Shown here: positions 1 through 64,000 of the stretch, piece by piece | Layout of the letters: each line of letters begins with the position of its first letter | Position numbering within the stretch: position 1 is the stretch's first letter | DNA from: Candidatus Omnitrophota bacterium | GTDB lineage: Bacteria > Hinthialibacterota > Hinthialibacteria > Hinthialibacterales > JAKPRU01 | DNA: 64,000 bases | Direction of reading: 5' to 3' | NCBI GenBank assembly: GCA_029570205.1 | Contig: JAKQSI010000114.1 | Location: forward strand, 39,939-103,938 | The notes under the pieces: model-generated | Databases searched by the model: none | What the model saw: only the letters and a program-made list of their open reading frames with translations | What the model was told of the DNA's origin: nothing | Program-made: the position numbers and the translations under genes

Positions 1-936
1 GGTAATTGAGCCGTCATAATAATCCACAACATGGGTCTGCTCGTCGTAAACCACATTTTCCAAAACCGTGCCGAAGCGAATCGCTTTCCAGATATCCGGT
101 TCCCCTTCCTTGCTGAGTCGGATCACTTTGGCATAGCAGCCGCCTTCGAAGTTGAAAATTCCGTCATCCGTCCACCCATGCTCATCATCGCCGATCAGTC
201 TCCGTTTCGGGTCCGCAGAAAGTGTGGTTTTCCCTGTCCCGGACAAGCCAAAGAAGAGAGCCACATCCCCATCGGGTCCCTCGTTGGCGGAACAATGCAT
301 TGAGAGCGCCCCCGCTTTTGGAAGCAAGTAATTCAGAATCGTGAAAATCCCCTTTTTCATTTCCCCGGCGTACTCGGTTCCCAAGATAACCAGTTCACGG
401 GTCTTGATGTTCAGGTTTATGCTGGTTTTCTTGGTAACACTCGGCGTGTGCGAATTGGCCGGAAATTGGCCGGAATTATAGATGACCCAATCCGGCTCAC
501 CGAAATTCTCCAATTCCTCCGCTGTCGGGCGAATCAGCATGTTGTGCATAAACAGCGCATGATACGCCCGTGCGCAGATCACGCGCATTTTGATGCGATG
601 CCGCGTGTCCCAACCGGCAAAGCCATCCACACAAAAAAGATGGGGTCGGGAGTTCAGAAAATCTATCGCGGTTTCCTTATTGATGGCGAACCCTTCTTCG
701 CTGATCGGAATGTTGATCGACCCCCACCATACATCTTCCCTGTGGAGCTCTTCCTCAACAACCCGTTTTTCGAGAGGACTTCGCCCGGTTTTTGCCCCGG
801 AATAGGCAATCAACGCGCCGGTATCTGCAATTGTGCATCCGGGTTCCTGAAGCCCCAGCTCATACAACCGGGGCACACATGGATTCCGGTCAACGTTCTT
901 CACGGTAATCCCGTGCGATAAGAGGTCAAATACCAT
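1..936 (-). CDS. pckA: Phosphoenolpyruvate carboxykinase (ATP), 3' end cut by window edge
   Basis: The reading frame runs from an ATG at 936 off the left edge, giving 312 N-terminal residues of an enzyme that is normally about 530 long. The translation contains the P-loop GLSGTGKTTLSADP, then LIGDDEHGW and the NFEGGCYAK segment, which are diagnostic of the ATP-dependent family. TGALIAYSGAKTGRSP near residues 33-50 is the N-terminal substrate-domain signature. The enzyme interconverts oxaloacetate plus ATP with PEP plus CO2 plus ADP in the cytoplasm, at the entry to gluconeogenesis or in fermentative CO2 fixation. An in-frame stop lies about 12 codons upstream, so the ATG at 936 is the likely start. 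There is a purine-rich stretch before it but no strong Shine-Dalgarno. Identity is secure; the metal-binding C-terminal half cannot be checked here. Confidence 0.95.
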   Translation of the reverse strand, partial: MVFDLLSHGITVKNVDRNPCVPRLYELGLQEPGCTIADTGALIAYSGAKTGRSPLEKRVVEEELHREDVWWGSINIPISEEGFAINKETAIDFLNSRPHLFCVDGFAGWDTRHRIKMRVICARAYHALFMHNMLIRPTAEELENFGEPDWVIYNSGQFPANSHTPSVTKKTSINLNIKTRELVILGTEYAGEMKKGIFTILNYLLPKAGALSMHCSANEGPDGDVALFFGLSGTGKTTLSADPKRRLIGDDEHGWTDDGIFNFEGGCYAKVIRLSKEGEPDIWKAIRFGTVLENVVYDEQTHVVDYYDGSIT

Positions 937-1037
937 CCTGTTTGCCCTTTCCCAGAATTCCTCTTCAATTCAACGATTTTTATAGAGGGTAATTCACTCA
1001 GGTCGATTAGGCAAGCCACAGCAAACGGGCACAAACT

Positions 1038-1054
1038 CCCGACGGAACGCCGGG
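1038..1054 (-). terminator. Possible hairpin terminator after the GH67-like gene
   Basis: On the minus strand CCCGGCG and CGTCGGG form a seven-pair stem (one G-T wobble) around a TTC loop, 42 bases past the stop of the gene ending at 1096 and before pckA. It is followed by AGTTTGTG, so the U-tract is poor. It is only a candidate. Confidence 0.35.
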
Positions 1055-1095
1055 GGATTTTCCCTTTGACTTCTTCGGCGGTTTTCAGAGAGAGA

Positions 1096-3615
1096 TCAAC
1101 GCGCCGATTCTTGTGCAGCCCCTGCTGAAGGAACCTTCATGAGCCACACCTCCGCGACCTGGCATCCACGCCCCGATCCGCCGGAACCGGGTTCCTGATA
1201 CCAGCTCAATAGGAGTTCGCCATCCCGTGTGGCATCAATGGGGATATCAAACTCCATCGGGCGGACCGGACTTTCCTTGGGAATAAACGGATGGACCTCG
1301 ATTTCATCGGCCACCATCCGAATTTTCAGGGCCGTGTTGCGCCGCATGTCGCCGGCATAGACAACGCGGACCCTGTATTGGGCATTCGGGTCCAGGTCCG
1401 AGTATTTCATCTGAAGTGGAGCATCATAAACGGATTCCGCGAAACATTGCCAGGAGATACGGTAATCGGGATTCGGTCGGAAACCGACGCGGGAAGATGC
1501 CCGGTATTCGGGGTCCGTTTCCGGTCCCAGCCCGCGCAGAAGATGCGGCCGGCACGTGAGATTCCCCAGATCATCATAGAAACCGCCGGGACCCGGATCG
1601 GTCCAATGGACAATCTCCTGAATGCCTTTCAGTCGTTCCGGCTCGGTATCAAGCGCACGCAGCTCAGAGAATCGTTTTTTGAGCCATTCCCGGTTATTCA
1701 ACGCCCGGTCGATCAGATCCAGATGCGCGCCTCGCTCTATAGCGATGGCCTTGTACTTGGGAACACTCAGCTGCATTCGAATGCTTTGATACAGGGCCTC
1801 TGCCAGTTCAAAAATCCGTCCGCGCCAGTCCAACGCAACGCGGTCGGTTATTGCACGATCCAGGATTTCCTCCGCGCGATCCATCGCCGCCAGAGAACCG
1901 AGCGGCCCGGACAACCCGCAAAGCGCTTCCATTGCCTGTTGCTCCAGTTCTGTCTCATAGATCAGCCTTCTTCGTTCATAGCCGTCGTAATAGGCTCGGA
2001 ACAATGCCTGCTGGAATCGCCAATTGAGAAGGTCCTGCGGGCCGGCGGCTTTCTCCATCGCCTGGAATTGCTTCAGCGTGATGTACACGGACTCGTTGGT
2101 CAAAAGCGGGCCTTCCCAATTCCTCTCTAACGCCAAAAGCCCCTGAGCGAAGTTATCCTCATACGCCGGTCCGATGAAATATCGGGAATATCGGCGCAGG
2201 ATATCGATCACGGGAGTATTCGAATCCCAACCCAGACCGCTCCACACGAATTTGTTGACATCGTCATTGCACCCTTCGGAATAGGTGAGGAATCCGATTG
2301 CCTGGTCCTTCCAGATCCGAAAGATCTTCGACTCGGCGACAGGACGCGGATTGATCACCTCCCGGTCCTCGGCAAGCGAGTAGGCAACATCCCAATCCTG
2401 GACCACATACTGGCAGCGAACGCTGTGAGTAATATCGGGATATCGACGAATAGGGTATTTTTTGGGGATCTTCGCACGGAGATCGGGCAGGCTGATCCGA
2501 TTCTGTGGGCCGAAAACAATGCCGGACAGCCAATCAGGTTGTTCCTTGTTCATATATTCCAGGAACTCATCCATCCATTCCTTGTTGAAACTCTGGGGGG
2601 ACATCCACATCTGTGCCTTGGGGTGAGTCCGGTGCAGAACCTCGGTTTGCTTTTCCAGCAAGGCCATCATGACCGTCGGACGGGTGTGACCCGGATCGCC
2701 GCCGGGAACAAATACGCAGTCGATTCGCGGCAATCGCGCGAAGACATCCCCCCATTCCTTGAGCGCAAATTCAACCGTGGCGGGATTGGAATAATCACTA
2801 TCCAGCGCGGGATACCAGATCCAGACATTCAGTCCATAATCGTCCGCAATCTGCGACATGCGGGCCATCATGTCGATTTTGGGAAGGGGAAGGTGCGGGC
2901 TGTAGTCATCATCATCGCTGCGCGGCGGGATCAGTTCGATGGCATTTGTGCCGAACACGGCAAGATCGCGGATATATTGTTCCCAGATCTCCGGTGTCCA
3001 TGCGTCGTAGGAATTGGTTTTCGGACGATATCCCAGCTGGTGACCGCGAAGTGGGTATTCCGGCACGGTGTTCATATCCAGCGATGGGTCCAGGGAGATA
3101 AACCCACGGGGCTCATCAATTCTCGTGGCTCCTCCGGCAGCCGTTTCCTGCACTCGCCTGCGTGTCATCTGCATTTCCTGGAGCAGGCGTCCGCATCCGA
3201 ACAGCACGCCACGCTCATCGTTGCCGACAACAAACACCGTGGGCGCTTTGCGGCCCTCTGTGAGAACGAAAATCCGGTAACCCTCCGCGCCTTCTTTCAC
3301 CGGACGGTCGGCGACAGCCTTGGCAAGCGGGCCTGCGAACGCCTTGAGGGACGAAGATGGTCCTACGGCCACGACCGGCACAGAATCATCCGGCCACTCG
3401 TGGACAACCTGCCACCGGACCATGGTTCGCTTCTCAACCTCTTCGACCAGCATTCGCACGGCTGTGTTCTCGGCCTTTGTGAGATCCGACGGACAGACCA
3501 CAACGGCCTGCCGGAGGTCCAGGGGTTCCGCCGCCATGGCCTGAGCGGACAGAAATCCCAGAGTCAATAGGATTGAAAAAATGCACGTTATGCAGGAGGA
3601 TTGAAGTGTCTTCAT
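1096..3615 (-). CDS. Secreted GH67/GH20-like carbohydrate-active protein
   Basis: An 839-residue exported protein. The ATG at 3615 opens a Sec signal peptide (MKTLQSS, hydrophobic core, AMA-A cleavage); an in-frame ATG 13 codons upstream would bury it, so I prefer the internal start. Residues of about 30-170 resemble the alpha/beta N-terminal domain found before GH67 and GH20 barrels. A segment with FGTNAIELIPP and NVWIWYP then looks like the start of a TIM barrel, with acidic candidates in a DDDD run and GGDPGH. The last 130 residues look like a beta-sandwich, possibly carbohydrate-binding. It probably acts on periplasmic or extracellular glycan, but substrate and catalytic residues cannot be assigned from reading alone. 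It is transcribed away from the hydrolase at 4032. An unrelated enzyme using the same scaffold is possible. Confidence 0.7.
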   Translation of the reverse strand: MKTLQSSCITCIFSILLTLGFLSAQAMAAEPLDLRQAVVVCPSDLTKAENTAVRMLVEEVEKRTMVRWQVVHEWPDDSVPVVAVGPSSSLKAFAGPLAKAVADRPVKEGAEGYRIFVLTEGRKAPTVFVVGNDERGVLFGCGRLLQEMQMTRRRVQETAAGGATRIDEPRGFISLDPSLDMNTVPEYPLRGHQLGYRPKTNSYDAWTPEIWEQYIRDLAVFGTNAIELIPPRSDDDDYSPHLPLPKIDMMARMSQIADDYGLNVWIWYPALDSDYSNPATVEFALKEWGDVFARLPRIDCVFVPGGDPGHTRPTVMMALLEKQTEVLHRTHPKAQMWMSPQSFNKEWMDEFLEYMNKEQPDWLSGIVFGPQNRISLPDLRAKIPKKYPIRRYPDITHSVRCQYVVQDWDVAYSLAEDREVINPRPVAESKIFRIWKDQAIGFLTYSEGCNDDVNKFVWSGLGWDSNTPVIDILRRYSRYFIGPAYEDNFAQGLLALERNWEGPLLTNESVYITLKQFQAMEKAAGPQDLLNWRFQQALFRAYYDGYERRRLIYETELEQQAMEALCGLSGPLGSLAAMDRAEEILDRAITDRVALDWRGRIFELAEALYQSIRMQLSVPKYKAIAIERGAHLDLIDRALNNREWLKKRFSELRALDTEPERLKGIQEIVHWTDPGPGGFYDDLGNLTCRPHLLRGLGPETDPEYRASSRVGFRPNPDYRISWQCFAESVYDAPLQMKYSDLDPNAQYRVRVVYAGDMRRNTALKIRMVADEIEVHPFIPKESPVRPMEFDIPIDATRDGELLLSWYQEPGSGGSGRGCQVAEVWLMKVPSAGAAQESAR

Positions 3616-3757
3616 TGTCGGACTCCAAAACGATAGGGATTGATCGCGGATCATTCAACAAATATTCCACGACACCTGATTATCAAGCCTGGAGGGCGGA
3701 TGTCAATAGACAACGTCATACAAATAGATTCTTCTGCGCCTGACAGGTCAGGTGCAT

Positions 3758-3837
3758 TCAACCCCCTCTCTGTCTCCCCCAATCTTTGGGGCAGCGGTTC
3801 CTCCCCCGAAGATCGCGGGAGGTCAGGTGGGGGTTGA
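3758..3837. repeat. Intergenic palindromic repeat, cloverleaf-like, copy 1
   Basis: Outer arms TCAACCCCC and GGGGGTTGA enclose two hairpins: CCCCCAA-TCT-TTGGGG and CCTCCC-GGGAGG. Copies of the same layout occur at 29764-29847 (opposite orientation, sharing CTCCCCCAATCTTTGGGG) and 60827-60898. It lies in the 416-base gap between two divergent genes. Confidence 0.7.
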
Positions 3838-3922
3838 CCGGATATCGCAAGACTCCTTGGCGTGAACGTTGTGCGAGAGATTTCTCAGGAGACTTGCCAT
3901 CGCATCGCTCCTCCCTACGGCA

Positions 3923-3952
3923 TTGACATCTGTGATATTCAGGAGGTATTTT
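3923..3952 (+). promoter_or_regulatory. Sigma-70-type promoter for the 4032 hydrolase
   Basis: TTGACA at 3923-3928, an 18-base spacer and TATTTT at 3947-3952. The predicted start near 3959 leaves a leader of about 70 bases before the ATG at 4032. Confidence 0.55.
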
Positions 3953-4031
3953 CGGACCGATTGAAGGCGGCGATGATCCCCGCAACAATGCTGGACAGAA
4001 ACGAAACACTTTTCCTGAAGAAGAATATCCG

Positions 4032-5306
4032 ATGGAGACCAAATCCCAATTCACACCAATTTGTATGACATTATTTGCCGGAATCGCTTTGTGGGTTGTT
4101 TTCTTGTTCCCGTGTGCCGTTCCCGGTTTCGGTCCGTTTTCAGGGGGCACAACCATGGAGATACCGGATTCCTCGGTTGGGACACTGTTTCCCTTTGTGA
4201 AGAAGATCGCGGAACGAAATCCCGTTCCCAAGTATCGTTTCCTGCGGGAGGAGTTCACCAGCCCGGAAAGTTGGCGTCGTCAGGCACAACCGCTGGTCAT
4301 GGCAAACCTGCATTACGAACCTGCGCCTGTGGACCCCAAGCCGGAGGTGATCGAGAAAGTCGACCTCGGAACGCACAGTCGCGAGTATATCCGGTTCAAC
4401 ACAACACCCGAAAGCCGGATATCAGGCTACGTGTTGGTTCCGAAGGGGGAAGGCCCGTTTCCGGCGCTGGTCGCGCTGCATGACCACGGAGCTTTCTACC
4501 TGTGGGGAAAAGAAAAACTGGTAAGATTGGAGAGCGAGCATCCGGCCCTGGTGAAATTCCGTGAAACCTGTTACGGCGGAGTTGCCATCGCGGATGAACT
4601 GGCGAAACGCGGGTATGTGGTGGCCGTGATCGACATGCTGTATTGGGGAGAGCGTCGAATGCTGCTCCCGGGAGATCCGGAAGGATACCTGACGCGCAGC
4701 CAGGAACTTACCGAGGAAGAGATTCTTCAGTTTAACCGGCGATCCGGCATGAACGAGCAGATTTTTGCGCGCACCCTGATGGCCGCCGGGACAACCTGGT
4801 TCGGGGTGATTCACTGGGATGACCGGAGAACCGTTGACTATCTTCTGACCCGTCCGGAAGTCGATCCCAATCGAATCGGCTGTGTGGGGCTTTCCGTGGG
4901 CGGATATCGGGCGGTACACCTGACCGCCCTGGATGATCGTATCCGCGCCGGTGTGGGGGTGGGCTGGATGTGTACTTATGGAAGCATGTTGCAAAAACAC
5001 ATTCCGAACGGAATCGGGCTGACCAAGATTATCCCCGGAACTTATGAATACCTGGACCTGCCGGATATCGCCGCGCTTTCGATGCCGCGTCCTTTGATGG
5101 TGATCAACGGGACAAAAGACGGACTGTTCCCGTGGGAGGGTGTGCAAAATGCCTATCAGATCCTTCGGGACTCCTATCAAAAAGCGGGAGTTCCCGAACG
5201 ATTTCAGGCGGTCACCTACGAAGGACCGCATGAATTCAACAGGGAGATGCAGGAAGTCGCGTTTGCCTGGCTCGACCGCTGGGTAAAGAATGCCGAAGGA
5301 AATTGA
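4032..5306 (+). CDS. Exported alpha/beta hydrolase, CE7/Abhydrolase_7-like esterase
   Basis: 424 residues with an N-terminal hydrophobic segment (about 10-32) that acts as signal peptide or anchor, then an alpha/beta hydrolase. ALVALHDHG (146-153) fits the oxyanion-hole strand. The nucleophile elbow GLSVGG puts the serine at 288, NGTKDGLFP gives Asp363 and EGPHEFNREM gives His400, so the triad is complete. The layout matches the acetyl-xylan-esterase or dienelactone-hydrolase-like group, so sugar-ester hydrolysis outside the cytoplasm is the best guess. The closest relative I can see is in this window: the last 330 residues of the protein at 12348-16694 share DELAKRGYVV, the elbow, GLFP and HxFNREMQE. 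The start is chosen for the signal sequence; its ribosome site (GAAGAAG) is weak. Confidence 0.8.
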   Translation: METKSQFTPICMTLFAGIALWVVFLFPCAVPGFGPFSGGTTMEIPDSSVGTLFPFVKKIAERNPVPKYRFLREEFTSPESWRRQAQPLVMANLHYEPAPVDPKPEVIEKVDLGTHSREYIRFNTTPESRISGYVLVPKGEGPFPALVALHDHGAFYLWGKEKLVRLESEHPALVKFRETCYGGVAIADELAKRGYVVAVIDMLYWGERRMLLPGDPEGYLTRSQELTEEEILQFNRRSGMNEQIFARTLMAAGTTWFGVIHWDDRRTVDYLLTRPEVDPNRIGCVGLSVGGYRAVHLTALDDRIRAGVGVGWMCTYGSMLQKHIPNGIGLTKIIPGTYEYLDLPDIAALSMPRPLMVINGTKDGLFPWEGVQNAYQILRDSYQKAGVPERFQAVTYEGPHEFNREMQEVAFAWLDRWVKNAEGN

Positions 5307-5330
5307 GCGTTCGAACGAACCGTCCCACGG

Positions 5331-6221
5331 TTATTCTTTCTCCCATTCCCCCAGGAACGCGTTCAATCCCATGTCGGATGCCTGTTTGTAGAAAAACTCC
5401 ATCGCATCCATCAATCGGATCTCCCCACGCCAGAATGGAAAATTGCCCAGTTGCTTGACTACTCCAGCCGGGACGGTCGGAATGTGAACCTCGCCGAAAA
5501 AATCCTCCGTCGGTTTCTCGGTTTTCCAGAAGAGATCGGGATCCATCGGAAGCGGTTCCGGTGGGACCGAGATTTCTTCCGGTTCTTCGATTTCCGGTTC
5601 GGTCGGTTCCTGGTGACCTGTGGAAAGTTGGACCAGCATTTCCTCCCGTGACAGGCCGCGCATCTTGAAGATGAGAAACGGATCGCGGTCGAATTCCTCT
5701 CCCAATAAATAGAACACGGCGGCGATATGCTTGCACGGATTGGACCAATCCGGACAGGAGCATTCCGTGGAGAGGTCTTTGAATCTGGAAGGAAACAGAG
5801 TCAATTTCATCTCATCGAAAACGGATTCGATTTCCCGTGGCATTTCGCCTGCGGCAAGTTTGGCCGCGAAAATCGGCTGCCGTGAGAACGCTTCCACCAG
5901 AGACTTCCATTCCTCATCGCTCAGGGCCTTCACGGTGATCTCGACGAAATAGGGTTGAACTCGCGAACCTTGGACTTTCGCTTCCACCCGGCCCTTGCCG
6001 ATTTCGATGGACAACACCTGGCCGCGACGCGCATAAGACCGCCCGCGAGACAACCGCTCCCCGATCTGAAAACTCTCCAGCACTTCGATCCACCGTTTTG
6101 CCCACCAGCTTTCGGCAAATGCGCCCCGTTTTGTCTGTGCTTTAATGCCACCCTTTGCTTCACGCGCAGGAGGAAAATAGTCGTAGTCAAACTCTCGGTA
6201 TCTTCGCCTTCTTTTACTCAT
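5331..6221 (-). CDS. SWIM zinc-finger protein, partner of the SNF2 ATPase
   Basis: 296 residues starting MSKRRRR at 6221, where GGAG sits eight bases upstream. A longer frame to 6323 only translates an intergenic repeat. A CxCx6CxH SWIM motif lies at Cys154, Cys156, Cys163 and His165 and should bind one zinc. The N-terminus is basic, and an acidic, proline-rich linker (about residues 205-235) separates the finger from a C-terminal helical part. SWIM modules bind nucleic acid or proteins, and bacterial SNF2-family ATPases are often encoded beside such a gene. Here the SNF2 gene lies 230 bases upstream on the same strand. A joint role in remodelling nucleic-acid complexes is inferred; the target is unknown. 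Confidence 0.85.
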   Translation of the reverse strand: MSKRRRRYREFDYDYFPPAREAKGGIKAQTKRGAFAESWWAKRWIEVLESFQIGERLSRGRSYARRGQVLSIEIGKGRVEAKVQGSRVQPYFVEITVKALSDEEWKSLVEAFSRQPIFAAKLAAGEMPREIESVFDEMKLTLFPSRFKDLSTECSCPDWSNPCKHIAAVFYLLGEEFDRDPFLIFKMRGLSREEMLVQLSTGHQEPTEPEIEEPEEISVPPEPLPMDPDLFWKTEKPTEDFFGEVHIPTVPAGVVKQLGNFPFWRGEIRLMDAMEFFYKQASDMGLNAFLGEWEKE

Positions 6222-6237
6222 GGAGAACTCCATTCCT

Positions 6238-6430
6238 AAGAAATATTCCGCGCAGCCGTCATTCCGAGGAGCGAAGCGACGTGGGAATCTCATTGTTGGA
6301 GCGTCCAAGCCTGAGATCGCCACATCCCGGCCCTTCGCAGACTCCGGGCCGGAATTCGCGATGACGGGACGGGCCTGCCCTCGCGAGAACTACTTTCTTT
6401 GTCTTATCACCGGCCCTGCCGGTTTGCCAC
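6238..6430. repeat. Composite intergenic repeat between SNF2 and SWIM genes
   Basis: The spacer contains GAGATCGCCAC...CCCTTCGCAGACTCC, GCGATGACGGG and CTTTCTT...TCACCGGCCC, in the order also found at 59450-59660. There the 59499-59619 element sits in the middle. It is flanked by CATTCCGAGGAGCGAAGCGACG, a type of palindromic filler common in environmental genomes. No gene is supported here. Confidence 0.65.
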
Positions 6431-6451
6431 TCGTTATGAATTACTTTCGGA

Positions 6452-9400
6452 TTACTCCGCGACGGCATCCCGGCTGAGTTTGAACAGCTCTTTCAGTTCT
6501 CCGGTCGAGAGTTCGGTCAGCCAGCCTTCGCCGGTTCCAACAACGCCTTCCGCGATTTCCTTCTTACTTTCGATCATTTGGTCGATTCTCTCTTCCATGG
6601 TTCCGACACAGAGGAACTTGTGTACCTGAACGTTCTTGGTCTGGCCGATACGAAATGCCCGATCGGTTGCCTGGTTCTCCACGGCGGGATTCCACCATCG
6701 GTCGAAATGGAACACATGATTAGCGCGGGTCAGGTTCAAGCCGGTCCCGCCTGCTTTGAGCGACAGAATGAAAATGCTCGGCCCATCCTCGCTTTGGAAC
6801 CGTTCGATCATCGCATCCCGGTGTTTCTTGGCGACCTGCCCGCACAGAAAAAGGACTTCCCGTCCGAACTGGTATTGAAGATATTCCTGCAAGAGCGTTC
6901 CCATCACGGCGAATTGCGTGAAAATCAGCGTTCGATCGCCGACCGCGAGGATTTCCTCCAGCATTTCGGTGAGCCGGGCCAGCTTACCGGATCGTCCGGG
7001 AAGGGCGGACCGGTCTCCCAGGAATTGGGCCGGGTGGTTGCAGATTTGTTTGAGCTTGGAGAGTACGGCCAGGATCAGGCCTTTCCTCTCGATCCCTTGT
7101 GCGGAGTCCAGGGCGCTTTCCATATCTTCCACGACCGCTGCATATAGAGAAGCCTGTTCTTTGGTCAGGTTGCAGAAGACTTTCATTTCCAGCTTTTCGG
7201 GCAAGTCCGCAATGATGGATCGGTCCGTCTTTAACCGCCGAAGAACAAATGGGCCGGTGAGGCGTTTGAGGCGCAGGACCGCTTCCTGATCGCGCAAAGC
7301 CTGAATGGGGATGAAGAACCTTGTCTTGAATTCCGTTCTCGTTCCAAGGAAACCGGGATTAAGGAACTCCATGATCGACCACAAATCGCCGACGTTGTTT
7401 TCCACAGGCGTTCCGGTCAGGGCGATGCGATATTCCGCCTGCAATGCCCGCGCCGCTCTGGACTGTTTCGTATCGGCATTTTTGATGTTTTGTGCCTCAT
7501 CCAGAATGATTCCAGACCACGAGACACTTTTGAACATCTCAAAATCCCGGTACAGAAGGGAATAGCTGGAAATGACCAGCGCGTTCTTCTCCGCTTCGTG
7601 CTGGAATCTTTTCCCTTTATTTCGCGCGCTTCCGTGATGAATCATCGTGGGGAGATCAGGCGTGAACCGCGCGGCCTCTTTTTCCCAGTTGTTCATAACG
7701 GAGGTAGGGCAGACCAGCAGAACGGGCTTCTTGCCGTTGGTATGCCGATCATGCTGAATCAGCGCCAACGCTTGAATGGTTTTCCCCAATCCCATATCGT
7801 CCGCCAGACAGGCCCCCAATCCCCAGCGACGCAGGAATCCCAGCCAGGAATACCCCCGCACCTGGTAGGGCCGCAATGTGCCCTGGAATCGCTCCGGACA
7901 CTCCAACTCAGAAAATGCCGCTCTTCCATTCAGTCGGTCCAGGAGAGCGGCAATCGCCCCTTCTGCCGTGACTGTGCCGGTTTCGAGTTCCCATGGGCCG
8001 GGCGTTCGCCCTAACGACAGTTGAATCGCATCCCTCACCGTTCCTTCGCTGAGCGACGCGCTTTGCAAAAACTTGAGGGCTTGCGCAATGTCATCGGGAT
8101 GCAGATGCACCCACTGCCCGCGAATCTTGACGAGCGGCGTCTTCAAACGGGCCAAATCTTCCAATTCCTTCAAAGAAATCTTTTCTTCTCCAAGGGCGAT
8201 CTCCCACTCGAAGTGAACCAGATCGTCCATAGACAAACCCCCGCCGCCCGTCATGGCGGGGCTTTTAACATGCGCGGAAGCCGAGAAGCGCGGCTGAACA
8301 CCCTTTCGTACCCACCAGGACGGAAGCAGCAACCCGAATCCCATCTGGTCCAGGACAACCGCCTCTTGTGTTAGAAACGAATAGGCCTGCTCGGTTCTCA
8401 GTTCATACCCCGGTGGGTTGGATGAACGCAGACTGGACTCGATATGACGGCTGATTCGAGACGCCCGCCCCAGCGAAAACAGAAGATACTCGTTCGGATT
8501 GAACTTTCTTCTTTTGAACAGGGAGGATTCCCGCCCTTTAGGTTTCCACGCATTTTCCGCCGGGATCAATAAACTTGGGTCTCTCATGTCCTGGAGCAGG
8601 TACCGAACATACCAGGTGTCGCCTTTCGCCGACTCGTCCTGTCCTTTGGAATCGCCTTCGACAGGTTCTTCCAAGCGAAAACACAATCGAAACGGAGATT
8701 CCTCGGTATACGCGGAAGGTCGCTGCCATTCACGAATCTGGCCGGCCAGCTGCGCTAATTCGGGACCGTCCTTTTTCAATAAACCGTCTTCCGACCAAAG
8801 GGCGTGAATCCACCGGTCGTGGAGACTGTCGAATGACGCTGTCTTTGATAGCCCTGCCGGAGCAGGCCGTCCTGAATCGCGCTTCCTCGAGAATCGAACC
8901 AGGAAATCCATCATCCGGTTCAGAAATGCCGTCAGCAAAGCGGCGGAGGAAACATCGGGCGCGATTTCGTGATCCCGAGTCAGTGCGCGACATGCCGGGG
9001 GCATTGCCCGGACCGATTGCTGAAACGTCTGTGCGGCGTTTGCCCGGATTAACGGACGCCAGCAGGCACGCCACGAATCGGCTTCTTGAACCAGGTCCGG
9101 CAGGAATTGCTGCCGAGTCACCAGGCTGCCTGAGAAACGCATCATGTTCGACCAGAACCGCAAGTCCGGTCCCACCAGAATGCCGGGCGCCGCCAAGTCC
9201 GCATTCATCAACCGGCAGAGAAGGAATGCGACATCGGAGAAGGAAATCTCCACACCCGTGATACGCCAAGCCGCCAACTCCCATGTCCCGCGCGAGGGAA
9301 GATCGGCGATAATGGGATTGGATACCAGGGGAACTTTCCCGCAACTCGGCAGCCAGACATAAAGCATCTCGACCGATTTCTGTGTAAGACGCGTCTCCAT

Positions 9401-9580
9401 TCCGACTGTTTGCAATGCCTCTTTGAGATGCTCAAGACCCGCATCGTACGGGAAAACCTGAGCTTCACCTTGTTTCCCCGCCTTCCGGCCCTTTGAAGGC
9501 GGTTGGTCTCCATCCGGTGCGTTACGCTCGCCCCAGAGAAAAAACCGATTCTCGATCATACTTCCATGGAGAACGATCAT
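6452..9580 (-). CDS. SNF2-family helicase-like ATPase (RapA/HepA-related)
   Basis: 1042 residues. The N-terminal 440 residues have no obvious motif. About 450-560 matches the DUF3670-type SNF2-associated segment (DLVHFEWEIALGE, LVKIRGQWVHL). The motor follows: Walker A DDMGLGKT at 594-601, DEAQ box at 694-697, LTGTPVENN, and a C-terminal RecA lobe with SLKAGGTGLNLT, DRWWNPAVENQATDRAFRIGQ-type motifs. All motor motifs look intact, so ATP-driven translocation on nucleic acid is expected. The gene lies between a GT4 gene (45 bases upstream) and the SWIM gene. Bacterial SNF2 proteins serve in RNA-polymerase recycling or sometimes in defence islands. No restriction, nuclease or phage genes are nearby, so I favour a housekeeping role. 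Confidence 0.92.
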   Translation of the reverse strand: MIVLHGSMIENRFFLWGERNAPDGDQPPSKGRKAGKQGEAQVFPYDAGLEHLKEALQTVGMETRLTQKSVEMLYVWLPSCGKVPLVSNPIIADLPSRGTWELAAWRITGVEISFSDVAFLLCRLMNADLAAPGILVGPDLRFWSNMMRFSGSLVTRQQFLPDLVQEADSWRACWRPLIRANAAQTFQQSVRAMPPACRALTRDHEIAPDVSSAALLTAFLNRMMDFLVRFSRKRDSGRPAPAGLSKTASFDSLHDRWIHALWSEDGLLKKDGPELAQLAGQIREWQRPSAYTEESPFRLCFRLEEPVEGDSKGQDESAKGDTWYVRYLLQDMRDPSLLIPAENAWKPKGRESSLFKRRKFNPNEYLLFSLGRASRISRHIESSLRSSNPPGYELRTEQAYSFLTQEAVVLDQMGFGLLLPSWWVRKGVQPRFSASAHVKSPAMTGGGGLSMDDLVHFEWEIALGEEKISLKELEDLARLKTPLVKIRGQWVHLHPDDIAQALKFLQSASLSEGTVRDAIQLSLGRTPGPWELETGTVTAEGAIAALLDRLNGRAAFSELECPERFQGTLRPYQVRGYSWLGFLRRWGLGACLADDMGLGKTIQALALIQHDRHTNGKKPVLLVCPTSVMNNWEKEAARFTPDLPTMIHHGSARNKGKRFQHEAEKNALVISSYSLLYRDFEMFKSVSWSGIILDEAQNIKNADTKQSRAARALQAEYRIALTGTPVENNVGDLWSIMEFLNPGFLGTRTEFKTRFFIPIQALRDQEAVLRLKRLTGPFVLRRLKTDRSIIADLPEKLEMKVFCNLTKEQASLYAAVVEDMESALDSAQGIERKGLILAVLSKLKQICNHPAQFLGDRSALPGRSGKLARLTEMLEEILAVGDRTLIFTQFAVMGTLLQEYLQYQFGREVLFLCGQVAKKHRDAMIERFQSEDGPSIFILSLKAGGTGLNLTRANHVFHFDRWWNPAVENQATDRAFRIGQTKNVQVHKFLCVGTMEERIDQMIESKKEIAEGVVGTGEGWLTELSTGELKELFKLSRDAVAE

Positions 9581-9625
9581 GGTCTCGACCCTTTTCTACA
9601 CGATAACCCGAGGGATCCTACTTAC

Positions 9626-10810
9626 TTACGTTCCCTCATCCCGGCGCTCTGCTGGTGGGAGAGAGGGAGATTTGAGATACCTTTCGAACAGCTCCCAAGT
9701 CCGCAATGCAGTCTGCTCCCATGAAAACAAGCGTACACGGCTGTAACCCCGCGCGCGATATTCCAGACGAAGGTTTTCATTTTCCAGGAGGCGAAATACC
9801 CATTCGGAGATGGCCTCCGTATCCTGGGGTGGCAAACAAACCGCCGCATCTCCTGCCACCTCCGGCAGAGATCCCGCATTCGATGTTACCACTGGAACCC
9901 CGCAGGCCATCGCCTCCAGAACCGGTAATCCGAATCCCTCATAAAGACTCGGAAACAGAAACACGGGGGCATTGCGATAGAGTGTCCGCAAAACGATATC
10001 ATCCGCATCCTCAATCCAACGGATACAATCGGAGCGGCGGCGAATTCTCTGGACAATTTTATCACACAGCCAACCGGACATTCCGGCGATCACCAGGCGC
10101 AGATCCGGCCGTTTTTCTCTCAATCGATCCAGCACGTCAAGAATTGTCCGGTAATTCTTGCGGGGTTCGAGTGTGCCGACAGCAAGCAGATACCCCGGAT
10201 TCAATCCAAGGCTGTGTAAAATTTGTTCCTCTTCTTCAGCGGACGGTTCCTCCTGGAAAAACGGATCGACCGCTTCGGGGATGACCATGATCCGTTCGGG
10301 GTTCGCTCCCAGGAGTTCCACCGCGTCCCGGTGTGTAGACTCGGAGACCGCGATGAGAGCATCGGCTTTCCGAACAGCCCGGCGAAGCGCTGCTTCCCAG
10401 TACCAGCGGTATTTTGCCGGTTGAATTTCGGGATATCTCAAAAATCCCAAATCGTGCAGGGTCACGATTCTGGGGACTTTCAGAAATCTCGGAACGACGG
10501 TCAGCGGCGAGAAAAACAGATTCAAATTCATTCGCGATGCGCCGATAGGAAGGAGAATATGATCCCACACAGGCCGGGCGACCATCGCCGAAGAACATGG
10601 CAAGACGACACTGGAAACCCGCGCCTCTCCTCCAAGTTCCGCCAGAGTGGAAGGCTCTATGCAGCGATGGGTGAATAGCGTCAGTCGGAAATCCTCCCGG
10701 TACCGCAGTAGAAACCGAAGCAGAAGCCGAGTATACACCGCAACACCCGTGTGACGTTCCGCCAATACGCGCCCATCTACACCGATATGAAAAACCCCGC
10801 GCTCCGTCAC
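9626..10810 (-). CDS. Glycosyltransferase family 4
   Basis: 394 residues beginning MTERGVFHIGVDGR. An N-terminal Rossmann lobe (GVAVYTRLLLRFLL) is followed by the GT4 C-terminal lobe with LAVGTLEPRKN at about 210 and the donor-binding EGFGLPVLEAMACGVPVV, which carries the E-x7-E pair, and then SLPEVAGDAA. The fold transfers an alpha-linked hexose from a nucleotide sugar, probably to a surface glycan or lipid-linked acceptor on the inner face of the membrane. It lies head-of-row before SNF2 and SWIM with a short gap, but a functional link to them is not evident. Donor and acceptor cannot be predicted. Confidence 0.88.
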   Translation of the reverse strand: MTERGVFHIGVDGRVLAERHTGVAVYTRLLLRFLLRYREDFRLTLFTHRCIEPSTLAELGGEARVSSVVLPCSSAMVARPVWDHILLPIGASRMNLNLFFSPLTVVPRFLKVPRIVTLHDLGFLRYPEIQPAKYRWYWEAALRRAVRKADALIAVSESTHRDAVELLGANPERIMVIPEAVDPFFQEEPSAEEEEQILHSLGLNPGYLLAVGTLEPRKNYRTILDVLDRLREKRPDLRLVIAGMSGWLCDKIVQRIRRRSDCIRWIEDADDIVLRTLYRNAPVFLFPSLYEGFGLPVLEAMACGVPVVTSNAGSLPEVAGDAAVCLPPQDTEAISEWVFRLLENENLRLEYRARGYSRVRLFSWEQTALRTWELFERYLKSPSLPPAERRDEGT

Positions 10811-10907
10811 CGTGATTCCTTACAGACGTTGATTTCACTGAGAAGGTACTTTACGATTTTAGCGAAAGCCGTGCAGGTTGGCTTGACCCGATGAATGGAG
10901 AACTCTC

Positions 10908-11072
10908 GTGAATCCCGAAGAAGAAATCCGTCCTTCCGAAGAAATCCCCCAAGAAACCGATCAGTCCGAGCCGGAACCGTTCGGCTGGGAGTTCCATAAA
11001 GGGCCGCTGCTGATCGCTGTCATTTTGACAGTGGTTTTTTACGCCTTTGTGTTTTTCTTCGTCAATTTCTAA
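10908..11072 (+). CDS. 54-residue single-pass membrane protein
   Basis: A short frame starts GTG at 10908, seven bases after GGAG, and ends TAA at 11070-11072. The first 27 residues are acidic and proline-rich (NPEEEIRPSEEIPQE). A WEFHKGP motif follows, then a hydrophobic helix of about 19 residues and FFVNF at the end. The orientation is probably N-in by its acidic tail, but this is unsure. Its stop overlaps that of the convergent membrane gene by three bases. I do not recognise the family. Small proteins with this shape often accompany respiratory or transport complexes, but no such complex is adjacent. The good ribosome site and clean amphipathic layout argue that it is real. Confidence 0.5.
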   Translation: MNPEEEIRPSEEIPQETDQSEPEPFGWEFHKGPLLIAVILTVVFYAFVFFFVNF

Positions 11073-11503
11073 GCGTAAGTTCCGCTTAAACAAAACACTT
11101 GCGCCGGCAGTTCCACCGAGCGATGCTGCGGCATCGGCGCCGCTGAAATAACCAGGATCCAACTGACCGCAATCATTGCAATGCCGAACACACGGATTTT
11201 CCAATCCTCCGCCAGAATAAAAACCTTCAAAGCCTGTAGTCCTGCCGCCGGCGCAACCAGGGCAATTGACCCGGTAATACACATAAGGAGGGAAAAACCG
11301 GTATTTACCGCAATGCAGGTTCCGTACTCACGCGCACACCAGCAGAACAGCCCCAACAGGATCAATCCCTTCGCCAGGACCCGAACTTTGTGCCGGCAAT
11401 GATTGATCCAGGCAAACTCCCGGATTATCTCCGGCCAGACAAGGGAAAAAATCCCGATCGTGAATAGAAAAGAACACGGGATCAGATAAATATCCGTGAG
11501 CAT
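11069..11503 (-). CDS. Four-helix integral membrane protein of unknown function
   Basis: 144 residues from an ATG at 11503, preceded by CGGGAGG. A longer frame to 11629 would overlap the thioredoxin gene and adds a non-hydrophobic leader, so it was rejected. Four hydrophobic segments are visible: about 1-25, 45-60, 66-90 and 100-122. They are joined by basic loops (NHCRHKVR, EDWKIR), so most positive charge probably faces the cytoplasm. Several cysteines (CWCAREYGTC) fall in or near the second helix. The gene follows trxA by 62 bases on the same strand. That may be only position, although the cysteine pair would suit a redox-active membrane protein. No family was recognised. Confidence 0.6.
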   Translation of the reverse strand: MLTDIYLIPCSFLFTIGIFSLVWPEIIREFAWINHCRHKVRVLAKGLILLGLFCWCAREYGTCIAVNTGFSLLMCITGSIALVAPAAGLQALKVFILAEDWKIRVFGIAMIAVSWILVISAAPMPQHRSVELPAQVFCLSGTYA

Positions 11504-11565
11504 GATCGGATCGTGCGGCCTCCCGAAGACCGGCATATTCCGGCATCTACCCGATACCGGGCAGA

Positions 11566-11895
11566 TCACTGTGCCAACGCCTGCTCCAATCCCCGGGCGA
11601 GAACATCCTTGGGCGTAGACCCGACCCACTTGTTCACTTCTTTCCCCCCTTTGAAAATCACAATGGTCGGGACACTCATAATGCCGTACCTCACGGCCAG
11701 CTCCTGATTCTTATCCACATCGACTTTGGCGACTTTGGCCCGCCCGGCGAAATCTTGCGCAAGTTCGTCGATCAGGGGCGCCAGCCGCTGACAGGGACCG
11801 CACCACTCCGCGCTGAAATCCACCAGCACGGGAACCTTGGACCGAACCACTTCCTGCTCGAAATTACCGCCAAGAATATGAATGATCTCTGACAT
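11566..11895 (-). CDS. trxA: Thioredoxin
   Basis: 109 residues with the redox pair WCGPC at Cys32 and Cys35, the cis-proline loop MSVPT, the buried Asp in VLVDFSAEW and a normal length for thioredoxin. MSEIIHIL at 11895 is preceded by CAGGAGG eight bases upstream, so the longer frame to 12000 was rejected. Thioredoxin is the cytoplasmic protein-disulfide reductase, reduced by thioredoxin reductase, which is not in this window. It supplies electrons to peroxidases such as the thiol peroxidase at 55174-55689. All key residues are present. Confidence 0.96.
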   Translation of the reverse strand: MSEIIHILGGNFEQEVVRSKVPVLVDFSAEWCGPCQRLAPLIDELAQDFAGRAKVAKVDVDKNQELAVRYGIMSVPTIVIFKGGKEVNKWVGSTPKDVLARGLEQALAQ

Positions 11896-12347
11896 CCGTT
11901 CCTCCTGATGGGACTTATTTTGCTGTTCTGCTCGGATAAAGCCCATTCCCCGAAAAAAGTATAATGATCGGAACGGGGCCATACAAGCGAAGCGATTCAC
12001 AAGAGATTATCACAAATCGCAGCGCAGCCCCCGGGTTGAGATCGGTCCTCCGGCAGTAGCCAGTGTATAACGATCCTTAACAGTATTGGTCCGGGTGGAG
12101 TACATCGCGAACTGACCGGCGAGCCGGTCGTAAAGTGCATCGGCGGTCGGCGCAGGTTAACCGAGTCCAGATTCCACCGCTTGCGATCTGCGTTTCAACG
12201 CCGCCCCGGCGCCGGAAATAACCTTCCTGACCGCTCACCTGCTGTATTCACAGATGCAACCATTTGCTGAATTACAATTCCTCCTTTTCTCTGGTATAAC
12301 CGTCGGTATAACCATCACTAAGACTATCCCGTCAGAGGAATTGACCG
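11896..12347. other. Intergenic region without an assignable gene
   Basis: About 450 bases between divergent genes. Scans for tRNA-, RNase P- and tmRNA-like landmarks and for coding frames gave nothing convincing. The right end holds a tandem GGTATAACC (12292-12300 and 12304-12312) close to the next gene, and TTACAA-17-TATAAC could be a weak promoter. Confidence 0.4.
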
Positions 12348-15300
12348 ATGCGGTTATCGATTTCTTTTATCCGTGTTTTTTTCAACATTTTTCTTGTTTT
12401 ATCCTTTCTCGTATGTTCGTTTCCAACTCTCGCGGAGAATTACGATCCGGTGCGATGGATTACACGATACCGATTTGCCGAAATCCCCCGTGGAACCGCA
12501 ACGGTGGTCTCCGCTCATGCTTCTCTGCCGGATTTCGCCGTAATTCCCGCCGCGACAGGCATTCAGCTGGTCCGTGTTTCGATGGTCTTTCCTCCAGGGG
12601 CGTTTCATTCGGACTTGACCGTGAGGATTCCATCCGAACGAGGCGATATTTCTCCCGATGTCCGGGTCCTGACCTTCCATCCGGGAACTCCAAAATATGT
12701 GCGACGCGCCATTTTGACGTTCCTTTATGAATTCGAAACGAGAGAGTCTGTCTCTTTTCAACCGACTCTGTCGGTTCCAGGACCGGATTGCGTACAAACC
12801 GGAGAGGCGATTGAACCTGGCGAGGACGGCGCAATCGAGATTTCGTGCGGCAAATCTCTGCTGCGTGTTCATGGAGGGAAAATCACCGGAGTTTCTGAGG
12901 ATGGTTCGGAGTGGACCGCAGAGTTGCTCGCCCCGGCCTGCTCCTGGCCGGAACAGCCTGTTGTGGAAACGGTGGAACGCGGCAGGAACTACACGTGGAT
13001 TCGTATCTTTATTCCCGATCCGCAATGGCCTCGGATACTGGAAATCCGAATGGACTCACTGGGTTCCGTCGCTGTCATCGCGCACTTGCAGCGAATGGCC
13101 GAACAGGATGGCTTTGCGCCGGATTACAGCTGGCGCATTTCCGGCCTGAAAACAACTTGTTTTCGTATCGACGGGAGGAGTCTCTGTTCTCATGAGGAAA
13201 TCAAGCATTCTTTCGACACGGGAAAGTCGGTTCTTGTAGAAACAACGGGGCCGAATATCGTTTTCCCGCAGGCCCACCATCTCCGACGGGGGGCTGTCAC
13301 GGCAAACATGGGGCCGGGAGCGAACGACATTCTTTACACGCGGTGTTTGGAAACAGACAAAGTTCCTCATCAGCCTTATGCTTGGCGCCGTGCGGCTTTT
13401 GTAATTTGCGGTCCCGGGCAGGCTCCCTGGAATGCACTGTTCGAGCCGCCTCACCGGATTTCGATCAATCCCGACGTGTACGATTCTCTCTACAGGTTTG
13501 GATCGGGGGCGGACCTTGCGCAATGGCCTCTGCTGGAGGATCTGAGCCGGTATCATCGTGACGCGGTCGTGCGGTCTATGCTGGAAGGCGACGACTTCGG
13601 AAATGTAACCACCTTTAATGACAGCGGACCGCCGGGCGTTTTCGGTATGAACCGCCTCAATCATTGCCCACCTGTTTTCCATACGTACTACCGGACCGGC
13701 GATGAACGGTTACGCTCCACAGCCTTGCATTGGTGCGACAATTTCTACGATCTAAGTGTCTGGTGGGGGGAGGACGAAGGATTCGGCGGCACGCGATATG
13801 TCAACGCGGTTCTTGCCGGGCAAGACGAACACAAAGAGGATAAGAGTTTCATGTGGCGGACAAATTTCGCCTCGAATTTCTGTACAAAAGGCTATGATTC
13901 CTTCTTTTATGCCTATGAAGAGACAGGCGATCCCCGCATGGCCGTTGCCCTGCAGGCCCAACTGAAATACGCCGATGAAGCGGTTCATACGGATCAGGGC
14001 GAATGCCGCAATATCGGGGATGTGCTCGATTCCGTCCGTATGGCGAGATTCACGGGGGAAGACCATTACCTGCAAAAGGGACTGGAACTGTTTCGCGAAT
14101 TGAGGACAAAACTGGGATCGGATCACCTGTTCAGTCAGAGTGGGCGCCCAATCCTTCCCGAACTCCCTTTTATCAATGAGGATCAAATCGGCCTCCGGAA
14201 CCCGTTTGCGAAACCCTACATTATCGGTTATGCGTTGGCCGGATTGCCCGCTCTTGCGGAAATGTGTCCGCAAGAGACTCATTTGAGGGAGACAATTCGG
14301 GCGGTGGCCGATTTTCTGGCAGAATCGCAGGATCCGCTTGGCGCGTGGCGCTATCCGCATCCGTGCTCTACGTTACTGCTCTTTTCCCAGGGATTGGAGC
14401 ATTCGGCGCAAATCTGTAATGCAGCGGAGTATTTGGAAGCGCAGGGGGAACCGATTGAAAATCTGCTGAATGCCGTCGAGCGTCAACTGCGTTCCCGCAT
14501 TCTGATCTGGCGAAAGACCGGTCATAGTTTCTATTCCCTGAACGGATGGGAGTTTGCCGCCGGAATCGCCAAGACAAATGACGACATCAATACAATGTAC
14601 GCGAAACCTGAAGGCCGTGATTCTTCACGGGATTATGCGGAGGGTGAAATCAGTATCGGCACGGCTCCGCCGGAAGGGCTGGTTTATTTCAACCGCGTCC
14701 TCGATTTCTATCTGCGTCATCGGCCTGCGGAACGGTTATTTCATGTCCCTCCTCAATTGAAGACTATTTTGGATCGTCTAGTGGATCGACGTATTCGCCT
14801 TGTGCCGCAAGAATCGGGGGCTTTCCTGCGTGTCGAGAGATCGGAGTCGCCCGATGTGGGATTTCTGCTCCGGGCGCCCGAATGGACCGCATTCCCGAAA
14901 ATGGGATCCGGCCCAGAGGAACTCGGCGGAATGAAGATCGACTGGAAAACGGACCCGGAAGCAGGAACAGTTTTTTACCATCTGGACCGCCCCGAAGCCA
15001 CTTTTTCGGCTTCCTTTATTCCCGGCCTGGAAACGGTGGATTGTGTCTATACCGTATGGCCGAAGCCGGGTGCGCAGATACCTGAACGAGGCGCATTGGG
15101 ACCTTGCCTGCAACTCAAGAACGGTGTTTTCGGGGGAGATGATTTGGATTGGATGGCTCGTATCCATTATCTTTCCCGCAATGAATGGGTCTCGCTGGGA
15201 ACGGTGGCGGAGGGAAACAACCAAAACGTATTGTTTCTTCCGGGAGAGAATTTCCGGAAAATGGCCGGACCGATGACCGAATCCGAATGGCACACCATCC

Positions 15301-16694
15301 GGCAACGACTGCCCGACTTTCCGTTAATTGCTGCAATCAGTAGAGACGGTGTATGGATTGCCGCCACCGCCGCCGAATTCTGCAGTTCGATCTGTAGCAA
15401 CGCCGATCCCTCGCAGCGTTGTATTTATTCTCAGGGAGTATTTCCACTATATCGGGATAATTCCAGTACGCTCCGGGTTAAGATTTACCTCTTTCGTGGT
15501 GATAGGAATGATCTTGGTCGGCGGTATTTTCAGGATGTAGAGACCTGGAAACGGTCCTGTGCCCACCCGGTTCAGGGGAATCCCGATTACTGTCGCGACG
15601 GCATTGTGCACGATCTTCCGAACTTCCAGGATGCCCAGCTATCCAGGCTCGCTTTTCCTTTGGCCTTTGATCCGAAACGGTATCAGGATTTTGCAGAGTG
15701 GCGTTCCCAGGCGAGGAAACGCTACCTGGATTCGCTTCTTCCCGCGCTGCCGGCTGCCCCGTTTGAGCCGACTGTGATCGCACGCGAGAGACGAGATGGA
15801 TATGAGGCACGAAAAATTGCCCTCAATATCTCCGCCGATAGCCGAATTCCCGCCTACTTGCTCGTCCCCGATGGGGATGGGCCCTTTCCGGCCGTGATCG
15901 CTTTGCACGATCACGGGGCGCATTTTTCCATCGGAAAAGAAAAAGTGGTTCGACCGTTTGCCGAACCGAAAGTGAGGCTCAATGACGCGCAGGAATGGGT
16001 GGATAAGTATTATGAGGGACGGTACACCGGAGATGAACTGGCGAAACGGGGATATGTCGTGTTTTCCATGGATGCGTTGTTCTGGGGGGACCGTGGACGT
16101 CGTGAAGGTGTGGAATATGAGGCCCAACAGGCCCTCGCCGCCAATCTGTATCAGATCGGGCTGTCTTGGGCCGGTACGATTATCTGGGATGATATACGGA
16201 GTGCGGAATTTGTCGCGGGTCTGCCGGAAGTTGATCCGGATCGCATTGCAGCGGTCGGATTGTCTATGGGTTCTAATCGTGCCTGGCATCTGACTGCCGC
16301 GACGGACCGTGTTTGTATGGGGGCCGCCATCTGCTGGATGGGTACAACGGAGGTTTTGACTCAGCCGGGTAATAATCAAACCCTGGGATATTCCGCTTTT
16401 TCCATGCTGCATCCCGGTCTCCGGCTCACGTTGGACTATCCTCATGTTGCCTCCATCGCCTGCCCGAAACCGATGCTGTTCTTTAACGGGGAGCAGGACG
16501 GGCTGTTTCCAATTCCCGGTGTTGAGGCGGCTTACAAGATCATGCGGGCGGTGTGGGAATCACAAAACGCCGGGGATCGCCTGGTCACAAAAGTCTGGCC
16601 GGTTCCGCATTTGTTCAATCGCGAAATGCAGGAGGAGGTATTTGCCTGGTTCGACCGATATCTTCTGAAATCATCGCCATCCATGTCCGAATGA
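12348..16694 (+). CDS. 1448-residue secreted multidomain protein with C-terminal esterase domain
   Basis: The start at 12348 follows GAGG by nine bases and opens a 29-residue signal peptide. Residues of about 35-330 look like a beta domain whose FPPGAF...VRVLTFHPGTPKYVRRAILTF resembles the N-terminus of PcRGLX/YetA-type exo-rhamnogalacturonan lyases. About 340-740 is alpha-helical with repeated YYRTGDERLR and YEETGDPRMA units, as in an alpha/alpha toroid. About 760-1050 is beta-rich. The last 330 residues are an alpha/beta hydrolase related to the protein at 4032: Ser1306 in GLSMGSN, Asp1384 in NGEQDGLFP, His1421 in VPHLFNREMQ. A two-activity enzyme that removes ester groups and cleaves an acidic glycan fits the layout. 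The lyase assignment is tentative; the esterase part is well supported. Confidence 0.75.
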   Translation: MRLSISFIRVFFNIFLVLSFLVCSFPTLAENYDPVRWITRYRFAEIPRGTATVVSAHASLPDFAVIPAATGIQLVRVSMVFPPGAFHSDLTVRIPSERGDISPDVRVLTFHPGTPKYVRRAILTFLYEFETRESVSFQPTLSVPGPDCVQTGEAIEPGEDGAIEISCGKSLLRVHGGKITGVSEDGSEWTAELLAPACSWPEQPVVETVERGRNYTWIRIFIPDPQWPRILEIRMDSLGSVAVIAHLQRMAEQDGFAPDYSWRISGLKTTCFRIDGRSLCSHEEIKHSFDTGKSVLVETTGPNIVFPQAHHLRRGAVTANMGPGANDILYTRCLETDKVPHQPYAWRRAAFVICGPGQAPWNALFEPPHRISINPDVYDSLYRFGSGADLAQWPLLEDLSRYHRDAVVRSMLEGDDFGNVTTFNDSGPPGVFGMNRLNHCPPVFHTYYRTGDERLRSTALHWCDNFYDLSVWWGEDEGFGGTRYVNAVLAGQDEHKEDKSFMWRTNFASNFCTKGYDSFFYAYEETGDPRMAVALQAQLKYADEAVHTDQGECRNIGDVLDSVRMARFTGEDHYLQKGLELFRELRTKLGSDHLFSQSGRPILPELPFINEDQIGLRNPFAKPYIIGYALAGLPALAEMCPQETHLRETIRAVADFLAESQDPLGAWRYPHPCSTLLLFSQGLEHSAQICNAAEYLEAQGEPIENLLNAVERQLRSRILIWRKTGHSFYSLNGWEFAAGIAKTNDDINTMYAKPEGRDSSRDYAEGEISIGTAPPEGLVYFNRVLDFYLRHRPAERLFHVPPQLKTILDRLVDRRIRLVPQESGAFLRVERSESPDVGFLLRAPEWTAFPKMGSGPEELGGMKIDWKTDPEAGTVFYHLDRPEATFSASFIPGLETVDCVYTVWPKPGAQIPERGALGPCLQLKNGVFGGDDLDWMARIHYLSRNEWVSLGTVAEGNNQNVLFLPGENFRKMAGPMTESEWHTIRQRLPDFPLIAAISRDGVWIAATAAEFCSSICSNADPSQRCIYSQGVFPLYRDNSSTLRVKIYLFRGDRNDLGRRYFQDVETWKRSCAHPVQGNPDYCRDGIVHDLPNFQDAQLSRLAFPLAFDPKRYQDFAEWRSQARKRYLDSLLPALPAAPFEPTVIARERRDGYEARKIALNISADSRIPAYLLVPDGDGPFPAVIALHDHGAHFSIGKEKVVRPFAEPKVRLNDAQEWVDKYYEGRYTGDELAKRGYVVFSMDALFWGDRGRREGVEYEAQQALAANLYQIGLSWAGTIIWDDIRSAEFVAGLPEVDPDRIAAVGLSMGSNRAWHLTAATDRVCMGAAICWMGTTEVLTQPGNNQTLGYSAFSMLHPGLRLTLDYPHVASIACPKPMLFFNGEQDGLFPIPGVEAAYKIMRAVWESQNAGDRLVTKVWPVPHLFNREMQEEVFAWFDRYLLKSSPSMSE

Positions 16695-16714
16695 ATCAGG
16701 AATCATAAACAGAT

Positions 16715-16753
16715 CGTCCCTGCTCCTGACGGGAACCGACAGGAGCAGGGACG
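16715..16753. terminator. Bidirectional hairpin terminator
   Basis: CGTCCCTGCTCCTG and CAGGAGCAGGGACG form a perfect 14-pair stem around an 11-base loop, between the convergent ends of the 12348 gene and the basic-protein gene. It could stop transcription from both sides, although neither side has a long T-run. Confidence 0.75.
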
Positions 16754-16794
16754 ACTAATTGACATCTCTCAGATTGAACTCTGAGACACCCGAC

Positions 16795-17460
16795 TTATTT
16801 CTCCTTTGCGGCAGCCTCGTGAGCGACTTTCCGGGCTGCGCGGCGGGCAGGAGTCTTCTTTCTCGCGCCGGTAGCACGTACTCTTCCGCCCCCCTGCGGG
16901 AGAATGGTGTCGATGAGTTTCTCACCGGCGGCATTGATGCGGAAACTGCCGCGCTCTTTGCCTTTGTCCAGGTAGCCAAGCCGACGGGTATTGTTGAGGG
17001 TCTGATTGGGGTTCTGGAATTTGCCCCGCCCGGATTCTTGAGCGGCCCTCTGTAAATCTTCCCCGTTAATATCGTCTTTCCGCTGTCCAGGCGGAGCGGC
17101 ATGACGGAAATAGTAAGCGACGGCGGCGGCGAATTGGACATCGCTTCGCGGTTTTTTCTGCGCCATGAAAGCCTGAATACTTCCAGGGACGCCGGTGACA
17201 GCCGGGGCCGGTGTCGCAGCGGCTACCGCGGCCGGCGCGGCCGCGGCCTTCCGCCCTTTCGCTCGTCGTTTCCGTCTACCACGACGACGAGCGGCTTTTG
17301 GTTCTGCGGCAGCCGCGCGGGCTGCCGCCTTGACTGGTTTGGCCAGGGCCAGGATCTCTTCCGCCCACCGCAAAAGCCTTGTTCGCACATCGTCATCAAA
17401 GGGACGAAGGGCATCTACCAACATTCGCAACGCATCGAATTCATCCGAGTGTTGAACCAT
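16795..17460 (-). CDS. Histone-H1-like basic protein with winged-helix-like core
   Basis: 221 residues. A short acidic-helical N-terminus (1-40) is followed by an alanine/lysine/arginine-rich stretch (about 43-85, with RRRGRRKRRAKGRK). A folded part of about 95-185 then ends in a turn typical of a winged helix (NPNQTLNNTRRLGYLDKGKERGSFRI), and a second KK/RR-rich tail closes the protein. The composition suggests nonspecific DNA binding, as in bacterial H1-like or nucleoid-associated proteins. The core has no recognisable family to me. GAGGTG stands seven bases before the ATG and a good promoter is at 17512-17540, so it is a single-gene unit closed by the 16715 hairpin. High and fairly constant expression is plausible but inferred. 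Confidence 0.65.
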   Translation of the reverse strand: MVQHSDEFDALRMLVDALRPFDDDVRTRLLRWAEEILALAKPVKAAARAAAAEPKAARRRGRRKRRAKGRKAAAAPAAVAAATPAPAVTGVPGSIQAFMAQKKPRSDVQFAAAVAYYFRHAAPPGQRKDDINGEDLQRAAQESGRGKFQNPNQTLNNTRRLGYLDKGKERGSFRINAAGEKLIDTILPQGGGRVRATGARKKTPARRAARKVAHEAAAKEK

Positions 17461-17511
17461 CGTGATTCACCTCATGATTAGAATTGTAACCCGCCGTAGT
17501 CTAAACCGGAA

Positions 17512-17540
17512 ATTCTAAAATGACAATACCTCTCCAACAA
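17512..17540 (-). promoter_or_regulatory. Sigma-70-type promoter for the basic protein
   Basis: On the minus strand TTGTTG (17535-17540), a 17-base spacer and TAGAAT (17512-17517) stand about 50 bases upstream of the ATG. Confidence 0.5.
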
Positions 17541-17586
17541 TTATTTTATCCGTTACAGATTTTCTTCGTAACCCGATAACAGACCG

Positions 17587-18705
17587 TTACCCAAACATCT
17601 GCCGAAATCGCTTTACCGTCGAATCGCCCGGATGATTGGGTAAATCGACCGGCGATTCCCAGTCCTCCGGCACATCCTCCAGCCGGACCGGTTCCCCGTT
17701 TTTCTCTAAAATAGACCTCCATCCGGCCAGAAAAACAGCGGTTTTCTCCATGATTTGCTCGAATGTCTGCGGCATTTCTCCATACAGCGCCATTCTATGG
17801 AAAACCCACAATGTGGGCGCCCAGATCTCTGTCTTTTCAAACGGGTAGCCGGTCCCTCGCAGAATACGAAATGTCTCTCCATCCGAATTCTCTTGGGTGT
17901 GAATCTGAACTACACCCCACGATCCACCAATTTGATGCAAGGTTCCATAAAATCTACGTCCTTCCAGGTCTCGATGCTCCAAAATCATCACTCCGGGCGG
18001 CTGCCACCAGTGTTCCGATCGGTAGGAAACCGAAACAACCGGATTCCCCGCTTCCACAATGGCCCGGCAAACCATGTAAATACCATGCACACCATGGGTC
18101 GGGTAATCATCGAACGAATTCACGGCATTGTAGCTGATGATTTTCCTGCCGGGGACCCAAATTCTTGCCCGATTGATCGCCTCGTTGTGTTCATGGCTGG
18201 AGGGAGCCAGGATGGTGGCCCCGTATCTCCGGGCTGTCTCGATCATCTTTTTCGCTTTATCGAGAGCATTGGAGAAAGGACGATTGATGAGGTTGGGTAG
18301 ACCGGCTTCCAAGTAAGGTTCGTGAAGAATGTGATTCCAGGGATGGTTGTAATAGCCTCCGGAGATTACCGCGTCCACTTTCCCGATCATCGCATCGAAA
18401 TGTTTTACCTTCTCGCAACGGTACATTTGCGCGAATTCATCGGCTTTTTCCGGCTCGATATCCCAGCAATGGGTAATTCGCATGTTGGTGAAAGGGATGT
18501 CCTGTTTTTCCGGACGCGGATTCAAAAGAGACGCCCACAGGTCCGGAAGATGGGAATAGGTTCCCACATTCAGGCATCCGATTCGTAAACATTCATTGGG
18601 ACTTCGATTTTCTGTTCTTACAGGCCGCGCAACACCAATAGCCACGCTTCCTGCTGCCGCCCCGGCGAGAAAACGACGACGGTTGTGGAGTTCGTTTTTG
18701 TTCAT
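17587..18705 (-). CDS. Tat-exported Gfo/Idh/MocA-type oxidoreductase
   Basis: 372 residues. The N-terminus NRRRFLAGAAAGSVAIGVA is a twin-arginine signal, so the protein is folded with its cofactor in the cytoplasm and exported. A degenerate Rossmann start (RIGCLNVGTYSH) and the order nucleotide domain (about 40-150) then alpha/beta substrate domain fit the Gfo/Idh/MocA group. The usual EKP is replaced by NRPFSNAL at about residue 148, so the catalytic lysine is absent or displaced. Exported members are often NAD(P)-retaining sugar oxidoreductases or glycosidase-like enzymes. Activity here is uncertain because of that change. It may instead bind a sugar without redox chemistry. Confidence 0.7.
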   Translation of the reverse strand: MNKNELHNRRRFLAGAAAGSVAIGVARPVRTENRSPNECLRIGCLNVGTYSHLPDLWASLLNPRPEKQDIPFTNMRITHCWDIEPEKADEFAQMYRCEKVKHFDAMIGKVDAVISGGYYNHPWNHILHEPYLEAGLPNLINRPFSNALDKAKKMIETARRYGATILAPSSHEHNEAINRARIWVPGRKIISYNAVNSFDDYPTHGVHGIYMVCRAIVEAGNPVVSVSYRSEHWWQPPGVMILEHRDLEGRRFYGTLHQIGGSWGVVQIHTQENSDGETFRILRGTGYPFEKTEIWAPTLWVFHRMALYGEMPQTFEQIMEKTAVFLAGWRSILEKNGEPVRLEDVPEDWESPVDLPNHPGDSTVKRFRQMFG

Positions 18706-19073
18706 GGATCAGGTACTTTTCCTTCTATGGGACTGTAATCCACTTGCCTGGGCTTCATTTCACCCCTCCATATCCTCCATAAAAGGTCCCCGGTAAAGTA
18801 GCGGTTACTATTTTCATACGGATTTCTATCGCATGAGCGTCATACAAGACAGGTCTGTTCCGACCCCAATCGGGTAATCCTATACAGTACAGGCGCAGGA
18901 TTCCGCTTTCGTTCGGAATGAAAAATCCGGACTTTGAGCGGGAGAGTAGCACAGATCGGGACGGGGAAAAACCCCCCGAATTGGCGCGATCCGGCCATTC
19001 AGCCGGTTGGGGCTGTGTTTCGCCCTATCCGTGCGACAATTTTTAATTGAAACCGGCGTCTGTGCCCTGTTTC

Positions 19074-19102
19074 TTGACGGAAACTCCCACAAAGATCATA
19101 AT
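19074..19102 (+). promoter_or_regulatory. Sigma-70-type promoter for the URO-D-like gene
   Basis: TTGACG at 19074-19079, a 17-base spacer and CATAAT at 19097-19102, about 60 bases before the coding start. It lies in the 465-base gap between divergent genes (18706-19170); the rest of that gap shows no other clear element. Confidence 0.6.
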
Positions 19103-19170
19103 CTGCCGTTTTTTATCCACAAAACTCAGATCAAACCATCCGAATAAACCGGGGGATAAGTACGTACAAT

Positions 19171-20271
19171 ATGAAAATCAATTTTCGCGATGAAATGCGG
19201 AAAATTTTTTCGGGCGATCCATCGGCAAAAGTAGTCTGGCAGCCGAGAATCGAGCATTGGTTCAACATGAATCAAAAGAGGGGAACATTGCCGGCACAAT
19301 TTCGAAATGCAACGGTCTACGATGTCTTTGAAAGATTGAATGCCTCCATTCGCTATCTGCCGAGCTGGGCTCCCGTGAATGATGTCTATGATTCAGACAT
19401 CCGCTATACCTCCGAAGAGACCCCGGAAAGCATTATTCAGACGTGGAAAACCCCGGTGGGGGAAGTTCGTCGAGTGGACCGCAAGACCATTGATTCGTTT
19501 TTGCCACGTGAATATCCCCTTAAAAATCCGGATGATCTCCGTGTGATTGAGTATGTTATTGAGGGAACCGAGTACAAGGCGGATGTCGATTTCTATATTT
19601 CGGAGCAGACGAAATTCGCGGATTGGGCCGTGCCCACCGCTTTGATGCCGCGTGTCAACCTGATGCGGATTTTTCTTGAATTTTCCGGATTTGAGCAAGG
19701 GATTTATTTCCTGCATGACCGCCCGGAAGATATTCGTGGGCTTGTTCGGTTAATCGATCAGGCGGATCTGCGATATTGCCGGGAACTGCTCAAGGTTCCG
19801 GCGGAATTCATCAATTACGGCGACAACGTCCACTGCGACATGTTGCCGCCGCCTTTGCTGAAAGAATACGTTATGCCCTCCTATCATCAACGCAACGAGA
19901 TCTTTCATGCGGCGGGGAAGTTCACGTACTCCCACTGGGATGGGGATGTCCGAACCATCCTGCCTTACGCCCGCGAAACCGGGATGGATGGCCTGGAGGC
20001 GATTACTTTTAAACCGATGGGTGACGCTACCTATGAAATGGTGGAACAATATATGGGTGCAGACCTGGTGCTGGTCGACGGAATCTGCGCGATCTCGTTT
20101 CTCCCGAATGTGTCCATGGAGGAATTCGAAAGAGAGGTACGAGAGCTGGTAGAACGCCTTCACCCTCACCTGGTGCTGGGCATTTCCGACGAAGCCCCTC
20201 CGGATTCCGAGTTCCACAAATTGGAACGGGTGTCCGAAATTGTGGAGGAATACAATCGGGCAGATTCCTGA
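19171..20271 (+). CDS. Uroporphyrinogen-decarboxylase-like (URO-D/MtaA superfamily) protein
   Basis: 366 residues with the TIM-barrel landmarks of the URO-D superfamily: YGDNVHCDMLPPPLLKEYVMPSY (about 210-232), the strand SHWDGDVRTILPYARETGMDGLEAI (about 253-277) and a late VDGICAISFLP. The invariant N-terminal arginine pattern of true HemE is not seen, and no other haem genes are nearby. It is therefore more likely a relative of corrinoid-protein methyltransferases of the MtaA/CmuA type, or a glycan-catabolism-associated member often found beside Gfo/Idh genes in such bacteria. It is probably cytoplasmic, as there is no signal peptide. The substrate is unknown. The divergent Gfo/Idh/MocA gene at 17587-18705 may belong to the same pathway. 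Confidence 0.75.
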   Translation: MKINFRDEMRKIFSGDPSAKVVWQPRIEHWFNMNQKRGTLPAQFRNATVYDVFERLNASIRYLPSWAPVNDVYDSDIRYTSEETPESIIQTWKTPVGEVRRVDRKTIDSFLPREYPLKNPDDLRVIEYVIEGTEYKADVDFYISEQTKFADWAVPTALMPRVNLMRIFLEFSGFEQGIYFLHDRPEDIRGLVRLIDQADLRYCRELLKVPAEFINYGDNVHCDMLPPPLLKEYVMPSYHQRNEIFHAAGKFTYSHWDGDVRTILPYARETGMDGLEAITFKPMGDATYEMVEQYMGADLVLVDGICAISFLPNVSMEEFEREVRELVERLHPHLVLGISDEAPPDSEFHKLERVSEIVEEYNRADS

Positions 20272-20273
20272 AG

Positions 20274-20292
20274 GGACCCGTGTTCAGGGTCC
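20274..20292 (+). terminator. Weak hairpin after the URO-D-like gene
   Basis: GGACCC and GGGTCC form a six-pair stem with a seven-base loop, two bases after the stop. There is no T-run, so termination would be inefficient. Confidence 0.35.
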
Positions 20293-20296
20293 ACAC

Positions 20297-20326
20297 TTGA
20301 CCGGAATCCAGTCGCATGGGTATCCT
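20297..20326 (+). promoter_or_regulatory. Promoter candidate for rplU
   Basis: TTGACC at 20297-20302, an 18-base spacer and TATCCT at 20321-20326, about 50 bases before the rplU ATG. Confidence 0.45.
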
Positions 20327-20377
20327 GCTTATTCTGACAATTTTCCGATGCTCAACCCGAGTGGTTTGGAGGCTTCT

Positions 20378-20695
20378 ATGTACGCCATCATTGAAACCGG
20401 CGGCAAGCAATATCGTGTTCGGCCGGGAGACGAGATTCATGTCGAGAAAATCCCTGCGGATGTCGGCGAGACTGTGGAACTGGACCGGGTGCTGATGTAT
20501 GCCGATGAGGAACGTCTCGCTGTCGGTACACCTACTGTCACTAATATCAAAGTTAAAGGGCATGTTGTTACCCAGGGTCTCGGTCCCAAGGTTGTGATTT
20601 TCAAGATGAAGAAACGCAAGAATTACCGGCGGAAAAAGGGACATCGACAGCCGTTCACCGTACTGAGAATCGACGAAATCGCGGTGGAAAACTAA
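20378..20695 (+). CDS. rplU: Ribosomal protein bL21
   Basis: 105 residues beginning MYAIIETGGKQYRV, the signature of L21, with KMKKRKNYRRKKGHRQ near the end that binds 23S rRNA. The ATG at 20378 is preceded by TTTGGAGG, seven bases away; the longer frame to 20240 has no support. In most bacteria rplU is followed by rpmA (bL27) and then obgE. Here only an 85-base spacer with a long hairpin separates rplU from obgE, so bL27 must be encoded elsewhere. Length and key residues are normal. Confidence 0.97.
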   Translation: MYAIIETGGKQYRVRPGDEIHVEKIPADVGETVELDRVLMYADEERLAVGTPTVTNIKVKGHVVTQGLGPKVVIFKMKKRKNYRRKKGHRQPFTVLRIDEIAVEN

Positions 20696-20722
20696 GTCCC
20701 ACCGTATTTGACATAGTCCTTC

Positions 20723-20759
20723 AACGGGGGAGAATGTCATTTTGACAGACTCCCCCGTT
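20723..20759. terminator. Extended two-part hairpin between rplU and obgE
   Basis: AACGGGGGAG and CTCCCCCGTT form a ten-pair outer stem. After a two-base mismatch, TGTCA and TGACA form an inner five-pair stem around TTT. It ends 21 bases before the obgE ATG and is followed by CCTTATTTC. It may be an attenuator or an mRNA-processing or protein-binding site, not only a terminator. Confidence 0.65.
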
Positions 20760-20780
20760 CCTTATTTCGGGAGGATTCGG

Positions 20781-21845
20781 ATGTGTCCAGGCCAGACGGA
20801 TTTCATTGATCGAGTAGTTATTCGGGTCAAAGCAGGTGATGGAGGGAACGGGTGCATCTCGTTCCATCGGGAGAAATTCGTGCCACGCGGCGGACCTGAT
20901 GGCGGCGATGGCGGCGACGGCGGGAGTATTATTTTCAAGGTCCATCCAGGCAGGAATACCCTGGAATCTCTGGCCTCTAAACCCTTCTACCGCGCCGAGG
21001 ATGGAGGTCATGGCGATAAAAACGACCGACACGGGCGTTCCGGCAAAGACATGATTCTGTTCGTCCCTCCGGGCACGGTGGTCCGTAACTATGAAACGCA
21101 GGAATTGCTTGTGGATATGGAAGATACGGACGGAACAGCGGTTGTAGCGAAAGGGGGACGCGGGGGACGGGGGAACGCCCGATTCGCTACTCCATCGCGG
21201 CAGGTTCCCCGATTCGCGGAGCCGGGAACTCCGGGTGAGGAATTCAAACTCCTGGTTGAACTCAAAACTGTGGCGCACGTCGGCCTGGTCGGCTTGCCGA
21301 ACGCAGGAAAATCGACCCTGCTGGCTGCCATGACCGCCGCCCGTCCCCGAATCGCCTCTTATCCCTTCACCACACGGCATCCCATCCTGGGAACCATCCC
21401 GATCTCCGATGGAACCGGTCTCGTTGTTGCCGATATACCCGGTATCATCCAGGGCGCAAGCGAGGGTCTCGGTTTGGGGCTGGATTTTCTCCGGCATATT
21501 GAGCGGACTCGAATGCTTGTGTTTGTGTTGGAACTCTCACCGACCGACCCCTCATTTCCCGCCGTCACTTATCAGCAGCTTCTCGCGGAGATTCGTGCCT
21601 ATGATCCCGAAATTCTCTCGAGACCGGCTTTGATTGCTCTGAATAAGCTGGACCTCCTTCAAAAGGGAGATCTGGAGATTATTCTGGAGGAGTTCATTCG
21701 ACAAACCGGGGTGGAACAAGATCGAATCCACGCCATCTCGGCCCTCCATGGTCTGAATGTTCCTCATTTGCGGGAAGCCTTGATTCGACTTTCAGGCGCT
21801 CTCACGCAGGACCAGGCTGCACGCGATGAGGCGCGGCTCTTCTGA
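20781..21845 (+). CDS. obgE: Obg family GTPase
   Basis: 354 residues. The ATG at 20781 follows GGGAGG by five bases; an upstream TTG at 20742 lies inside the hairpin and was rejected. Residues 1-157 form the glycine-rich Obg fold (GDGGNGCISFHREKF, GGDGGDGG). The G domain has G1 GLPNAGKST, G3 DIPG in VVADIPGII and G4 NKLD. The protein stops after the G domain, so the C-terminal OCT domain found in some relatives is absent. Obg binds the 50S subunit and couples ribosome maturation to GTP/ppGpp levels. The coding end overlaps the convergent LacI-type gene by 54 bases, which is unusual and leaves no room for a terminator between them. Confidence 0.96.
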   Translation: MCPGQTDFIDRVVIRVKAGDGGNGCISFHREKFVPRGGPDGGDGGDGGSIIFKVHPGRNTLESLASKPFYRAEDGGHGDKNDRHGRSGKDMILFVPPGTVVRNYETQELLVDMEDTDGTAVVAKGGRGGRGNARFATPSRQVPRFAEPGTPGEEFKLLVELKTVAHVGLVGLPNAGKSTLLAAMTAARPRIASYPFTTRHPILGTIPISDGTGLVVADIPGIIQGASEGLGLGLDFLRHIERTRMLVFVLELSPTDPSFPAVTYQQLLAEIRAYDPEILSRPALIALNKLDLLQKGDLEIILEEFIRQTGVEQDRIHAISALHGLNVPHLREALIRLSGALTQDQAARDEARLF

Positions 21846-22805
21846 CAGGGCATGACCGCTCATGCCTTGCAGAAGATGCTCGACCGCTTCCTGCCCGATT
21901 CTCTCGGCATCCCGACGGACAGTCGATAGCGCGGGTGAAACGCAGCCCGAAGGCCAGAGATCATCGAATCCCATAATCGCCAGTTGGCGGGGCACGGAAA
22001 TTCCGGAATCGGATGCGGCCTTTAGAAGACGAATCGCAAGATAATCCGTTCCGGCGAAAATCGCCGTAACCGGTTCGGACCTTTGTGTGCAACGTTCAAC
22101 CACTTCCTGTGGGTGAAAGTCCTGACCGACCAGGTTCATTGTCCACTCAGGATCGCAGGACAGGTTTCTCTGCTGAAATGCCTCCTGATAACCGAGATGA
22201 CGATTTTGAACAGGCGGTTGTGTGAGATCGCCGACAAAAACAATTCGAGTATGACCCGAATCAAGCAAGTGCAAGATGGCGGCAGACGCTCCCTGTCGAT
22301 CATCCGTCGCAACGTGTGCGGCTTTTCCGTGTGGGACAGATGAATTGATGAAAACCACACGATCATGCTCCTGGCTGCAAAGCCGATCCCAGTGTTCATC
22401 CACGTCCATACAACAGACCAGCAACCCGTCCGCCCGGCCGCTGCGAAGCAGATTCCTTGCTATACATGCCGGATTTCCCTCCGGTTTCAGGGGTGGGATC
22501 AGGACGTGATACCCGTATGCCAATAAGGTTGTGGCGACCGCCTGGTATATCTCAACCAAATCCCAATCTCGCAATCCACCCTCAGGACATACAAACCCGA
22601 CAGTACGGCTCTTGCCTGAAGCGAGGCTGGTTGCCAGAAAATGCGGACAATAATCCAGTTCTTTCACCGCTGTCAAAACCCTTTGCCGCGTCTCTTCGCT
22701 GATTGGAATAGATGTGCCTTCGTGGAGATTTCGGAGTACCCTGGATACCGTTGCGCGAGACACGCCTGCCTGGCGTGCCACGTCTTCCATGGTTATATTA
22801 CCCAT
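21792..22805 (-). CDS. LacI-family transcriptional regulator
   Basis: 337 residues from MGNITMEDVARQAGVS at 22805. The HTH and hinge region (TMEDVARQAGVSRATVSRVL) sit at residues 5-24, and the first 60 residues include the usual hinge helix. A periplasmic-binding-protein-like effector domain follows (VGFVCPEGG, ADGLLVCCMD, IMGFDDLWP). The frame to 22922 adds 39 residues without homology and was rejected, although GGGGTG is only a weak ribosome site for the chosen start. It probably binds a sugar and represses catabolic genes. Its target may be the divergent or nearby carbohydrate genes, but no clear operator palindrome was found. The 3' end overlaps obgE. Confidence 0.9.
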   Translation of the reverse strand: MGNITMEDVARQAGVSRATVSRVLRNLHEGTSIPISEETRQRVLTAVKELDYCPHFLATSLASGKSRTVGFVCPEGGLRDWDLVEIYQAVATTLLAYGYHVLIPPLKPEGNPACIARNLLRSGRADGLLVCCMDVDEHWDRLCSQEHDRVVFINSSVPHGKAAHVATDDRQGASAAILHLLDSGHTRIVFVGDLTQPPVQNRHLGYQEAFQQRNLSCDPEWTMNLVGQDFHPQEVVERCTQRSEPVTAIFAGTDYLAIRLLKAASDSGISVPRQLAIMGFDDLWPSGCVSPALSTVRRDAERIGQEAVEHLLQGMSGHALSEEPRLIACSLVLRESA

Positions 22806-22881
22806 TCTGACTGCACCCCATGTGTTTGAGACTGAGTGACCGGTGGGGGACCCCTTCACCCTCCGGCCAGGATTAATCAGA

Positions 22882-22910
22882 ACCGTAGGCTTCCTCTCAG
22901 CCCATGTCAA
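22882..22910 (-). promoter_or_regulatory. Promoter candidate for the LacI-type gene
   Basis: On the minus strand a perfect TTGACA (22905-22910), a 17-base spacer and TACGGT (22882-22887). An inverted CCCAT/ATGGG pair flanks the -35 region and might be an operator half-site pair. The remaining gap to 23059 shows nothing else clear. Confidence 0.45.
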
Positions 22911-23059
22911 GAATGGGGTCATGTTTCGTTACATTTCCCCAAAAACTCTTTATTGATTCCTCCACAATTAATGTCCTGTCTTGCCCCAATGGAAAAAGAC
23001 AATGTTTCAGGAATGTACGAACGAGGATTTGTTTTTATTGAAGTTGCAGCGCATTTTCG

Positions 23060-23089
23060 TTGACAAAAGGAGGATGGATTCTCTATAAT
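23060..23089 (+). promoter_or_regulatory. Near-consensus sigma-70 promoter for the sugar transferase
   Basis: TTGACA at 23060-23065, an 18-base spacer and a perfect TATAAT at 23084-23089. The leader to the ATG at 23279 would be about 180 bases, long enough for regulation, with no conserved riboswitch recognised. Confidence 0.75.
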
Positions 23090-23278
23090 CAACCCGATGA
23101 TGGTTCAGTTGCCCGAAAGATGCGACACCGGGGAAAGCGGTATGACCGGTCGAGGTTTTCTTTGCGGGTGTATGGGATTTGACATTTCACGGAGGCGGCA
23201 ATAGACTTGGAAACCGGCGTTCGCAGTGGAAGGATTTGCGCGTAAGGCGAACGCCTGGAAGGAGTGGAGGAGTTTTGC

Positions 23279-24679
23279 ATGAAGCCGAAAAGAGACCGTT
23301 ATGTTCTTCCGCTGCTGATTCTATTCCTGGCGGATTCCATCGGTTTCGTATCGGGAATGATGGGAGCGTTTGCGATCCGGTTTTCTTATCCGGTTACGAC
23401 CCTCTTCCCGCCTGTCGATTATCCCAGCGCCTGGTTGTACCTGAAGCTGGGTCTGTTTATAGCCCTGGTTGGGGTGGTTTGCTTTGACCGTTTTGGGATT
23501 TATGCGTACCGGTATGGGTTGAAACGCTCGGTTAGTGTAACGGGATTCCTGGTTGCGGTGATCGTGACCTATGTGTTTGTGATGGCCGCGCTGTTCAATT
23601 ATCGCGGGGTGTCGTTTTCCCGTATGACCGTGGCTTTTTCGGTTCCCTTAACGGTGTTCATGCTTGTCAGCATCAATTTGCTCTGTCAGAAGGCTTACGA
23701 GTTGTTGATTCGGCAGGGAATCGGGTTTACACGGACAGTGCTTCTGGGAGATTTGGATTCCTGTCAGATGGTGCTGGATCGGCTTTACACCAATCGCGGC
23801 TCCGAATACCAGGTGGCCGGGATCATCCGGACCGGACCGGAAGAGGCGGAGAATTCCGGTGCGCCGCTGCTTGGAAAACTCTCCGATTTAGACAGGATTC
23901 TGAAGGAACACTCCATTGAGCATCTCCTGATTGCGCTTCCCGAAAAAGACAGCGACACCGCATTGCGTGTCATCCGGAAATGCAAGAGTCGCGGGATTCG
24001 ATTTCAGGTCCTGCCGGAGATTTTCGATGCATTGAGCCTGAAAATGGATATTGAGGAATTGGGGTATGTGCCGACCATCTCGTTGGGAGAGACGCCGTTG
24101 CAGGGCGGCGCACGATTTGTGAAACGAGGGATCGATGTCATCCTGGCTTCGGTTATGCTGATTGTCGCCTCGCCGATCATGGCCATCATCGCCGCGCTGA
24201 TCCGTCTGGACTCGAAAGGGAGCATCCTTTTTGTTCAACAGCGAATCGGCAATGATGGGCGGGTATTCAACATGTTTAAGTTCCGATCCATGATTCAGGA
24301 TGCCGAAGCGGGAACCGGCCCGGTTTGGGCCACTTCCGAGGACCCCCGGCAAACCCGTGTCGGGAAGTGGATTCGGCAGTACAGCCTGGATGAACTCCCG
24401 CAGTTGTTCAATGTTCTGGTGGGCGATATGAGCATTGTCGGGCCGCGTCCGGAGCGAGCGTTTTTTGTCAACAAGTTCAAGGAATCCGTTCCGAAATATA
24501 TGCGACGTCACATGGTGAAATCGGGGATCACCGGATGGGCGCAGGTCAACGGTCTGCGGGGAGATACCTCAGTGGAAGAACGGACCCGTTACGATATCTA
24601 TTACATCGAAAACTGGTCCCTGCTGCTCGATCTGCGGATTCTTTTGCGTACGCTCCTCGCATTCAAGAACGCTCATTGA
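23279..24679 (+). CDS. Undecaprenyl-phosphate sugar phosphotransferase (WbaP/ExoY type)
   Basis: 466 residues. The ATG at 23279 follows GGAGTGGAGGAG; a GTG five codons earlier is less likely. Four or five N-terminal helices (10-130) precede a CoA-binding-like Rossmann region ([10 protein letters not shown], about 150-250). A C-terminal bacterial sugar-transferase domain follows, with [18 protein letters not shown] (about 280), [43 protein letters not shown] and [12 protein letters not shown]. These are the motifs of the polyisoprenyl-phosphate hexose-1-phosphate transferases, which start assembly of exopolysaccharide or O-antigen repeats at the inner membrane. The donor sugar cannot be read from sequence. 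It heads a glycan block with the next three genes. Confidence 0.93.
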
Positions 24680-24915
24680 TGCAGTTCGGGACAATGGATT
24701 GAGCCGCCCAATCCGCGCCCTGCAGGGATCTCTCGAAGTCTTCCCGGTCATTCTCTCTCCCTCCGGGAGGATTATCATTGAGTCAGCGGCTTGAAAAAGC
24801 GGATTTCCTCCTGTCTTCTCCAATCCGCCGCCTGCTGTCAATCGACCTTCTCAATTATCCGGGCAGAGGATAGAGTTTTTTTGCGTTGAAAAATTCTGCC
24901 GGATGATTGAGAACT

Positions 24916-26778
24916 GTGGAGCTGTACGAAAAGAATTTGCAAATCCTGTTGCGGCGATTTCCCGTTCTGGCCCGGCGACTTCAGCGGGAGCCGGATGATC
25001 CCCACATTCGCGCGGTTTTGGATACGGGAACGGTTCCGAATGCCGCGCTCTTTCGAGGGGGAAAAGGTCATTTGCTTCACCCCCCGGATGATCCCGTCGG
25101 ACATGCACGCAAAATTATCGAGAGTTCCGATCAAGCCCGTGTATCCTGGAACCTCTGCATCTTCGGTATCGGGATGGGATATCTCCCGCTTCTTCTGTCG
25201 CAAAGGGAGCCGAATCCTCCTCACCAGATGCTGCTCCTGGACCCATCGGTCCATTTGTTTCGCCTGGCATGTCAATATGTGGACCTGGAGCCGCTACTCG
25301 ATGCACCCGGCGTTCATTTCCTGATCGGGCATGTATCCTCCGGAGAGATCGAACAGGTTCTCTATGCGAAGCGCTGGGAGCTGATTGCGAACGAAATGGG
25401 GGCGCTGGTGAACCCGGCGACAGCGGAGCTGTTTCCGGACTGGATGAAACGTATGAGGTCTTTATTGGACCTCTCCTGGCAACGCTTGAAGGGATCTATG
25501 ACCACGGTGTTGCTTGACGGTCCGCGAATTACGGGAAATCTGGCTCAAAACCTCCCGAAATACGCGGACACTCCGGGGATCGGACCGGGGTGCGGACTCC
25601 TGAAAGGCAAACCGGCGATCATCGTTGCCGCCGGTCCTTCTCTCAAACGGAATCTGAGAGAATTGAAGAATCTCCGCAACCGTGCGCTAATCCTGGTTTG
25701 CGACACGGCGCTCGAACGGGTCCTGGCGGAGGGGATTCAGCCGCATTTCGTTGTTACGGTCGATCCGAGCGATCTAAACGAACGCCACTTTCCACAAACA
25801 GACTATTCCTCAACCGGTGTCTCGCTGATTTACGATATCTGTTGTCATCCCACGATCCCGGACCGATTCCCCGGATGTGCGCTTACCTATTCCGCGCGTC
25901 GTTCCCCGTTTTTTGAATGGCTGGATCGCTCCTGCGGTGGAAAGGGCATGATCCGTCCCGGACTCATGGTCTCTCAAACGGCCATGAACATCGCGGCATT
26001 CTGGGGATGCAGACCGATTATCCTGGTAGGCCAGGATCTGGCGCTTGATCCGCAGACCGGCGATACCCATTTCGATACCGCCGCGGTCCGCAGAACCGTC
26101 CGGTTTATCCGGGACGATCATCAACATGCAATGTATCCCTCAATCGATGGAGAAGAATACCGCAAGGAGCCTATCTTTTGGGTGAACGGCGTGCTGGGCG
26201 AACCCGTGCCGACCGTTCGCTATCTTTTGGATTACCTGCACGCCATGGAAGAAAATGTCGCCGTGCTGGGCGCTCCGGTAATCGATGCCACGGAAGGGGG
26301 CGCGCGGATTGCCGGTACAACGCCGGTAGCCCTGCAGGAGGCCATCTACCGCCATGCGGTCGAAAAGATCGACATCCAGGATTTTCGATCGACTCTGTTC
26401 AAATGCCCTCTGAAATCGGACCTCGCTCCGATACGTCGGGAGTTTGAAGGCAAGATCACCGCGCTAAAACAGGCCACGAAAGCTTTGTTTGATTGCATGG
26501 CGCGGGTCGATGATGCAGGGCTGTCCTGGTCTGCTGAAACCGCCAGCCTTATCGAAAGGACCTCGGAACAGCTGATGCGGGATGATATTCTCGAATTCTT
26601 TGTCGAGCAGGTTGCGGGATCGGCGCTGGTAGATGCTTTCCGCTGCAAGTCGGCGGAAATCCCGAATGAGAACAGACTGGATGAGATCCGTGTCCGCTGC
26701 GGACGTCTCAGCGATGCCTTGCAACACACGGAAACCCTGCTGAGCGATCTCGTCAAATCCCTTGGGACGCCGGAGTGA
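24916..26778 (+). CDS. MAF-like DUF115 protein, first of a pair
   Basis: 620 residues starting GTG at 24916; a TTG nine bases earlier is an equal alternative. The N-terminal 230 residues resemble the Rossmann-like region before DUF115 (CIFGIGMGYLPLLL, LLLDPSVHLFRL). The DUF115/MptE-like core is about 230-420, with KPAIIVAAGPSLKRNLRELKN, LVCDTALERVL, FVVTVDPSDLN and ILVGQDLAL. In flagellated bacteria these Maf proteins transfer nonulosonic acids (pseudaminic or legionaminic acid) to flagellin. The core is also related to 6-hydroxymethylpterin pyrophosphokinases. No flagellin gene is in this window, so glycosylation of another surface protein is likely. It is followed after 28 bases by a relative of similar size. 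Confidence 0.82.
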   Translation: MELYEKNLQILLRRFPVLARRLQREPDDPHIRAVLDTGTVPNAALFRGGKGHLLHPPDDPVGHARKIIESSDQARVSWNLCIFGIGMGYLPLLLSQREPNPPHQMLLLDPSVHLFRLACQYVDLEPLLDAPGVHFLIGHVSSGEIEQVLYAKRWELIANEMGALVNPATAELFPDWMKRMRSLLDLSWQRLKGSMTTVLLDGPRITGNLAQNLPKYADTPGIGPGCGLLKGKPAIIVAAGPSLKRNLRELKNLRNRALILVCDTALERVLAEGIQPHFVVTVDPSDLNERHFPQTDYSSTGVSLIYDICCHPTIPDRFPGCALTYSARRSPFFEWLDRSCGGKGMIRPGLMVSQTAMNIAAFWGCRPIILVGQDLALDPQTGDTHFDTAAVRRTVRFIRDDHQHAMYPSIDGEEYRKEPIFWVNGVLGEPVPTVRYLLDYLHAMEENVAVLGAPVIDATEGGARIAGTTPVALQEAIYRHAVEKIDIQDFRSTLFKCPLKSDLAPIRREFEGKITALKQATKALFDCMARVDDAGLSWSAETASLIERTSEQLMRDDILEFFVEQVAGSALVDAFRCKSAEIPNENRLDEIRVRCGRLSDALQHTETLLSDLVKSLGTPE

Positions 26779-26806
26779 TCGGCTCCACACTCGGACAACA
26801 ATAACC

Positions 26807-28657
26807 ATGTCCACTCCCCTTTTCCGTCGAAACCTTGATGCGCTCTCCCAGTGCGCTCCGGATACGGCACAAAGGCTATCCGCTTATACGCCGACAGATC
26901 GTCCGGTGTGTCGTCTTGCTCCCAGCCGGGAAAATGCTCCCACCTTGCTTGTTGAAATGGAGCAGGGAAATATCCTGTCTCTTCATCATCCGAACCGGCC
27001 GCTGGCCGAGGCGCAATCCTGGCTGAGCGGTCTGCCGCCTGAATATCTCCAAAACAGCAATGTGCTTATTCTCGGTATCGGGCTGGCCTACCATATTCAC
27101 CAATTCGCTTGTCACGCAGGGCCGGAGACGCTCATTACGGCCGTCGAACCGGACCTGGATTTGTTTGCCACCGTCTTGCATCAGATCGATCTGTCCGCCC
27201 TGTTTCGGTCCGGGAATATCTTCTGGCTGGCGGGGACCACACCTCGGGAAACCGCTCGATACCTTGCAGAGGGTCCGGTGCGGCATCGGTTCGCAGGACA
27301 GGGAATTCGGATTCTCACTCTGCCCGGATTCCAGGCTTACTACTCCAGGTATCTGGCGGAACTGGCACAGGAAATCCAAGCGGCCCTGGGAGAGGTCCAG
27401 GTCAGACAAAGAACCGTACGTACGCAGGCAGGACTCATCTTGAGAAACATCCTGGAGAATCTTCCAAGGGTTGTGCAATCACCCGGTGTCTCCGAGCTGC
27501 GTGCTACAGGTGTCGGAATGCCCGCTTTTGTTGTCGCTCCCGGTCCCACACTCACCGAACATCTTGGACGGCTGAGGGATGCCTGTCGGAAAGGCTATGT
27601 CATTGCGGTGGATACTGCCGCCCGTATTCTCAGGCGTGAAGGGATTCATTACCATCTTGTGGTATCGGTGGACCACACCGACTTGAATCGCCTGCATTTC
27701 GATAATGGGCGGGAAGATTCGGCTTTCCTGGTAAGTTACCCCGGCGTCCATCTCTCCATTCCCGCATTATATGACGGAAGAACTTTCTTCTTCGATCATC
27801 TCGGCGCCGTGGACCGCCCGATCCGTGCGTCCTCATTGTTGGAACTGCTGGATTTGTCCAACCGCCTCGGATCGCTGATTTCGCTAGGCTCGACCACAGA
27901 TTGCGCATATCACCTTGCGCGAATCATGGGTTGCTGCCCTATCGTTCTGGTTGGAACGGACCTCTCCTTTCCGGGGGAACGATTTTATGCAGCCGGCGCA
28001 ATGCAGGAGGAAGTCGATTTGGAAAGCCCTCATACAAGTGCGCAATACCTTGTCCCGAACAACCGGGGCGGCCAAGTCCGCACCAGTCATCTCTATCGAA
28101 TGTTTTGCGCCAACCTTGGTGAGCTCATTCGCGCAACAGGTGGCCTCGTATACAACACGTCATTGCACGGGGCACGAATCTCCGGAGCGATCCCGATGCC
28201 TTTTGAGGATATTCTGGATCGTGCCTGTGACGTCCGTGCCGAAGTTCCGTTCGTTCAACCCAACACGGATAACAAGGAAACAACCCGCCGAATCGCCCGG
28301 ATTGTAGACGAAATGGAGTTCGATCGGAATCGTTTGAAACAATGGGAGAAAGAAGTTCGGCGTGTGGACACTCGTGATGTCCGTAAGTTCCGGCAACGTA
28401 TGATTCCCGTTCTGAAGCAAGTGGCAGAGGCATTGGAGACTTGTCCGGGAATCCGCCTGGCGGCTTCCCAGGCGGAAGGAAGCGCGGCAGAGATTCTGGG
28501 ACATTTCCACGGAATCGGGCTGATGGGCGGGACAGATTCCAGCACAAATGACAAGGCGAGAGATCAGATCGTGAAATGGATTCGCGAGATGCGCGAGGGG
28601 ATGGAATCCATCGCCCCGTTACTGGAGAAGGCTTCGCAGAAACTCCGCAAGATGTGA
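26807..28657 (+). CDS. MAF-like DUF115 protein, second of a pair
   Basis: 616 residues from MSTPLFRRNLDAL at 26807. It has no obvious ribosome site and is probably translated by coupling to the gene 28 bases upstream. The order matches its neighbour: LILGIGLAYHIHQF near residue 85, VVAPGPTLTEHLGRL near 240, IAVDTAARILRREG, LVVSVDHTDLNR and IVLVGTDLSFPGE. The two proteins are diverged paralogues rather than a recent copy. A pair could modify two acceptors or act together. The 3' end overlaps the convergent GT4 gene by 39 bases. Function is inferred from family only. Confidence 0.82.
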   Translation: MSTPLFRRNLDALSQCAPDTAQRLSAYTPTDRPVCRLAPSRENAPTLLVEMEQGNILSLHHPNRPLAEAQSWLSGLPPEYLQNSNVLILGIGLAYHIHQFACHAGPETLITAVEPDLDLFATVLHQIDLSALFRSGNIFWLAGTTPRETARYLAEGPVRHRFAGQGIRILTLPGFQAYYSRYLAELAQEIQAALGEVQVRQRTVRTQAGLILRNILENLPRVVQSPGVSELRATGVGMPAFVVAPGPTLTEHLGRLRDACRKGYVIAVDTAARILRREGIHYHLVVSVDHTDLNRLHFDNGREDSAFLVSYPGVHLSIPALYDGRTFFFDHLGAVDRPIRASSLLELLDLSNRLGSLISLGSTTDCAYHLARIMGCCPIVLVGTDLSFPGERFYAAGAMQEEVDLESPHTSAQYLVPNNRGGQVRTSHLYRMFCANLGELIRATGGLVYNTSLHGARISGAIPMPFEDILDRACDVRAEVPFVQPNTDNKETTRRIARIVDEMEFDRNRLKQWEKEVRRVDTRDVRKFRQRMIPVLKQVAEALETCPGIRLAASQAEGSAAEILGHFHGIGLMGGTDSSTNDKARDQIVKWIREMREGMESIAPLLEKASQKLRKM

Positions 28658-29743
28658 GCCGAGAACCGGCAAAGAGTATTCCCGCTCCGCTTTAAGCCTG
28701 GCATTCATGCCGATCCGCTTCCGCAAAGAGGCATCCCGGCCCACCCGAACCAGGCAATCGACAAACTCTTCCTCGTTCTGCGCCAGAAAGCCATCGTTGC
28801 CGTGTTCGATCACATGCCGAACCTCACCGATGTTGCCTGCCACGACAGCAAGACCGGACGCCATATACTCGAATAGTTTGGTGGGACTTTTGGCGGCAGC
28901 CCATTCGGTATCTTCCGCAATGGGCAGCAAACCGACATCCGCCTGACGCAGGATTTCCGGCATCCGGTCCGGAGGAACAGCGCGGGTTGTCCTCACAGGA
29001 AAGTCCACTCTGTCCGCAAGATCCGCCTGCAATCGGTCCCACAAGCGGCCATCGCCCACTATCCACAACCTGGCGCCGGAAACCTTCCTGACGACTTCCG
29101 GAAACCAGCGCAGAATCATCTGCACATTCTGATAGATCGGTTCTCCCCAAATCAGTCCGTTCCAGAGATATACCACATCAGGGTCCATCCGCTCGCCCGG
29201 CGTGAACCGATCGGCATCCACTCCCGTGGGGATACGGACCACACGGGGATGATATTCACTTAGAAACTCTTTCAGGCGGAAACTGGACGCAACACATCCC
29301 AGCGCCCGGCGAGCATGACGATACGTGATCTCGTCCCATCGGTTCGATCCAAAGAAGATCCGGTTCCAGATTCCCCGACCGAAAAAATTGGAAAGAGGAA
29401 TATCATAGTCGTCATAGTCAAATACATAGCGGGGCAGAAATCCCAGTCGGTGCAAGAAAAACGGCGCGGCGGAATGGAAATGGGCTTTCTGGATATAGAT
29501 CAGGGAATGCCGTTCGGCCAATAAGCGGGGGATGGCTTTCAGGGTCAAAACGAGCTTATGCCGGTCACGAAGGTCGAAATACATCGCTTCCTCGGACAGA
29601 TGAGGAGCCAAATCCTGCCGGAATGAAAGTACGGAGGTCTGGAAATCGGGATATTGGGAAAGCATCCGCGCGAAATGATAGCAGCGAACACGGCTGTGCG
29701 GATAACCGTATCCATTGTGCGCGATGAACAGAACACGAGTCAT
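28619..29743 (-). CDS. Glycosyltransferase family 4
   Basis: 374 residues starting MTRVLFIAHNGYGYPHSRVRCY. The N-terminal lobe has VFDYDDYDIPL. The C-terminal lobe has LWIVGDGRLWDRL near 225 and KSPTKLFEYMASGLAVVAGNIGEVRHVI, the GT4 donor-site block with KLFEYMA in place of the more usual E-x7-E end. It is probably a cytoplasmic transferase for surface glycan, consistent with the adjacent sugar phosphotransferase and MAF-like genes, although it is transcribed toward them. Its last 39 bases overlap the second MAF-like gene. Donor and linkage are unknown. Confidence 0.85.
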   Translation of the reverse strand: MTRVLFIAHNGYGYPHSRVRCYHFARMLSQYPDFQTSVLSFRQDLAPHLSEEAMYFDLRDRHKLVLTLKAIPRLLAERHSLIYIQKAHFHSAAPFFLHRLGFLPRYVFDYDDYDIPLSNFFGRGIWNRIFFGSNRWDEITYRHARRALGCVASSFRLKEFLSEYHPRVVRIPTGVDADRFTPGERMDPDVVYLWNGLIWGEPIYQNVQMILRWFPEVVRKVSGARLWIVGDGRLWDRLQADLADRVDFPVRTTRAVPPDRMPEILRQADVGLLPIAEDTEWAAAKSPTKLFEYMASGLAVVAGNIGEVRHVIEHGNDGFLAQNEEEFVDCLVRVGRDASLRKRIGMNARLKAEREYSLPVLGSHLAEFLRSLLQ

Positions 29744-29763
29744 TATGACGGTCGGCGCTCGTT

Positions 29764-29847
29764 AACCCCGCCCTACCCTCCCCGGTCTCGGGAAGGGTAA
29801 CGCCAAGCTCTCTCCCCCAAAGATTGGGGGAGATACAGAGGAGGTTG
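29764..29847. repeat. Intergenic palindromic repeat, cloverleaf-like, copy 2
   Basis: Read on the minus strand it starts ATCAACCTCC, carries the ten-pair hairpin TCTCCCCCAA-TCT-TTGGGGGAGA (29811-29833), then a second CCC/GGG hairpin, and ends GGCGGGGTTAAC. It matches copy 1 at 3758-3837. The strong hairpin could also terminate the rpoD transcript. Confidence 0.7.
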
Positions 29848-29876
29848 ATTCTATTGAACTTAAGATGAGAACGTTC

Positions 29877-31418
29877 TCAGTTCATCTCATCCAGGAGGCG
29901 GTCCAGAAATCCCTTCAACCTTCGGGCGCGCAGTGGGTGACGCAGTTTCCGAATCGCCTTGGTTTCGATCTGGCGGACACGTTCACGGGTGATGCCGAAT
30001 CGCTCGCCGACTTCTTCCAGCTTGTGGCGCTGTCCATCCCCCAGGCCGTACCGCAGACGAAGAACCACTTCCTCGCGCTCGGTCAGGGTTCGAAGGATAT
30101 CCTCGATCTCCCTCGTGAGGATGTTGCCGGTGGCCACTCGCTCCGGAGACTCGGTGGAACGATCCTGAATCAGATCGCCGAATGTCGTGTCCCCATCTTC
30201 GGTAATCGGGCTGTCCAGCGAGATCGTGCGCTGCGAAACCTTGGACAGAATCGCGACTTTCTCTGGGGGCATTTCCATTTGCTCGGAAATTTCCTCGATG
30301 GTCGGTTCCCGCCCGAATTCCTGAACCAGCCGCTGGGTGATCCGGTTCATGCGATTGACCGTCTCGATAGTATTGACGGGCACACGGATCGTGCGGGCCT
30401 GATCGGCGATGGCGCGCGTGATCGCCTGGCGAATCCACCATGTGGCATACGTGCTGAACTTGTAGCCACGTCGGAAATCGAACTTTTCGACCGCCCGCAT
30501 CAGCCCCAGGTTCCCTTCCTGGATGAGGTCAAGAAGCTGGAGGCCTCGATTCAGGTAATTCTTGGCGATGGAAACCACCAAACGAAGGTTCGCCTCCACC
30601 ATTTCGATCTTGGCCGCATGAACGATGGTCTGCCCTTCGCGGATCAAGTCGGCAATACGTTTCGTGGTCTGGGGATCCCGCTCGATTTCGGCACGGATTC
30701 CTTCAATGTCATTTTCTGTGGGAGATCGTTTTTCCGGAACGGACCGGGTGGAGAAAGCCAGCTCATCCCGTGGACGTCCATGATGATCCGGGTGGGTTAT
30801 CCCTTGTACAAGTTGGAAGCTGGAATAAATCCGGTGGGCCATTTCCTCAATTCGCTCAAAGTCCAGTTCCAGCCCGATGCAGGTTTCCCGGAGAACCTTC
30901 TCGCGTGCTTCCAGGGTCTCCGGCTTCAGCCCTTTGCGGTTGACAATCCGGCGGTAATTCGCCGTGAGTTTACGCAACTTCACAAATCCTTTTTTGAGGG
31001 CTTTAATCCGGCGCGCAACCCCCTCCTCGGTTCCTTCGTCGGGCGCACCCGTTGTCTGAAAAACATCGTCCGGATTCATTTCCCCGGCATGAACTGCCTT
31101 TACCAGCTGACCGATCTGCTCCACCGCGAAGGGAGACATAGCCAGCGCCTGGCAGATCTTCTGCCGCCCGGTGTCGATACGCACAGCCAGGGAGACCTCT
31201 TCCTCGCGGGTCAGCAAAGGCACGGCGCCCATTTCCCGCAGATAAACCCGTGTGGAGTCGTTGCTTCCCATGCGCTCGGAAGCCGGTGTCTCGTTGTTTC
31301 GGACCATGGACGCATACAGGGCCGCCGCGTCCGGGCGATCGTCGTCTTCCAAAGCCTCCTCGGCCTCGGAAATTGCCTGCTCGAATTCCATGTCTTCCGA
31401 GATAAAAGACGATTGCAT
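29877..31418 (-). CDS. rpoD: Primary RNA polymerase sigma factor (sigma-70)
   Basis: 513 residues. Region 1.2 ([21 protein letters not shown]) starts near residue 54. Region 2 ([33 protein letters not shown], then [19 protein letters not shown]), region 3 and region 4 ([17 protein letters not shown], then [17 protein letters not shown]) are all intact and have primary-sigma spacing. The N-terminal autoinhibitory region 1.1 is missing or very short, even if the longer frame to 31514 is used. The ATG at 31418 follows AAAGGATGAGG. Promoter selection for housekeeping genes is the role. An almost full-length opposite-strand frame here is only a shadow of its codon pattern. A consensus promoter is at 31626-31654. 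Confidence 0.96.
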
Positions 31419-31625
31419 AATCCTCATCCTTTGCTGCGACTTTGCAAAAAAGTTTTGTATCCTGTTAAACTGCGCGATGCTGGAGCAGCCGCCCATGTTT
31501 AAATCGACGAGCAACTATAAGCCTTTAACGATTATTGAACTCCGTTTGCTACAACATGGGCCTGTGATGCGATAAGAAAAATGACATAAAACACAAAAAT
31601 CCCATCGATAATCGATCAGCTTCTT

Positions 31626-31654
31626 ATTATATGCGTCTCAAACGGCTCCGTCAA
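31626..31654 (-). promoter_or_regulatory. Near-consensus sigma-70 promoter for rpoD
   Basis: On the minus strand TTGACG (31649-31654), a 17-base spacer and a perfect TATAAT (31626-31631). The leader to the chosen rpoD start is about 200 bases. The rest of the AT-rich gap 31419-31977 shows no RNA gene. Confidence 0.75.
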
Positions 31655-31895
31655 TAGATGTTCGCATTTTTTTCGCAAATGACTTGTGGGAGGGCATTTT
31701 TTTCTTTTCCCCACAGCGGATTTCCTGATGTCCGGGACAAATACCATCGTAATATATTGATATTACTATACTTAAATATAATAATTCCACGCTTGAGATG
31801 ATGAAATCCGTTCCGGCAAGACCTGTTATTCGCCTAAAACACAAAATTGCGTCGCCGGGATCGCATTTCTTGTTGAATTGAAGTGCAGAAAGTCG

Positions 31896-31924
31896 TTGTG
31901 GTTTTGCATAAGATGAGGTATCAT
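31896..31924 (+). promoter_or_regulatory. Promoter candidate for the pseudopilin gene
   Basis: TTGTGG at 31896-31901, a 17-base spacer and TATCAT at 31919-31924, about 55 bases before the ATG at 31978. Confidence 0.45.
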
Positions 31925-31977
31925 ATATTGGGATAGTGTGAGAAGGAGATTGGAGCGACTTTGTAACAACAGGACTC

Positions 31978-32646
31978 ATGAAACGTCGCGCATTCACATT
32001 AAACGAACTGCTGATCGTCGTCACAATCATGGCCATTCTGACAGCGGCGGCAGTTCCCCATTTCGTGAACGCCAAGATCAGGGCGGAACAGAGCTGTCTT
32101 TATGTCGACCTGAAGAGTCTCCAAACCGCGCTGGAACTGTACAGGCTGGATTATGGGACATACGCCCCCGGAGCCTCCATGCCTTATATGACCCGCGTGA
32201 TTGACGCCAATGCCTTGCCGGAGCTGACGACGCCGGTGTCCTATTTCGACCCCGATGGCGTATTTCAGCGAATGATCCCTACTCCCATTTTCTACGGAGG
32301 CCCCCCGGATGGCGGTGGGAGCGTGCTGGTGCTGTATAGGGGATTTTTATACGACCGGGGTGCCCGGTTCAAACCGGACGAGCAGGGAGCGGGTTTTCGC
32401 TGCACCCCCGATCTCTGGCAGCTGGTCGCCGGAAATCCGGGCTATTCGCAGCCTCTACCTGCTTTGCCCATCCTGACTCTTCCGGAAGGACCAAGCCTGT
32501 TGAATGAAATGAGAAATGCGATTTTGCCGCTTGATGTATACCCTCCCCCCAGTTATTTGCCGATCAATCCCTTCTACTCTCCCTCCAACGGCGTCCGAAG
32601 CATGGGCGACTTTTATTTGAACTCCTTCGGCGTATCCATGTTCTGA
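31978..32646 (+). CDS. Type II-secretion/type IV-pilin-like pseudopilin
   Basis: 222 residues. The N-terminus KRRA-FTLNELLIVVTIMAIL is a prepilin peptidase site: cleavage before F, with Glu5 present, followed by the pilin helix (about 6-30) that anchors the subunit in the inner membrane. Alanine replaces the usual glycine at -1, and asparagine stands at the +4 position instead of isoleucine. A helix with SLQTALELYRLDYGTYAPG leads into a globular C-terminal domain. Many copies of such G-type pseudopilins occur in planctomycete-like and candidate-phylum genomes, often unlinked to secretion genes. That is the case here, as no assembly ATPase, platform or peptidase is nearby. The acceptor of the neighbouring MAF-like glycosylation genes could be a protein of this type, but that is speculation. 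Confidence 0.8.
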   Translation: MKRRAFTLNELLIVVTIMAILTAAAVPHFVNAKIRAEQSCLYVDLKSLQTALELYRLDYGTYAPGASMPYMTRVIDANALPELTTPVSYFDPDGVFQRMIPTPIFYGGPPDGGGSVLVLYRGFLYDRGARFKPDEQGAGFRCTPDLWQLVAGNPGYSQPLPALPILTLPEGPSLLNEMRNAILPLDVYPPPSYLPINPFYSPSNGVRSMGDFYLNSFGVSMF

Positions 32647-32740
32647 TATTCCGCAACAGAGTTTATTGGCACTTCCGGTGGACGGTCGGAGATTTTCAAG
32701 GTATATTCCAAACAATGATGGAAATTCCTGGGAGAAAATC

Positions 32741-34756
32741 GTGACTTTCAATAGGGGATTCCCGTTATTTACGGCCTTCTGGATTGGCGTCCTTTTTGTG
32801 CAAGCAGAGGACGTGGTCATCAATGAGGTTTTATACAACCCCGAAACGGATTCCCGTTACGAATTCATTGAGCTGTATAATCCGTCATCTGCGCCAGTCG
32901 ATTTGTACGGATTCGCTTTTACAGAGGGAGTTCTGTTTCCGTTTCCTTCCGGGGCGGTCATCCAACCGGCTTCCTTTCTTCTTCTCGTTAAGGACCCTGC
33001 CTTGAAGCAATGGCAGTCTGTGAAAGTCCCGTTGTTCGGCCCGTATGACGGCAAACTGGCGAATGATGGCGAGCGCTTGACACTGCGTGGGCCGGACAGT
33101 CGCTTAGTAGACTCATTTGAATACTCAGACACGCTCCCCTGGCCGCGTGGCGCGGATGGATACGGCCGATCGTTGGAACGGATTTCCGCGGCTCTGCCGT
33201 CGGAGGATTTCCATTCCTGGCGGGCTTCTCTGCAGAATAACGGAACTCCCGGATATCAAAACTCCGTTCTCGGTATCCCCCCGTTTCCTGTCATCTGCTC
33301 TTTTCAGTGCTTGCCACCCTGTCCGACCTCCATGGATTTTGTGAATGTGCAAGCGACATTGGACGCTCCCGAACGGATTCGACAGGCAACTCTCTATGCC
33401 GAACTGCACCGGACTTTCGGAACAGTTCCGACATTTTCCTCTCCGATGGTCCGGATGGACCGGAACCCGGAACAGGCCGTGTTCCAATGTGTCATTCCCC
33501 CCTGTACCTCAGAAACGCTGGTTCGTTTTTATTTCCGGCTCGATCTGGATGATGGAACCGATCTTCAACTCCCGCCCCTGGGCGAGCCTCGGCCGTTCGA
33601 ATCCTATTTCGTTTACGACAATGAGATTTCCTCGAAACTTCCTTTACTCTGGATCTTTCCGACAAACCGGGTAGGAGCCTCCACAACAACACGATCCATC
33701 AGCGGGATTGTGGTTAAGCCGGTGACATCCGAGCAGGTCCTGGTTTTCGATGGGGCACGAATCGAATCTGCAAATACCGGACAAAAGGTCCGATTTCTGA
33801 AAGGCGAGGAATTCCGGGGGGACCGGACGATCAACCTGTCAGTGGAGCGTCCTCGCGAAGGCACCACTGCCGGTCCCCGGTCGCCCCATGTAGAGCATAT
33901 CTCCTACCGACTGTTTCGGGATTTCGGGGTTCTGGCCCCGCGTTGTGACTGGTATCGGGTCATTGAGAAAAAATCGCACACACAGAGAATTGCCATCCAG
34001 CAGCCCAACGAACGGTTTCTGGCAATCAACGGGCGGGATGATGAGGGCAATATCTACAAAATCGCCTATAATGAACTGAATCAATTTCATGAAACCAATA
34101 TCCCCAGTTTCGGTTACGCCAAGCAAACGAATACGGATGAGGACTGCCAGGACCTGTTCCAGATGGTACGGGCCATCAACGTAAGCGGGGCCGAGGCCCG
34201 TGGCAGGGCGCTTCGGACTTACCTCGATGTTCGGGAAGTGATGGCCTATTCGGTAGTCTCGGTTTTTCTGGTGAATTGGGACGGGTTTCACAACAATATG
34301 TTTCTTTATCACAACCCGCCTCCCATCGACCGTTGGGAGTGCATCCCCTGGGACCTGGATAAGACATTCGGGTATACGGACGGGAATCCCATGTTTACAG
34401 AACTACCGCTGGAATTCCCTCTTACGGGAAGATCTTCTGCGGTTTCCAGGGGGCCGGGGCCTATCGCAAAGCCTTTTCACAGCGATGCCGAACTGGATGA
34501 CGCTTATCGCGAATGGCTTGGGAGAGAACTGAATGGCCTTCTGTCCGAGCAGCGGATCGGGGACCTGATTACCGAGGCCGAAAACCTGCTTCTGGAGGAC
34601 CTGGATTTGACCGAACAATACCTGGGAACCGGAAACACCGAACGCCGTCAACAGATTTTGACCTCGTACGAAACCATGCGGACCTTTGTGCGCCTTCGCC
34701 ACGCATATCTCCGGAGCAAACTCCCTGTATCCATCGAAGACTGGCAAATCCGTTGA
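32741..34756 (+). CDS. Secreted lamin-tail-domain and CotH-kinase-like protein
   Basis: 671 residues. A GTG at 32741, seven bases after GGGAG, opens a signal peptide ending at VQA; the longer TTG frame was rejected. A lamin-tail (LTD) domain follows at about 25-140 (VVINEVLYNPETDSRYEFIELYNPS, then a GFAFTEG strand). After a linker comes a CotH-like domain at about 320-560, with FLKGEEFRGDRTINL, RLFRDFGVLAPRCDWYRV, FLVNWDGFHNNMFLY and WECIPWDLDKTFGY. The last two are the conserved active-site and metal-binding motifs of the secretory CotH kinases. The protein probably sits on the cell surface and phosphorylates secreted proteins, or acts in the matrix. Catalysis by this family member is assumed from homology only. 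Confidence 0.85.
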   Translation: MTFNRGFPLFTAFWIGVLFVQAEDVVINEVLYNPETDSRYEFIELYNPSSAPVDLYGFAFTEGVLFPFPSGAVIQPASFLLLVKDPALKQWQSVKVPLFGPYDGKLANDGERLTLRGPDSRLVDSFEYSDTLPWPRGADGYGRSLERISAALPSEDFHSWRASLQNNGTPGYQNSVLGIPPFPVICSFQCLPPCPTSMDFVNVQATLDAPERIRQATLYAELHRTFGTVPTFSSPMVRMDRNPEQAVFQCVIPPCTSETLVRFYFRLDLDDGTDLQLPPLGEPRPFESYFVYDNEISSKLPLLWIFPTNRVGASTTTRSISGIVVKPVTSEQVLVFDGARIESANTGQKVRFLKGEEFRGDRTINLSVERPREGTTAGPRSPHVEHISYRLFRDFGVLAPRCDWYRVIEKKSHTQRIAIQQPNERFLAINGRDDEGNIYKIAYNELNQFHETNIPSFGYAKQTNTDEDCQDLFQMVRAINVSGAEARGRALRTYLDVREVMAYSVVSVFLVNWDGFHNNMFLYHNPPPIDRWECIPWDLDKTFGYTDGNPMFTELPLEFPLTGRSSAVSRGPGPIAKPFHSDAELDDAYREWLGRELNGLLSEQRIGDLITEAENLLLEDLDLTEQYLGTGNTERRQQILTSYETMRTFVRLRHAYLRSKLPVSIEDWQIR

Positions 34757-34847
34757 TTTTCCATGTCCCGCGCATCTATTGAGACTCCTTCCGGCGTGCT
34801 ATCCTTTGTAAAATAACCTATTCAGGGAGCAAGGGATACCGCCGAAA

Positions 34848-35684
34848 ATGGAACAAGAGTCCCATAGCCCGATGATTCTCATCCGAGGTCTCAGAAAACG
34901 CCTCGCGGGAAAATGGGTTCTCAACGGGGTGGATCTCTCCATTCCCGCCGGAGAAACCCGCATTGTGATCGGGCGCAGCGGAGAGGGGAAAAGCGTATTG
35001 CTCAAACACATCTGCGGATTATTGCAGCCCGATGAAGGGGAGGTGTGGATTGACGGGCAGGAGATATCCCGCCTTACTGAAAAAGAACTGTATCCGGTCC
35101 GCGCGAAAATCGGAATGTTGTTTCAAAGTGCGGCGTTGTTCGACTCGCTGACCGTGAAGGAAAACGTGGGATTTGCTCTTTACGAGCACGAGCGCCTTTC
35201 CGAATCGGAGATCGAACGCCGCGTGCTGGAGAACCTCAAAATGGTTCAGCTTGGGAATATTCTCAACAAAATGCCGTCGGAACTCTCCGGCGGGATGCGT
35301 AAACGGGTCGGTCTGGCACGGGCCATCGCCCGCCGACCGAAAATCATCCTGTACGATGAACCCACCACCGGCCTGGACCCGGTGACCGCAGATGCCATCA
35401 ACGACCTGATTATCCATCTCTCCCGCGAGCTGAGGGTGACCTCGGTGGTAGTCACTCACGATCTGGCCAGTGCGTTTAAAGTAGGGAATAAGTTTTCCAT
35501 GCTGTTTGAGGGAAAAATCATTTATACTGGAACCCCGGATGAGGTCCGCAAGACCGACAATCCGTATATCCGCCAATTCGTTGACGGAAAGGCAGAGGGG
35601 CCGTTGACCAGTCTGCCTGTGGGTCAGGAGGAGGACAATCTCTCCGTGCTGCCGGTCGGGAGTCGGGAATCGGTGATGCCATGA
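34848..35684 (+). CDS. mlaF: ABC transporter ATPase, MlaF-like (lipid transport)
   Basis: 278 residues. Walker A GRSGEGKS sits at about 43-50, the Q-loop at MLFQSAALFDS, signature LSGGMRKRVGLARA and Walker B IILYDEPTTGLDP, then the switch histidine in VTHD. The GGMRKRV form with the short FDSLTVKENV motif is typical of Mla/Mkl/Ttg2A ATPases that drive phospholipid movement between inner and outer membranes. Its stop overlaps the mlaD start by four bases (ATGA), so the two are coupled. The permease gene mlaE, usually directly upstream, is missing here and must be elsewhere. The C-terminal 40 residues form a longer than usual tail. Confidence 0.92.
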   Translation: MEQESHSPMILIRGLRKRLAGKWVLNGVDLSIPAGETRIVIGRSGEGKSVLLKHICGLLQPDEGEVWIDGQEISRLTEKELYPVRAKIGMLFQSAALFDSLTVKENVGFALYEHERLSESEIERRVLENLKMVQLGNILNKMPSELSGGMRKRVGLARAIARRPKIILYDEPTTGLDPVTADAINDLIIHLSRELRVTSVVVTHDLASAFKVGNKFSMLFEGKIIYTGTPDEVRKTDNPYIRQFVDGKAEGPLTSLPVGQEEDNLSVLPVGSRESVMP

Positions 35685-37237
35685 GTAGTCACGTCAAACT
35701 GGGCATTTTCGTTGCGGTCGTATTCGTGGTGTTTCTTGTCTTCACCCTGAACATCACAAAAGGGTATCTCCCCGGCGGACAAGAACGATACAACATTTAT
35801 TTTCGCAATATCGGAACGCTGGAATCCGGTGCGCCGGTGAAACAGGCGGGATATACGATCGGATATGTGGCCGATATCACCCCGGCCAACCTTATTGTGG
35901 ACACCACACCGGAGAAAATGATCAAGGTTACCGTTTCAGTGAAACCGACCGCTGAGGTGTCCGTCGACAGCGAAGCCCACATTTATACCGCCGGGCTAAT
36001 GGGGGAAATGTATGTCGAAATTTCCTATGGAACCGGCAGGCGCCTCGATCCGAAGAATCCGCAGGATTTCATCATCGGAACTTCTCCGTTCAGCATGGCG
36101 GAAGTCGTCGATCAAGTCACCGTTCTGACCGACGGGGTCAAAGAAACCCTGGATAACGTGAACAAAATCATCGGTCAGGAACAAGCACGGAAAAGCTTTC
36201 AGCAGATCATGGTGAATCTGGAAGAACTGACCGGTGACCTGGATGAATTGATCGGAGGCGAGAAACAGACACTTTCGCAGACTCTGGCTAATGTTTTGCA
36301 GGCATCCGAAAACCTGAAGCAGTCTCTGGCAGATGCCGATGCGGTGATCAATGAAGCCAGCAAAATCCTGGTCCAAAGTGGTCCGGCCCTGCAACACACT
36401 GTCTTTAACGCCGAACAGATTACGGCAGATATCCGTAAAGACTTCCTCGCTGACATGAAGAAAATGTCGAAACAATTGAGTGACGTTTCCGTGTCCATTT
36501 CGACCATCGTAGCGAAGGTGGACCGCACGATCGACCAGAACGAACCAAACGTTAAAGAGACCTTGGAAAACCTGAACCAGGCCTCCAGGAAAGCAAAGGA
36601 ATCGATCGATACCCTTGCAGTCATGATTCAGGATGTCCGTAATGGGAAAGGTGTTCTCGGACGCATTATCAGCGATGAATCCCTGGGCGTGGAAACCGAG
36701 GCCACCATTCACAAGGTCAGCGGGATGGTGGAACACGCCAGTACCCTGATGCAGAGAACAGGATCGTTGGTAAACAACGCGGGAGATATCATTTCCACCG
36801 TGAAAGATATCCCGAACCGGTTGACATTCTCCTATGACTTGCGTGCGTACACGGAAGATGATCGATACGACCAGGACAATAACAATCTTCGTAGCGATAT
36901 GCTGTTACGCCTGGATCTCACCGATTGTCTCTTTGCGCAGATCGGGGCAGACCAGATCGGTGACAATAATGAAGTGAATGCCATGCTGGGGTACATGTAC
37001 GGCCCCTGGACCGCGCGGGCCGGGGTCATCGAATCGGAAGCGGGCGTGAGCCTGGATGTTCTTCTCCTCAAACGGCTGCTTCTTGGCGTTCGTGGTGTCG
37101 GACTGACCGAGCATGACGAGGAGCGATTAGATATCTATGGTTCGTTCCGTCTCTGGCGTGATGTCTACCTGATCGGCGGGGTAGACAACGTAGACGACGA
37201 AGCCTATCCGAACGTCGGATTGCGCATTGAGTTTTAG
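35681..37237 (+). CDS. mlaD: MCE-domain lipid-transport protein, MlaD-like
   Basis: 518 residues. One N-terminal helix (about 7-27) anchors it in the inner membrane, and a single MCE domain at about 38-115 has RNIGTLESGAPVKQAGYTIGYV. A long helical and coiled segment (about 140-390, rich in E, Q, N and hydrophobic heptads) follows, then a beta-rich C-terminus (DLRAYTEDDRYD, NNEVNAMLGYMYG, GSFRLWRDVYL). That end looks like an outer-membrane-type beta-strand series ending in EF. Such a layout, from MCE ring to a possible outer-membrane beta-barrel-like tail, would allow a bridge across the periplasm for phospholipid. Coupling with MlaF is clear; the barrel is an inference from strand alternation and the final aromatic residue. 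Confidence 0.88.
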   Translation: MSSHVKLGIFVAVVFVVFLVFTLNITKGYLPGGQERYNIYFRNIGTLESGAPVKQAGYTIGYVADITPANLIVDTTPEKMIKVTVSVKPTAEVSVDSEAHIYTAGLMGEMYVEISYGTGRRLDPKNPQDFIIGTSPFSMAEVVDQVTVLTDGVKETLDNVNKIIGQEQARKSFQQIMVNLEELTGDLDELIGGEKQTLSQTLANVLQASENLKQSLADADAVINEASKILVQSGPALQHTVFNAEQITADIRKDFLADMKKMSKQLSDVSVSISTIVAKVDRTIDQNEPNVKETLENLNQASRKAKESIDTLAVMIQDVRNGKGVLGRIISDESLGVETEATIHKVSGMVEHASTLMQRTGSLVNNAGDIISTVKDIPNRLTFSYDLRAYTEDDRYDQDNNNLRSDMLLRLDLTDCLFAQIGADQIGDNNEVNAMLGYMYGPWTARAGVIESEAGVSLDVLLLKRLLLGVRGVGLTEHDEERLDIYGSFRLWRDVYLIGGVDNVDDEAYPNVGLRIEF

Positions 37238-37255
37238 CCGAAGAATCCTCACGCT

Positions 37256-37519
37256 TTGTCCCTTTCAACGCGGATGGAGAGGAGGAGAATCTCCCCGATG
37301 GGAAAGGGAGAAGAAACAAGGTGGTGGCGTGCCATAAAAGTAACAACGTATGAGGGTGTTATGGAAAAAGGGCAAATTCGGTTTCCCGCGAATGTCCGAA
37401 TCGCCGGACCCGCCGGAATCGCGCTCGACGGCACAGTTGCCGCCGAGGAGTATTTTATCGGAGGACAACTGGACCCGAACGGAGGTGTGACTTACAATGG
37501 GCAAAGTATTTCTGGGTAA
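37256..37519 (+). pseudogene. Possible relic of an antitoxin-type gene
   Basis: Residues IKVTTYEGVMEKGQIRFPANVRI in the frame (two pieces: IKVTTYEGV and MEKGQIRFPANVRI) resemble the start of small antitoxin-like proteins often paired with PIN toxins. Those usually begin MKVTTYEG. Here the expected start codon is ATA (37334-37336), and the resemblance stops after NVRI. A GGAGGTG stands before an ATG at 37498 whose first residues MGKVFLG recall the start of PIN-domain toxins, but that frame stops after 18 codons. A decayed toxin-antitoxin pair would explain both. The match is short and from memory, so chance is possible. The rest of the 365-base gap shows no other gene. Confidence 0.3.
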
Positions 37520-37602
37520 CCACAGTGGGTTGTCCTTACGGTTTTCCATTTTGGCGTAGGGTCAGGTCCCTGAGCCGGCCAACGTGTCTGTGGAGTTCCT
37601 CA

Positions 37603-39306
37603 TTGTCGAGAGTTCTTCTGATCTCCCTGTTTGATGAATATGCCTTGGGCATCCGGTATCTTGCTGCCGCGTTGTCGGATGCGGGGCATGAAGTCCGATT
37701 GTTTTTTTTGAACGAACTTGCGACCTTGCGGGAGTGTCCTTGCGAACCGGGAGATCCGAATCGCATTCCATCCGTTCCTTTTCCCGTATCCCCGGCAGAA
37801 ATCGAAACGCTGATCGAAGAGACAGCCCGTTTTCAACCGGACCTGGTGGGAATCTCCCTTGTCTCCAATTTGTACGGCCTGGGGGTTGAGATCACCCGCG
37901 TGATCCATAATCGTGTTCGCGTGCCGGTGACGTGGGGGGGTGTAGACCCGACGATCAACCCGGATCTGGCGGAAGGTCATGCGGATGTCATTTGTGTGGG
38001 TGAGGGAGAACGAGCCATTGTGGAACTGGCCGACGCGATTGGGCGCAATAGTCGGAGCGATCATGATCCCATCGCGGCGCTTGGAAAAATTGAGAAACCA
38101 ATTGACAACCTGAAAATTCGGAGACCGGAGGGATGGCTCGCAAACCGTCTTGGTGTGATGGTTCCGGACCTGGATGCGTTGCCGTTTCCGCTGTTTGATC
38201 TCGGGCGGGAGATTTATCTTTCCGAAGGCCGTCTTTATCGCGGCTCATACCCGCCGCTCGCCAGACTTCCCCGATTGTTCCCCGTGATGTCATTTCGCGG
38301 CTGCCCTTATCAGTGTCATTATTGCTGCCATTCCGTTTTGAAAAAGATTTATACCGGCGGCAAGTATCTCCGTCGGCGAAGCGTCGCGAATGTGATGGAG
38401 GAACTTCGTCTGCGAAAGCGTCAGTTTCCTGCGTTGGGAATGATCGAAATCCAGGACGATGTATTCACGTTGGACCAGGAATGGATTGACGAGTTCTGCC
38501 GGGAGTACAAACAGCACATCGGGATTCCGTTCTGGTGCCAGACCTACCCGGGGATCAGTCGGGAATCCATGTTGAGGCCGCTGAAAGACGCGGGGTTGCG
38601 TTCGGTTACGTTCGGTATACAGTCCGGCAGCCAACGGGTGCTGACAGAAATCTACGGGAGGCCGGTAAAGGCTGAGAAAATCCAGGAAACCGCCGACGTG
38701 TTACGCCGACTGGATATCCCCTTTGTGGTGGATTTGATCGGCAGCAATCCCTTGGAGACCGACGCGGATCGGATCGAGACGGCGAAAGTGCTGACAGCGC
38801 TGCCCAAGCCGTATCTATTGCATCCGATCAACCCGCTTTCGTTTTACCGGGGGCTCCCGATTACCAAGCGGACCCTGGCGGCCGGGGTGCGCCTGGTTCA
38901 GAGTCCCGGCGCTAATAAGTTTGGTCCGGAGCCGGACCCTCGCTTGTGTGCCTGGGATGCTCTGCTCACCCTTGCGCACTACCCCGGAATTGAGGTCGAA
39001 ACCCTTCGCCCGCTGTGGGAAACCGAGCGATTGATGACCGATCCGAAACCGTTGAAACAGCTCGCCGATGCGCTCGCGCAAGCGACGTATTACGCCGGAA
39101 ACATTTATGAAACCAAGTCGAAACGGATCGAAATCGAACAGAAACGCAACGAGAATCTTACCGCGAGACTGAATGAGTTGGAGCGAGAACTGGGCGAGCT
39201 TCTTGGAAGCCGCCTGGTACGATGGGCGAACCGGGTGCGTAACCTTCTGAAACGATATCGGACCGAAGGCGCAATTCAACAGGGACGGTCCGCGAGAATG
39301 GAATAG
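37603..39306 (+). CDS. Cobalamin-binding radical SAM protein
   Basis: 567 residues. A TTG at 37603, eight bases after GGAG, gives the natural beginning SRVLLISLFDEYALGIRYLAA of a B12-binding domain (about 1-150, with LVGISLVSNLYG and VTWGGVDPTINP). The radical-SAM cluster CxxxCxxC sits at Cys234, Cys238 and Cys241 in FRGCPYQCHYCC. A TIM-barrel follows to about 430 (IEIQDDVFTLDQ, VTFGIQSGSQRVL). The last 90 residues are helical and basic, with a heptad stretch (RIEIEQKRNENLTARLNELERE split over two turns). The B12 radical-SAM layout occurs in methylases and in natural-product or hopanoid enzymes. The substrate is unknown. A class I methyltransferase follows 15 bases downstream. Confidence 0.85.
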   Translation: MSRVLLISLFDEYALGIRYLAAALSDAGHEVRLFFLNELATLRECPCEPGDPNRIPSVPFPVSPAEIETLIEETARFQPDLVGISLVSNLYGLGVEITRVIHNRVRVPVTWGGVDPTINPDLAEGHADVICVGEGERAIVELADAIGRNSRSDHDPIAALGKIEKPIDNLKIRRPEGWLANRLGVMVPDLDALPFPLFDLGREIYLSEGRLYRGSYPPLARLPRLFPVMSFRGCPYQCHYCCHSVLKKIYTGGKYLRRRSVANVMEELRLRKRQFPALGMIEIQDDVFTLDQEWIDEFCREYKQHIGIPFWCQTYPGISRESMLRPLKDAGLRSVTFGIQSGSQRVLTEIYGRPVKAEKIQETADVLRRLDIPFVVDLIGSNPLETDADRIETAKVLTALPKPYLLHPINPLSFYRGLPITKRTLAAGVRLVQSPGANKFGPEPDPRLCAWDALLTLAHYPGIEVETLRPLWETERLMTDPKPLKQLADALAQATYYAGNIYETKSKRIEIEQKRNENLTARLNELERELGELLGSRLVRWANRVRNLLKRYRTEGAIQQGRSARME

Positions 39307-39320
39307 GGAATCAGTCCACC

Positions 39321-40163
39321 GTGGATGAAATTACCAGGCGGGTACAAGCGATGTATTCCTCCTATCCGTATCCGGGGTATGGGACCGCCGAGCATTTCCA
39401 TGAAGACGCAGTTGAAAAACTGATCGAAATTCTGAAACGACACGGTTGTCGTTTACGGGGGGGCCAGATCCTTGATGTGGGCTGCGGCACGGGTCATACC
39501 TCTGTTTGTTTTGCGCGGAAATTGCCGGAAACGACTGTACTGGGTGTAGATATCTCGCCCGGATCCCTCGATGTGGCCGAGCGGTATCGCCATGAGGCCG
39601 CGATTCATAATCTGGAATACCGGCTCCTGGACATTACAAAGGAGCCGCCTGGAGAAGAGGCATTTGATTTTGCCTACCTGTCCGGATCATTACACCATAC
39701 ATCCGAACCGGAAGTTGCGCTGCGGCATGTTGTTCGGGCGCTGCGTCCCGGTGGGTTTGCCCTGGTCAGTGTTTATTCCCGATACAACAATCAGGAACGG
39801 TATCGGAACAGGGACCTGTTATCGGTCCTGGTTCCGAATCCCGAAGACTATGCAACAAAAGTAGCCGTAGCTCGCGAGCTGATCCCGGACGCCCGTAACA
39901 AGTCCGATGCGGAGATTATTGATGCGTATGCGCATTGCCACGAGCGGGATTACACCTATCCCGAACTGGTGGACCTTATGGAACAAACGGGATTGACATT
40001 CCTGGAGTGGCCGGGGCTTGGGGTTCCCGCCATTGATTTGAAATTGCCCGTATCCGGCAGGCTGGTCGTCGGACTCAGTCCGGTTCGACGGTGTGCGCTG
40101 GCGGAGATTCTGTTGCGGCAGATGGTGATGATCACGGCGTTGGGGAAGAAAGCGGGGGGATAA
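39321..40163 (+). CDS. Class I SAM-dependent methyltransferase
   Basis: 280 residues from GTG at 39321. The SAM site ILDVGCGTGHTS is at about 50-61, the acidic strand-2 end in VLGVDISPGSL, and the post-motif LSGSLHHTSEPEVALRHVVRALRPGG at about 123-148. It resembles the Methyltransf_11/12 group acting on small molecules or glycolipids. It is closely linked to the B12 radical-SAM gene, so both may modify one product. The target is unknown. Confidence 0.85.
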   Translation: MDEITRRVQAMYSSYPYPGYGTAEHFHEDAVEKLIEILKRHGCRLRGGQILDVGCGTGHTSVCFARKLPETTVLGVDISPGSLDVAERYRHEAAIHNLEYRLLDITKEPPGEEAFDFAYLSGSLHHTSEPEVALRHVVRALRPGGFALVSVYSRYNNQERYRNRDLLSVLVPNPEDYATKVAVARELIPDARNKSDAEIIDAYAHCHERDYTYPELVDLMEQTGLTFLEWPGLGVPAIDLKLPVSGRLVVGLSPVRRCALAEILLRQMVMITALGKKAGG

Positions 40164-40176
40164 CCGGACCGATGTA

Positions 40177-40206
40177 GAGCAACGAATATGGTATAGTATG
40201 TTGCTC
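40177..40206. repeat. Inverted repeat upstream of the antiporter gene
   Basis: GAGCAAC and GTTGCTC lie as perfect seven-base arms around a 16-base AT-rich centre containing TATAGT. A second hairpin CCTTATC-GGCA-GATAAGG is at 40310-40327, close to the next start. Either could be an operator or a weak terminator. Confidence 0.4.
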
Positions 40207-40343
40207 CGAAGTCGTATTGCGAGAACAGGGGAGTATCCGGAGTATGAAATTCGTCGAGCCGCAGGGAACATCAACCTTATGATATTCCCGGCTTGGCTGT
40301 TCCACCGCACCTTATCGGCAGATAAGGGCGGACGACAGGAGAC

Positions 40344-42056
40344 ATGGAGAGGATGACACAAGAAGAAATAATGGTGCTTTTCCTGGCGCTGGCCATGCTG
40401 CTGGGGACGGCACGATTGCTTGGCGAACTGGCCATGCGTATCCGCCAACCGGCGATTATGGGGGAAATCCTGGCGGGGATTCTGCTGGGTCCGACCGTTC
40501 TGGGAGTTGTTGCGCCGGAGTGGAGCCGGTACCTTTTCCCCACAGATGGTAATTTTCCCACGGCTCTGGAAGGTCTGACAACGCTTTCCATTACGCTGTT
40601 CCTGCTCGTGGCCGGAATGGAGGTGGATTTATCCACGGTTTTTCGGCAGGGCAAGGCTGCTTTTCATGTCGGGATCACCGGTTTGACAATTCCGTTCGCC
40701 GTGGGATTTGCGGTCGGCTGGTTTTTCCCCGGGATGTCCGGGGCGGAAGAAGGCTCCGATCGGCTTGTCTTCGCTCTGTTTCTGGCTACGGCGATGTCGA
40801 TCACGGCCCTGCCGGTGATTGCGAAAATCCTGATCGACCTTAACCTTTTTCGTTCCGACTTGGGGATGATCATTGTGGCCTCGGCGATTTTGCATGACTT
40901 AATCGGCTGGAATATCTTTGCGCTGATTCTCGGGATGATGAGGGGGGCCGGAAACGTTTCTCAAGTGGGAATATCTATCGGGCTGACTCTGCTGTTTGTT
41001 GTGGTTATGCTGACAGTTGGGCGCCGGTTGCTCGATCGGTTGCTGCCGTGGATCCAGGCCCATGCCAGCTGGCCCGGCGGGGTGCTTGGATTCATGCTCA
41101 CGGGGGGATTTCTCTGTGCTGCTTTCACCGAGATGATCGGGACGCATGCGATTTTCGGGGCGTTTATTTTCGGGGTAGCCCTCGGAGACTCCAGTCATTT
41201 GCGGGCGCACGTGCGCTCAATCATGGATCAATTCATTTCCTTTATTTTTGCGCCGATTTTTTTTGCAAGTATCGGTTTACAGGTCGATTTCGCGGCGAAT
41301 TTCGATCTGCTCCTGGTCCTGGTTATATTGACGGTCGGCACGGCGGCAAAGGTCGGCGGGTGCGCTCTGGGAGCAAGACTCTCCGGAATCAAGCCGCGTG
41401 AATCATTGGCCATCGGAGTTGCGATGAACGCGCGCGGGGCAATGGAGATCATCCTCGGATTGCTGGCGATGAAAGCCGGATTAATCAACCAGCGGCTGTT
41501 TGTGGCGCTGGTTGTGATGGCGCTCTTCACGTCCATGACATCGGGCAGCATGATGCACGCCATTCTCAAACGTCGGCGTCCGATTCGATTCATGGATTTC
41601 CTGACTGGAAGGCGGTTTACGCCCGTCCTGAACGCCCTGGATCGCCGACAGGCCATCCGGGAATTGACACAACTGGCATGTGCGGGTACCGACATCCCTC
41701 CGGAGGCCGCGTTTGATGCGGTCTGGCAACGAGAGCAGATCATGTCGACAAGTCTCGATCACGGCGTCGCCGTCCCCCATGCCCGAATGGAAAACCTGAA
41801 AACGCCGATTGTGGCCTTGGGGATCTCCGGGAAAGGCGTAGATTTCGACTCCACGGATGGCCAGCCGACTCATCTGATCTTCCTGCTTCTGACCCCGAGT
41901 GACGATCATCGTGTGCAATTGGAGTTGCTCGCGGATATCGGACAGGCGTTTCAAGACCCGGCCCTGATCCAACATTGCGTTACTGTTCGCACTTTCACCG
42001 AGTTTCTCGCTCTATTTAAAAGCTACCATGTTCAACGCGCACAGAACGGCGAATAA
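40344..42056 (+). CDS. CPA2-type Na+(K+)/H+ antiporter with C-terminal PTS IIA domain
   Basis: 570 residues. About twelve membrane helices (10-410) carry the CPA2 motif ATAMSITALPVIAKIL and FGAFIFGVALGDSSHL, with NARGAMEIIL near the last helix pair. A linker then leads to a cytosolic PTS_EIIA_2 (fructose/mannitol type) domain at about 430-560, with the phosphorylatable His near 479 in HGVAVPHARMENL. The antiporter core exchanges Na+ or K+ for H+ across the inner membrane. The IIA domain suggests control by phosphotransfer from HPr-like proteins, coupling ion transport to carbon or PEP status. Similar fusions exist, but how they work is little known. GGAG in front supports the start. Confidence 0.9.
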   Translation: MERMTQEEIMVLFLALAMLLGTARLLGELAMRIRQPAIMGEILAGILLGPTVLGVVAPEWSRYLFPTDGNFPTALEGLTTLSITLFLLVAGMEVDLSTVFRQGKAAFHVGITGLTIPFAVGFAVGWFFPGMSGAEEGSDRLVFALFLATAMSITALPVIAKILIDLNLFRSDLGMIIVASAILHDLIGWNIFALILGMMRGAGNVSQVGISIGLTLLFVVVMLTVGRRLLDRLLPWIQAHASWPGGVLGFMLTGGFLCAAFTEMIGTHAIFGAFIFGVALGDSSHLRAHVRSIMDQFISFIFAPIFFASIGLQVDFAANFDLLLVLVILTVGTAAKVGGCALGARLSGIKPRESLAIGVAMNARGAMEIILGLLAMKAGLINQRLFVALVVMALFTSMTSGSMMHAILKRRRPIRFMDFLTGRRFTPVLNALDRRQAIRELTQLACAGTDIPPEAAFDAVWQREQIMSTSLDHGVAVPHARMENLKTPIVALGISGKGVDFDSTDGQPTHLIFLLLTPSDDHRVQLELLADIGQAFQDPALIQHCVTVRTFTEFLALFKSYHVQRAQNGE

Positions 42057-42152
42057 TCTGTCCGGCTGCGCCACAGGTTGCGAGCCTGAGCTACTCTCTT
42101 CTCCCTCTCTCGCCGGGAGACGGTTGGCGTGAGAAAAACACACTTGCACCTG

Positions 42153-45100
42153 CTACAAATTCACTTCATAGGTAATAAACGGTTCTTGTCCCAGGCCGTT
42201 TGTGTGAATCTCTTCTTTCCCCCCCGGATACAGGCGACGGAGATCCTCGATATATCGACGATGGCTATGGACGAGTAAAAACGATACCGGCCCGCGTCGG
42301 GAGATCTTCTGACGCAGGAATTCCTCCGGTTTGAGAACGTCTTCCCCTTTGGCTACCGGAGCCAGGAATCGAATCGTTCCATATTTCAAATACACATACG
42401 GCGGACCGAAGAAATACGTGTAGGAAGTCGGTCCGGCATCTTTCAGGTAATGCGCGATACGAGTCCACTGATCGACCATCTGCGGTTGCGCCATGATCTT
42501 GTGGAAATATCGTTCGACTCCTGTAATCAATAAAAAGGCCAGGAAAGCACAGAGCAACACGGAATGGACTCTCGGACTCCAGGTACAGCATCGTTTCAAA
42601 TGACTCCCAATTGCGCACGGAACGGGCGCGGCGACCAGGATCAGAAGCGGGACCAATCCAACCAGTCGCTGGTACGAGGGTGCATTATTAGTCAGCACAC
42701 TTCCGGTAATCAGCGTTACAGGAATCCAAAACAGGAACATCAACGTGGCCGGATACGTCAATTTCAGGAACAGTATTAACATTCCTGAAATCAGAAACAT
42801 GGCCGGAAGGGGGTCCAGGATACCGCCGGATACGCGGTTAATTAAATGCGGGCTGCCGTCCGGGTAAGAAATCGGGCTGAGCAGGCTACGCTCTATCTGC
42901 CCGCGAATCATGTCGATGTTTGAAATATCCGGCGGGTAGCTCTGCCTGATCATTCGTCGGCCTTCCTGCGAAAAGATGGAAACCCCGTCAGCCCGCGAGA
43001 ACAGCGCATTGGGACTCACCAGGAAACTTCCGACCAGCGGAGCGACGGTAATCCAGAACGCCAACAGAAACGTAGCCGTGTAAATCCATGCAATGTTCAG
43101 TGAGATTTGCCGTGTCAAAAAGAAGAGTCCCAACGTAGCCAACATCAAGGGCAGTAACAGGTGGGATGCCTGGTAAGAGAGGAGGCCAAGACCCGCAAGC
43201 CACCCCGCCCAGCAGAACGCTTTGGCCTCATTGTTCTGCAAACCACGAATGAGGCAATACAGCACACCGATAGTCAAAAGCATGGTTTGATTGTAACCGA
43301 TGCCCAATCGAGCGTAATGAATAACATACGTCGAAGTGGCGAATAAAAACGTTGCGAGTACCGAAGCAGACTGCGAAAAGAGACGCCGAGCTGTCAAGTA
43401 AAAAAGCGGAATAGTCGCCAGGGCAATCATCGCATCCGCCATCCGCATTCCGAACAGGTTGTCTCCGAACAGCCACATCACCCATGCGGGAATCAAAAAG
43501 AACAGGTTCGGGATCTGGTACCAACCGGGATCGAATATCGTCCATCGGCCTGAGTCGCGGACTTCGATACCGTGTAGCGCAACTTCCGCGGAATCCCCAT
43601 GCACATCCGTGGGGAAATCGGTCAGGCGGATCATATACAGGCACGCCGCCAGTAGAATAATCAGTAACACAAAAGTATTGGCTCGGGAAAAGTCGGAATC
43701 TGTATGTTCCCGAACAGAGAAGGGAAGGGCAAACGACACGCTTCCGATTCGCACAACAGTCTTGGAAGAATCGCCGTTCTTACGAACGGGAAAACAGGGG
43801 GCAAGTAGTACCCAAAGCCCGACCGGCCAAATCATTACCGCAGGATACCAGGGAAATCCGCGGCCGTTCAGGTAAAGATACTGACAAAAAAGACCGGCGA
43901 TGGAAAGAACAACCAGAATCAAAGATCGTTGAATGGAGAACGGAAAACGTGGACTATTCCCCCCGGGAAACCACAATTCCCCGGGCAGATAGATGTTGCG
44001 TGCATCACTGTAGCAGAACACCGCCAGAAGTGAGGCTCCAATCCAGAACGGGTAGTCGGGGTGATATGGGGGAGCCGAAACGGTTGCTGTCAGAGTCCGG
44101 TACGAAACGGAAAGAACCAGAGCATAGGCGAGGGGTATCAGGACCGAGGGCGCGATGCGGCGTCCCGCCAGAACAAAGAACACGAAGGCCAACCCCAGCA
44201 GTGAGTAACTATTGAAGGCATAATCCTGTAATAGTGCGCGAAACGGCTTCCGTGTGCCGGAAGCAGGGATTACACCTTGTGTGACTTGGAGCGGAGGCTG
44301 CGGTTGGATTCTTTGTTGCGGGAATCGACCGATTGTCGCACAGAGGTACAGGTTCTGATCCGGCAGAAATATGGCGGCCTGTATGCAATTCAGATGTTCT
44401 CGCACCACATCCAGCGTGCCGTCGGTTTTCCGTTTCACCAGTCTCCGGTGATCCGCATCGGCGACCAGAACATCCCCGGAGGGAAGAGGGCTCATCTTGA
44501 CCGGATGATCGAATCCGGTCTGTTCGGAAACGATTTCCCCTCGGGGCGAAATCTCCAGGAGACGGTGATGGTCGAAATCGCTGATGAGCGTATTCCCGTT
44601 TGGAAACCGCAACGCATCCATGGGCTGTAAGAGGTCTCGATTGTATGACCAGACCGGAGTTCCATCCTCCGCGATCTCCAGAATACTTCCTGCTGTCGAA
44701 TCGCAGATCAGGAGATTCCCGCCGGGAAGGAAGTCGGCATCAGTGGGGCCTTCGAATGGATAATTGATTTCGCGTTTTGTCTGTTCCTTTACGTCATAGA
44801 AAAAGACTTTTTTTGCCCCACGTGATGTCAAGAGGAAACGACTGGGTTCTTCGAGTACATCCACATCATGGAGTTCCTTTTCCAGAACCAGGGAGAACGT
44901 CTTCTCTTTCCCGGAGAAAATCAGGAGTTCTCCCGCTTCCGTAACAACTGCATAGTGATTCCCGGAGGGAAAGGCCTCGATGTCTGTCGGAGCAGCAGTA
45001 AGAGGAACGAATCCCAGAATCTGTCCTTCACCATTGAATTCCAGAACGCCGGAGGATGGAGCGCGATCGTTCTCCCATTGTGTCACCTGTCCTGACACAA

Positions 45101-45227
45101 GCGGGGATTGGACAAGGAACAAGATCCCAAGAAAAGAGAGAAGGAACAGCGATATTTTAACGAGTCTTTCCCGCGAAATTGAGAACGATACGAAGGAGAT
45201 TGATCTTTCCGAATACACTTTCCTCAC
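42153..45227 (-). CDS. Beta-propeller fused to GT39/PMT-like membrane glycosyltransferase
   Basis: 1024 residues. One N-terminal helix (about 23-45) is followed by an NHL/PQQ-like repeat region at about 60-335, with six repeats of the form FPSGNxYAVV, LPGGNLLICDS, FPNGNTLISDFDHHRLLE, LPSGDVLVADADHRRLVK. About 13 membrane helices then fill 340-960. The loop DFPTDVHGDSAEVALHGIE carries the acidic pair expected near the active site of PMT/ArnT-type lipid-linked sugar transferases. The C-terminal 70 residues are soluble. The GT-C half should move a sugar from a polyprenyl-phosphate donor to a periplasmic acceptor. The propeller may bind that acceptor or glycan. I do not know this exact domain order as a named family. 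Confidence 0.8.
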   Translation of the reverse strand: MRKVYSERSISFVSFSISRERLVKISLFLLSFLGILFLVQSPLVSGQVTQWENDRAPSSGVLEFNGEGQILGFVPLTAAPTDIEAFPSGNHYAVVTEAGELLIFSGKEKTFSLVLEKELHDVDVLEEPSRFLLTSRGAKKVFFYDVKEQTKREINYPFEGPTDADFLPGGNLLICDSTAGSILEIAEDGTPVWSYNRDLLQPMDALRFPNGNTLISDFDHHRLLEISPRGEIVSEQTGFDHPVKMSPLPSGDVLVADADHRRLVKRKTDGTLDVVREHLNCIQAAIFLPDQNLYLCATIGRFPQQRIQPQPPLQVTQGVIPASGTRKPFRALLQDYAFNSYSLLGLAFVFFVLAGRRIAPSVLIPLAYALVLSVSYRTLTATVSAPPYHPDYPFWIGASLLAVFCYSDARNIYLPGELWFPGGNSPRFPFSIQRSLILVVLSIAGLFCQYLYLNGRGFPWYPAVMIWPVGLWVLLAPCFPVRKNGDSSKTVVRIGSVSFALPFSVREHTDSDFSRANTFVLLIILLAACLYMIRLTDFPTDVHGDSAEVALHGIEVRDSGRWTIFDPGWYQIPNLFFLIPAWVMWLFGDNLFGMRMADAMIALATIPLFYLTARRLFSQSASVLATFLFATSTYVIHYARLGIGYNQTMLLTIGVLYCLIRGLQNNEAKAFCWAGWLAGLGLLSYQASHLLLPLMLATLGLFFLTRQISLNIAWIYTATFLLAFWITVAPLVGSFLVSPNALFSRADGVSIFSQEGRRMIRQSYPPDISNIDMIRGQIERSLLSPISYPDGSPHLINRVSGGILDPLPAMFLISGMLILFLKLTYPATLMFLFWIPVTLITGSVLTNNAPSYQRLVGLVPLLILVAAPVPCAIGSHLKRCCTWSPRVHSVLLCAFLAFLLITGVERYFHKIMAQPQMVDQWTRIAHYLKDAGPTSYTYFFGPPYVYLKYGTIRFLAPVAKGEDVLKPEEFLRQKISRRGPVSFLLVHSHRRYIEDLRRLYPGGKEEIHTNGLGQEPFITYEVNL

Positions 45228-45302
45228 CCCAAACCTCTACGACCTGATGTTTCTTTATCTCCTGGGATTCGGATCATAATGTCTGTCCGATGCGAATACA
45301 AG

Positions 45303-45331
45303 AACGGGCGGAACCGAGGGTTCCGCCCGTT
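45303..45331. terminator. Hairpin terminator after hcp
   Basis: AACGGGCGGAACC and GGTTCCGCCCGTT form a perfect 13-pair stem around a three-base loop, 31 bases past the hcp stop on the minus strand, followed by TCTTGTATTC. The stem is symmetric, so it may also block transcription from the left. Confidence 0.8.
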
Positions 45332-45361
45332 GGGAAACTGTAAACGGCTATCCGATCTATC

Positions 45362-47005
45362 TCAGCCGAGGATGGCTTTGAGGTCCTCATCCGGTGTGGA
45401 GATCGGTTGAATGTTAAATTTGTCCACAAGAACTTGAAGCACCATCGGCGTGACAAATGCCGGCAGACTCGGTCCGAGCCGGATATTCCTGATTCCAAGG
45501 TGCAGCAAAGTCAGCAAAATACAGACTGCTTTCTGTTCATACCAGGAGAGAATCAGCGAGAGCGGCAGGCTGTTGACATCCGTGTTGAAGGCCCCGGCAA
45601 GCGCCACGGCGATTTGAATCGCTGAATAGGCATCGTTGCACTGCCCGACATCCAGCAGGCGCGGAATGCCGCCGATATGGCCGAAATCCAATTTGTTGAA
45701 TCGGTATTTGCCGCAGGCGAGTGTGAGAATCACACAGTCATTGGGGACCTTCTGAGCAAACTCGGTGTAGTAATTACGGCCGGTTTTGGCTCCGTCACAG
45801 CCGCCGATCAGGAAGAAATGTCGAATGGCCCCGCTCTTTACAGCCTCAATTACTTTATCCGCGACACTCATCACGGCGCTATGCCCGAACCCGACCAGGA
45901 TTTCCTTGTCGTCACCGTCCTCCGCGAATCCTTCCGCTGCCGGAGCGGCTTCGATCACGGGCGTGAAATCGCGATTGGAAATATGCACAACATCCGGCCA
46001 GGCCACCAGGCCGCTCGTAAAGATGCGCGCTTTGTAGCTGTCTTTCGGTCTCTGAATACAATTCGTCGTCATGAGAATCGCGCCGGGGAACTCATCGAAT
46101 TCCTTCCGCTGGTCCTGCCAGGCGCCACCGTAGTTGCCGACCAGGTGTTTGAACTTCTTGAGTTTCGGGTAGCCGTGCGCGGGAAGCATCTCGCCGTGGG
46201 TGTAGATATTGATGCCTTTCCCCTCGGTCTGTTTCAGGAGTTCCTCCAGGTCTTTCAGGTCATGCCCGGATATCAGGATCGCCTTTCCCTTTTTCGGGGT
46301 GATTCGCACCGGAGTCGGCGCCGGGTCTCCGTACGCGCCGGTGTTTCCTTTGTCCAGCAATTCCATGGCTCGCAGGTTGACCTCACCGCATTTCATATTC
46401 ATGCCGATCAGGTCGTTGGTATCGGGTTTCTCTTGGGTAAGGAAATTGAGAGCCTCGTGGACAAAGGCATAAACCTGGTCATCCTCCTGTCCCAGGATTT
46501 GCGCGTGGTCGGTGTAGGCCGCCATGCCTTTCAACCCATAAGTGAGCAGTTGTTTCAGACCGGCAATGTCCGCCCCGACGACTTGTGTCTCTCTTGCAAT
46601 CCCGACCGACTCCGCTTGTTGAATCAGCGACGGCAAGTCTTTGGCCGGGGTCCAGGTTGCCGGGCCAGTCAATGATTCCGGTGTCTGTCCCGCCTTTCGG
46701 CAGGCCTCTTCGTACAATTTCTTCGCTTTGTCGCGGATCTCCACCCCGCGTTGGATCAACTGTTGAATCCGTGTCGGATCAAAATTGACATTGGTGACCG
46801 TTGTGAAAAGCGCCTCAACCGTGAACACATTCACTTCCCTGTTCGTTACACCCAGTTTTCGGGCACGATGAGCGTACATGGAAATCCCCTTGGCAACATG
46901 GACCAGCAGGTCCTGCATGGCTGCCGTGGTTGCGTCTTTTCCGCAGACCCCCATGGTCGTGCATCCGGTCCCTTTGTTTGTCTGTTCACACTGGTAGCAA
47001 AACAT
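45362..47005 (-). CDS. hcp: Hybrid cluster protein (hydroxylamine / NO reductase)
   Basis: 547 residues starting MFCYQCEQTNKGTGC. The N-terminal [4Fe-4S] ligands are Cys3, Cys6, Cys15 and Cys21 with the Cx2Cx8Cx5C spacing of the anaerobe type. Later motifs for the hybrid [4Fe-2O-2S] cluster are present, including GHDLKDLEELLKQTEGKGI, NIYTHGEMLPAHGYPKL, GNYGGAWQDQ and FFLIGGCDGAKTGRNYY. The enzyme reduces NO or hydroxylamine and catalyses protein S-nitrosation in some hosts. The ferredoxin-like gene 57 bases upstream would be its electron donor, but that gene is damaged. Expression is likely controlled through the palindrome at the upstream promoter. Length and all visible key residues are normal. 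Confidence 0.97.
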   Translation of the reverse strand: MFCYQCEQTNKGTGCTTMGVCGKDATTAAMQDLLVHVAKGISMYAHRARKLGVTNREVNVFTVEALFTTVTNVNFDPTRIQQLIQRGVEIRDKAKKLYEEACRKAGQTPESLTGPATWTPAKDLPSLIQQAESVGIARETQVVGADIAGLKQLLTYGLKGMAAYTDHAQILGQEDDQVYAFVHEALNFLTQEKPDTNDLIGMNMKCGEVNLRAMELLDKGNTGAYGDPAPTPVRITPKKGKAILISGHDLKDLEELLKQTEGKGINIYTHGEMLPAHGYPKLKKFKHLVGNYGGAWQDQRKEFDEFPGAILMTTNCIQRPKDSYKARIFTSGLVAWPDVVHISNRDFTPVIEAAPAAEGFAEDGDDKEILVGFGHSAVMSVADKVIEAVKSGAIRHFFLIGGCDGAKTGRNYYTEFAQKVPNDCVILTLACGKYRFNKLDFGHIGGIPRLLDVGQCNDAYSAIQIAVALAGAFNTDVNSLPLSLILSWYEQKAVCILLTLLHLGIRNIRLGPSLPAFVTPMVLQVLVDKFNIQPISTPDEDLKAILG

Positions 47006-47062
47006 AGCCTGATCTCCTTTTTCTATCCTGTTGGATGATTATTTTCTATTTTGGTTTCGATT

Positions 47063-47379
47063 TCAACTACCTGATATCGAGCCGGGACATTGAAAAGCCG
47101 GCTTTACAGCCGATTGGGGACCTGTCGGGACCTTTTGAACGGCCAAGTGTCGTTCCACCGCTTCCTGGTCGTATGCGTCAGCGACACGCTCTTCAATGGT
47201 GATTGCTCCCTGGGGGCGCTCGCCGATACATGCGCCGAGACCGTCGCAGCAGGATTCTTTGACCAATCGCGCCTTTCCGTCGATCAGTTGAATAGCCCTT
47301 CCGGGCAGGCATTCACACACAGCCCACATCCGTCGCATTTCTCTTCGTCAATCTTGATGATTTGCCTTCGTATGGCCAT
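47063..47379 (-). pseudogene. Frameshifted dicluster ferredoxin next to hcp
   Basis: The ATG at 47379, with GGAGAGAGG before it, reads MAIRRQIIKIDEEKCDGCG, then LCVNACPEG. The frame is then lost: GGG CTA TTC AAC TGA needs one extra G to continue as AIQLIDGKARLVKE. The second half lies in another frame and runs to the stop at 47063, with ESCCDGLGACIGERPQGAITIEE. The fourth cysteine expected there (GECPQG) is Arg, a second lesion. Both clusters would be affected. A one-base error in the G run of the assembly is possible for the first, but not for the second. The intact ancestor would have carried electrons to Hcp, so the pair is probably hcp with a broken donor gene, or with an unusual translational frameshift. 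Confidence 0.75.
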
Positions 47380-47410
47380 AACCTCTCTCCACAATTGTAA
47401 TCTATATTCT

Positions 47411-47452
47411 GGTACTACTATACCAGTATAGAAGCAAGAATCAAGAGCGCCC
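47411..47452 (-). promoter_or_regulatory. hcp promoter overlapped by a palindrome
   Basis: On the minus strand TTGATT (-35), a 16-base spacer and TATAGT (-10) precede the ferredoxin-hcp genes. CTATAC-CA-GTATAG, a perfect 6-2-6 palindrome at 47418-47431, overlaps the -10 region. A wider imperfect repeat (TATTCTGGTA and TACCAGTATA) extends toward 47406. It is a likely operator for a redox or nitrosative-stress regulator. Confidence 0.6.
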
Positions 47453-47485
47453 GGTATTTTTTATACGCACCTGTGGCGCTCTTGA
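47441..47485. terminator. Hairpin terminator between the desulfoferrodoxin gene and hcp operon
   Basis: TCAAGAGCGCC and GGCGCTCTTGA form an 11-pair stem around a 23-base loop. GTTTTTTTT follows on the plus strand and TTCTTGCTTCT on the minus strand. It closes the cyd-to-dfx operon just before the hcp promoter, with the -35 close to the stem. Confidence 0.75.
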
Positions 47486-47497
47486 GTTTTTTTTCGA

Positions 47498-47872
47498 TCA
47501 GGCTCTCCAAAGCCCGTGAAGGTTGCAGTACTCACGGGCGATGATTTCGGCGGCATCGATCATAAACACCGCCTCGGGAGCCTCGCCCGGTTTCAAGAAC
47601 TGCTTGTAAGACTTTCCGTCCGCAATGATCTCGATCCATTCGATGTAATGTTTTTCCTCCATCGGGTGAGCCACGCTGCCGACTTTGACCTTGAACCCGC
47701 CATCGATCTTTTCCACAACCGGCACATGCTTCTCTCTGGCGGCATCGACCGTGTTTTCCTCGAACAGTTTCATGGGCTGTCCGCAGCACACCAGCTGTCC
47801 CGCACCTTCGTGGAGTACTTCCACAATGTTGCCGCAAACTCCGCATTTGTAGATTTGCAATCGCTTCGTCAT
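47498..47872 (-). CDS. dfx: Desulfoferrodoxin (superoxide reductase, two-iron type)
   Basis: 124 residues. The N-terminal desulforedoxin site uses Cys10, Cys13, Cys29 and Cys30. The catalytic Fe(His4Cys) site uses His49, His69, His75, Cys116 and His119 (in EKHVP, VAHPM, EKHYI, EYCNLHG), with Glu47 next to the first histidine. It reduces superoxide to peroxide without releasing O2, using rubredoxin as electron donor; a rubredoxin gene lies at 54341. The peroxide would be removed by the rubrerythrin next door. AGGAG is before the ATG. The gene is the last of an operon that begins with cydA. Confidence 0.97.
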
Positions 47873-47919
47873 GTTTTTTTCTCCTGTTCTGATTGAGTCA
47901 GGGATACTGAAATAGGGAA

Positions 47920-48495
47920 TTACCAGTTTTCAGCCAGCAGTTCAAAATGAGCTTGGGGATGTGCGCAGGCCGGGCAGATTTGGGGAGCTTCCGGGCCTTC
48001 ATGAAGATATCCGCAATTGCGGCATCGCCACACCACCACTTCGGGCCGCTTGAACACGCGCTCGTTTTCAATATTCGCGGCCAGTTCCAGGTATCTTTTC
48101 TCGTGTTGCTTTTCCGCTACGGCGATGGCCTTGAGGATCGTGGCGATCTGAGGGAGACCTTCCTCTTCGGCGACTTTGGCGAATCCCGGATACATCTCTG
48201 TCCATTCGTAATGTTCCCCCGCTGCGGCGGCTTTGAGGTTCTCCAAAGTGGTTCCAATCACACCGGCCGGGAAAGCTGCTTGGATCTCGACCTCGCCCCC
48301 CTCCAGCAATTTGAACAGCCGTTTGGCATGTTCCTTCTCCTGATTGGCGGTTTCCTCGAAAATGTCCGCGATTTGAACATACCCCTCACTGCGTGCTACC
48401 CCCACAAAGTAGCTGTACCGGTTCCGCGCCTGTGATTCCCCCGCGAATGCAGTCAGGATGTTTCTTTCCGTCTTACTTCCTTTAAGAGCCATCAT
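47920..48495 (-). CDS. rbr: Rubrerythrin
   Basis: 191 residues. The diiron four-helix bundle carries Glu20, Glu53 with His56 (EKEH), Glu94 or Glu97, and Glu128 with His131 (EKQH). A C-terminal rubredoxin site uses Cys158, Cys161, Cys174 and Cys177. The classical order (diiron domain then rubredoxin domain) and length fit NADH-peroxidase-type rubrerythrins of anaerobes, which reduce hydrogen peroxide. AAAGGAG precedes two successive ATG codons, and the second (48492) is equally possible. The start overlaps the end of the permease gene by 14 bases, and the desulfoferrodoxin gene follows by 47 bases, so peroxide made by the latter is removed by this protein. Confidence 0.97.
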
Positions 48496-49783
48496 TCTTA
48501 CTCCTTTCTTTCCGAGATTTTTGCCTTATGCGATCATCACCTTCATGGGTGTTGTATCCGAGTGTTTCAACTGCGCTGCGCAAGGCCATTATATCAAGAT
48601 GGTCACCGGATATGGTCGCCATGCCGCTGCGCAAATCCACTTCTGCGGAAGCCACGCCGGCACATCCCATCAATGCCTGCCGCACCGCACGGGCGCAATG
48701 CTCGCAGGTCATGCCTTTGACCGGAAGGACAAAAGCATGTTCATTCTCACCAGGCTTTGCCGTCGACTGTCTTTTTCCCGACTTCGGCCACAGGGCAAAG
48801 GCGAGAACCGCCAACAAAATCACCGACCAGATCGCCTCCGTACTCGAAGGCGTCATGGCATGAAAATGCGGAATACCCATCCCACTGCCCGCAGGGTAAA
48901 CAAGGTTCAGAAACATCCCCGCGGCGAACGCCGCCACAATCACGGTTCCGAGGTAGATTGCGATAGCTCTTTTCCCCATCAGCTGCCAGACAGTGGCGAT
49001 GGTAGCCGCGTTGGTTGCCGGACCCGTCATAAGAAACACCAGAGCGGCGCCCGCCGTGACACCCTTTGCCATGAGCGCCGCTGCAATCGGCACGGAAGCT
49101 GTGGCGCACACATAGAGCGGAATCCCGACAAGCATCATAACGAACATTCCCAACACCCCGGTTCCCAGAACGCCGGAAAAATAGTCGTCCGGGATCAGGG
49201 CCGCGATCAAACCGGCGATCACCAATCCCACAATCAACGGACGACCGATATCACGAGGGAGAGTCAGGAATCCGTACCGAACGGCGCGCCGCCATGCGGA
49301 CTCGTGAATAGCCGGATTGCAGCACGCATCTTCACAATTCGATTGCTTTGAGGTTCTGCTTTCGCTGTCATTTTCGGAAACATCAACCAGAAACCCGCCG
49401 AGAACTCCCGTGATACCCGCCACCACGGGACGCAACACGGCAAACACCGGTCCCAAAAGGCTGAATGTGACCACAATGCTGTCCACGCCGGTTTGGGGTG
49501 TAGACAACAGGAATGCGGTTGTCGCGCCGGAGCCGGCACCGTGTCTTTTCAACGAGGCTGCGACTGGAATCACGCCGCAGGAACAGAGCGGCAGCGGGAT
49601 TCCAAACAGGGTCGCCTTTACAACCGGCCACATTCCTTTTCCGCCCAAATGATGTTCCACCGTTTCAGGTCGGATCAGCACGGAGAGAACTCCGGCCACC
49701 AGGAACCCGAACAAGAGGTACGGGGCCATCTCGCCCAGTGTGTTCCACATTTCCATCGGGATTGCCCGGATTGTTTCAATCAT
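48482..49783 (-). CDS. SO_0444-like metal efflux permease with C-terminal HMA domain
   Basis: 433 residues. Eight or more helices lie in two halves that share the DUF318/ArsP_1 permease motifs: [40 protein letters not shown] in the first half and [21 protein letters not shown] plus [12 protein letters not shown] in the second. A cysteine-containing loop (EDACCNPA) lies at about 150-160. A heavy-metal-associated domain at about 355-425 has [15 protein letters not shown], with the metal-binding CxxC pair. Homologues export Cu, Zn or arsenicals. The attached HMA domain could hand Cu(I) to the permease. Position between TIGR02757 and rubrerythrin in an oxygen-defence operon suggests metal homeostasis tied to iron enzymes. 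Direction of transport is not proved. Confidence 0.82.
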
Positions 49784-49796
49784 CTCGATCCATTCC

Positions 49797-50591
49797 TTAC
49801 GCTGCGCACTGTTTCAAAAATCCTTCCAGGTTTCCATCGTCTCGAATACCCAAACGGGTCAGGGCGAAATCGTATCGGACCGGATCCGTTGGAGCGATGG
49901 TCCTGAACGCGGCAGTGATCTCCATGGCGGTCCGAATATCCGATTGCGCTCTTGTTGTCAGTTTAAGCATTCGGCAGATACGATGGATATGGGTATCCAG
50001 TGGAACAATCAATTTCGACGTCGGAATCCTGTCCCAGCCGCCGGGATCGACGGCGTCTTTTCGGGCCATCCAGCGCAGAAACAGGTTCAGACGCTTGCAC
50101 GCGCTGCCCTTGCGCGGACACGGCAGCAGACTGTTGCAACGATTCCCAAACCCTACGGACAATTCATCTACAAAAAAGGACAACGCAGGCAAAATCGTCT
50201 TGTGGTCCCCGCGCCAATAATGCCCGAAGCATTCCTGTAGTGAACCATGTCGGTGAAGAACCGACTGAACGCCCAGCAGCAAGTTCACCAATTCCTCGCC
50301 GGATGTGAATCGGTGACGGAAATCCGCAAACGCGCGCATCAGCGAATCCCGCGATGCGCGTTGGATGTCCCTCGACGGACTCGGCAGGCGCTCCAACACC
50401 CGCGACACGCCCGCCAGGATCGGCTGAACTCTTCCATAAGCCAGGCAGGAGGCAATCAAGCCCACAATCTCCCGATCCTGCGGGCTCGGGTACGCATAAA
50501 GGAACTCCAACGGATCGGGATGCACGAATTCCCGCCGGTTGTATTTCCGGTATAGATATTCCAGCGCCTGCCTGTTCAACAGCAATTCCAT
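49797..50591 (-). CDS. TIGR02757/DUF2400 family protein
   Basis: 264 residues starting MELLLNRQALEYLYRKYNRREFV. It contains the family pattern DPLEFLYAYPSPQDREIVGLIASCLAYGRVQPI (about 26-58), then FRHRFTSGEELVNLLLG, a segment CPRKGSACKRLNLFLRWMARKD with two cysteines, and LIVPLDTHIHRICRMLKLT. The architecture suggests a HhH-type helical repair-like or iron-sulphur fold, as several relatives resemble DNA glycosylases. The biochemical role is unknown to me. Here it sits 14 bases before cydB and 13 bases after the permease start, all on one transcript. That argues for a housekeeping or stress role with the oxidase and the metal permease. Confidence 0.85.
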   Translation of the reverse strand: MELLLNRQALEYLYRKYNRREFVHPDPLEFLYAYPSPQDREIVGLIASCLAYGRVQPILAGVSRVLERLPSPSRDIQRASRDSLMRAFADFRHRFTSGEELVNLLLGVQSVLHRHGSLQECFGHYWRGDHKTILPALSFFVDELSVGFGNRCNSLLPCPRKGSACKRLNLFLRWMARKDAVDPGGWDRIPTSKLIVPLDTHIHRICRMLKLTTRAQSDIRTAMEITAAFRTIAPTDPVRYDFALTRLGIRDDGNLEGFLKQCAA

Positions 50592-50605
50592 GTAAACACT
50601 CGCGG

Positions 50606-51619
50606 CTAGTAGACTAATTCCTGTCGACTTATTTTATCTTTGAAAAGGTGATAAACCCATGTTTGGTACACAATGACAATCGGGATGAAAATCAACGCCA
50701 CCACCAGCATGATCGCGAGAGTCAATCGGCTGGAGGAAGCATTTGTAATGGTCAGGCTATAGGCCGGGTCCAAACTGGAAGGGAACAGATTCGGATACAG
50801 CCCCGCGACACCGAAGAAAGTACATCCCACAATCGCGAGGCAGGATGCGAACCACGCTTTCCACAAAGCTCTCCGGCACAGGAATAAGCGCGTGAGAACA
50901 AGTCCCAGCACGGCCAGTGCAGGGATGAGATAGAGAATCGGATGGGCCTGATAATTCTCATACAGCCCCGTGGCTTCCACGGACGCAATAAGGAAGATCA
51001 CGGCTATCGCTACCAGCACGAACCACAGATTGGATGACATGGAGATTGAACGTTGCTGCAAATCGCCCTCCGCTTTGATCGCCATCCATAACGCCCCATG
51101 GACTAAGAATAAAAGAACAAACAACAATCCCCCACAAAGGCCGTACGGATTAAGAAGTGTTAATAAATTACCTTGATAATAACCATTTTCGTCAATCGGG
51201 ATTCCACTGAAGATATTAGCGAAAGCGACCCCGAACAGCAGAGCCGGCAAGAAGCTGCCGACCACCATGCACCCGTCCCAGATCGGCCGGAGAACCGGAT
51301 GCTCGAACTTGCCCCGGAACTCAAACGCAATCCCCCGAAGAATTAAAGCAAATAAGATCAGCATCAGGGGGGTATACAATGAGCTGAACATAGTAGCGTA
51401 CATATTCGGGAATGCCGCAAACGTAACCCCGCCCGCAGTAATCAGCCAGACCTCGTTGCCGTCCCAGAACGGCCCCATGGCGTTGATAATGTTCCGCTTG
51501 TCGCCCTCGTCTCTCGCCAGGACCGGCAGTAAAGTCCCCAGCCCCAAGTCGAAGCCATCCAGCATGAAGTAGACCGCCCAGAGCAGTCCCCAGAAGAAGA
51601 ACCAGATGCTTTCAAGCAT
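50606..51619 (-). CDS. cydB: Cytochrome bd ubiquinol oxidase subunit II
   Basis: 337 residues. The ATG at 51619 follows GGAG and starts MLESIWFFFWGLLWAVYFMLDGFDLG, the family N-terminus; the longer frame was rejected. Further motifs are MGPFWDGNEVWLITAGG and the GVTFAAFPNMYATMFSSLY helix. The stop is 14 bases from the next gene. Eight or nine transmembrane helices are expected. With CydA it forms the high-affinity quinol oxidase that consumes trace O2 and conserves energy. The start overlaps the end of cydA by eight bases, so the subunits are made together. Confidence 0.97.
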   Translation of the reverse strand: MLESIWFFFWGLLWAVYFMLDGFDLGLGTLLPVLARDEGDKRNIINAMGPFWDGNEVWLITAGGVTFAAFPNMYATMFSSLYTPLMLILFALILRGIAFEFRGKFEHPVLRPIWDGCMVVGSFLPALLFGVAFANIFSGIPIDENGYYQGNLLTLLNPYGLCGGLLFVLLFLVHGALWMAIKAEGDLQQRSISMSSNLWFVLVAIAVIFLIASVEATGLYENYQAHPILYLIPALAVLGLVLTRLFLCRRALWKAWFASCLAIVGCTFFGVAGLYPNLFPSSLDPAYSLTITNASSSRLTLAIMLVVALIFIPIVIVYQTWVYHLFKDKISRQELVY

Positions 51620-52949
51620 GGCTCCATTCTCCTTTCGGATCAGGTGACAGCGGGCCAGGCCCTTTTCGTGCATATTTGAATAACAGGTAAAAGTCCGCCA
51701 GACCCAACAACGAGTACAGGAAAAGGAACGCGACCAACGATACAGCTACCTGGGATGCAGCAATCGGCGAGGCGGCCTCCGAGGTTCTCATTAGCCCGTA
51801 CACGATCCACGGTTGACGGCCGACCTCTGCAACAATCCATCCCGCCTCACAGGCCAGGTACGGGAGCGGAATGGAGTACAGCATGACCTTTAAATAGATC
51901 GGCGATTCCAGTACTCGATTCCGTAAGAGCCAGCCGAGAACGGTCAGGAAGAGAAACAGGAATCCTAACCCCGCCATGAGGCGGAACGACAGAAATGTCG
52001 GCAACACGGGCGGATGATCCTGTTCGGGGAATTCGTTAAGACCCTGTACGATCGCGGAGCGATTATGGAACGCGAGCATACTCAGCGCACCGGGAATGGG
52101 AAACATCTCCAGTCGGTTCCGGTTGTTCTTTTCGTCGGGGATAGTCAGCATGTATATCGGCGCGTTGGCGGTTGTCTCCCAGCGGGACTCCATTGCGGCC
52201 AGCTTAACAGGCTGGACCTTTGCTATTTCCGCGCCGTGGATATGACCTTCCATCACTTCCGCGATGGAGAAGATCAACGCGAACACGAGACCGATTCGAA
52301 AGGATTTCTCGAAGAATGCGATTTCCTGTTTCCTGAGAAGATGAAACGCGCTTACGCCCATTACAAAGAAGCCGGTCAGAATATACGCTCCAAACACCGT
52401 GTGGGAAAACTCCATCACGGCAAATTCCTGAGTTGCGACGGCGAGGAAGTCGGTTAATTCCGCTCTTCCGTTTCGAATCGCGTATCCGACCGGGTGCTGC
52501 ATCCAGGCATTGGCGATCAGAATCCAGAGCGCGGACAAATTGGATGCGATGGCTACCAGCCAGATTGAAACAGAGTGCATCCTCGGCGACAGTCGTTTCC
52601 AGCCGAACAGCCAGACTGCAATAAAGGTCGATTCCAGGAAAAAAGCCAGGGTTGCCTCGATCGCTAACAGGGATCCGAATATGTCGCCGACATATCGCGA
52701 GTAACGCGACCAGTTTGTCCCGAATTGAAATTCCAGTGTGATCCCAGTCACCACACCCAGCGCGAAGTTAATCACGAACAGCGTCCCCCAAAACCTGGCC
52801 ATGCGTCGGTAATCTTCATTTCCGGTCCGCACAAAAACCGTTTCCATAATGGCTATCAGAATCGACAGCCCCAGGGTAAGCGGAACGAATAGGAAATGAA
52901 ACAGGGTCGCGACGGCGAATTGAAGCCGCGAAAGCATCACAACGTCCAT
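51612..52949 (-). CDS. cydA: Cytochrome bd ubiquinol oxidase subunit I
   Basis: 445 residues with MLSRLQFAVATLFHFLFVPLTLG, the haem b595 histidine in LFHF and the second haem ligand in MEFSHTVFGAY. The Q-loop is short (VQPVKLAAMESRW), as in CydAA'/CIO-like or compact bd oxidases. A C-terminal GWIVAEVGRQPWIVYGLM follows. The protein sits in the inner membrane, oxidises quinol and reduces O2 to water without proton pumping. The gene probably starts the transcript cydA-cydB-TIGR02757-permease-rbr-dfx (spacings -8, 14, 13, -14, 47), so oxygen removal and repair of reactive species are co-expressed. Confidence 0.96.
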   Translation of the reverse strand: MDVVMLSRLQFAVATLFHFLFVPLTLGLSILIAIMETVFVRTGNEDYRRMARFWGTLFVINFALGVVTGITLEFQFGTNWSRYSRYVGDIFGSLLAIEATLAFFLESTFIAVWLFGWKRLSPRMHSVSIWLVAIASNLSALWILIANAWMQHPVGYAIRNGRAELTDFLAVATQEFAVMEFSHTVFGAYILTGFFVMGVSAFHLLRKQEIAFFEKSFRIGLVFALIFSIAEVMEGHIHGAEIAKVQPVKLAAMESRWETTANAPIYMLTIPDEKNNRNRLEMFPIPGALSMLAFHNRSAIVQGLNEFPEQDHPPVLPTFLSFRLMAGLGFLFLFLTVLGWLLRNRVLESPIYLKVMLYSIPLPYLACEAGWIVAEVGRQPWIVYGLMRTSEAASPIAASQVAVSLVAFLFLYSLLGLADFYLLFKYARKGPGPLSPDPKGEWSHA

Positions 52950-53099
52950 AAGAAATCGTTTCCCCCTTCCTGTGAATAAGCGATTCCGCTATTAGTCGAC
53001 GGTGTTCATTTCCCCCGGTATAGGATCGGGGCGACGGGGGCTCCCGGCGGCATCGATTTCTCGGCCACACATGCAGGGTATATCTTCGCTACACAAGAG

Positions 53100-54293
53100 C
53101 TACAGACGCTCATTTGCCGCCTTGCCGATCCTCCGGCCCAGCTCGACGCAGTTCGCCAAGTCCGCAGCGGTGGGCACGTATTTCACACGGATTCCGGGAT
53201 CGGGAACCTCGAATTTCATCTCCTCCATTACCTCGTTCAGCAATTTGACGGCCTCTCCACTCCATCCGTACGAGCCGAACGCCGCTCCGATCTTTCCCGT
53301 GGGTTTCAGTCCTTTCATGTATGACAGCATATCCGCCATCAGCGGCAACACGCCGTTGTTGATTGTAGAGGACCCCAATGCGATAGCTTTCGTATCAAGG
53401 ACTTCCGTCATGATGTCGTCCCGACTGTTGGCTCTCAGGTCGAACAGTCGGACACTCAATCCTTCCGATATCAAGCCGTCCAGCAGTGCGTTAGCCATTC
53501 GCTCCGTGCTGTGCCACATCGTGTCATAGACGACTAACGCTTTCGCTGTCGCCTCCTGTTTCGACCATTTCACATAAGATTGGAGAATCTTATCCACATC
53601 CCTTCGCCAAATCAGGCCGTGATCCGTTGCGATGGTGTCGAATACCCAGTTCCTCTCCCGGACTTCCTGAAACACGGCCGTGATCCGAGGGGAATACGGC
53701 AGGAGGATGTTTGCGTAGTACTTGGCCGCCTGCTTGAACAGTTCGGAGGAATCAACCTCATCATCAAACCGCGCGCCGGTCGCCCAATGCTGTCCGAACC
53801 CATCATGGGAGATCAGCAGTTTATCTTCGGGGATGAACGAAAACATACTGTCCGGCCAATGGACCATTCGGGTTTCCAAAAACTCGACGGTTCGTTTACC
53901 GAGCGAAATGCGATCCCCGGTGCGTACTACTTCGTAAGGCCAGTTGTCCTGATGGAAATGGTGCAGGAGGGCATCCTTGCCGTTCGGGGAGCAGAAGATT
54001 TTCTCCGGTTCGACCAGGGAGACAATCTCCGGCAGACTGCCGGAATGATCCATCTCAACGTGGTCAACGACTATGTAGTCGATCCGGTCGGGATCGATAA
54101 TCTGCCGGATCTTGTGTACCATTTCGTCACCGAACCCCGGCTTGACCGTGTCGAACAGGGTGACCTTTTCGTCGAGCGCCAAAAAGGCATTATAGGTCGT
54201 GCCCTGGTGCGTGGAGTAGCCGTGGAAATTGCGGACATTCCAGTCCACAGCTCCCACCCAGTAGATATTGTCCTTTACACGGACGGGTTCCAT
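53100..54293 (-). CDS. fprA: Flavodiiron protein (A-type flavoprotein, O2/NO reductase)
   Basis: 397 residues. The metallo-beta-lactamase-like domain binds two irons with HVEMDH (His78, Glu80, Asp82, His83), His145, Asp164 and a histidine in TDHGLIW. The flavodoxin domain occupies about 250-397 with YDTMWHSTERMA for FMN phosphate. Electrons from rubredoxin reduce O2 to water or NO to N2O. The rubredoxin gene lies 47 bases upstream in the same orientation, giving the classical pair of strict anaerobes. No extra C-terminal rubredoxin domain is fused, so this is the short class A form. Confidence 0.97.
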   Translation of the reverse strand: MEPVRVKDNIYWVGAVDWNVRNFHGYSTHQGTTYNAFLALDEKVTLFDTVKPGFGDEMVHKIRQIIDPDRIDYIVVDHVEMDHSGSLPEIVSLVEPEKIFCSPNGKDALLHHFHQDNWPYEVVRTGDRISLGKRTVEFLETRMVHWPDSMFSFIPEDKLLISHDGFGQHWATGARFDDEVDSSELFKQAAKYYANILLPYSPRITAVFQEVRERNWVFDTIATDHGLIWRRDVDKILQSYVKWSKQEATAKALVVYDTMWHSTERMANALLDGLISEGLSVRLFDLRANSRDDIMTEVLDTKAIALGSSTINNGVLPLMADMLSYMKGLKPTGKIGAAFGSYGWSGEAVKLLNEVMEEMKFEVPDPGIRVKYVPTAADLANCVELGRRIGKAANERL

Positions 54294-54340
54294 GTGTTGC
54301 CTCCTGTTGTATGGCGATCAGGGATGCAGATAGGTGTGGT

Positions 54341-54499
54341 TTATGCGGGGGAAAAGGCGTCTTTTCCGGCGCCGCACATGGGGCACACCCAGTCATCGGG
54401 TAAATCCTCGAATGCCGTTCCCGGACCGATCCCGTTGTCCGGGTCACCCGTTTCCGGATCGTATACATAGCCGCAGATTTCACAAATGTAACTGTCCAT
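54341..54499 (-). CDS. Rubredoxin
   Basis: 52 residues, too short for most gene callers. The iron site uses CEIC near the N-terminus (Cys6, Cys9) and CPMC near the end (Cys39, Cys42), with [11 protein letters not shown] and [11 protein letters not shown] between and after. The ATG at 54499 follows AAAGGAG by eight bases, and the stop TAA is at 54341. It transfers electrons one at a time, here to the flavodiiron protein next to it and probably to desulfoferrodoxin and rubrerythrin. All residues of the family are intact. Confidence 0.97.
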
Positions 54500-54628
54500 T
54501 TCGTGTCTCCTTTACTGTTTATTGTTCTCGGTGTTGACCGTATTCGTAATTGGAATGTTCCGATTTCCGCCGAGGCAAGACTGTCGACAATGTTTCCTGG
54601 GGTGACAGTTCTTTACCGGTACTGGGCG

Positions 54629-55144
54629 TTACGCTTGCGGAGCCGCCGGCGGCACAAAAACCCGGGTTCCCAGCTCACGGTCCATCATGAACAGTCCGCT
54701 CCGCGCGTCGCCGACCATTTTCAACTCATCCACGATTTGGCCGGCGGTGGATTCTTCTTCTACCTGCTCGGTAATAAACCATTGAAGAAATGTGCTGCAA
54801 GCGTGATCCCGCAGCTCCACGGCGATATCGGCCAGTTTGTTGATCCGCGCCGTTACGTTCTGTTCATGTTCGACTACCGCCTCGAAAGCGGCCAGGGGTG
54901 AGGCCCACTCGTTCGCAGGTGCGTCCACGGCTTTCAGAATCACGCGGCCTCCGCGTTGAATTACAAAATCGAACAGTTTCATGGCGTGTACCATTTCCTC
55001 CTGCGCCTGAACACGCATCCAGTTCGCGAATCCACGAAGGTTGATGTTCTCAAAATAGGCCGACATGGACAAATACAGATAGGCCGAGAACAGCTCGGCG
55101 TTGACCTGGTCGTTGATCGCATCCTGCATCTTGTTGTCGATCAT
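54629..55144 (-). CDS. ftn: Ferritin, bacterial non-haem type
   Basis: 171 residues forming the four-helix ferritin bundle. The ferroxidase ligands appear as Glu in QVNAELFSAYLYLSM (helix A), EEMVHAMKLFDF (helix B, ExxH), EHEQNVTARI (helix C) and a QWFITEQVEEE segment (helix D). It stores iron and, by oxidising ferrous iron, limits Fenton chemistry. The thiol-peroxidase gene is 29 bases upstream in the same direction and the rubredoxin gene 130 bases downstream. The last ten residues, rich in proline and alanine, are an ordinary variation. Confidence 0.95.
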   Translation of the reverse strand: MIDNKMQDAINDQVNAELFSAYLYLSMSAYFENINLRGFANWMRVQAQEEMVHAMKLFDFVIQRGGRVILKAVDAPANEWASPLAAFEAVVEHEQNVTARINKLADIAVELRDHACSTFLQWFITEQVEEESTAGQIVDELKMVGDARSGLFMMDRELGTRVFVPPAAPQA

Positions 55145-55173
55145 CGTTTCATACCCCTTTCTGCGGGTGTTGG

Positions 55174-55689
55174 TTATTTCAACTTCTTCACAGCGTCGAT
55201 AGCCGCTGCGTAGTTTGGCTCGTCGGTCACTTCCTTTACAATCTCCGCATAGCGGACAATTCCTTCTCGGTCCACGACATACACGGCGCGGGCCAGGAGA
55301 CGGAGTTCCTTAATCAGCAGGCCGAATGCCTGGCCGAACGATGCATTTCTGTGGTCGGAAAGAATGCGAACATGTTTCGCCCCTGCGGCGCCGCACCAGC
55401 GGGCTTGGGCAAATGGAAGGTCCATACTGATCGTCAGGATGTCCACGTCCGGCCCCAGCGCGCCGGCTTCCCGGTTGAATCGCTTGGTCTGTATGTCGCA
55501 AACCGGCGTGTCTAACGACGGCACAGAAGAGATCACGCAAATCTTCGCCCGGTACGAGGAAAATGTAACTTCCGACAAATCGTTACCCAATACGGTAAAA
55601 TCCGGGGCGACATCGCCGATCTTTACCTCGTTGCCTGCCAGAGTCAGCGGGTTTCCTCCAAATGTAATTACACCTGTTCGTTCGTGCAT
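55174..55689 (-). CDS. tpx: Thiol peroxidase (atypical 2-Cys peroxiredoxin)
   Basis: 171 residues. The peroxidatic cysteine is Cys64 in SLDTPVCDIQTKRFN and the resolving cysteine is Cys99 in FAQARWCGAAG, the normal pair for Tpx. TFGGNPLTLAGNEVKIGDVAPDF at the N-terminus, read as TFGGNPLTLAG and GDVAPDF, is typical. It detoxifies hydrogen peroxide and alkyl peroxides using thioredoxin, which is encoded at 11566-11895. GGAG lies nine bases before the ATG. It is between the ferritin and ferritin-like genes. Confidence 0.97.
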   Translation of the reverse strand: MHERTGVITFGGNPLTLAGNEVKIGDVAPDFTVLGNDLSEVTFSSYRAKICVISSVPSLDTPVCDIQTKRFNREAGALGPDVDILTISMDLPFAQARWCGAAGAKHVRILSDHRNASFGQAFGLLIKELRLLARAVYVVDREGIVRYAEIVKEVTDEPNYAAAIDAVKKLK

Positions 55690-55713
55690 CGTCGTTACTC
55701 CGATCCTTGATTC

Positions 55714-56151
55714 TCAACCGCAGGCAGGCATCCCTTGTTTAACCTGTTCGAGATCCTCCAGCATCAGGTTATGCTTTTCCTCATCGGCCAGGAGATATTT
55801 GATCAGATACTCCTGAATCGCCATTTTCTTGCCTCGCATGGCCTGCAAGACCTCTTCGCCCATCACAATCGTCTGTTTTTCAATTTCAATATGTTTCTCA
55901 ATTCCGTCCCAGACCCGCTGTAATTCGTCAGGATTGAGCGATATTGTCTCGTTCTCGAGGCTGTCGATCACCATCTGTTGAACCAGATGGTGCATCAGGG
56001 AATCGCGTTGAATGATTTCCATCAGCAGGTGGATGATCGGATTGTCGGACTGTTCCATGATCCACCCGGTTGACGCGACGGCCGTGTCCTCGACTTTCTG
56101 CCATTGTTTCATCACGGACCGTATTTTCCGGTGCAGCTCTTGGGGGCACAT
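55714..56151 (-). CDS. Ferritin-like helical protein of unknown function
   Basis: 145 residues, starting MCPQELHRK at 56151 with AAAGGAA before it. The sequence is almost all helix, with metal-binding-like repeats of Glu and His: RDSLMHHLVQQM, WDGIEKHIEIEKQTI and LLADEEKHNLMLEDLEQVK. The ExxH spacing in the last two segments suggests a ferritin-like diiron bundle, as in rubrerythrin relatives lacking a rubredoxin domain. I cannot name the family. Its location in front of tpx and ferritin, just downstream of the regulator gene, fits iron or peroxide handling. A TATAAT promoter at 56214-56240 could drive it. Confidence 0.75.
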   Translation of the reverse strand: MCPQELHRKIRSVMKQWQKVEDTAVASTGWIMEQSDNPIIHLLMEIIQRDSLMHHLVQQMVIDSLENETISLNPDELQRVWDGIEKHIEIEKQTIVMGEEVLQAMRGKKMAIQEYLIKYLLADEEKHNLMLEDLEQVKQGMPACG

Positions 56152-56213
56152 ACGATTCCTTTCTTGCATTCCCTGATGTTGGTGCGATCCGCCGGTTCCG
56201 GCTGACTCGGCAT

Positions 56214-56240
56214 ATTATAGCGTTTTCCGAATACGGACAA
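56214..56240 (-). promoter_or_regulatory. Promoter candidate for the ferritin-like/tpx/ftn genes
   Basis: On the minus strand a perfect TATAAT (56214-56219) has TTGTCC (56235-56240) at a short 15-base spacing, between the regulator stop and the next start. Confidence 0.4.
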
Positions 56241-56248
56241 CACGCGAT

Positions 56249-56638
56249 TCATTTTCTGTTTTTGCATCGAGGGCACACGCCCGTGAACGCCAGACGGTGT
56301 CCTGTGACCTCATACCCGGAAATCCTGCCGACTGTTTTCTCCACATCCGCGTTCAGATCGTACCCGACATCATCCACGCGACCGCAACACGTACACAGAA
56401 TATGATTGTGCCTCGATATGTTCCGGTCAAAATGTCTCTTGGAGCCTCCCATCTTCAGGGTTCTGACCATTCCGGACTCCGAAAGCGCCTGTAGGTTCCG
56501 ATACACGGTTCCCAAGCTGATTCGGGGAAGAGATTTCCTCGCCATCTCGTATATCTCCGATGCCGTCGGATGCCCGCTCGATTCTCGAATCACGTTGAGA
56601 ATGACCTGACGCTGCCGGGTCATTCTGTGTTCTGTCAT
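56249..56638 (-). CDS. perR: Fur-family regulator, PerR-like
   Basis: 129 residues from MTEHRMTRQRQVIL; a TTG three codons upstream is possible. The winged-helix DNA-binding half contains TASEIYEMARKSLPRISLGTVYRNLQALSESGMV. The metal half has HFDRNISRHNHILCTCCGRVDDV and a second CxxC in GVCPRCK, which together make the structural zinc site. HFD and HNH supply ligands for the regulatory metal. The combination is more like PerR, the peroxide sensor, than Fur, and the surrounding genes agree. It is probably the regulator of this whole island, including itself through the box at 56664-56682. Confidence 0.88.
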   Translation of the reverse strand: MTEHRMTRQRQVILNVIRESSGHPTASEIYEMARKSLPRISLGTVYRNLQALSESGMVRTLKMGGSKRHFDRNISRHNHILCTCCGRVDDVGYDLNADVEKTVGRISGYEVTGHRLAFTGVCPRCKNRK

Positions 56639-56663
56639 TTCTTTCAAGATACTTGCCTCTTTC

Positions 56664-56682
56664 GATAATAGTAACCATTCTC
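56664..56682. promoter_or_regulatory. Fur/PerR-box-like inverted repeat
   Basis: GATAATAGTAACCATTCTC has 7 of 9 complementary positions around a single central base and resembles the GATAATGATAATCATTATC-type Fur box. It lies 26-44 bases upstream of the perR ATG, which is suited to autoregulation. Confidence 0.55.
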
Positions 56683-56758
56683 ACTTCATTACAAAGGGTG
56701 ACTTCCCCCGAATTGGGAAAAATGATTGGAATCCTGTCCTTGGAAGCACTTTTTCGCC

Positions 56759-56884
56759 GGGGCCGATGATTGGAAGAAGAAAGCGTGCTTTCCACCTTTC
56801 CTTGCCAGGCAGGGACGCCTGGCCCACTGGTGGGACAGGCCTCCGTGCCTGTCGATGAGCGAGCTTTCTTAAGAAAGGCTCCTC
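56759..56884 (-). repeat. Dispersed intergenic repeat of about 125 bases, copy A
   Basis: Read on the minus strand it matches 59499-59619 over its length at an estimated four of five bases. The core is a complex palindrome with GACAGGC, CCTGTCCCACCAGTGGGCCAGG and CGTCCCTGCCTGG segments. No transposase frame is present, so it is REP- or MITE-like. Confidence 0.75.
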
Positions 56885-56925
56885 TGTTCCCAACTCTCAA
56901 AGAACACAAAGGAAGCCCTGAATAC

Positions 56926-58059
56926 TTACTCCTCCAAATCAAGTCTCAGAGACCGTCTGAGAACCTCCTCATACACCGATAGAACTCCTTGCACCATCCG
57001 CTCCTGCGAGAAAAGTTCCCTGGCGCGTTGACGGGCTTCAGCTCCGTATTGCAGACGGAGTTCCGTACTGTCCAGCAACCGAGTCAGCGCTTCCGCCAGG
57101 GCCTTGGGATTCTCGGGTGGAACCACAAGACCGGTCTTTTCATGCAAGTTGACATAGGAGGTGCCGGTTCCAATCTCGGTCGAAACCAGGGGAAGACCCG
57201 AGGCCGCCGCTTCGATCAGCACAATCCCAAAGGCCTCGCTTCGGTATATCGACGGCAGGCAGAAGACATCCGATGCGAAATAGTAAGGGGCAACATCATC
57301 CACCTGCCCCAGGAATTGGATGCGGTCACGGTATGGAAGATCGGCGGCTTGCTTCATCAGGTCTCCGAGCAACGGCCCCTCGCCAACGATCAATAAGGTT
57401 CCGTTCACGTCCCGCATGGCCTCCAGAAGATACTTGACACCCTTGTAGTACCGGAGAATCCCGACAAACAAGACCAGGCGCATTCCGTATCGGCGCCGGA
57501 TTACCTGGGCCTGGTCTTCGATTTCCGGTGTGGGGGTGAACCGATTCAGAGGAACTCCGAGCGGAACGACTCGACATTTTTCCCGAAAATCACTCAGCAC
57601 CGGCGAGGTGTTCAGGTAATTTGGTGAGGTGACAATGATTCGATCGCTTTCGCCGAGAAATCGGTAAAGAAAAGGACGGTACAACGGAAAAATCCATGCC
57701 TGGCGGACAATATCGCTGTGGTAATGCACAATCACTTTGCCGCGGGGGCGGGCGATGAGGTGAGACAGAACGGCGGTGGGATTCGGCAGATGATAGTGCA
57801 GAATATCCGCCGAGTGCATCCGCAGCCACAGCGGGAAAGTGGGCGCAACGGGGCAGGAGAGCAATCGCCCCCATTCGCCCACCCGGCAAACCGGAATGCC
57901 CTCGATTTCGCTGTGTTCGGTCAGCCAACGCCTTCCGTTAACCAGCACAGACAACTCCCCGCAGACATCCCGGCAGCCTTCCACCAGGCGGTGAATCGAA
58001 ATCTCAATGCCGCCGGTGATCGGAGGATAGCAATCTTTGTAAATGTGAACAACGCGCAC
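56926..58059 (-). CDS. Glycosyltransferase family 4
   Basis: 377 residues starting MRVVHIYKDCYPPITGGIEISIHRL, the N-terminal glycine motif of GT4 enzymes. The C-terminal lobe has VLFVGILRYYKGVKYLLEAM near 205 and SIYRSEAFGIVLIEAAASGLPLVSTEIGTG, with the conserved EAFGIVLIEA block that holds the donor phosphates. It resembles mannosyl- or glucosyl-transferases of capsule and O-antigen clusters. It is the first gene after the oxygen-defence island, with intergenic repeats on both sides, so it is probably transcribed on its own. Confidence 0.88.
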   Translation of the reverse strand: MRVVHIYKDCYPPITGGIEISIHRLVEGCRDVCGELSVLVNGRRWLTEHSEIEGIPVCRVGEWGRLLSCPVAPTFPLWLRMHSADILHYHLPNPTAVLSHLIARPRGKVIVHYHSDIVRQAWIFPLYRPFLYRFLGESDRIIVTSPNYLNTSPVLSDFREKCRVVPLGVPLNRFTPTPEIEDQAQVIRRRYGMRLVLFVGILRYYKGVKYLLEAMRDVNGTLLIVGEGPLLGDLMKQAADLPYRDRIQFLGQVDDVAPYYFASDVFCLPSIYRSEAFGIVLIEAAASGLPLVSTEIGTGTSYVNLHEKTGLVVPPENPKALAEALTRLLDSTELRLQYGAEARQRARELFSQERMVQGVLSVYEEVLRRSLRLDLEE

Positions 58060-58162
58060 GGAATCACCTTACCGGTCTATTACAGCATCCTCATCAATCA
58101 ATTGCCCTGTCCAAAACTGGCGCTCGGAAAACAGCAAAGTCTAATAAAATCAATGCCTGCGT

Positions 58163-58186
58163 ATCTCCCCCGATCTTGCGGGAGAT
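58163..58186. repeat. Short intergenic hairpin
   Basis: ATCTCCC and GGGAGAT around CCGATCTTGC resemble the second hairpin of the 3758 repeat. It lies between the GT4 and HEAT-repeat genes and may serve as a terminator or be a repeat fragment. Confidence 0.45.
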
Positions 58187-58289
58187 GATTGACGGTTGCT
58201 TTCCCCAGCCGGATGACTCTCCCTTTTGGAGAGTATCCACTCTCTTCTCCCTTGGGATGAGGGAAAGCATGTCTCCAGATCAACCTCTC

Positions 58290-59414
58290 TCAGAACGACC
58301 GGGATGCAATCCGCTGAATTGCATCCGCAATCGCCTGTCTGGCTCGGGGGTCTGTTTCGCGGTCATACGCGGTCTGCAAGTGGGCTAAAATCGGTTCATT
58401 GTCAAAGTTTCCGAGCGCATTCGCCGCCGCCGCACGGATCAGCGGATCGCTCATGTCATCCAGCGCCTTGTCCAGCAGTGGAACGGAGTCTTTGTTGCTG
58501 ATGTGGCGACAGGCGGTCAGGATTCTCTCGCGGTACTCTTCATCAGTTTGCCCCTTAACAGCATCCAGTAAGGCTTGGGTGGCCTCCGGGGTTCCGATCA
58601 TCGCCAGGGCATTGCCGGCGCCGGTCTGTATCTCCGGCCGCACCCCCGGCTTGATCGCATCGGACAATGCCGAAACGGCCTCCGGATTCCGTATTTCCGA
58701 AAGAGTATTTGCAATTCGCTGCTGATAATTGTCGTCCACTCTGCCCGACCAATCCAACAGGCTTGTCACCACCGAGGGGCCTCCGAGCGAGGTGAGAATC
58801 TTTCCCGCATCCTCTGCCCACCAGTCTACCGAGTCCTGAAGCAATCCTTCGATGACCTGTTCCATACAGGCAGGATTGTTGATTTTGCACAATTGCGCGC
58901 GGAGATTGTCCTTGATTCGCGGGTCCTGTTCATTTCGGATGGCCTTAAGGAGTTCTCCCAGCGCTTTCGGCGTGCCGATCAGCGCCAGCCCATAAGCCGC
59001 AAATTCCCGGACATTTTCATCAATGGGACTGTGCATCAGTCCGGCCAGACGATCCACCGCCGCATCCCCGAAAGCTGCCATTCGTTTCAGAATATCCATC
59101 AACTTCGCCTTGTCTCTGGGGCTGCCCAGGACCGTGGGCGCAAAGTCTGCCAGCAGTAAATCCAGTTGACGATCGATCGACATCTCCGGCGTCGGTTCCA
59201 CGCTGACCGTTGTTGTGCCTTCTTCAATCTGAATGGCTGCTGCCGGAGTTTGCACGGGAAGAGGAGTTGGGGGTTGAACTTGCGTCGGAGATGCGATCTG
59301 TTTGGGAGTCTCTTTCACTTCCGGCGGCTCCGTGCCGGTTTGAGGCCACAACAAAATGAACACCACCAGCGCTGCCACCAGAACCACAATGAAAAGAATG
59401 GCCTTATTGTTCAT
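58290..59414 (-). CDS. Membrane-anchored HEAT-repeat protein
   Basis: 374 residues. An N-terminal membrane helix (about 5-24) is followed by a proline/threonine-rich linker (25-75) and then nine or so helical repeats of about 30 residues. Each is of the HEAT/PBS-lyase type, with phrases such as LIGTPKALGELLKAIRN, RNPEAVSALSDAI, MIGTPEATQALLDAVKG and RAAAANALGNFDNEP. The helical solenoid should face the periplasm and bind proteins. No catalytic site is visible. The partner is unknown. Adjacent genes give no hint apart from general surface biology. Confidence 0.8.
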   Translation of the reverse strand: MNNKAILFIVVLVAALVVFILLWPQTGTEPPEVKETPKQIASPTQVQPPTPLPVQTPAAAIQIEEGTTTVSVEPTPEMSIDRQLDLLLADFAPTVLGSPRDKAKLMDILKRMAAFGDAAVDRLAGLMHSPIDENVREFAAYGLALIGTPKALGELLKAIRNEQDPRIKDNLRAQLCKINNPACMEQVIEGLLQDSVDWWAEDAGKILTSLGGPSVVTSLLDWSGRVDDNYQQRIANTLSEIRNPEAVSALSDAIKPGVRPEIQTGAGNALAMIGTPEATQALLDAVKGQTDEEYRERILTACRHISNKDSVPLLDKALDDMSDPLIRAAAANALGNFDNEPILAHLQTAYDRETDPRARQAIADAIQRIASRSF

Positions 59415-59445
59415 CTTTACTCCTTTCCCGACTCCTGAAAAATCT

Positions 59446-59745
59446 CACCTCCAACCATCTGAGATCGCCACGTCGCCGCCCTTCGCAGACTCCTGGCTGC
59501 TCCTCCTGAGAAAGCTCACCCATCGACAGGCAGGGACGCCTGTCCCACCAGTGGGCCAGGCGTCCCTGCCTGGCAAAGAAGGGCGGGAAGCACACTTTCT
59601 TCACCCAGTCACCGGCCCCGCCGGAGCGAGGCTCGCGATGACGGGCGCTGTACGGGCGACGCATGCGTCGCCCCTACGGCAACAAATCCATCATACCTGT
59701 ATCCCGCCCCACGGTCACGCGACACCCGAATAAATGGCGCTTTTT
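59446..59745. repeat. Composite repeat region with the 125-base element, copy B
   Basis: GAGATCGCCACGTCGCCGCCCTTCGCAGACTCC (as two pieces, starting 59461) and GCTCGCGATGACGG after 59630 match the ends of the 6238-6430 repeat. The 59499-59619 segment inserted between them is the dispersed 125-base element. A perfect 20-base palindrome, GGGCGACGCATGCGTCGCCC, follows at 59654-59673. It fills a 333-base gap with no gene. Confidence 0.7.
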
Positions 59746-59747
59746 GC

Positions 59748-60728
59748 TCATTCCGTGGAGAAATCGGGTAGCGGAACCGGGACTCCGCCACGTTCTTTGC
59801 TGGTATCCGCTGCCTCCATGAACGCCAGAAGTTCCAGGGTTTCCTCCGGCGCCACGGGGGGAATGCCGGTCTTGAAGAATTTTACAATCTCCGCCACCAG
59901 GCCTCCATAGTCGTGCCCCTGGCCGTTCGTCACGGCCTTCTCGCCGAACACCGTGCATCCGTATTGCCCATTGCCGGAACGGGTTCCACGAAAAGTTCCG
60001 ACACGCCCGTCTTTCCAGCGGCCCACGACAAAATCTGTGTCCGGCGTGGAAATGCGTGTAACGGATTCGCATCCCGGCCCCATGGCCGTATACAGAATCT
60101 CCACGCCGTGAATGCCGTACCAGAACAGGTCGGGGTGGTGCGGTTCCAGGTGGCAGGGGGAATACGCGCTGCAGCCGACGATTTTCCCGACGGTTTCCGG
60201 ATCTACCGCCTTCCGAATCGCCTGAGCAAACCGAAGGCTGGAGGAGCTGAACCAGGGAACATCCGCTTTCTTTGCCAGTCGAGCGATTTCAACGGCATCT
60301 TTCACACTTGCCGTCATCGGCTTGTCGATATAAAAGGGGACTTTTTGTTCGATTACCTGTTTAGCCTGCTGCAAGTGGGGCCTTCCATCGACGCTTTCAA
60401 TCATGACGGCATCTACCATGCCGCACAGCTCGGCGATGGTATCGACAATCTCGACTCCGTAATCCTTCTGCAGCGTTGTGGCGTATTCTTCTACGCGACT
60501 CCAGCTGGATTCGAGATCGGGGCTTCCGCCCTTGAATCCGGCCACGACTTTCGCGCCGGGGACATGCTCCGGGTTTGCCGGATCGTTAAGAATCCGGGTG
60601 AATGCGATCACATGAGAGGTATCCAGGCCGATCATCCCGATCCGGATCGGTTCCTCCGCCTGTCCCACAGTTACGGAAAGAATCGCCGGAATGCACAAGA
60701 TGAAAACGGTGAGCCGTTGCCGGGTCAT
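59748..60728 (-). CDS. Sec-exported Gfo/Idh/MocA-type oxidoreductase
   Basis: 326 residues. The ATG at 60728 follows GGAGGAAT by five bases and opens a signal peptide (MTRQRLTVFILCIPAILSVTVGQA). The longer frame to 60926 merely translates a repeat. The Rossmann start RIGMIGLDTSH, VDAVMIESVDGR and YIDKPMTAS with the catalytic lysine (the EKP equivalent is DKP) follow, then the substrate domain. The protein probably oxidises or reduces a sugar, retaining its cofactor, outside the cytoplasm. Its neighbours include a DUF1080 hydrolase, so 3-keto-sugar chemistry is a reasonable inference. Export by Sec is unusual for a nucleotide-cofactor enzyme, because such proteins usually use Tat. Confidence 0.82.
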   Translation of the reverse strand: MTRQRLTVFILCIPAILSVTVGQAEEPIRIGMIGLDTSHVIAFTRILNDPANPEHVPGAKVVAGFKGGSPDLESSWSRVEEYATTLQKDYGVEIVDTIAELCGMVDAVMIESVDGRPHLQQAKQVIEQKVPFYIDKPMTASVKDAVEIARLAKKADVPWFSSSSLRFAQAIRKAVDPETVGKIVGCSAYSPCHLEPHHPDLFWYGIHGVEILYTAMGPGCESVTRISTPDTDFVVGRWKDGRVGTFRGTRSGNGQYGCTVFGEKAVTNGQGHDYGGLVAEIVKFFKTGIPPVAPEETLELLAFMEAADTSKERGGVPVPLPDFSTE

Positions 60729-60826
60729 AATATTCCTCCGATTTTCTTCGCTGATCCATTGGAAATTACCCTGTGCGGGGAGGGATGAGAAGGTTTGTGT
60801 CAGAACCTCCGACCCTCGCCAGCCAG

Positions 60827-60898
60827 AACCCCCACCCCGGCCCTCCCCGCGAGCGGGGAGGGAGCTATCCCCCCGTTCACGGGGGGATTGAGGGGGGC
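60827..60898. repeat. Intergenic palindromic repeat, cloverleaf-like, copy 3
   Basis: AACCCCC and GGGGGG outer arms enclose CCCTCCCCGC-GA-GCGGGGAGGG and ATCCCCCCGT-TC-ACGGGGGGAT hairpins. It has the same three-arm architecture as copies 1 and 2 with different loop sequence. Confidence 0.65.
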
Positions 60899-60935
60899 AA
60901 AAAAGAAGAAGGGGACATGAAACCATGCCCCCTTC
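60899..60935 (-). terminator. Rho-independent terminator of the secreted-protein gene
   Basis: GAAGGGG-A-CATG-AAAC-CATG-C-CCCCTTC forms a hairpin with one mismatch, 28 bases past the stop, followed on the minus strand by TTCTTTTTT. A second small hairpin, GATCAC-TTGT-GTGATC, sits right after the stop at 60947-60962. Confidence 0.8.
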
Positions 60936-60962
60936 GGGTATTCGACGATCACTTGTGTGATC

Positions 60963-61919
60963 TTATTTCATATCCCATTTTCCGACTCCGGTCGGATCTT
61001 CGCCCATTGCCCAGCGAACCATGCGACGCGTCAGGTCGACACCAGCCGGTGTCAGGTAGTCATACGTGACGATCCAGGTTGGAGGCAGATCTGCTTCGGG
61101 CGTCGGTCTGACATTACCACCGTTGCAGAACGGAACCACCATGCGAGCCGGGGCCTTTGTTCCGTCGGCTAGATCGCCACCTGCCTCGATAACAGACAAA
61201 GCGGACATGGTCGGATCTGACTTCCAGACGGCCAATACAACCGTTCCGGGAGCGGCGTCAGCGGCAACATCCTTGATTCCGGCGGCCACCTCACCTGCGG
61301 TCAGAGCACCGGGGTCCCAAATCTGGATTTCATCGGGTAATCCGGCGGTCAGCGGGTGGGTTTTTCCGGCAGCCGTCAATTGGATTGTCGTATCGCCGTT
61401 CATATCGCCATTGCCCGTGCCGTAGAACATGAAGATCGTGCCGATCTTACCTGTGTTTGAAGCGGTGCAGCTATGCTCGCCCATAATGATCGGGACACCA
61501 CCTGCGCCCCTGAGCTGGGGACAAATGTTCGACCAGACGGTTCCGGTAACCCACGCCAAGCTGTAACCGTCGTCCTTCAAGAAAGTCGGCTGCATCATGT
61601 ATTCGCCATCGTTCACATAATTAAAGTAATCGGCATCATCCCCCGGCGGGAACGGACATTCGCCATTGTTCAGCATGTACTGAACCACATAATCCGTCAT
61701 CAGGAGGGAGAAATATCCCCAACTGTCCAGCGTCTTGCACAGAACTTCATCCGTCATGGAAAAGTGGTGCATGATGTCGAAGTCCCGGTCGTGAGTCGAG
61801 CCAGTGCTGCCCGGGCACCAGGAGATTCGTCCGATTAAGGCGATTTTCTTCGGAGCGGCATACGCCAACATTCCGAAGCACGTAACACAAATCAACGTTA
61901 ATAGTAGTACTTTCTTCAT
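60963..61919 (-). CDS. Secreted protein, possibly ThuA/glutamine-amidotransferase-like
   Basis: 318 residues with a clear signal peptide (MKKVLLLTLICVTCFGMLAYA). The mature part starts KKIALIGRISW, and later contains TAAGKTHPLTAGLPDEIQIWDPG. The HPLTAGLP phrase occurs in ThuA-like class I glutamine-amidotransferase domains of sugar-catabolic proteins, but the nucleophile pattern is not evident. A phrase NNGECPFPPGDDADYFNYVNDG and several cysteines suggest a folded periplasmic enzyme or binding protein. It is flanked by a Gfo/Idh oxidoreductase and a DUF1080 protein, consistent with glycan catabolism. The family is uncertain. A hairpin (GTGCAG-AACT-CTGCAC, 61948-61963) lies in its leader. Confidence 0.6.
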   Translation of the reverse strand: MKKVLLLTLICVTCFGMLAYAAPKKIALIGRISWCPGSTGSTHDRDFDIMHHFSMTDEVLCKTLDSWGYFSLLMTDYVVQYMLNNGECPFPPGDDADYFNYVNDGEYMMQPTFLKDDGYSLAWVTGTVWSNICPQLRGAGGVPIIMGEHSCTASNTGKIGTIFMFYGTGNGDMNGDTTIQLTAAGKTHPLTAGLPDEIQIWDPGALTAGEVAAGIKDVAADAAPGTVVLAVWKSDPTMSALSVIEAGGDLADGTKAPARMVVPFCNGGNVRPTPEADLPPTWIVTYDYLTPAGVDLTRRMVRWAMGEDPTGVGKWDMK

Positions 61920-62246
61920 TTACGGGTTCCTCCGTACGTAAATTTGTGTGCAGAACTCTGCACAATTGCCTTGCGTTGTTAAAGATACGGTGGACCAGCG
62001 CAGATTCGCTTCTCGCTGTGTCCTATTCACAAACGCCTCCTTTCCATAGGGGTCAGTCTGCCCGGTGTTGTGTATTAAGGCCAAATTCATCCGACACCAC
62101 GCAACTCGAATTGTATTTCTACCACAAATATTGTTTTTTGTCTATACGGTTTCGCACTTTTTTTCGTCATCTCCTCGATTTTTTTCAGTTCGTGGCCGGA
62201 TTGGACCAAGTGGAGAGCGTTGACACGGAATCCGCTCTGAAAAGTA
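61920..62246. other. Intergenic region, mostly without assignable content
   Basis: A 327-base gap. The side near 61919 holds a good ribosome site (GGAGGAACC) and the inverted repeat GTGCAG/CTGCAC (61948-61963). The rest is AT-rich with oligo-T runs. No RNA gene or further repeat is recognised. Confidence 0.4.
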
Positions 62247-63806
62247 CTACAATTCCTTGATCCGGATTTTGCGGAACCAGACCTTGCAACGATGGTCCTG
62301 CAAACCGATTACGCCTTCCCGGATGCGGTCTTTCATCTGGGGAATATCATCCACGTTGAAATTATGGATCTCTTTCCCGTTCAGTATGATTCGGACCTGC
62401 GGGCCACGGCATTCGATCTCAAATGCATTCCATTCCCCCGGCCCTTTTGCGGCATCCTCTTTCGGCCCAAGAATGTTATAGACCGCACCGAAAGAGTTTC
62501 TCGGATCGGCTTCGGTTCCCCCCAGGACTTGGATTTCAAAGGCAATTCGGGATGACCGTCCCCACAGCGGCGCGCGGACAAAAATCCCGCTGTTGCCACC
62601 CTCAGAGATTTTGACTTCCACACGCAGAATGAAGTCCTTGTATTGTCGTTGCGTTCGGAGATACGTGTTCGGCGCGGTTCCATCGCACGCGATTTCCCCA
62701 TTTTGAACCGAGAAACTCTGCCAGGAATCCGACAACGTTGTCCAACCTTTCAAGGTCCTGCCGTCGAACAGAGGCACGAATCCTTCCTCTTTTTCGCCGG
62801 GTTCCAACACGCCGGTGGCATCTTCCACACGTGTGGCAGCGGCATCTTCGGGAATCGGTCCGTGCAGGGCCAGTTGCGCGGCGCATACGGCTTTCAGGAA
62901 CCAGGCGATTCCTGTACCTGACTCAGCCGATTGCCCGCCGATATCAAACCGGGGAGAATCCCCTTCGCAGATACTTGGAAACCGGCCGATCAGATAAGCG
63001 CCTTTCATTCCCGCGATTTTTTCCGTAACGAGGTTGAGTTGCGGGTGAGGTTTGCCCGGGACCTCCGGATCTTCCGCCACACACGACACAATGACCGGCT
63101 TCTGGATGTACGCGCTTGGAATCGGCGCGGTCAATGATCGATCCCAGAACAGGGCATCGACCGGCTCTGTAATGGCGACGAATTGAGGGGAGCGGATGCG
63201 GATTTTTGCGGTGTCCAGGATCTGACCCATATCCGCGCCGATTATTCCCGGGAATCCCTCTTTGCCCTGGCGAAGAAGATCGACGTATTTTTTCAAATCG
63301 TTTGGACTGGGAACGGTTCCGAGGTTCAATGCGACCGCTCTGGTCCTTTTGAAAGTTTTCCCCAAATCGCTCAGGGCGCGTTCACAGGCTGCCGGGGACA
63401 GCGCCGCAGCGGGATCGCCGGAGAACACACGGATCACCGTGGGCATCCAACGCTCTTCCGCAGCCCTCTGGATGCGAAGGATTCGGTCGAATAATGCGGG
63501 GTCACCAATGGAGCCGTCCTCCGCAAACACCCCGCGACCCGTGCCCGACGGTTGAAAAGACAAGGCAATGGATCCGACTCCGTATTTTGCGTACACATTC
63601 AGCGCATCGATGGCCTCTTTTGCACGTTCATCGGACAGGGCGGCTGAGGAGATGTCAACTCCCCACAGTGCGAAAGGTCCATCATTGTTGATCAGGTTCT
63701 TGCCGTCCTTCCACAAACGGGCGGCATCCGCCTGGAACGATGGGATGAGGAGAAGAAGACAGAGGAAGAGGGGAAATCTTAAGAATTTGGTGGAAATCGA
63801 GTGCAT
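62247..63806 (-). CDS. Secreted protein with C-terminal DUF1080 (3-keto-glycoside hydrolase) domain
   Basis: 519 residues. A signal peptide (1-28, ending QADAA) precedes a region of about 30-320 that resembles a TIM-barrel-like glycoside hydrolase segment (GPFALWGVDISSAAL, YAKYGVGSIALSF). The DUF1080/3-keto-disaccharide hydrolase domain occupies about 340-519 with FVPLFDGRTLKGWT, SEGGNSGIFVRAP and GVIGLQDHRCKVWFRKIRIKEL. DUF1080 enzymes cleave 3-keto-glycosides made by oxidoreductases. That fits the Gfo/Idh gene at 59748 and the exported oxidoreductase at 17587. AAAAGGAG is ten bases before the ATG. The N-terminal part is less certain and might only be a carbohydrate-binding module. Confidence 0.82.
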   Translation of the reverse strand: MHSISTKFLRFPLFLCLLLLIPSFQADAARLWKDGKNLINNDGPFALWGVDISSAALSDERAKEAIDALNVYAKYGVGSIALSFQPSGTGRGVFAEDGSIGDPALFDRILRIQRAAEERWMPTVIRVFSGDPAAALSPAACERALSDLGKTFKRTRAVALNLGTVPSPNDLKKYVDLLRQGKEGFPGIIGADMGQILDTAKIRIRSPQFVAITEPVDALFWDRSLTAPIPSAYIQKPVIVSCVAEDPEVPGKPHPQLNLVTEKIAGMKGAYLIGRFPSICEGDSPRFDIGGQSAESGTGIAWFLKAVCAAQLALHGPIPEDAAATRVEDATGVLEPGEKEEGFVPLFDGRTLKGWTTLSDSWQSFSVQNGEIACDGTAPNTYLRTQRQYKDFILRVEVKISEGGNSGIFVRAPLWGRSSRIAFEIQVLGGTEADPRNSFGAVYNILGPKEDAAKGPGEWNAFEIECRGPQVRIILNGKEIHNFNVDDIPQMKDRIREGVIGLQDHRCKVWFRKIRIKEL

Positions 63807-64000
63807 TGTGTGGACGCTCCTTTTAGCAGCCTGTGGTTCAATGTCCCGTCATTCCGGCTAAGCCGGAATCCTGGAGTTTGGCTATTTTTGGGCATAGAAG
63901 CAAGCGGAGTGAAGGGAATATAGGAGACGATGGAGATTCTGGGGCTTCGTAGTGGGTGGAGAGGGATTTGCGAAGCCGGAGAAATGGTTGGTCTGGATGG
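63807..64000. other. Right edge with short repeat, no gene seen
   Basis: The stretch includes CATTCCGGCTAAGCCGGAATCCTGG (63848-63872 approximately), a palindromic intergenic motif of the same kind as at 6246-6300. No complete frame or signal is supported up to the window end. Confidence 0.4.

Follow-up and report, generated by a model that had tools for sequence, protein, structure and literature searches.

Among mutagenic DNA lesions 8-oxoguanine is a major one; MutM (Fpg) is its textbook bacterial remover, and several bacteria lack MutM. In Borrelia burgdorferi, MutM, MutY and EndoVIII are absent and 8-oxoguanine was undetectable after oxidant treatment (PMC2327290), while 8-oxoguanine repair in Porphyromonas gingivalis has been ascribed, perhaps, to "a still undescribed mechanism" (PMC3747172). 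These two species, known here from papers alone, serve as literature examples; P. gingivalis is treated as a lead rather than as support, because its extracts yielded a 28-mer and not the Fpg-type 25-mer (PMC3747172), a product unexpected from a simple glycosylase/lyase. Among described 8-oxoguanine enzymes, AGOG (PMC9638937, PMC3397491) is an all-helical member of the HhH-GPD superfamily, described as archaeal only, in which a catalytic Lys and Asp (K140/D172, PMC9638937) lie 32 residues apart and the hairpin deviates from the canonical form (PMC3397491). The closest described gene arrangements are deltaproteobacterial PerR/rubrerythrin/flavodiiron clusters, as in perR-rbr-roo of Geobacter and perR-rbr-rdl of D. 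vulgaris (PMC545781).

The locus described here lies within 64,000 nucleotides (the window) of the genome of an uncultured anaerobe, Candidatus Omnitrophota bacterium. A minus-strand array at 45362-56647, in which 13 genes are intact and a ferredoxin gene is broken, joins a run of oxygen-detoxifying genes to a member of the TIGR02757/DUF2400 family, for which no published function was found. Compared with the deltaproteobacterial clusters, this array adds cydAB, DUF2400, a Cu/Zn exporter, tpx, ferritin and hcp. The initial annotation had described 14 features on one strand with few gaps and had read the known genes as a defence against superoxide, peroxide, O2 and NO. All 14 are present in the order given, intergenic gaps are small (-62 to 150 bp), the gene identities hold against Pfam and NCBIfam models, and the known genes do fit the defence role assigned to them. 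The features, in order from the upstream end, are as follows.

56249..56647, minus: Fur-family regulator, PerR-like (start at 56647, TTG, or 56638, ATG; Pfam FUR 1.5e-29)
55714..56169, minus: small helical protein of 151 aa, read as ferritin-like (EExxH motif)
55174..55689, minus: thiol peroxidase Tpx (NCBIfam 198.8 bits, cut-off 123)
54629..55144, minus: ferritin (Pfam Ferritin 2e-45)
54341..54499, minus: rubredoxin (NCBIfam RubredRD 106.9 bits, cut-off 90)
53100..54293, minus: flavodiiron protein (ODP and flavodoxin; Pfam)
51612..52949, minus: CydA, cytochrome bd oxidase subunit I (Pfam 590.9 bits)
50606..51673, minus: CydB, cytochrome bd oxidase subunit II (Pfam 347 bits; TIGR00203 over cut-off)
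49797..50591, minus: DUF2400/TIGR02757, predicted HhH-GPD N-glycosylase (195 bits, cut-off 139.2; predicted catalytic K166 and D199)
48482..49783, minus: SO_0444-family Cu/Zn efflux permease (ArsP_1) with C-terminal HMA domain (MTCEHC) (NF033936 351.8 bits, cut-off 300)
47920..48495, minus: rubrerythrin (NF045767 303 bits, cut-off 200)
47498..47872, minus: desulfoferrodoxin/superoxide reductase, dfx (TIGR00320 226 bits, cut-off 146.9)
47430..47486, minus: hairpin after dfx, predicted end of the cydA-dfx block (z -3.4; alignment with congener)
47063..47381, minus: ferredoxin gene relic (alignment with intact congener L188)
45362..47005, minus: Hcp, hybrid cluster protein (NF003658 848 bits, cut-off 367)
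45303..45331, minus: predicted intrinsic terminator after hcp, 13-bp stem (same stem in L188)

The 151-aa ferritin-like protein had no Pfam match; a homologue with 50% identity adjoins dfx/ftn at locus L078. For the flavodiiron protein the nearest NCBIfam relation is flavorubredoxin, below cut-off. The regulator belongs to the FUR superfamily, with the choice between PerR and Fur left unsettled because NCBIfam PerR models matched at 109-110 bits, below their cut-offs of 180-200. Matches to the PerR operator were not above chance in the window (13 versus 11.4 expected); the best such site upstream of the regulator (56667-56685) carries three mismatches. The ferredoxin gene, already called a relic in the initial annotation, is truly broken: relative to the intact gene of the congener it has lost one base, carries Arg in place of a cluster Cys, and lacks approximately the 3' two thirds of its length.

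A single transcript for all 14 genes is unlikely, and that reading is set aside. The genes cydA-cydB-TIGR02757-permease-rbr-dfx form a tight block, and the strong hairpin between dfx and the ferredoxin relic (z -3.4) is still paired in the congener, where a substitution on one side of the stem is matched by one on the other. Because this hairpin is conserved, at least two units are likely, and since it is followed by a separate upstream region, relic-hcp is probably a unit of its own. The gaps between ftn and rubredoxin (129 bp) and between the flavodiiron protein gene and cydA (150 bp) may hold further promoters. DUF2400 would be regulated in common with the island. An inverted repeat before the ferredoxin relic, CTGGTA-N6-TACCAG, was considered as a regulator site; the congener retains just part of it and no other locus has it, so no regulator is claimed for it.

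The structure of DUF2400 was modelled with AlphaFold2 (pLDDT 91.4, pTM 0.90), giving a two-domain, all-helical HhH-GPD DNA-glycosylase fold. With VIA-align the model matched Endonuclease III at Z 13.9 over 198/213 residues, MutY at Z 12.7 and MjOgg at Z 12.2, with OGG2 and MagIII above Z 10. Every Foldseek match of probability >0.9 was an HhH-GPD enzyme, and no Foldseek match at all reached an E-value <0.001; the few matches included P. furiosus 1xg7, the AGOG search model of PMC9638937 (chain 1xg7_B, probability 0.97, E 0.17), which is absent from the 50 matches listed by VIA-align. The sequence is 7-17% identical to those of solved glycosylases, Pfam HhH-GPD matches were sub-threshold (0.05-0.11; PF00730 13.3 bits versus a cut-off of 26.2), an hmmsearch of PDB sequences for glycosylase homology gave nothing above noise (Endonuclease III, at E 0.29, was the one pertinent entry), and neither Pfam nor PDB sequences gave an AGOG match up to E 10. 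DUF2400 likewise has no match to PF01149, the domain of MutM/Fpg, an enzyme of an unrelated fold family (H2TH).

Three residues, K166, D199 and R94, are identical in 151/151 DUF2400 sequences. Against Nth proteins from the phylum to which the window belongs, profile alignment (hhalign) reaches a probability of 85-91% (E 6e-6 to 1e-6), spans LDTHIHRI/VDTHVQRV and places D199 on the Asp of the Nth VDTH motif; end-to-end alignment sets GSACKRLNL on GVGRKTANV and thus K166, which starts a helix in the model, on the catalytic Lys of Nth. The MutY profile gave no significant hhalign match. On these alignments K166 and D199 are the predicted catalytic Lys/Asp pair of a bifunctional HhH-GPD enzyme. 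DUF2400 thus resembles Nth and MutY in fold (Z 12.7-13.9), in the Asp of a DTH motif and in a Lys that starts the preceding helix, but differs from them in lacking both the canonical LPGVGxKT hairpin (GVG), in place of which it has KGSACKR, and, across the aligned family, a conserved motif for a four-Cys cluster, and in a Lys-Asp spacing longer than that of Nth. The unusual hairpin and the wide spacing (33, versus 32 in AGOG, the residue equivalences with AGOG following published numbering only) are likenesses to AGOG, whereas DUF2400 is here bacterial and its lesion-recognition residues are unproved.

The occurrence of DUF2400 was then compared with that of Fpg. In 247 genomes of one phylum, chance predicts 53 with both DUF2400 (present in 104) and Fpg, but the two were found together in 13 (odds ratio 0.038, p 7e-27), whereas DUF2400 and MutY were neutral (odds ratio 0.87, p 0.69). 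Joint occurrence of DUF2400 and Fpg was zero in Spirochaetes (8.5 expected, p 1e-5), in the window's own phylum (2.1 expected, p 0.011) and in Elusimicrobia (1.9 expected, p 0.19, not significant alone). The complementary occurrence expected of an 8-oxoguanine glycosylase was thus found in four phyla, short of significance in Elusimicrobia alone, the counts coming from draft genomes with only partial correction for phylogeny. A MutY tree of chosen genomes indicated ~5 switches in the largest phylum, at least three of them supported. The survey covered Fpg and MutY. The window genome has MutY and, with no PF01149 match genome-wide, no Fpg; three spirochaete genomes with main replicons of 0.91-0.93 Mb carry DUF2400, and the control genome Bacteroides ihuae is among the DUF2400 controls and not among the Fpg controls. 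Since DUF2400 is, in these four phyla, found almost only where MutM/Fpg is missing, it may be an overlooked replacement of MutM; exactly one of the two is present in 83% of the 247 genomes (neither in 12%), a distribution more suggestive of replacement than of losses independent of each other.

HhH-GPD-fold enzymes act on diverse substrates, and the closest folds to DUF2400 include Endonuclease III and MagIII besides 8-oxoguanine enzymes. DUF2400 might accordingly remove another lesion (an oxidised pyrimidine, uracil or an alkylated purine), its exclusion with Fpg reflecting lineage or lifestyle. We regard this as unlikely given that exclusion in four phyla alongside a neutral MutY, the 83% of genomes with exactly one of the two genes, and the several other HhH-GPD proteins that genome G000 already has.

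The surroundings of DUF2400 were compared across 151 loci, counting rbr, dfx, tpx, FDP, perR, hcp and rubredoxin. Such oxygen-defence genes took 52/840 positions within three genes of DUF2400 and 6/881 at six or more genes, a roughly ninefold higher density. On the DUF2400 tree this context switches 15 times, and supported branches force at least three of the switches; with differing gene orders (L017, L168, L076 and L129), it is met again in Elusimicrobia, in Spirochaetes, in deltaproteobacterial genomes and in the class to which the window belongs. A second recurrent context includes YebC and RuvA. The neighbourhood of TIGR02757 in relatives, which the initial annotation had proposed to compare, therefore does not look random, with oxygen-defence genes strongly enriched in other phyla; the permease adjacency also recurs, the permease gene lying directly downstream in the same orientation each time. 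Both patterns hold at a minority of loci: same-strand oxygen genes lie within five genes of DUF2400 at 20/151 (none at the other 131), and the permease adjoins it at 5/151. These low counts would fit an ordinary oxygen-defence cluster in which DUF2400 and the permease are passengers, a reading made quite doubtful by the local enrichment, which has its own internal control, by the recurrence of the context across lineages in differing orders, and by the downstream position of the permease in 5/5 cases.

Although the fold, being common to DUF2419, does not prove DNA to be the substrate of DUF2400, it is very improbable that DUF2400 acts on RNA or, in the manner of DUF2419/Qng1 in queuosine salvage, is an N-glycosidase of nucleosides or nucleotides. 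DUF2419 structures match the model at Z 11.5 and their mutated residues K199 and D231 (from structure entry titles) are widely spaced, as in DUF2400 and AGOG; but EndoIII/MutY/OGG score higher (Z 12-14), no queuosine genes are among the recurrent neighbours, and neither the exclusion of Fpg nor the links to oxygen-defence genes and to RuvA/YebC would be expected for queuine salvage.

Repair of oxidised DNA is the role that the evidence suggests for DUF2400, and we think it rather probable that this protein is an HhH-GPD glycosylase, probably for 8-oxoguanine, that replaces MutM beside genes detoxifying O2 species; we infer that it acts on DNA, on the 8-oxoguanine lesion and with AP-lyase activity. 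The island would then be the same-strand oxygen-defence array of a MutM-less anaerobe, in which superoxide reductase, rubrerythrin, Tpx, flavodiiron protein/rubredoxin and cytochrome bd would remove superoxide, peroxide, O2 and NO, and ferritin and the Cu/Zn exporter would limit redox-active metal. DUF2400 would flip an oxidised purine, most likely 8-oxoguanine, out of DNA; K166, assisted by D199, would attack C1' through a Schiff base, and the enzyme would then cut the strand, the job of the MutM/Fpg that this genome lacks. With slightly less assurance, we favour TIGR02757/DUF2400 as a fourth HhH 8-oxoguanine DNA glycosylase family beside OGG1, OGG2 and AGOG, widespread in MutM-less anaerobic and host-associated bacteria, which would answer how such bacteria repair 8-oxoguanine. 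A family of "unknown function" with matching fold, catalytic residues, neighbours and complementary distribution makes MutM-less 8-oxoguanine repair directly testable and, if the reading is true, a function would be assigned in 104/247 genomes of one phylum alone.

The initial annotation had also implied roles in oxygen tolerance for both TIGR02757 and the permease. Neighbourhood enrichment partly supports that view, which came with no mechanism; for the permease, the match over the curated NF033936 cut-off points to metal efflux of the SO_0444 Cu/Zn type, which is not oxygen-specific. It differs from the SO_0444 transporter in carrying a fused C-terminal CopZ-like HMA domain.

The initial annotation described 14 oxygen-defence features on one strand; family searches upheld their identities, their order is as annotated, and all lie on the minus strand, 13 intact and one broken (window positions):

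45362-56647 (-), island; in the direction of transcription: Fur/PerR-like regulator, 151-aa ferritin-like-looking protein, Tpx, ferritin, rubredoxin, flavodiiron protein (FDP), CydA, CydB, TIGR02757 (DUF2400), ArsP_1+HMA permease (SO_0444-family Cu/Zn exporter), rubrerythrin (rbr), desulfoferrodoxin (dfx), ferredoxin relic, Hcp
55714-56169 (-), 151-aa protein
49797-50591 (-), TIGR02757
47430-47486, hairpin between dfx and the ferredoxin relic
47063-47381 (-), ferredoxin relic
42153-45227, 1024-aa protein directly 3' of hcp

The genes other than TIGR02757 are standard, and perR-rbr-roo clusters are known from deltaproteobacteria (PMC545781). The 151-aa protein matches no Pfam family; a 50% homologue adjoins dfx and ferritin at a related locus (L078). 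What is new is the placement of TIGR02757 among HhH-GPD glycosylases, as a probable MutM substitute. The family is still a hypothetical equivalog in NCBIfam (June 2026) and DUF2400 in Pfam; the literature searched does not mention TIGR02757, and DUF2400 comes up in a single paper, in passing.

A structure model built from 27 relatives (pLDDT 91.4, pTM 0.90) aligned best with Endonuclease III (Nth; Z 13.9, 198 residues, 3.9 Å), followed by MutY (Z 12.7) and archaeal and bacterial 8-oxoguanine glycosylases (Z 11-12). All Foldseek matches with probability >0.9 were HhH-GPD enzymes, none with E <0.001, and middling scores come easily to helical folds. The sequence evidence is independent of this model. 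K166, D199 and R94 were invariant among 151 distinct family members, and at each of R173, W174, H201, D236 and D241 no more than two members deviated. When profiles were compared with Nth proteins from the phylum of the window, the LDTH segment matched (85-91% probability), and end-to-end alignment placed KGSACKRLNL opposite GVGRKTANV, which aligns K166 and D199 with the Nth catalytic Lys and Asp. Together, model and sequence indicate that TIGR02757 is a HhH-GPD protein. Its Lys-Asp spacing of 33 is closer to that of the archaeal 8-oxoguanine glycosylase AGOG, whose K140 and D172 are essential (PMC9638937), than to that of Nth. Near-invariant Arg173 lies at Lys+7, in published AGOG numbering the 8-oxoG-contacting Lys149, a putative correspondence that offers a lead.

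The genomes searched for DUF2400 were also scored for Fpg (MutM, PF01149). In the largest phylum (247 genomes), DUF2400 occurred in 108 and Fpg in 122, with both in 13 versus 53.3 expected (odds ratio 0.038; p values for the exclusion ignore phylogeny). Exactly one was present in 204 genomes, and neither in 30, near the level expected from incomplete genomes. The exclusion persisted separately in MutY-positive and MutY-negative genomes, and MutY itself was not significantly associated with DUF2400 (odds ratio 0.87). Among the double carriers (G054, G064, G087, G092, G106, G126, G181, G211, G224, G229, G234, G256, G257), the DUF2400 match was weak and partial in at least G106. Spirochaetes (DUF2400 35, Fpg 29) never carried both versus 8.5 expected, or 3.5 counting stronger Fpg matches only; nor did Elusimicrobia (24 and 8; 1.9 expected, not significant alone). 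The window's own phylum held three DUF2400 genomes without Fpg and ten Fpg genomes without DUF2400, spread over five families, a pattern that fits more than one switch. The window's genome encodes a MutY-type protein (L210), but the PF01149 search found no Fpg there. In a MutY tree built from 20 genomes with DUF2400 only and 20 with Fpg only, there are five label changes, at least three of them supported; as these genomes were chosen as exclusive, the tree bears on the number of switches, not on exclusion itself.

The economical reading is displacement: TIGR02757 would excise the lesion which MutM removes elsewhere. In the window its gene has a respiratory O2 sink on one side and scavengers of peroxide and superoxide on the other, and adjoins that of a Cu/Zn exporter, an arrangement that would bring prevention and repair together. 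Beyond the computed identity, fold, residues, neighbours and exclusion, we infer DNA binding, 8-oxoguanine specificity and lyase activity of TIGR02757, and co-regulation. Against this reading, which the Fpg exclusion and AGOG-like spacing favour, stand two main rivals: action on a different DNA lesion, or on a nucleotide substrate like that of Qng1 (DUF2419), a queuosine nucleosidase sharing the HhH-GPD fold. According to one published report, Borrelia burgdorferi has no MutM, MutY or EndoVIII, and its 8-oxoG lay below detection (PMC2327290). TIGR02757 is present in spirochaete genomes with main replicons of 0.91-0.93 Mb, which may be linked to Borrelia. In one of these (L155), a nearby endonuclease/exonuclease-family gene reads as XthA.

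The initial annotation also proposed roles in oxygen tolerance for TIGR02757 and the permease. TIGR02757 was searched in the phyla of three relatives, and surrounding genes were called and then clustered blind to prior labels, the one exception being a preference for window-like proteins when genes were picked. Across 151 loci (<80% identity among themselves), rbr and dfx ranked among the commonest neighbours, and oxygen-defence genes made up 21/295 neighbours at distance 1, 18/276 at 2, 13/269 at 3 and 6/881 at 6 or more. Arrangements included hcp-DUF2400-rbr-tpx-dfx (L017 and L144, Elusimicrobia), perR-DUF2400-dfx-rubredoxin-FDP (L168, Spirochaetes), dfx-ferritin-...-FDP-rubredoxin-DUF2400-rbr (L088) and perR-DUF2400-permease-...-rbr-dfx-tpx-ferritin (L129, the window's own class); on the DUF2400 tree this state changed 15 times, at least three forced. 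The pattern is nonetheless that of a minority, 20 of 151 loci when only genes on the same strand and no more than five genes away are counted. In five of the 151 the permease gene comes directly 3' of DUF2400; two of these (L059, L079) have no oxygen genes and place DUF2400-permease upstream of a YebC...RuvA cluster. YebC and/or RuvA genes follow DUF2400 at L013, L015, L059 and L079, a DNA-repair context without oxygen genes; at some of these loci a 166-aa gene sits between them. At 11 loci (including L090, L117, L049, L123, L089 and L034) a CRP/FNR-type regulator gene lies near DUF2400 on the same strand; at some of them hcp/ferredoxin or a NIR_SIR-domain protein is also close by, which hints at an HcpR-like context.

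Within the island, cydA-cydB-TIGR02757-permease-rbr-dfx is a tight block (junctions in order: overlap, 14, 13, overlap, 47 bp). The hairpin after dfx folds far more strongly than shuffled sequence (z -3.4), and its pairing is retained in L188, a locus from a congener (placed in the same genus by the genome table), by two-sided compensatory change (GAGCGCC/GGCGCTC to GAGCACC/GGTGCTC). As a T-run follows it in L188, it is likely a terminator. A single 14-gene transcript is thus unsupported: the conserved hairpin is predicted to split off the relic and Hcp, probably a separate unit, which closes at a strong predicted terminator. The relic is real: aligned with the intact L188 gene (L188:3495-4250, ~250 codons), the window copy lacks one base, carries Arg in place of a cluster Cys and is missing its last two thirds. 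Because the gene before hcp is this three-lesion relic, Hcp apparently lacks its usual partner ferredoxin here. The 1024-aa protein 3' of hcp, which combines NHL-like repeats with a PMT_2 mannosyltransferase region, is present in L188 too.
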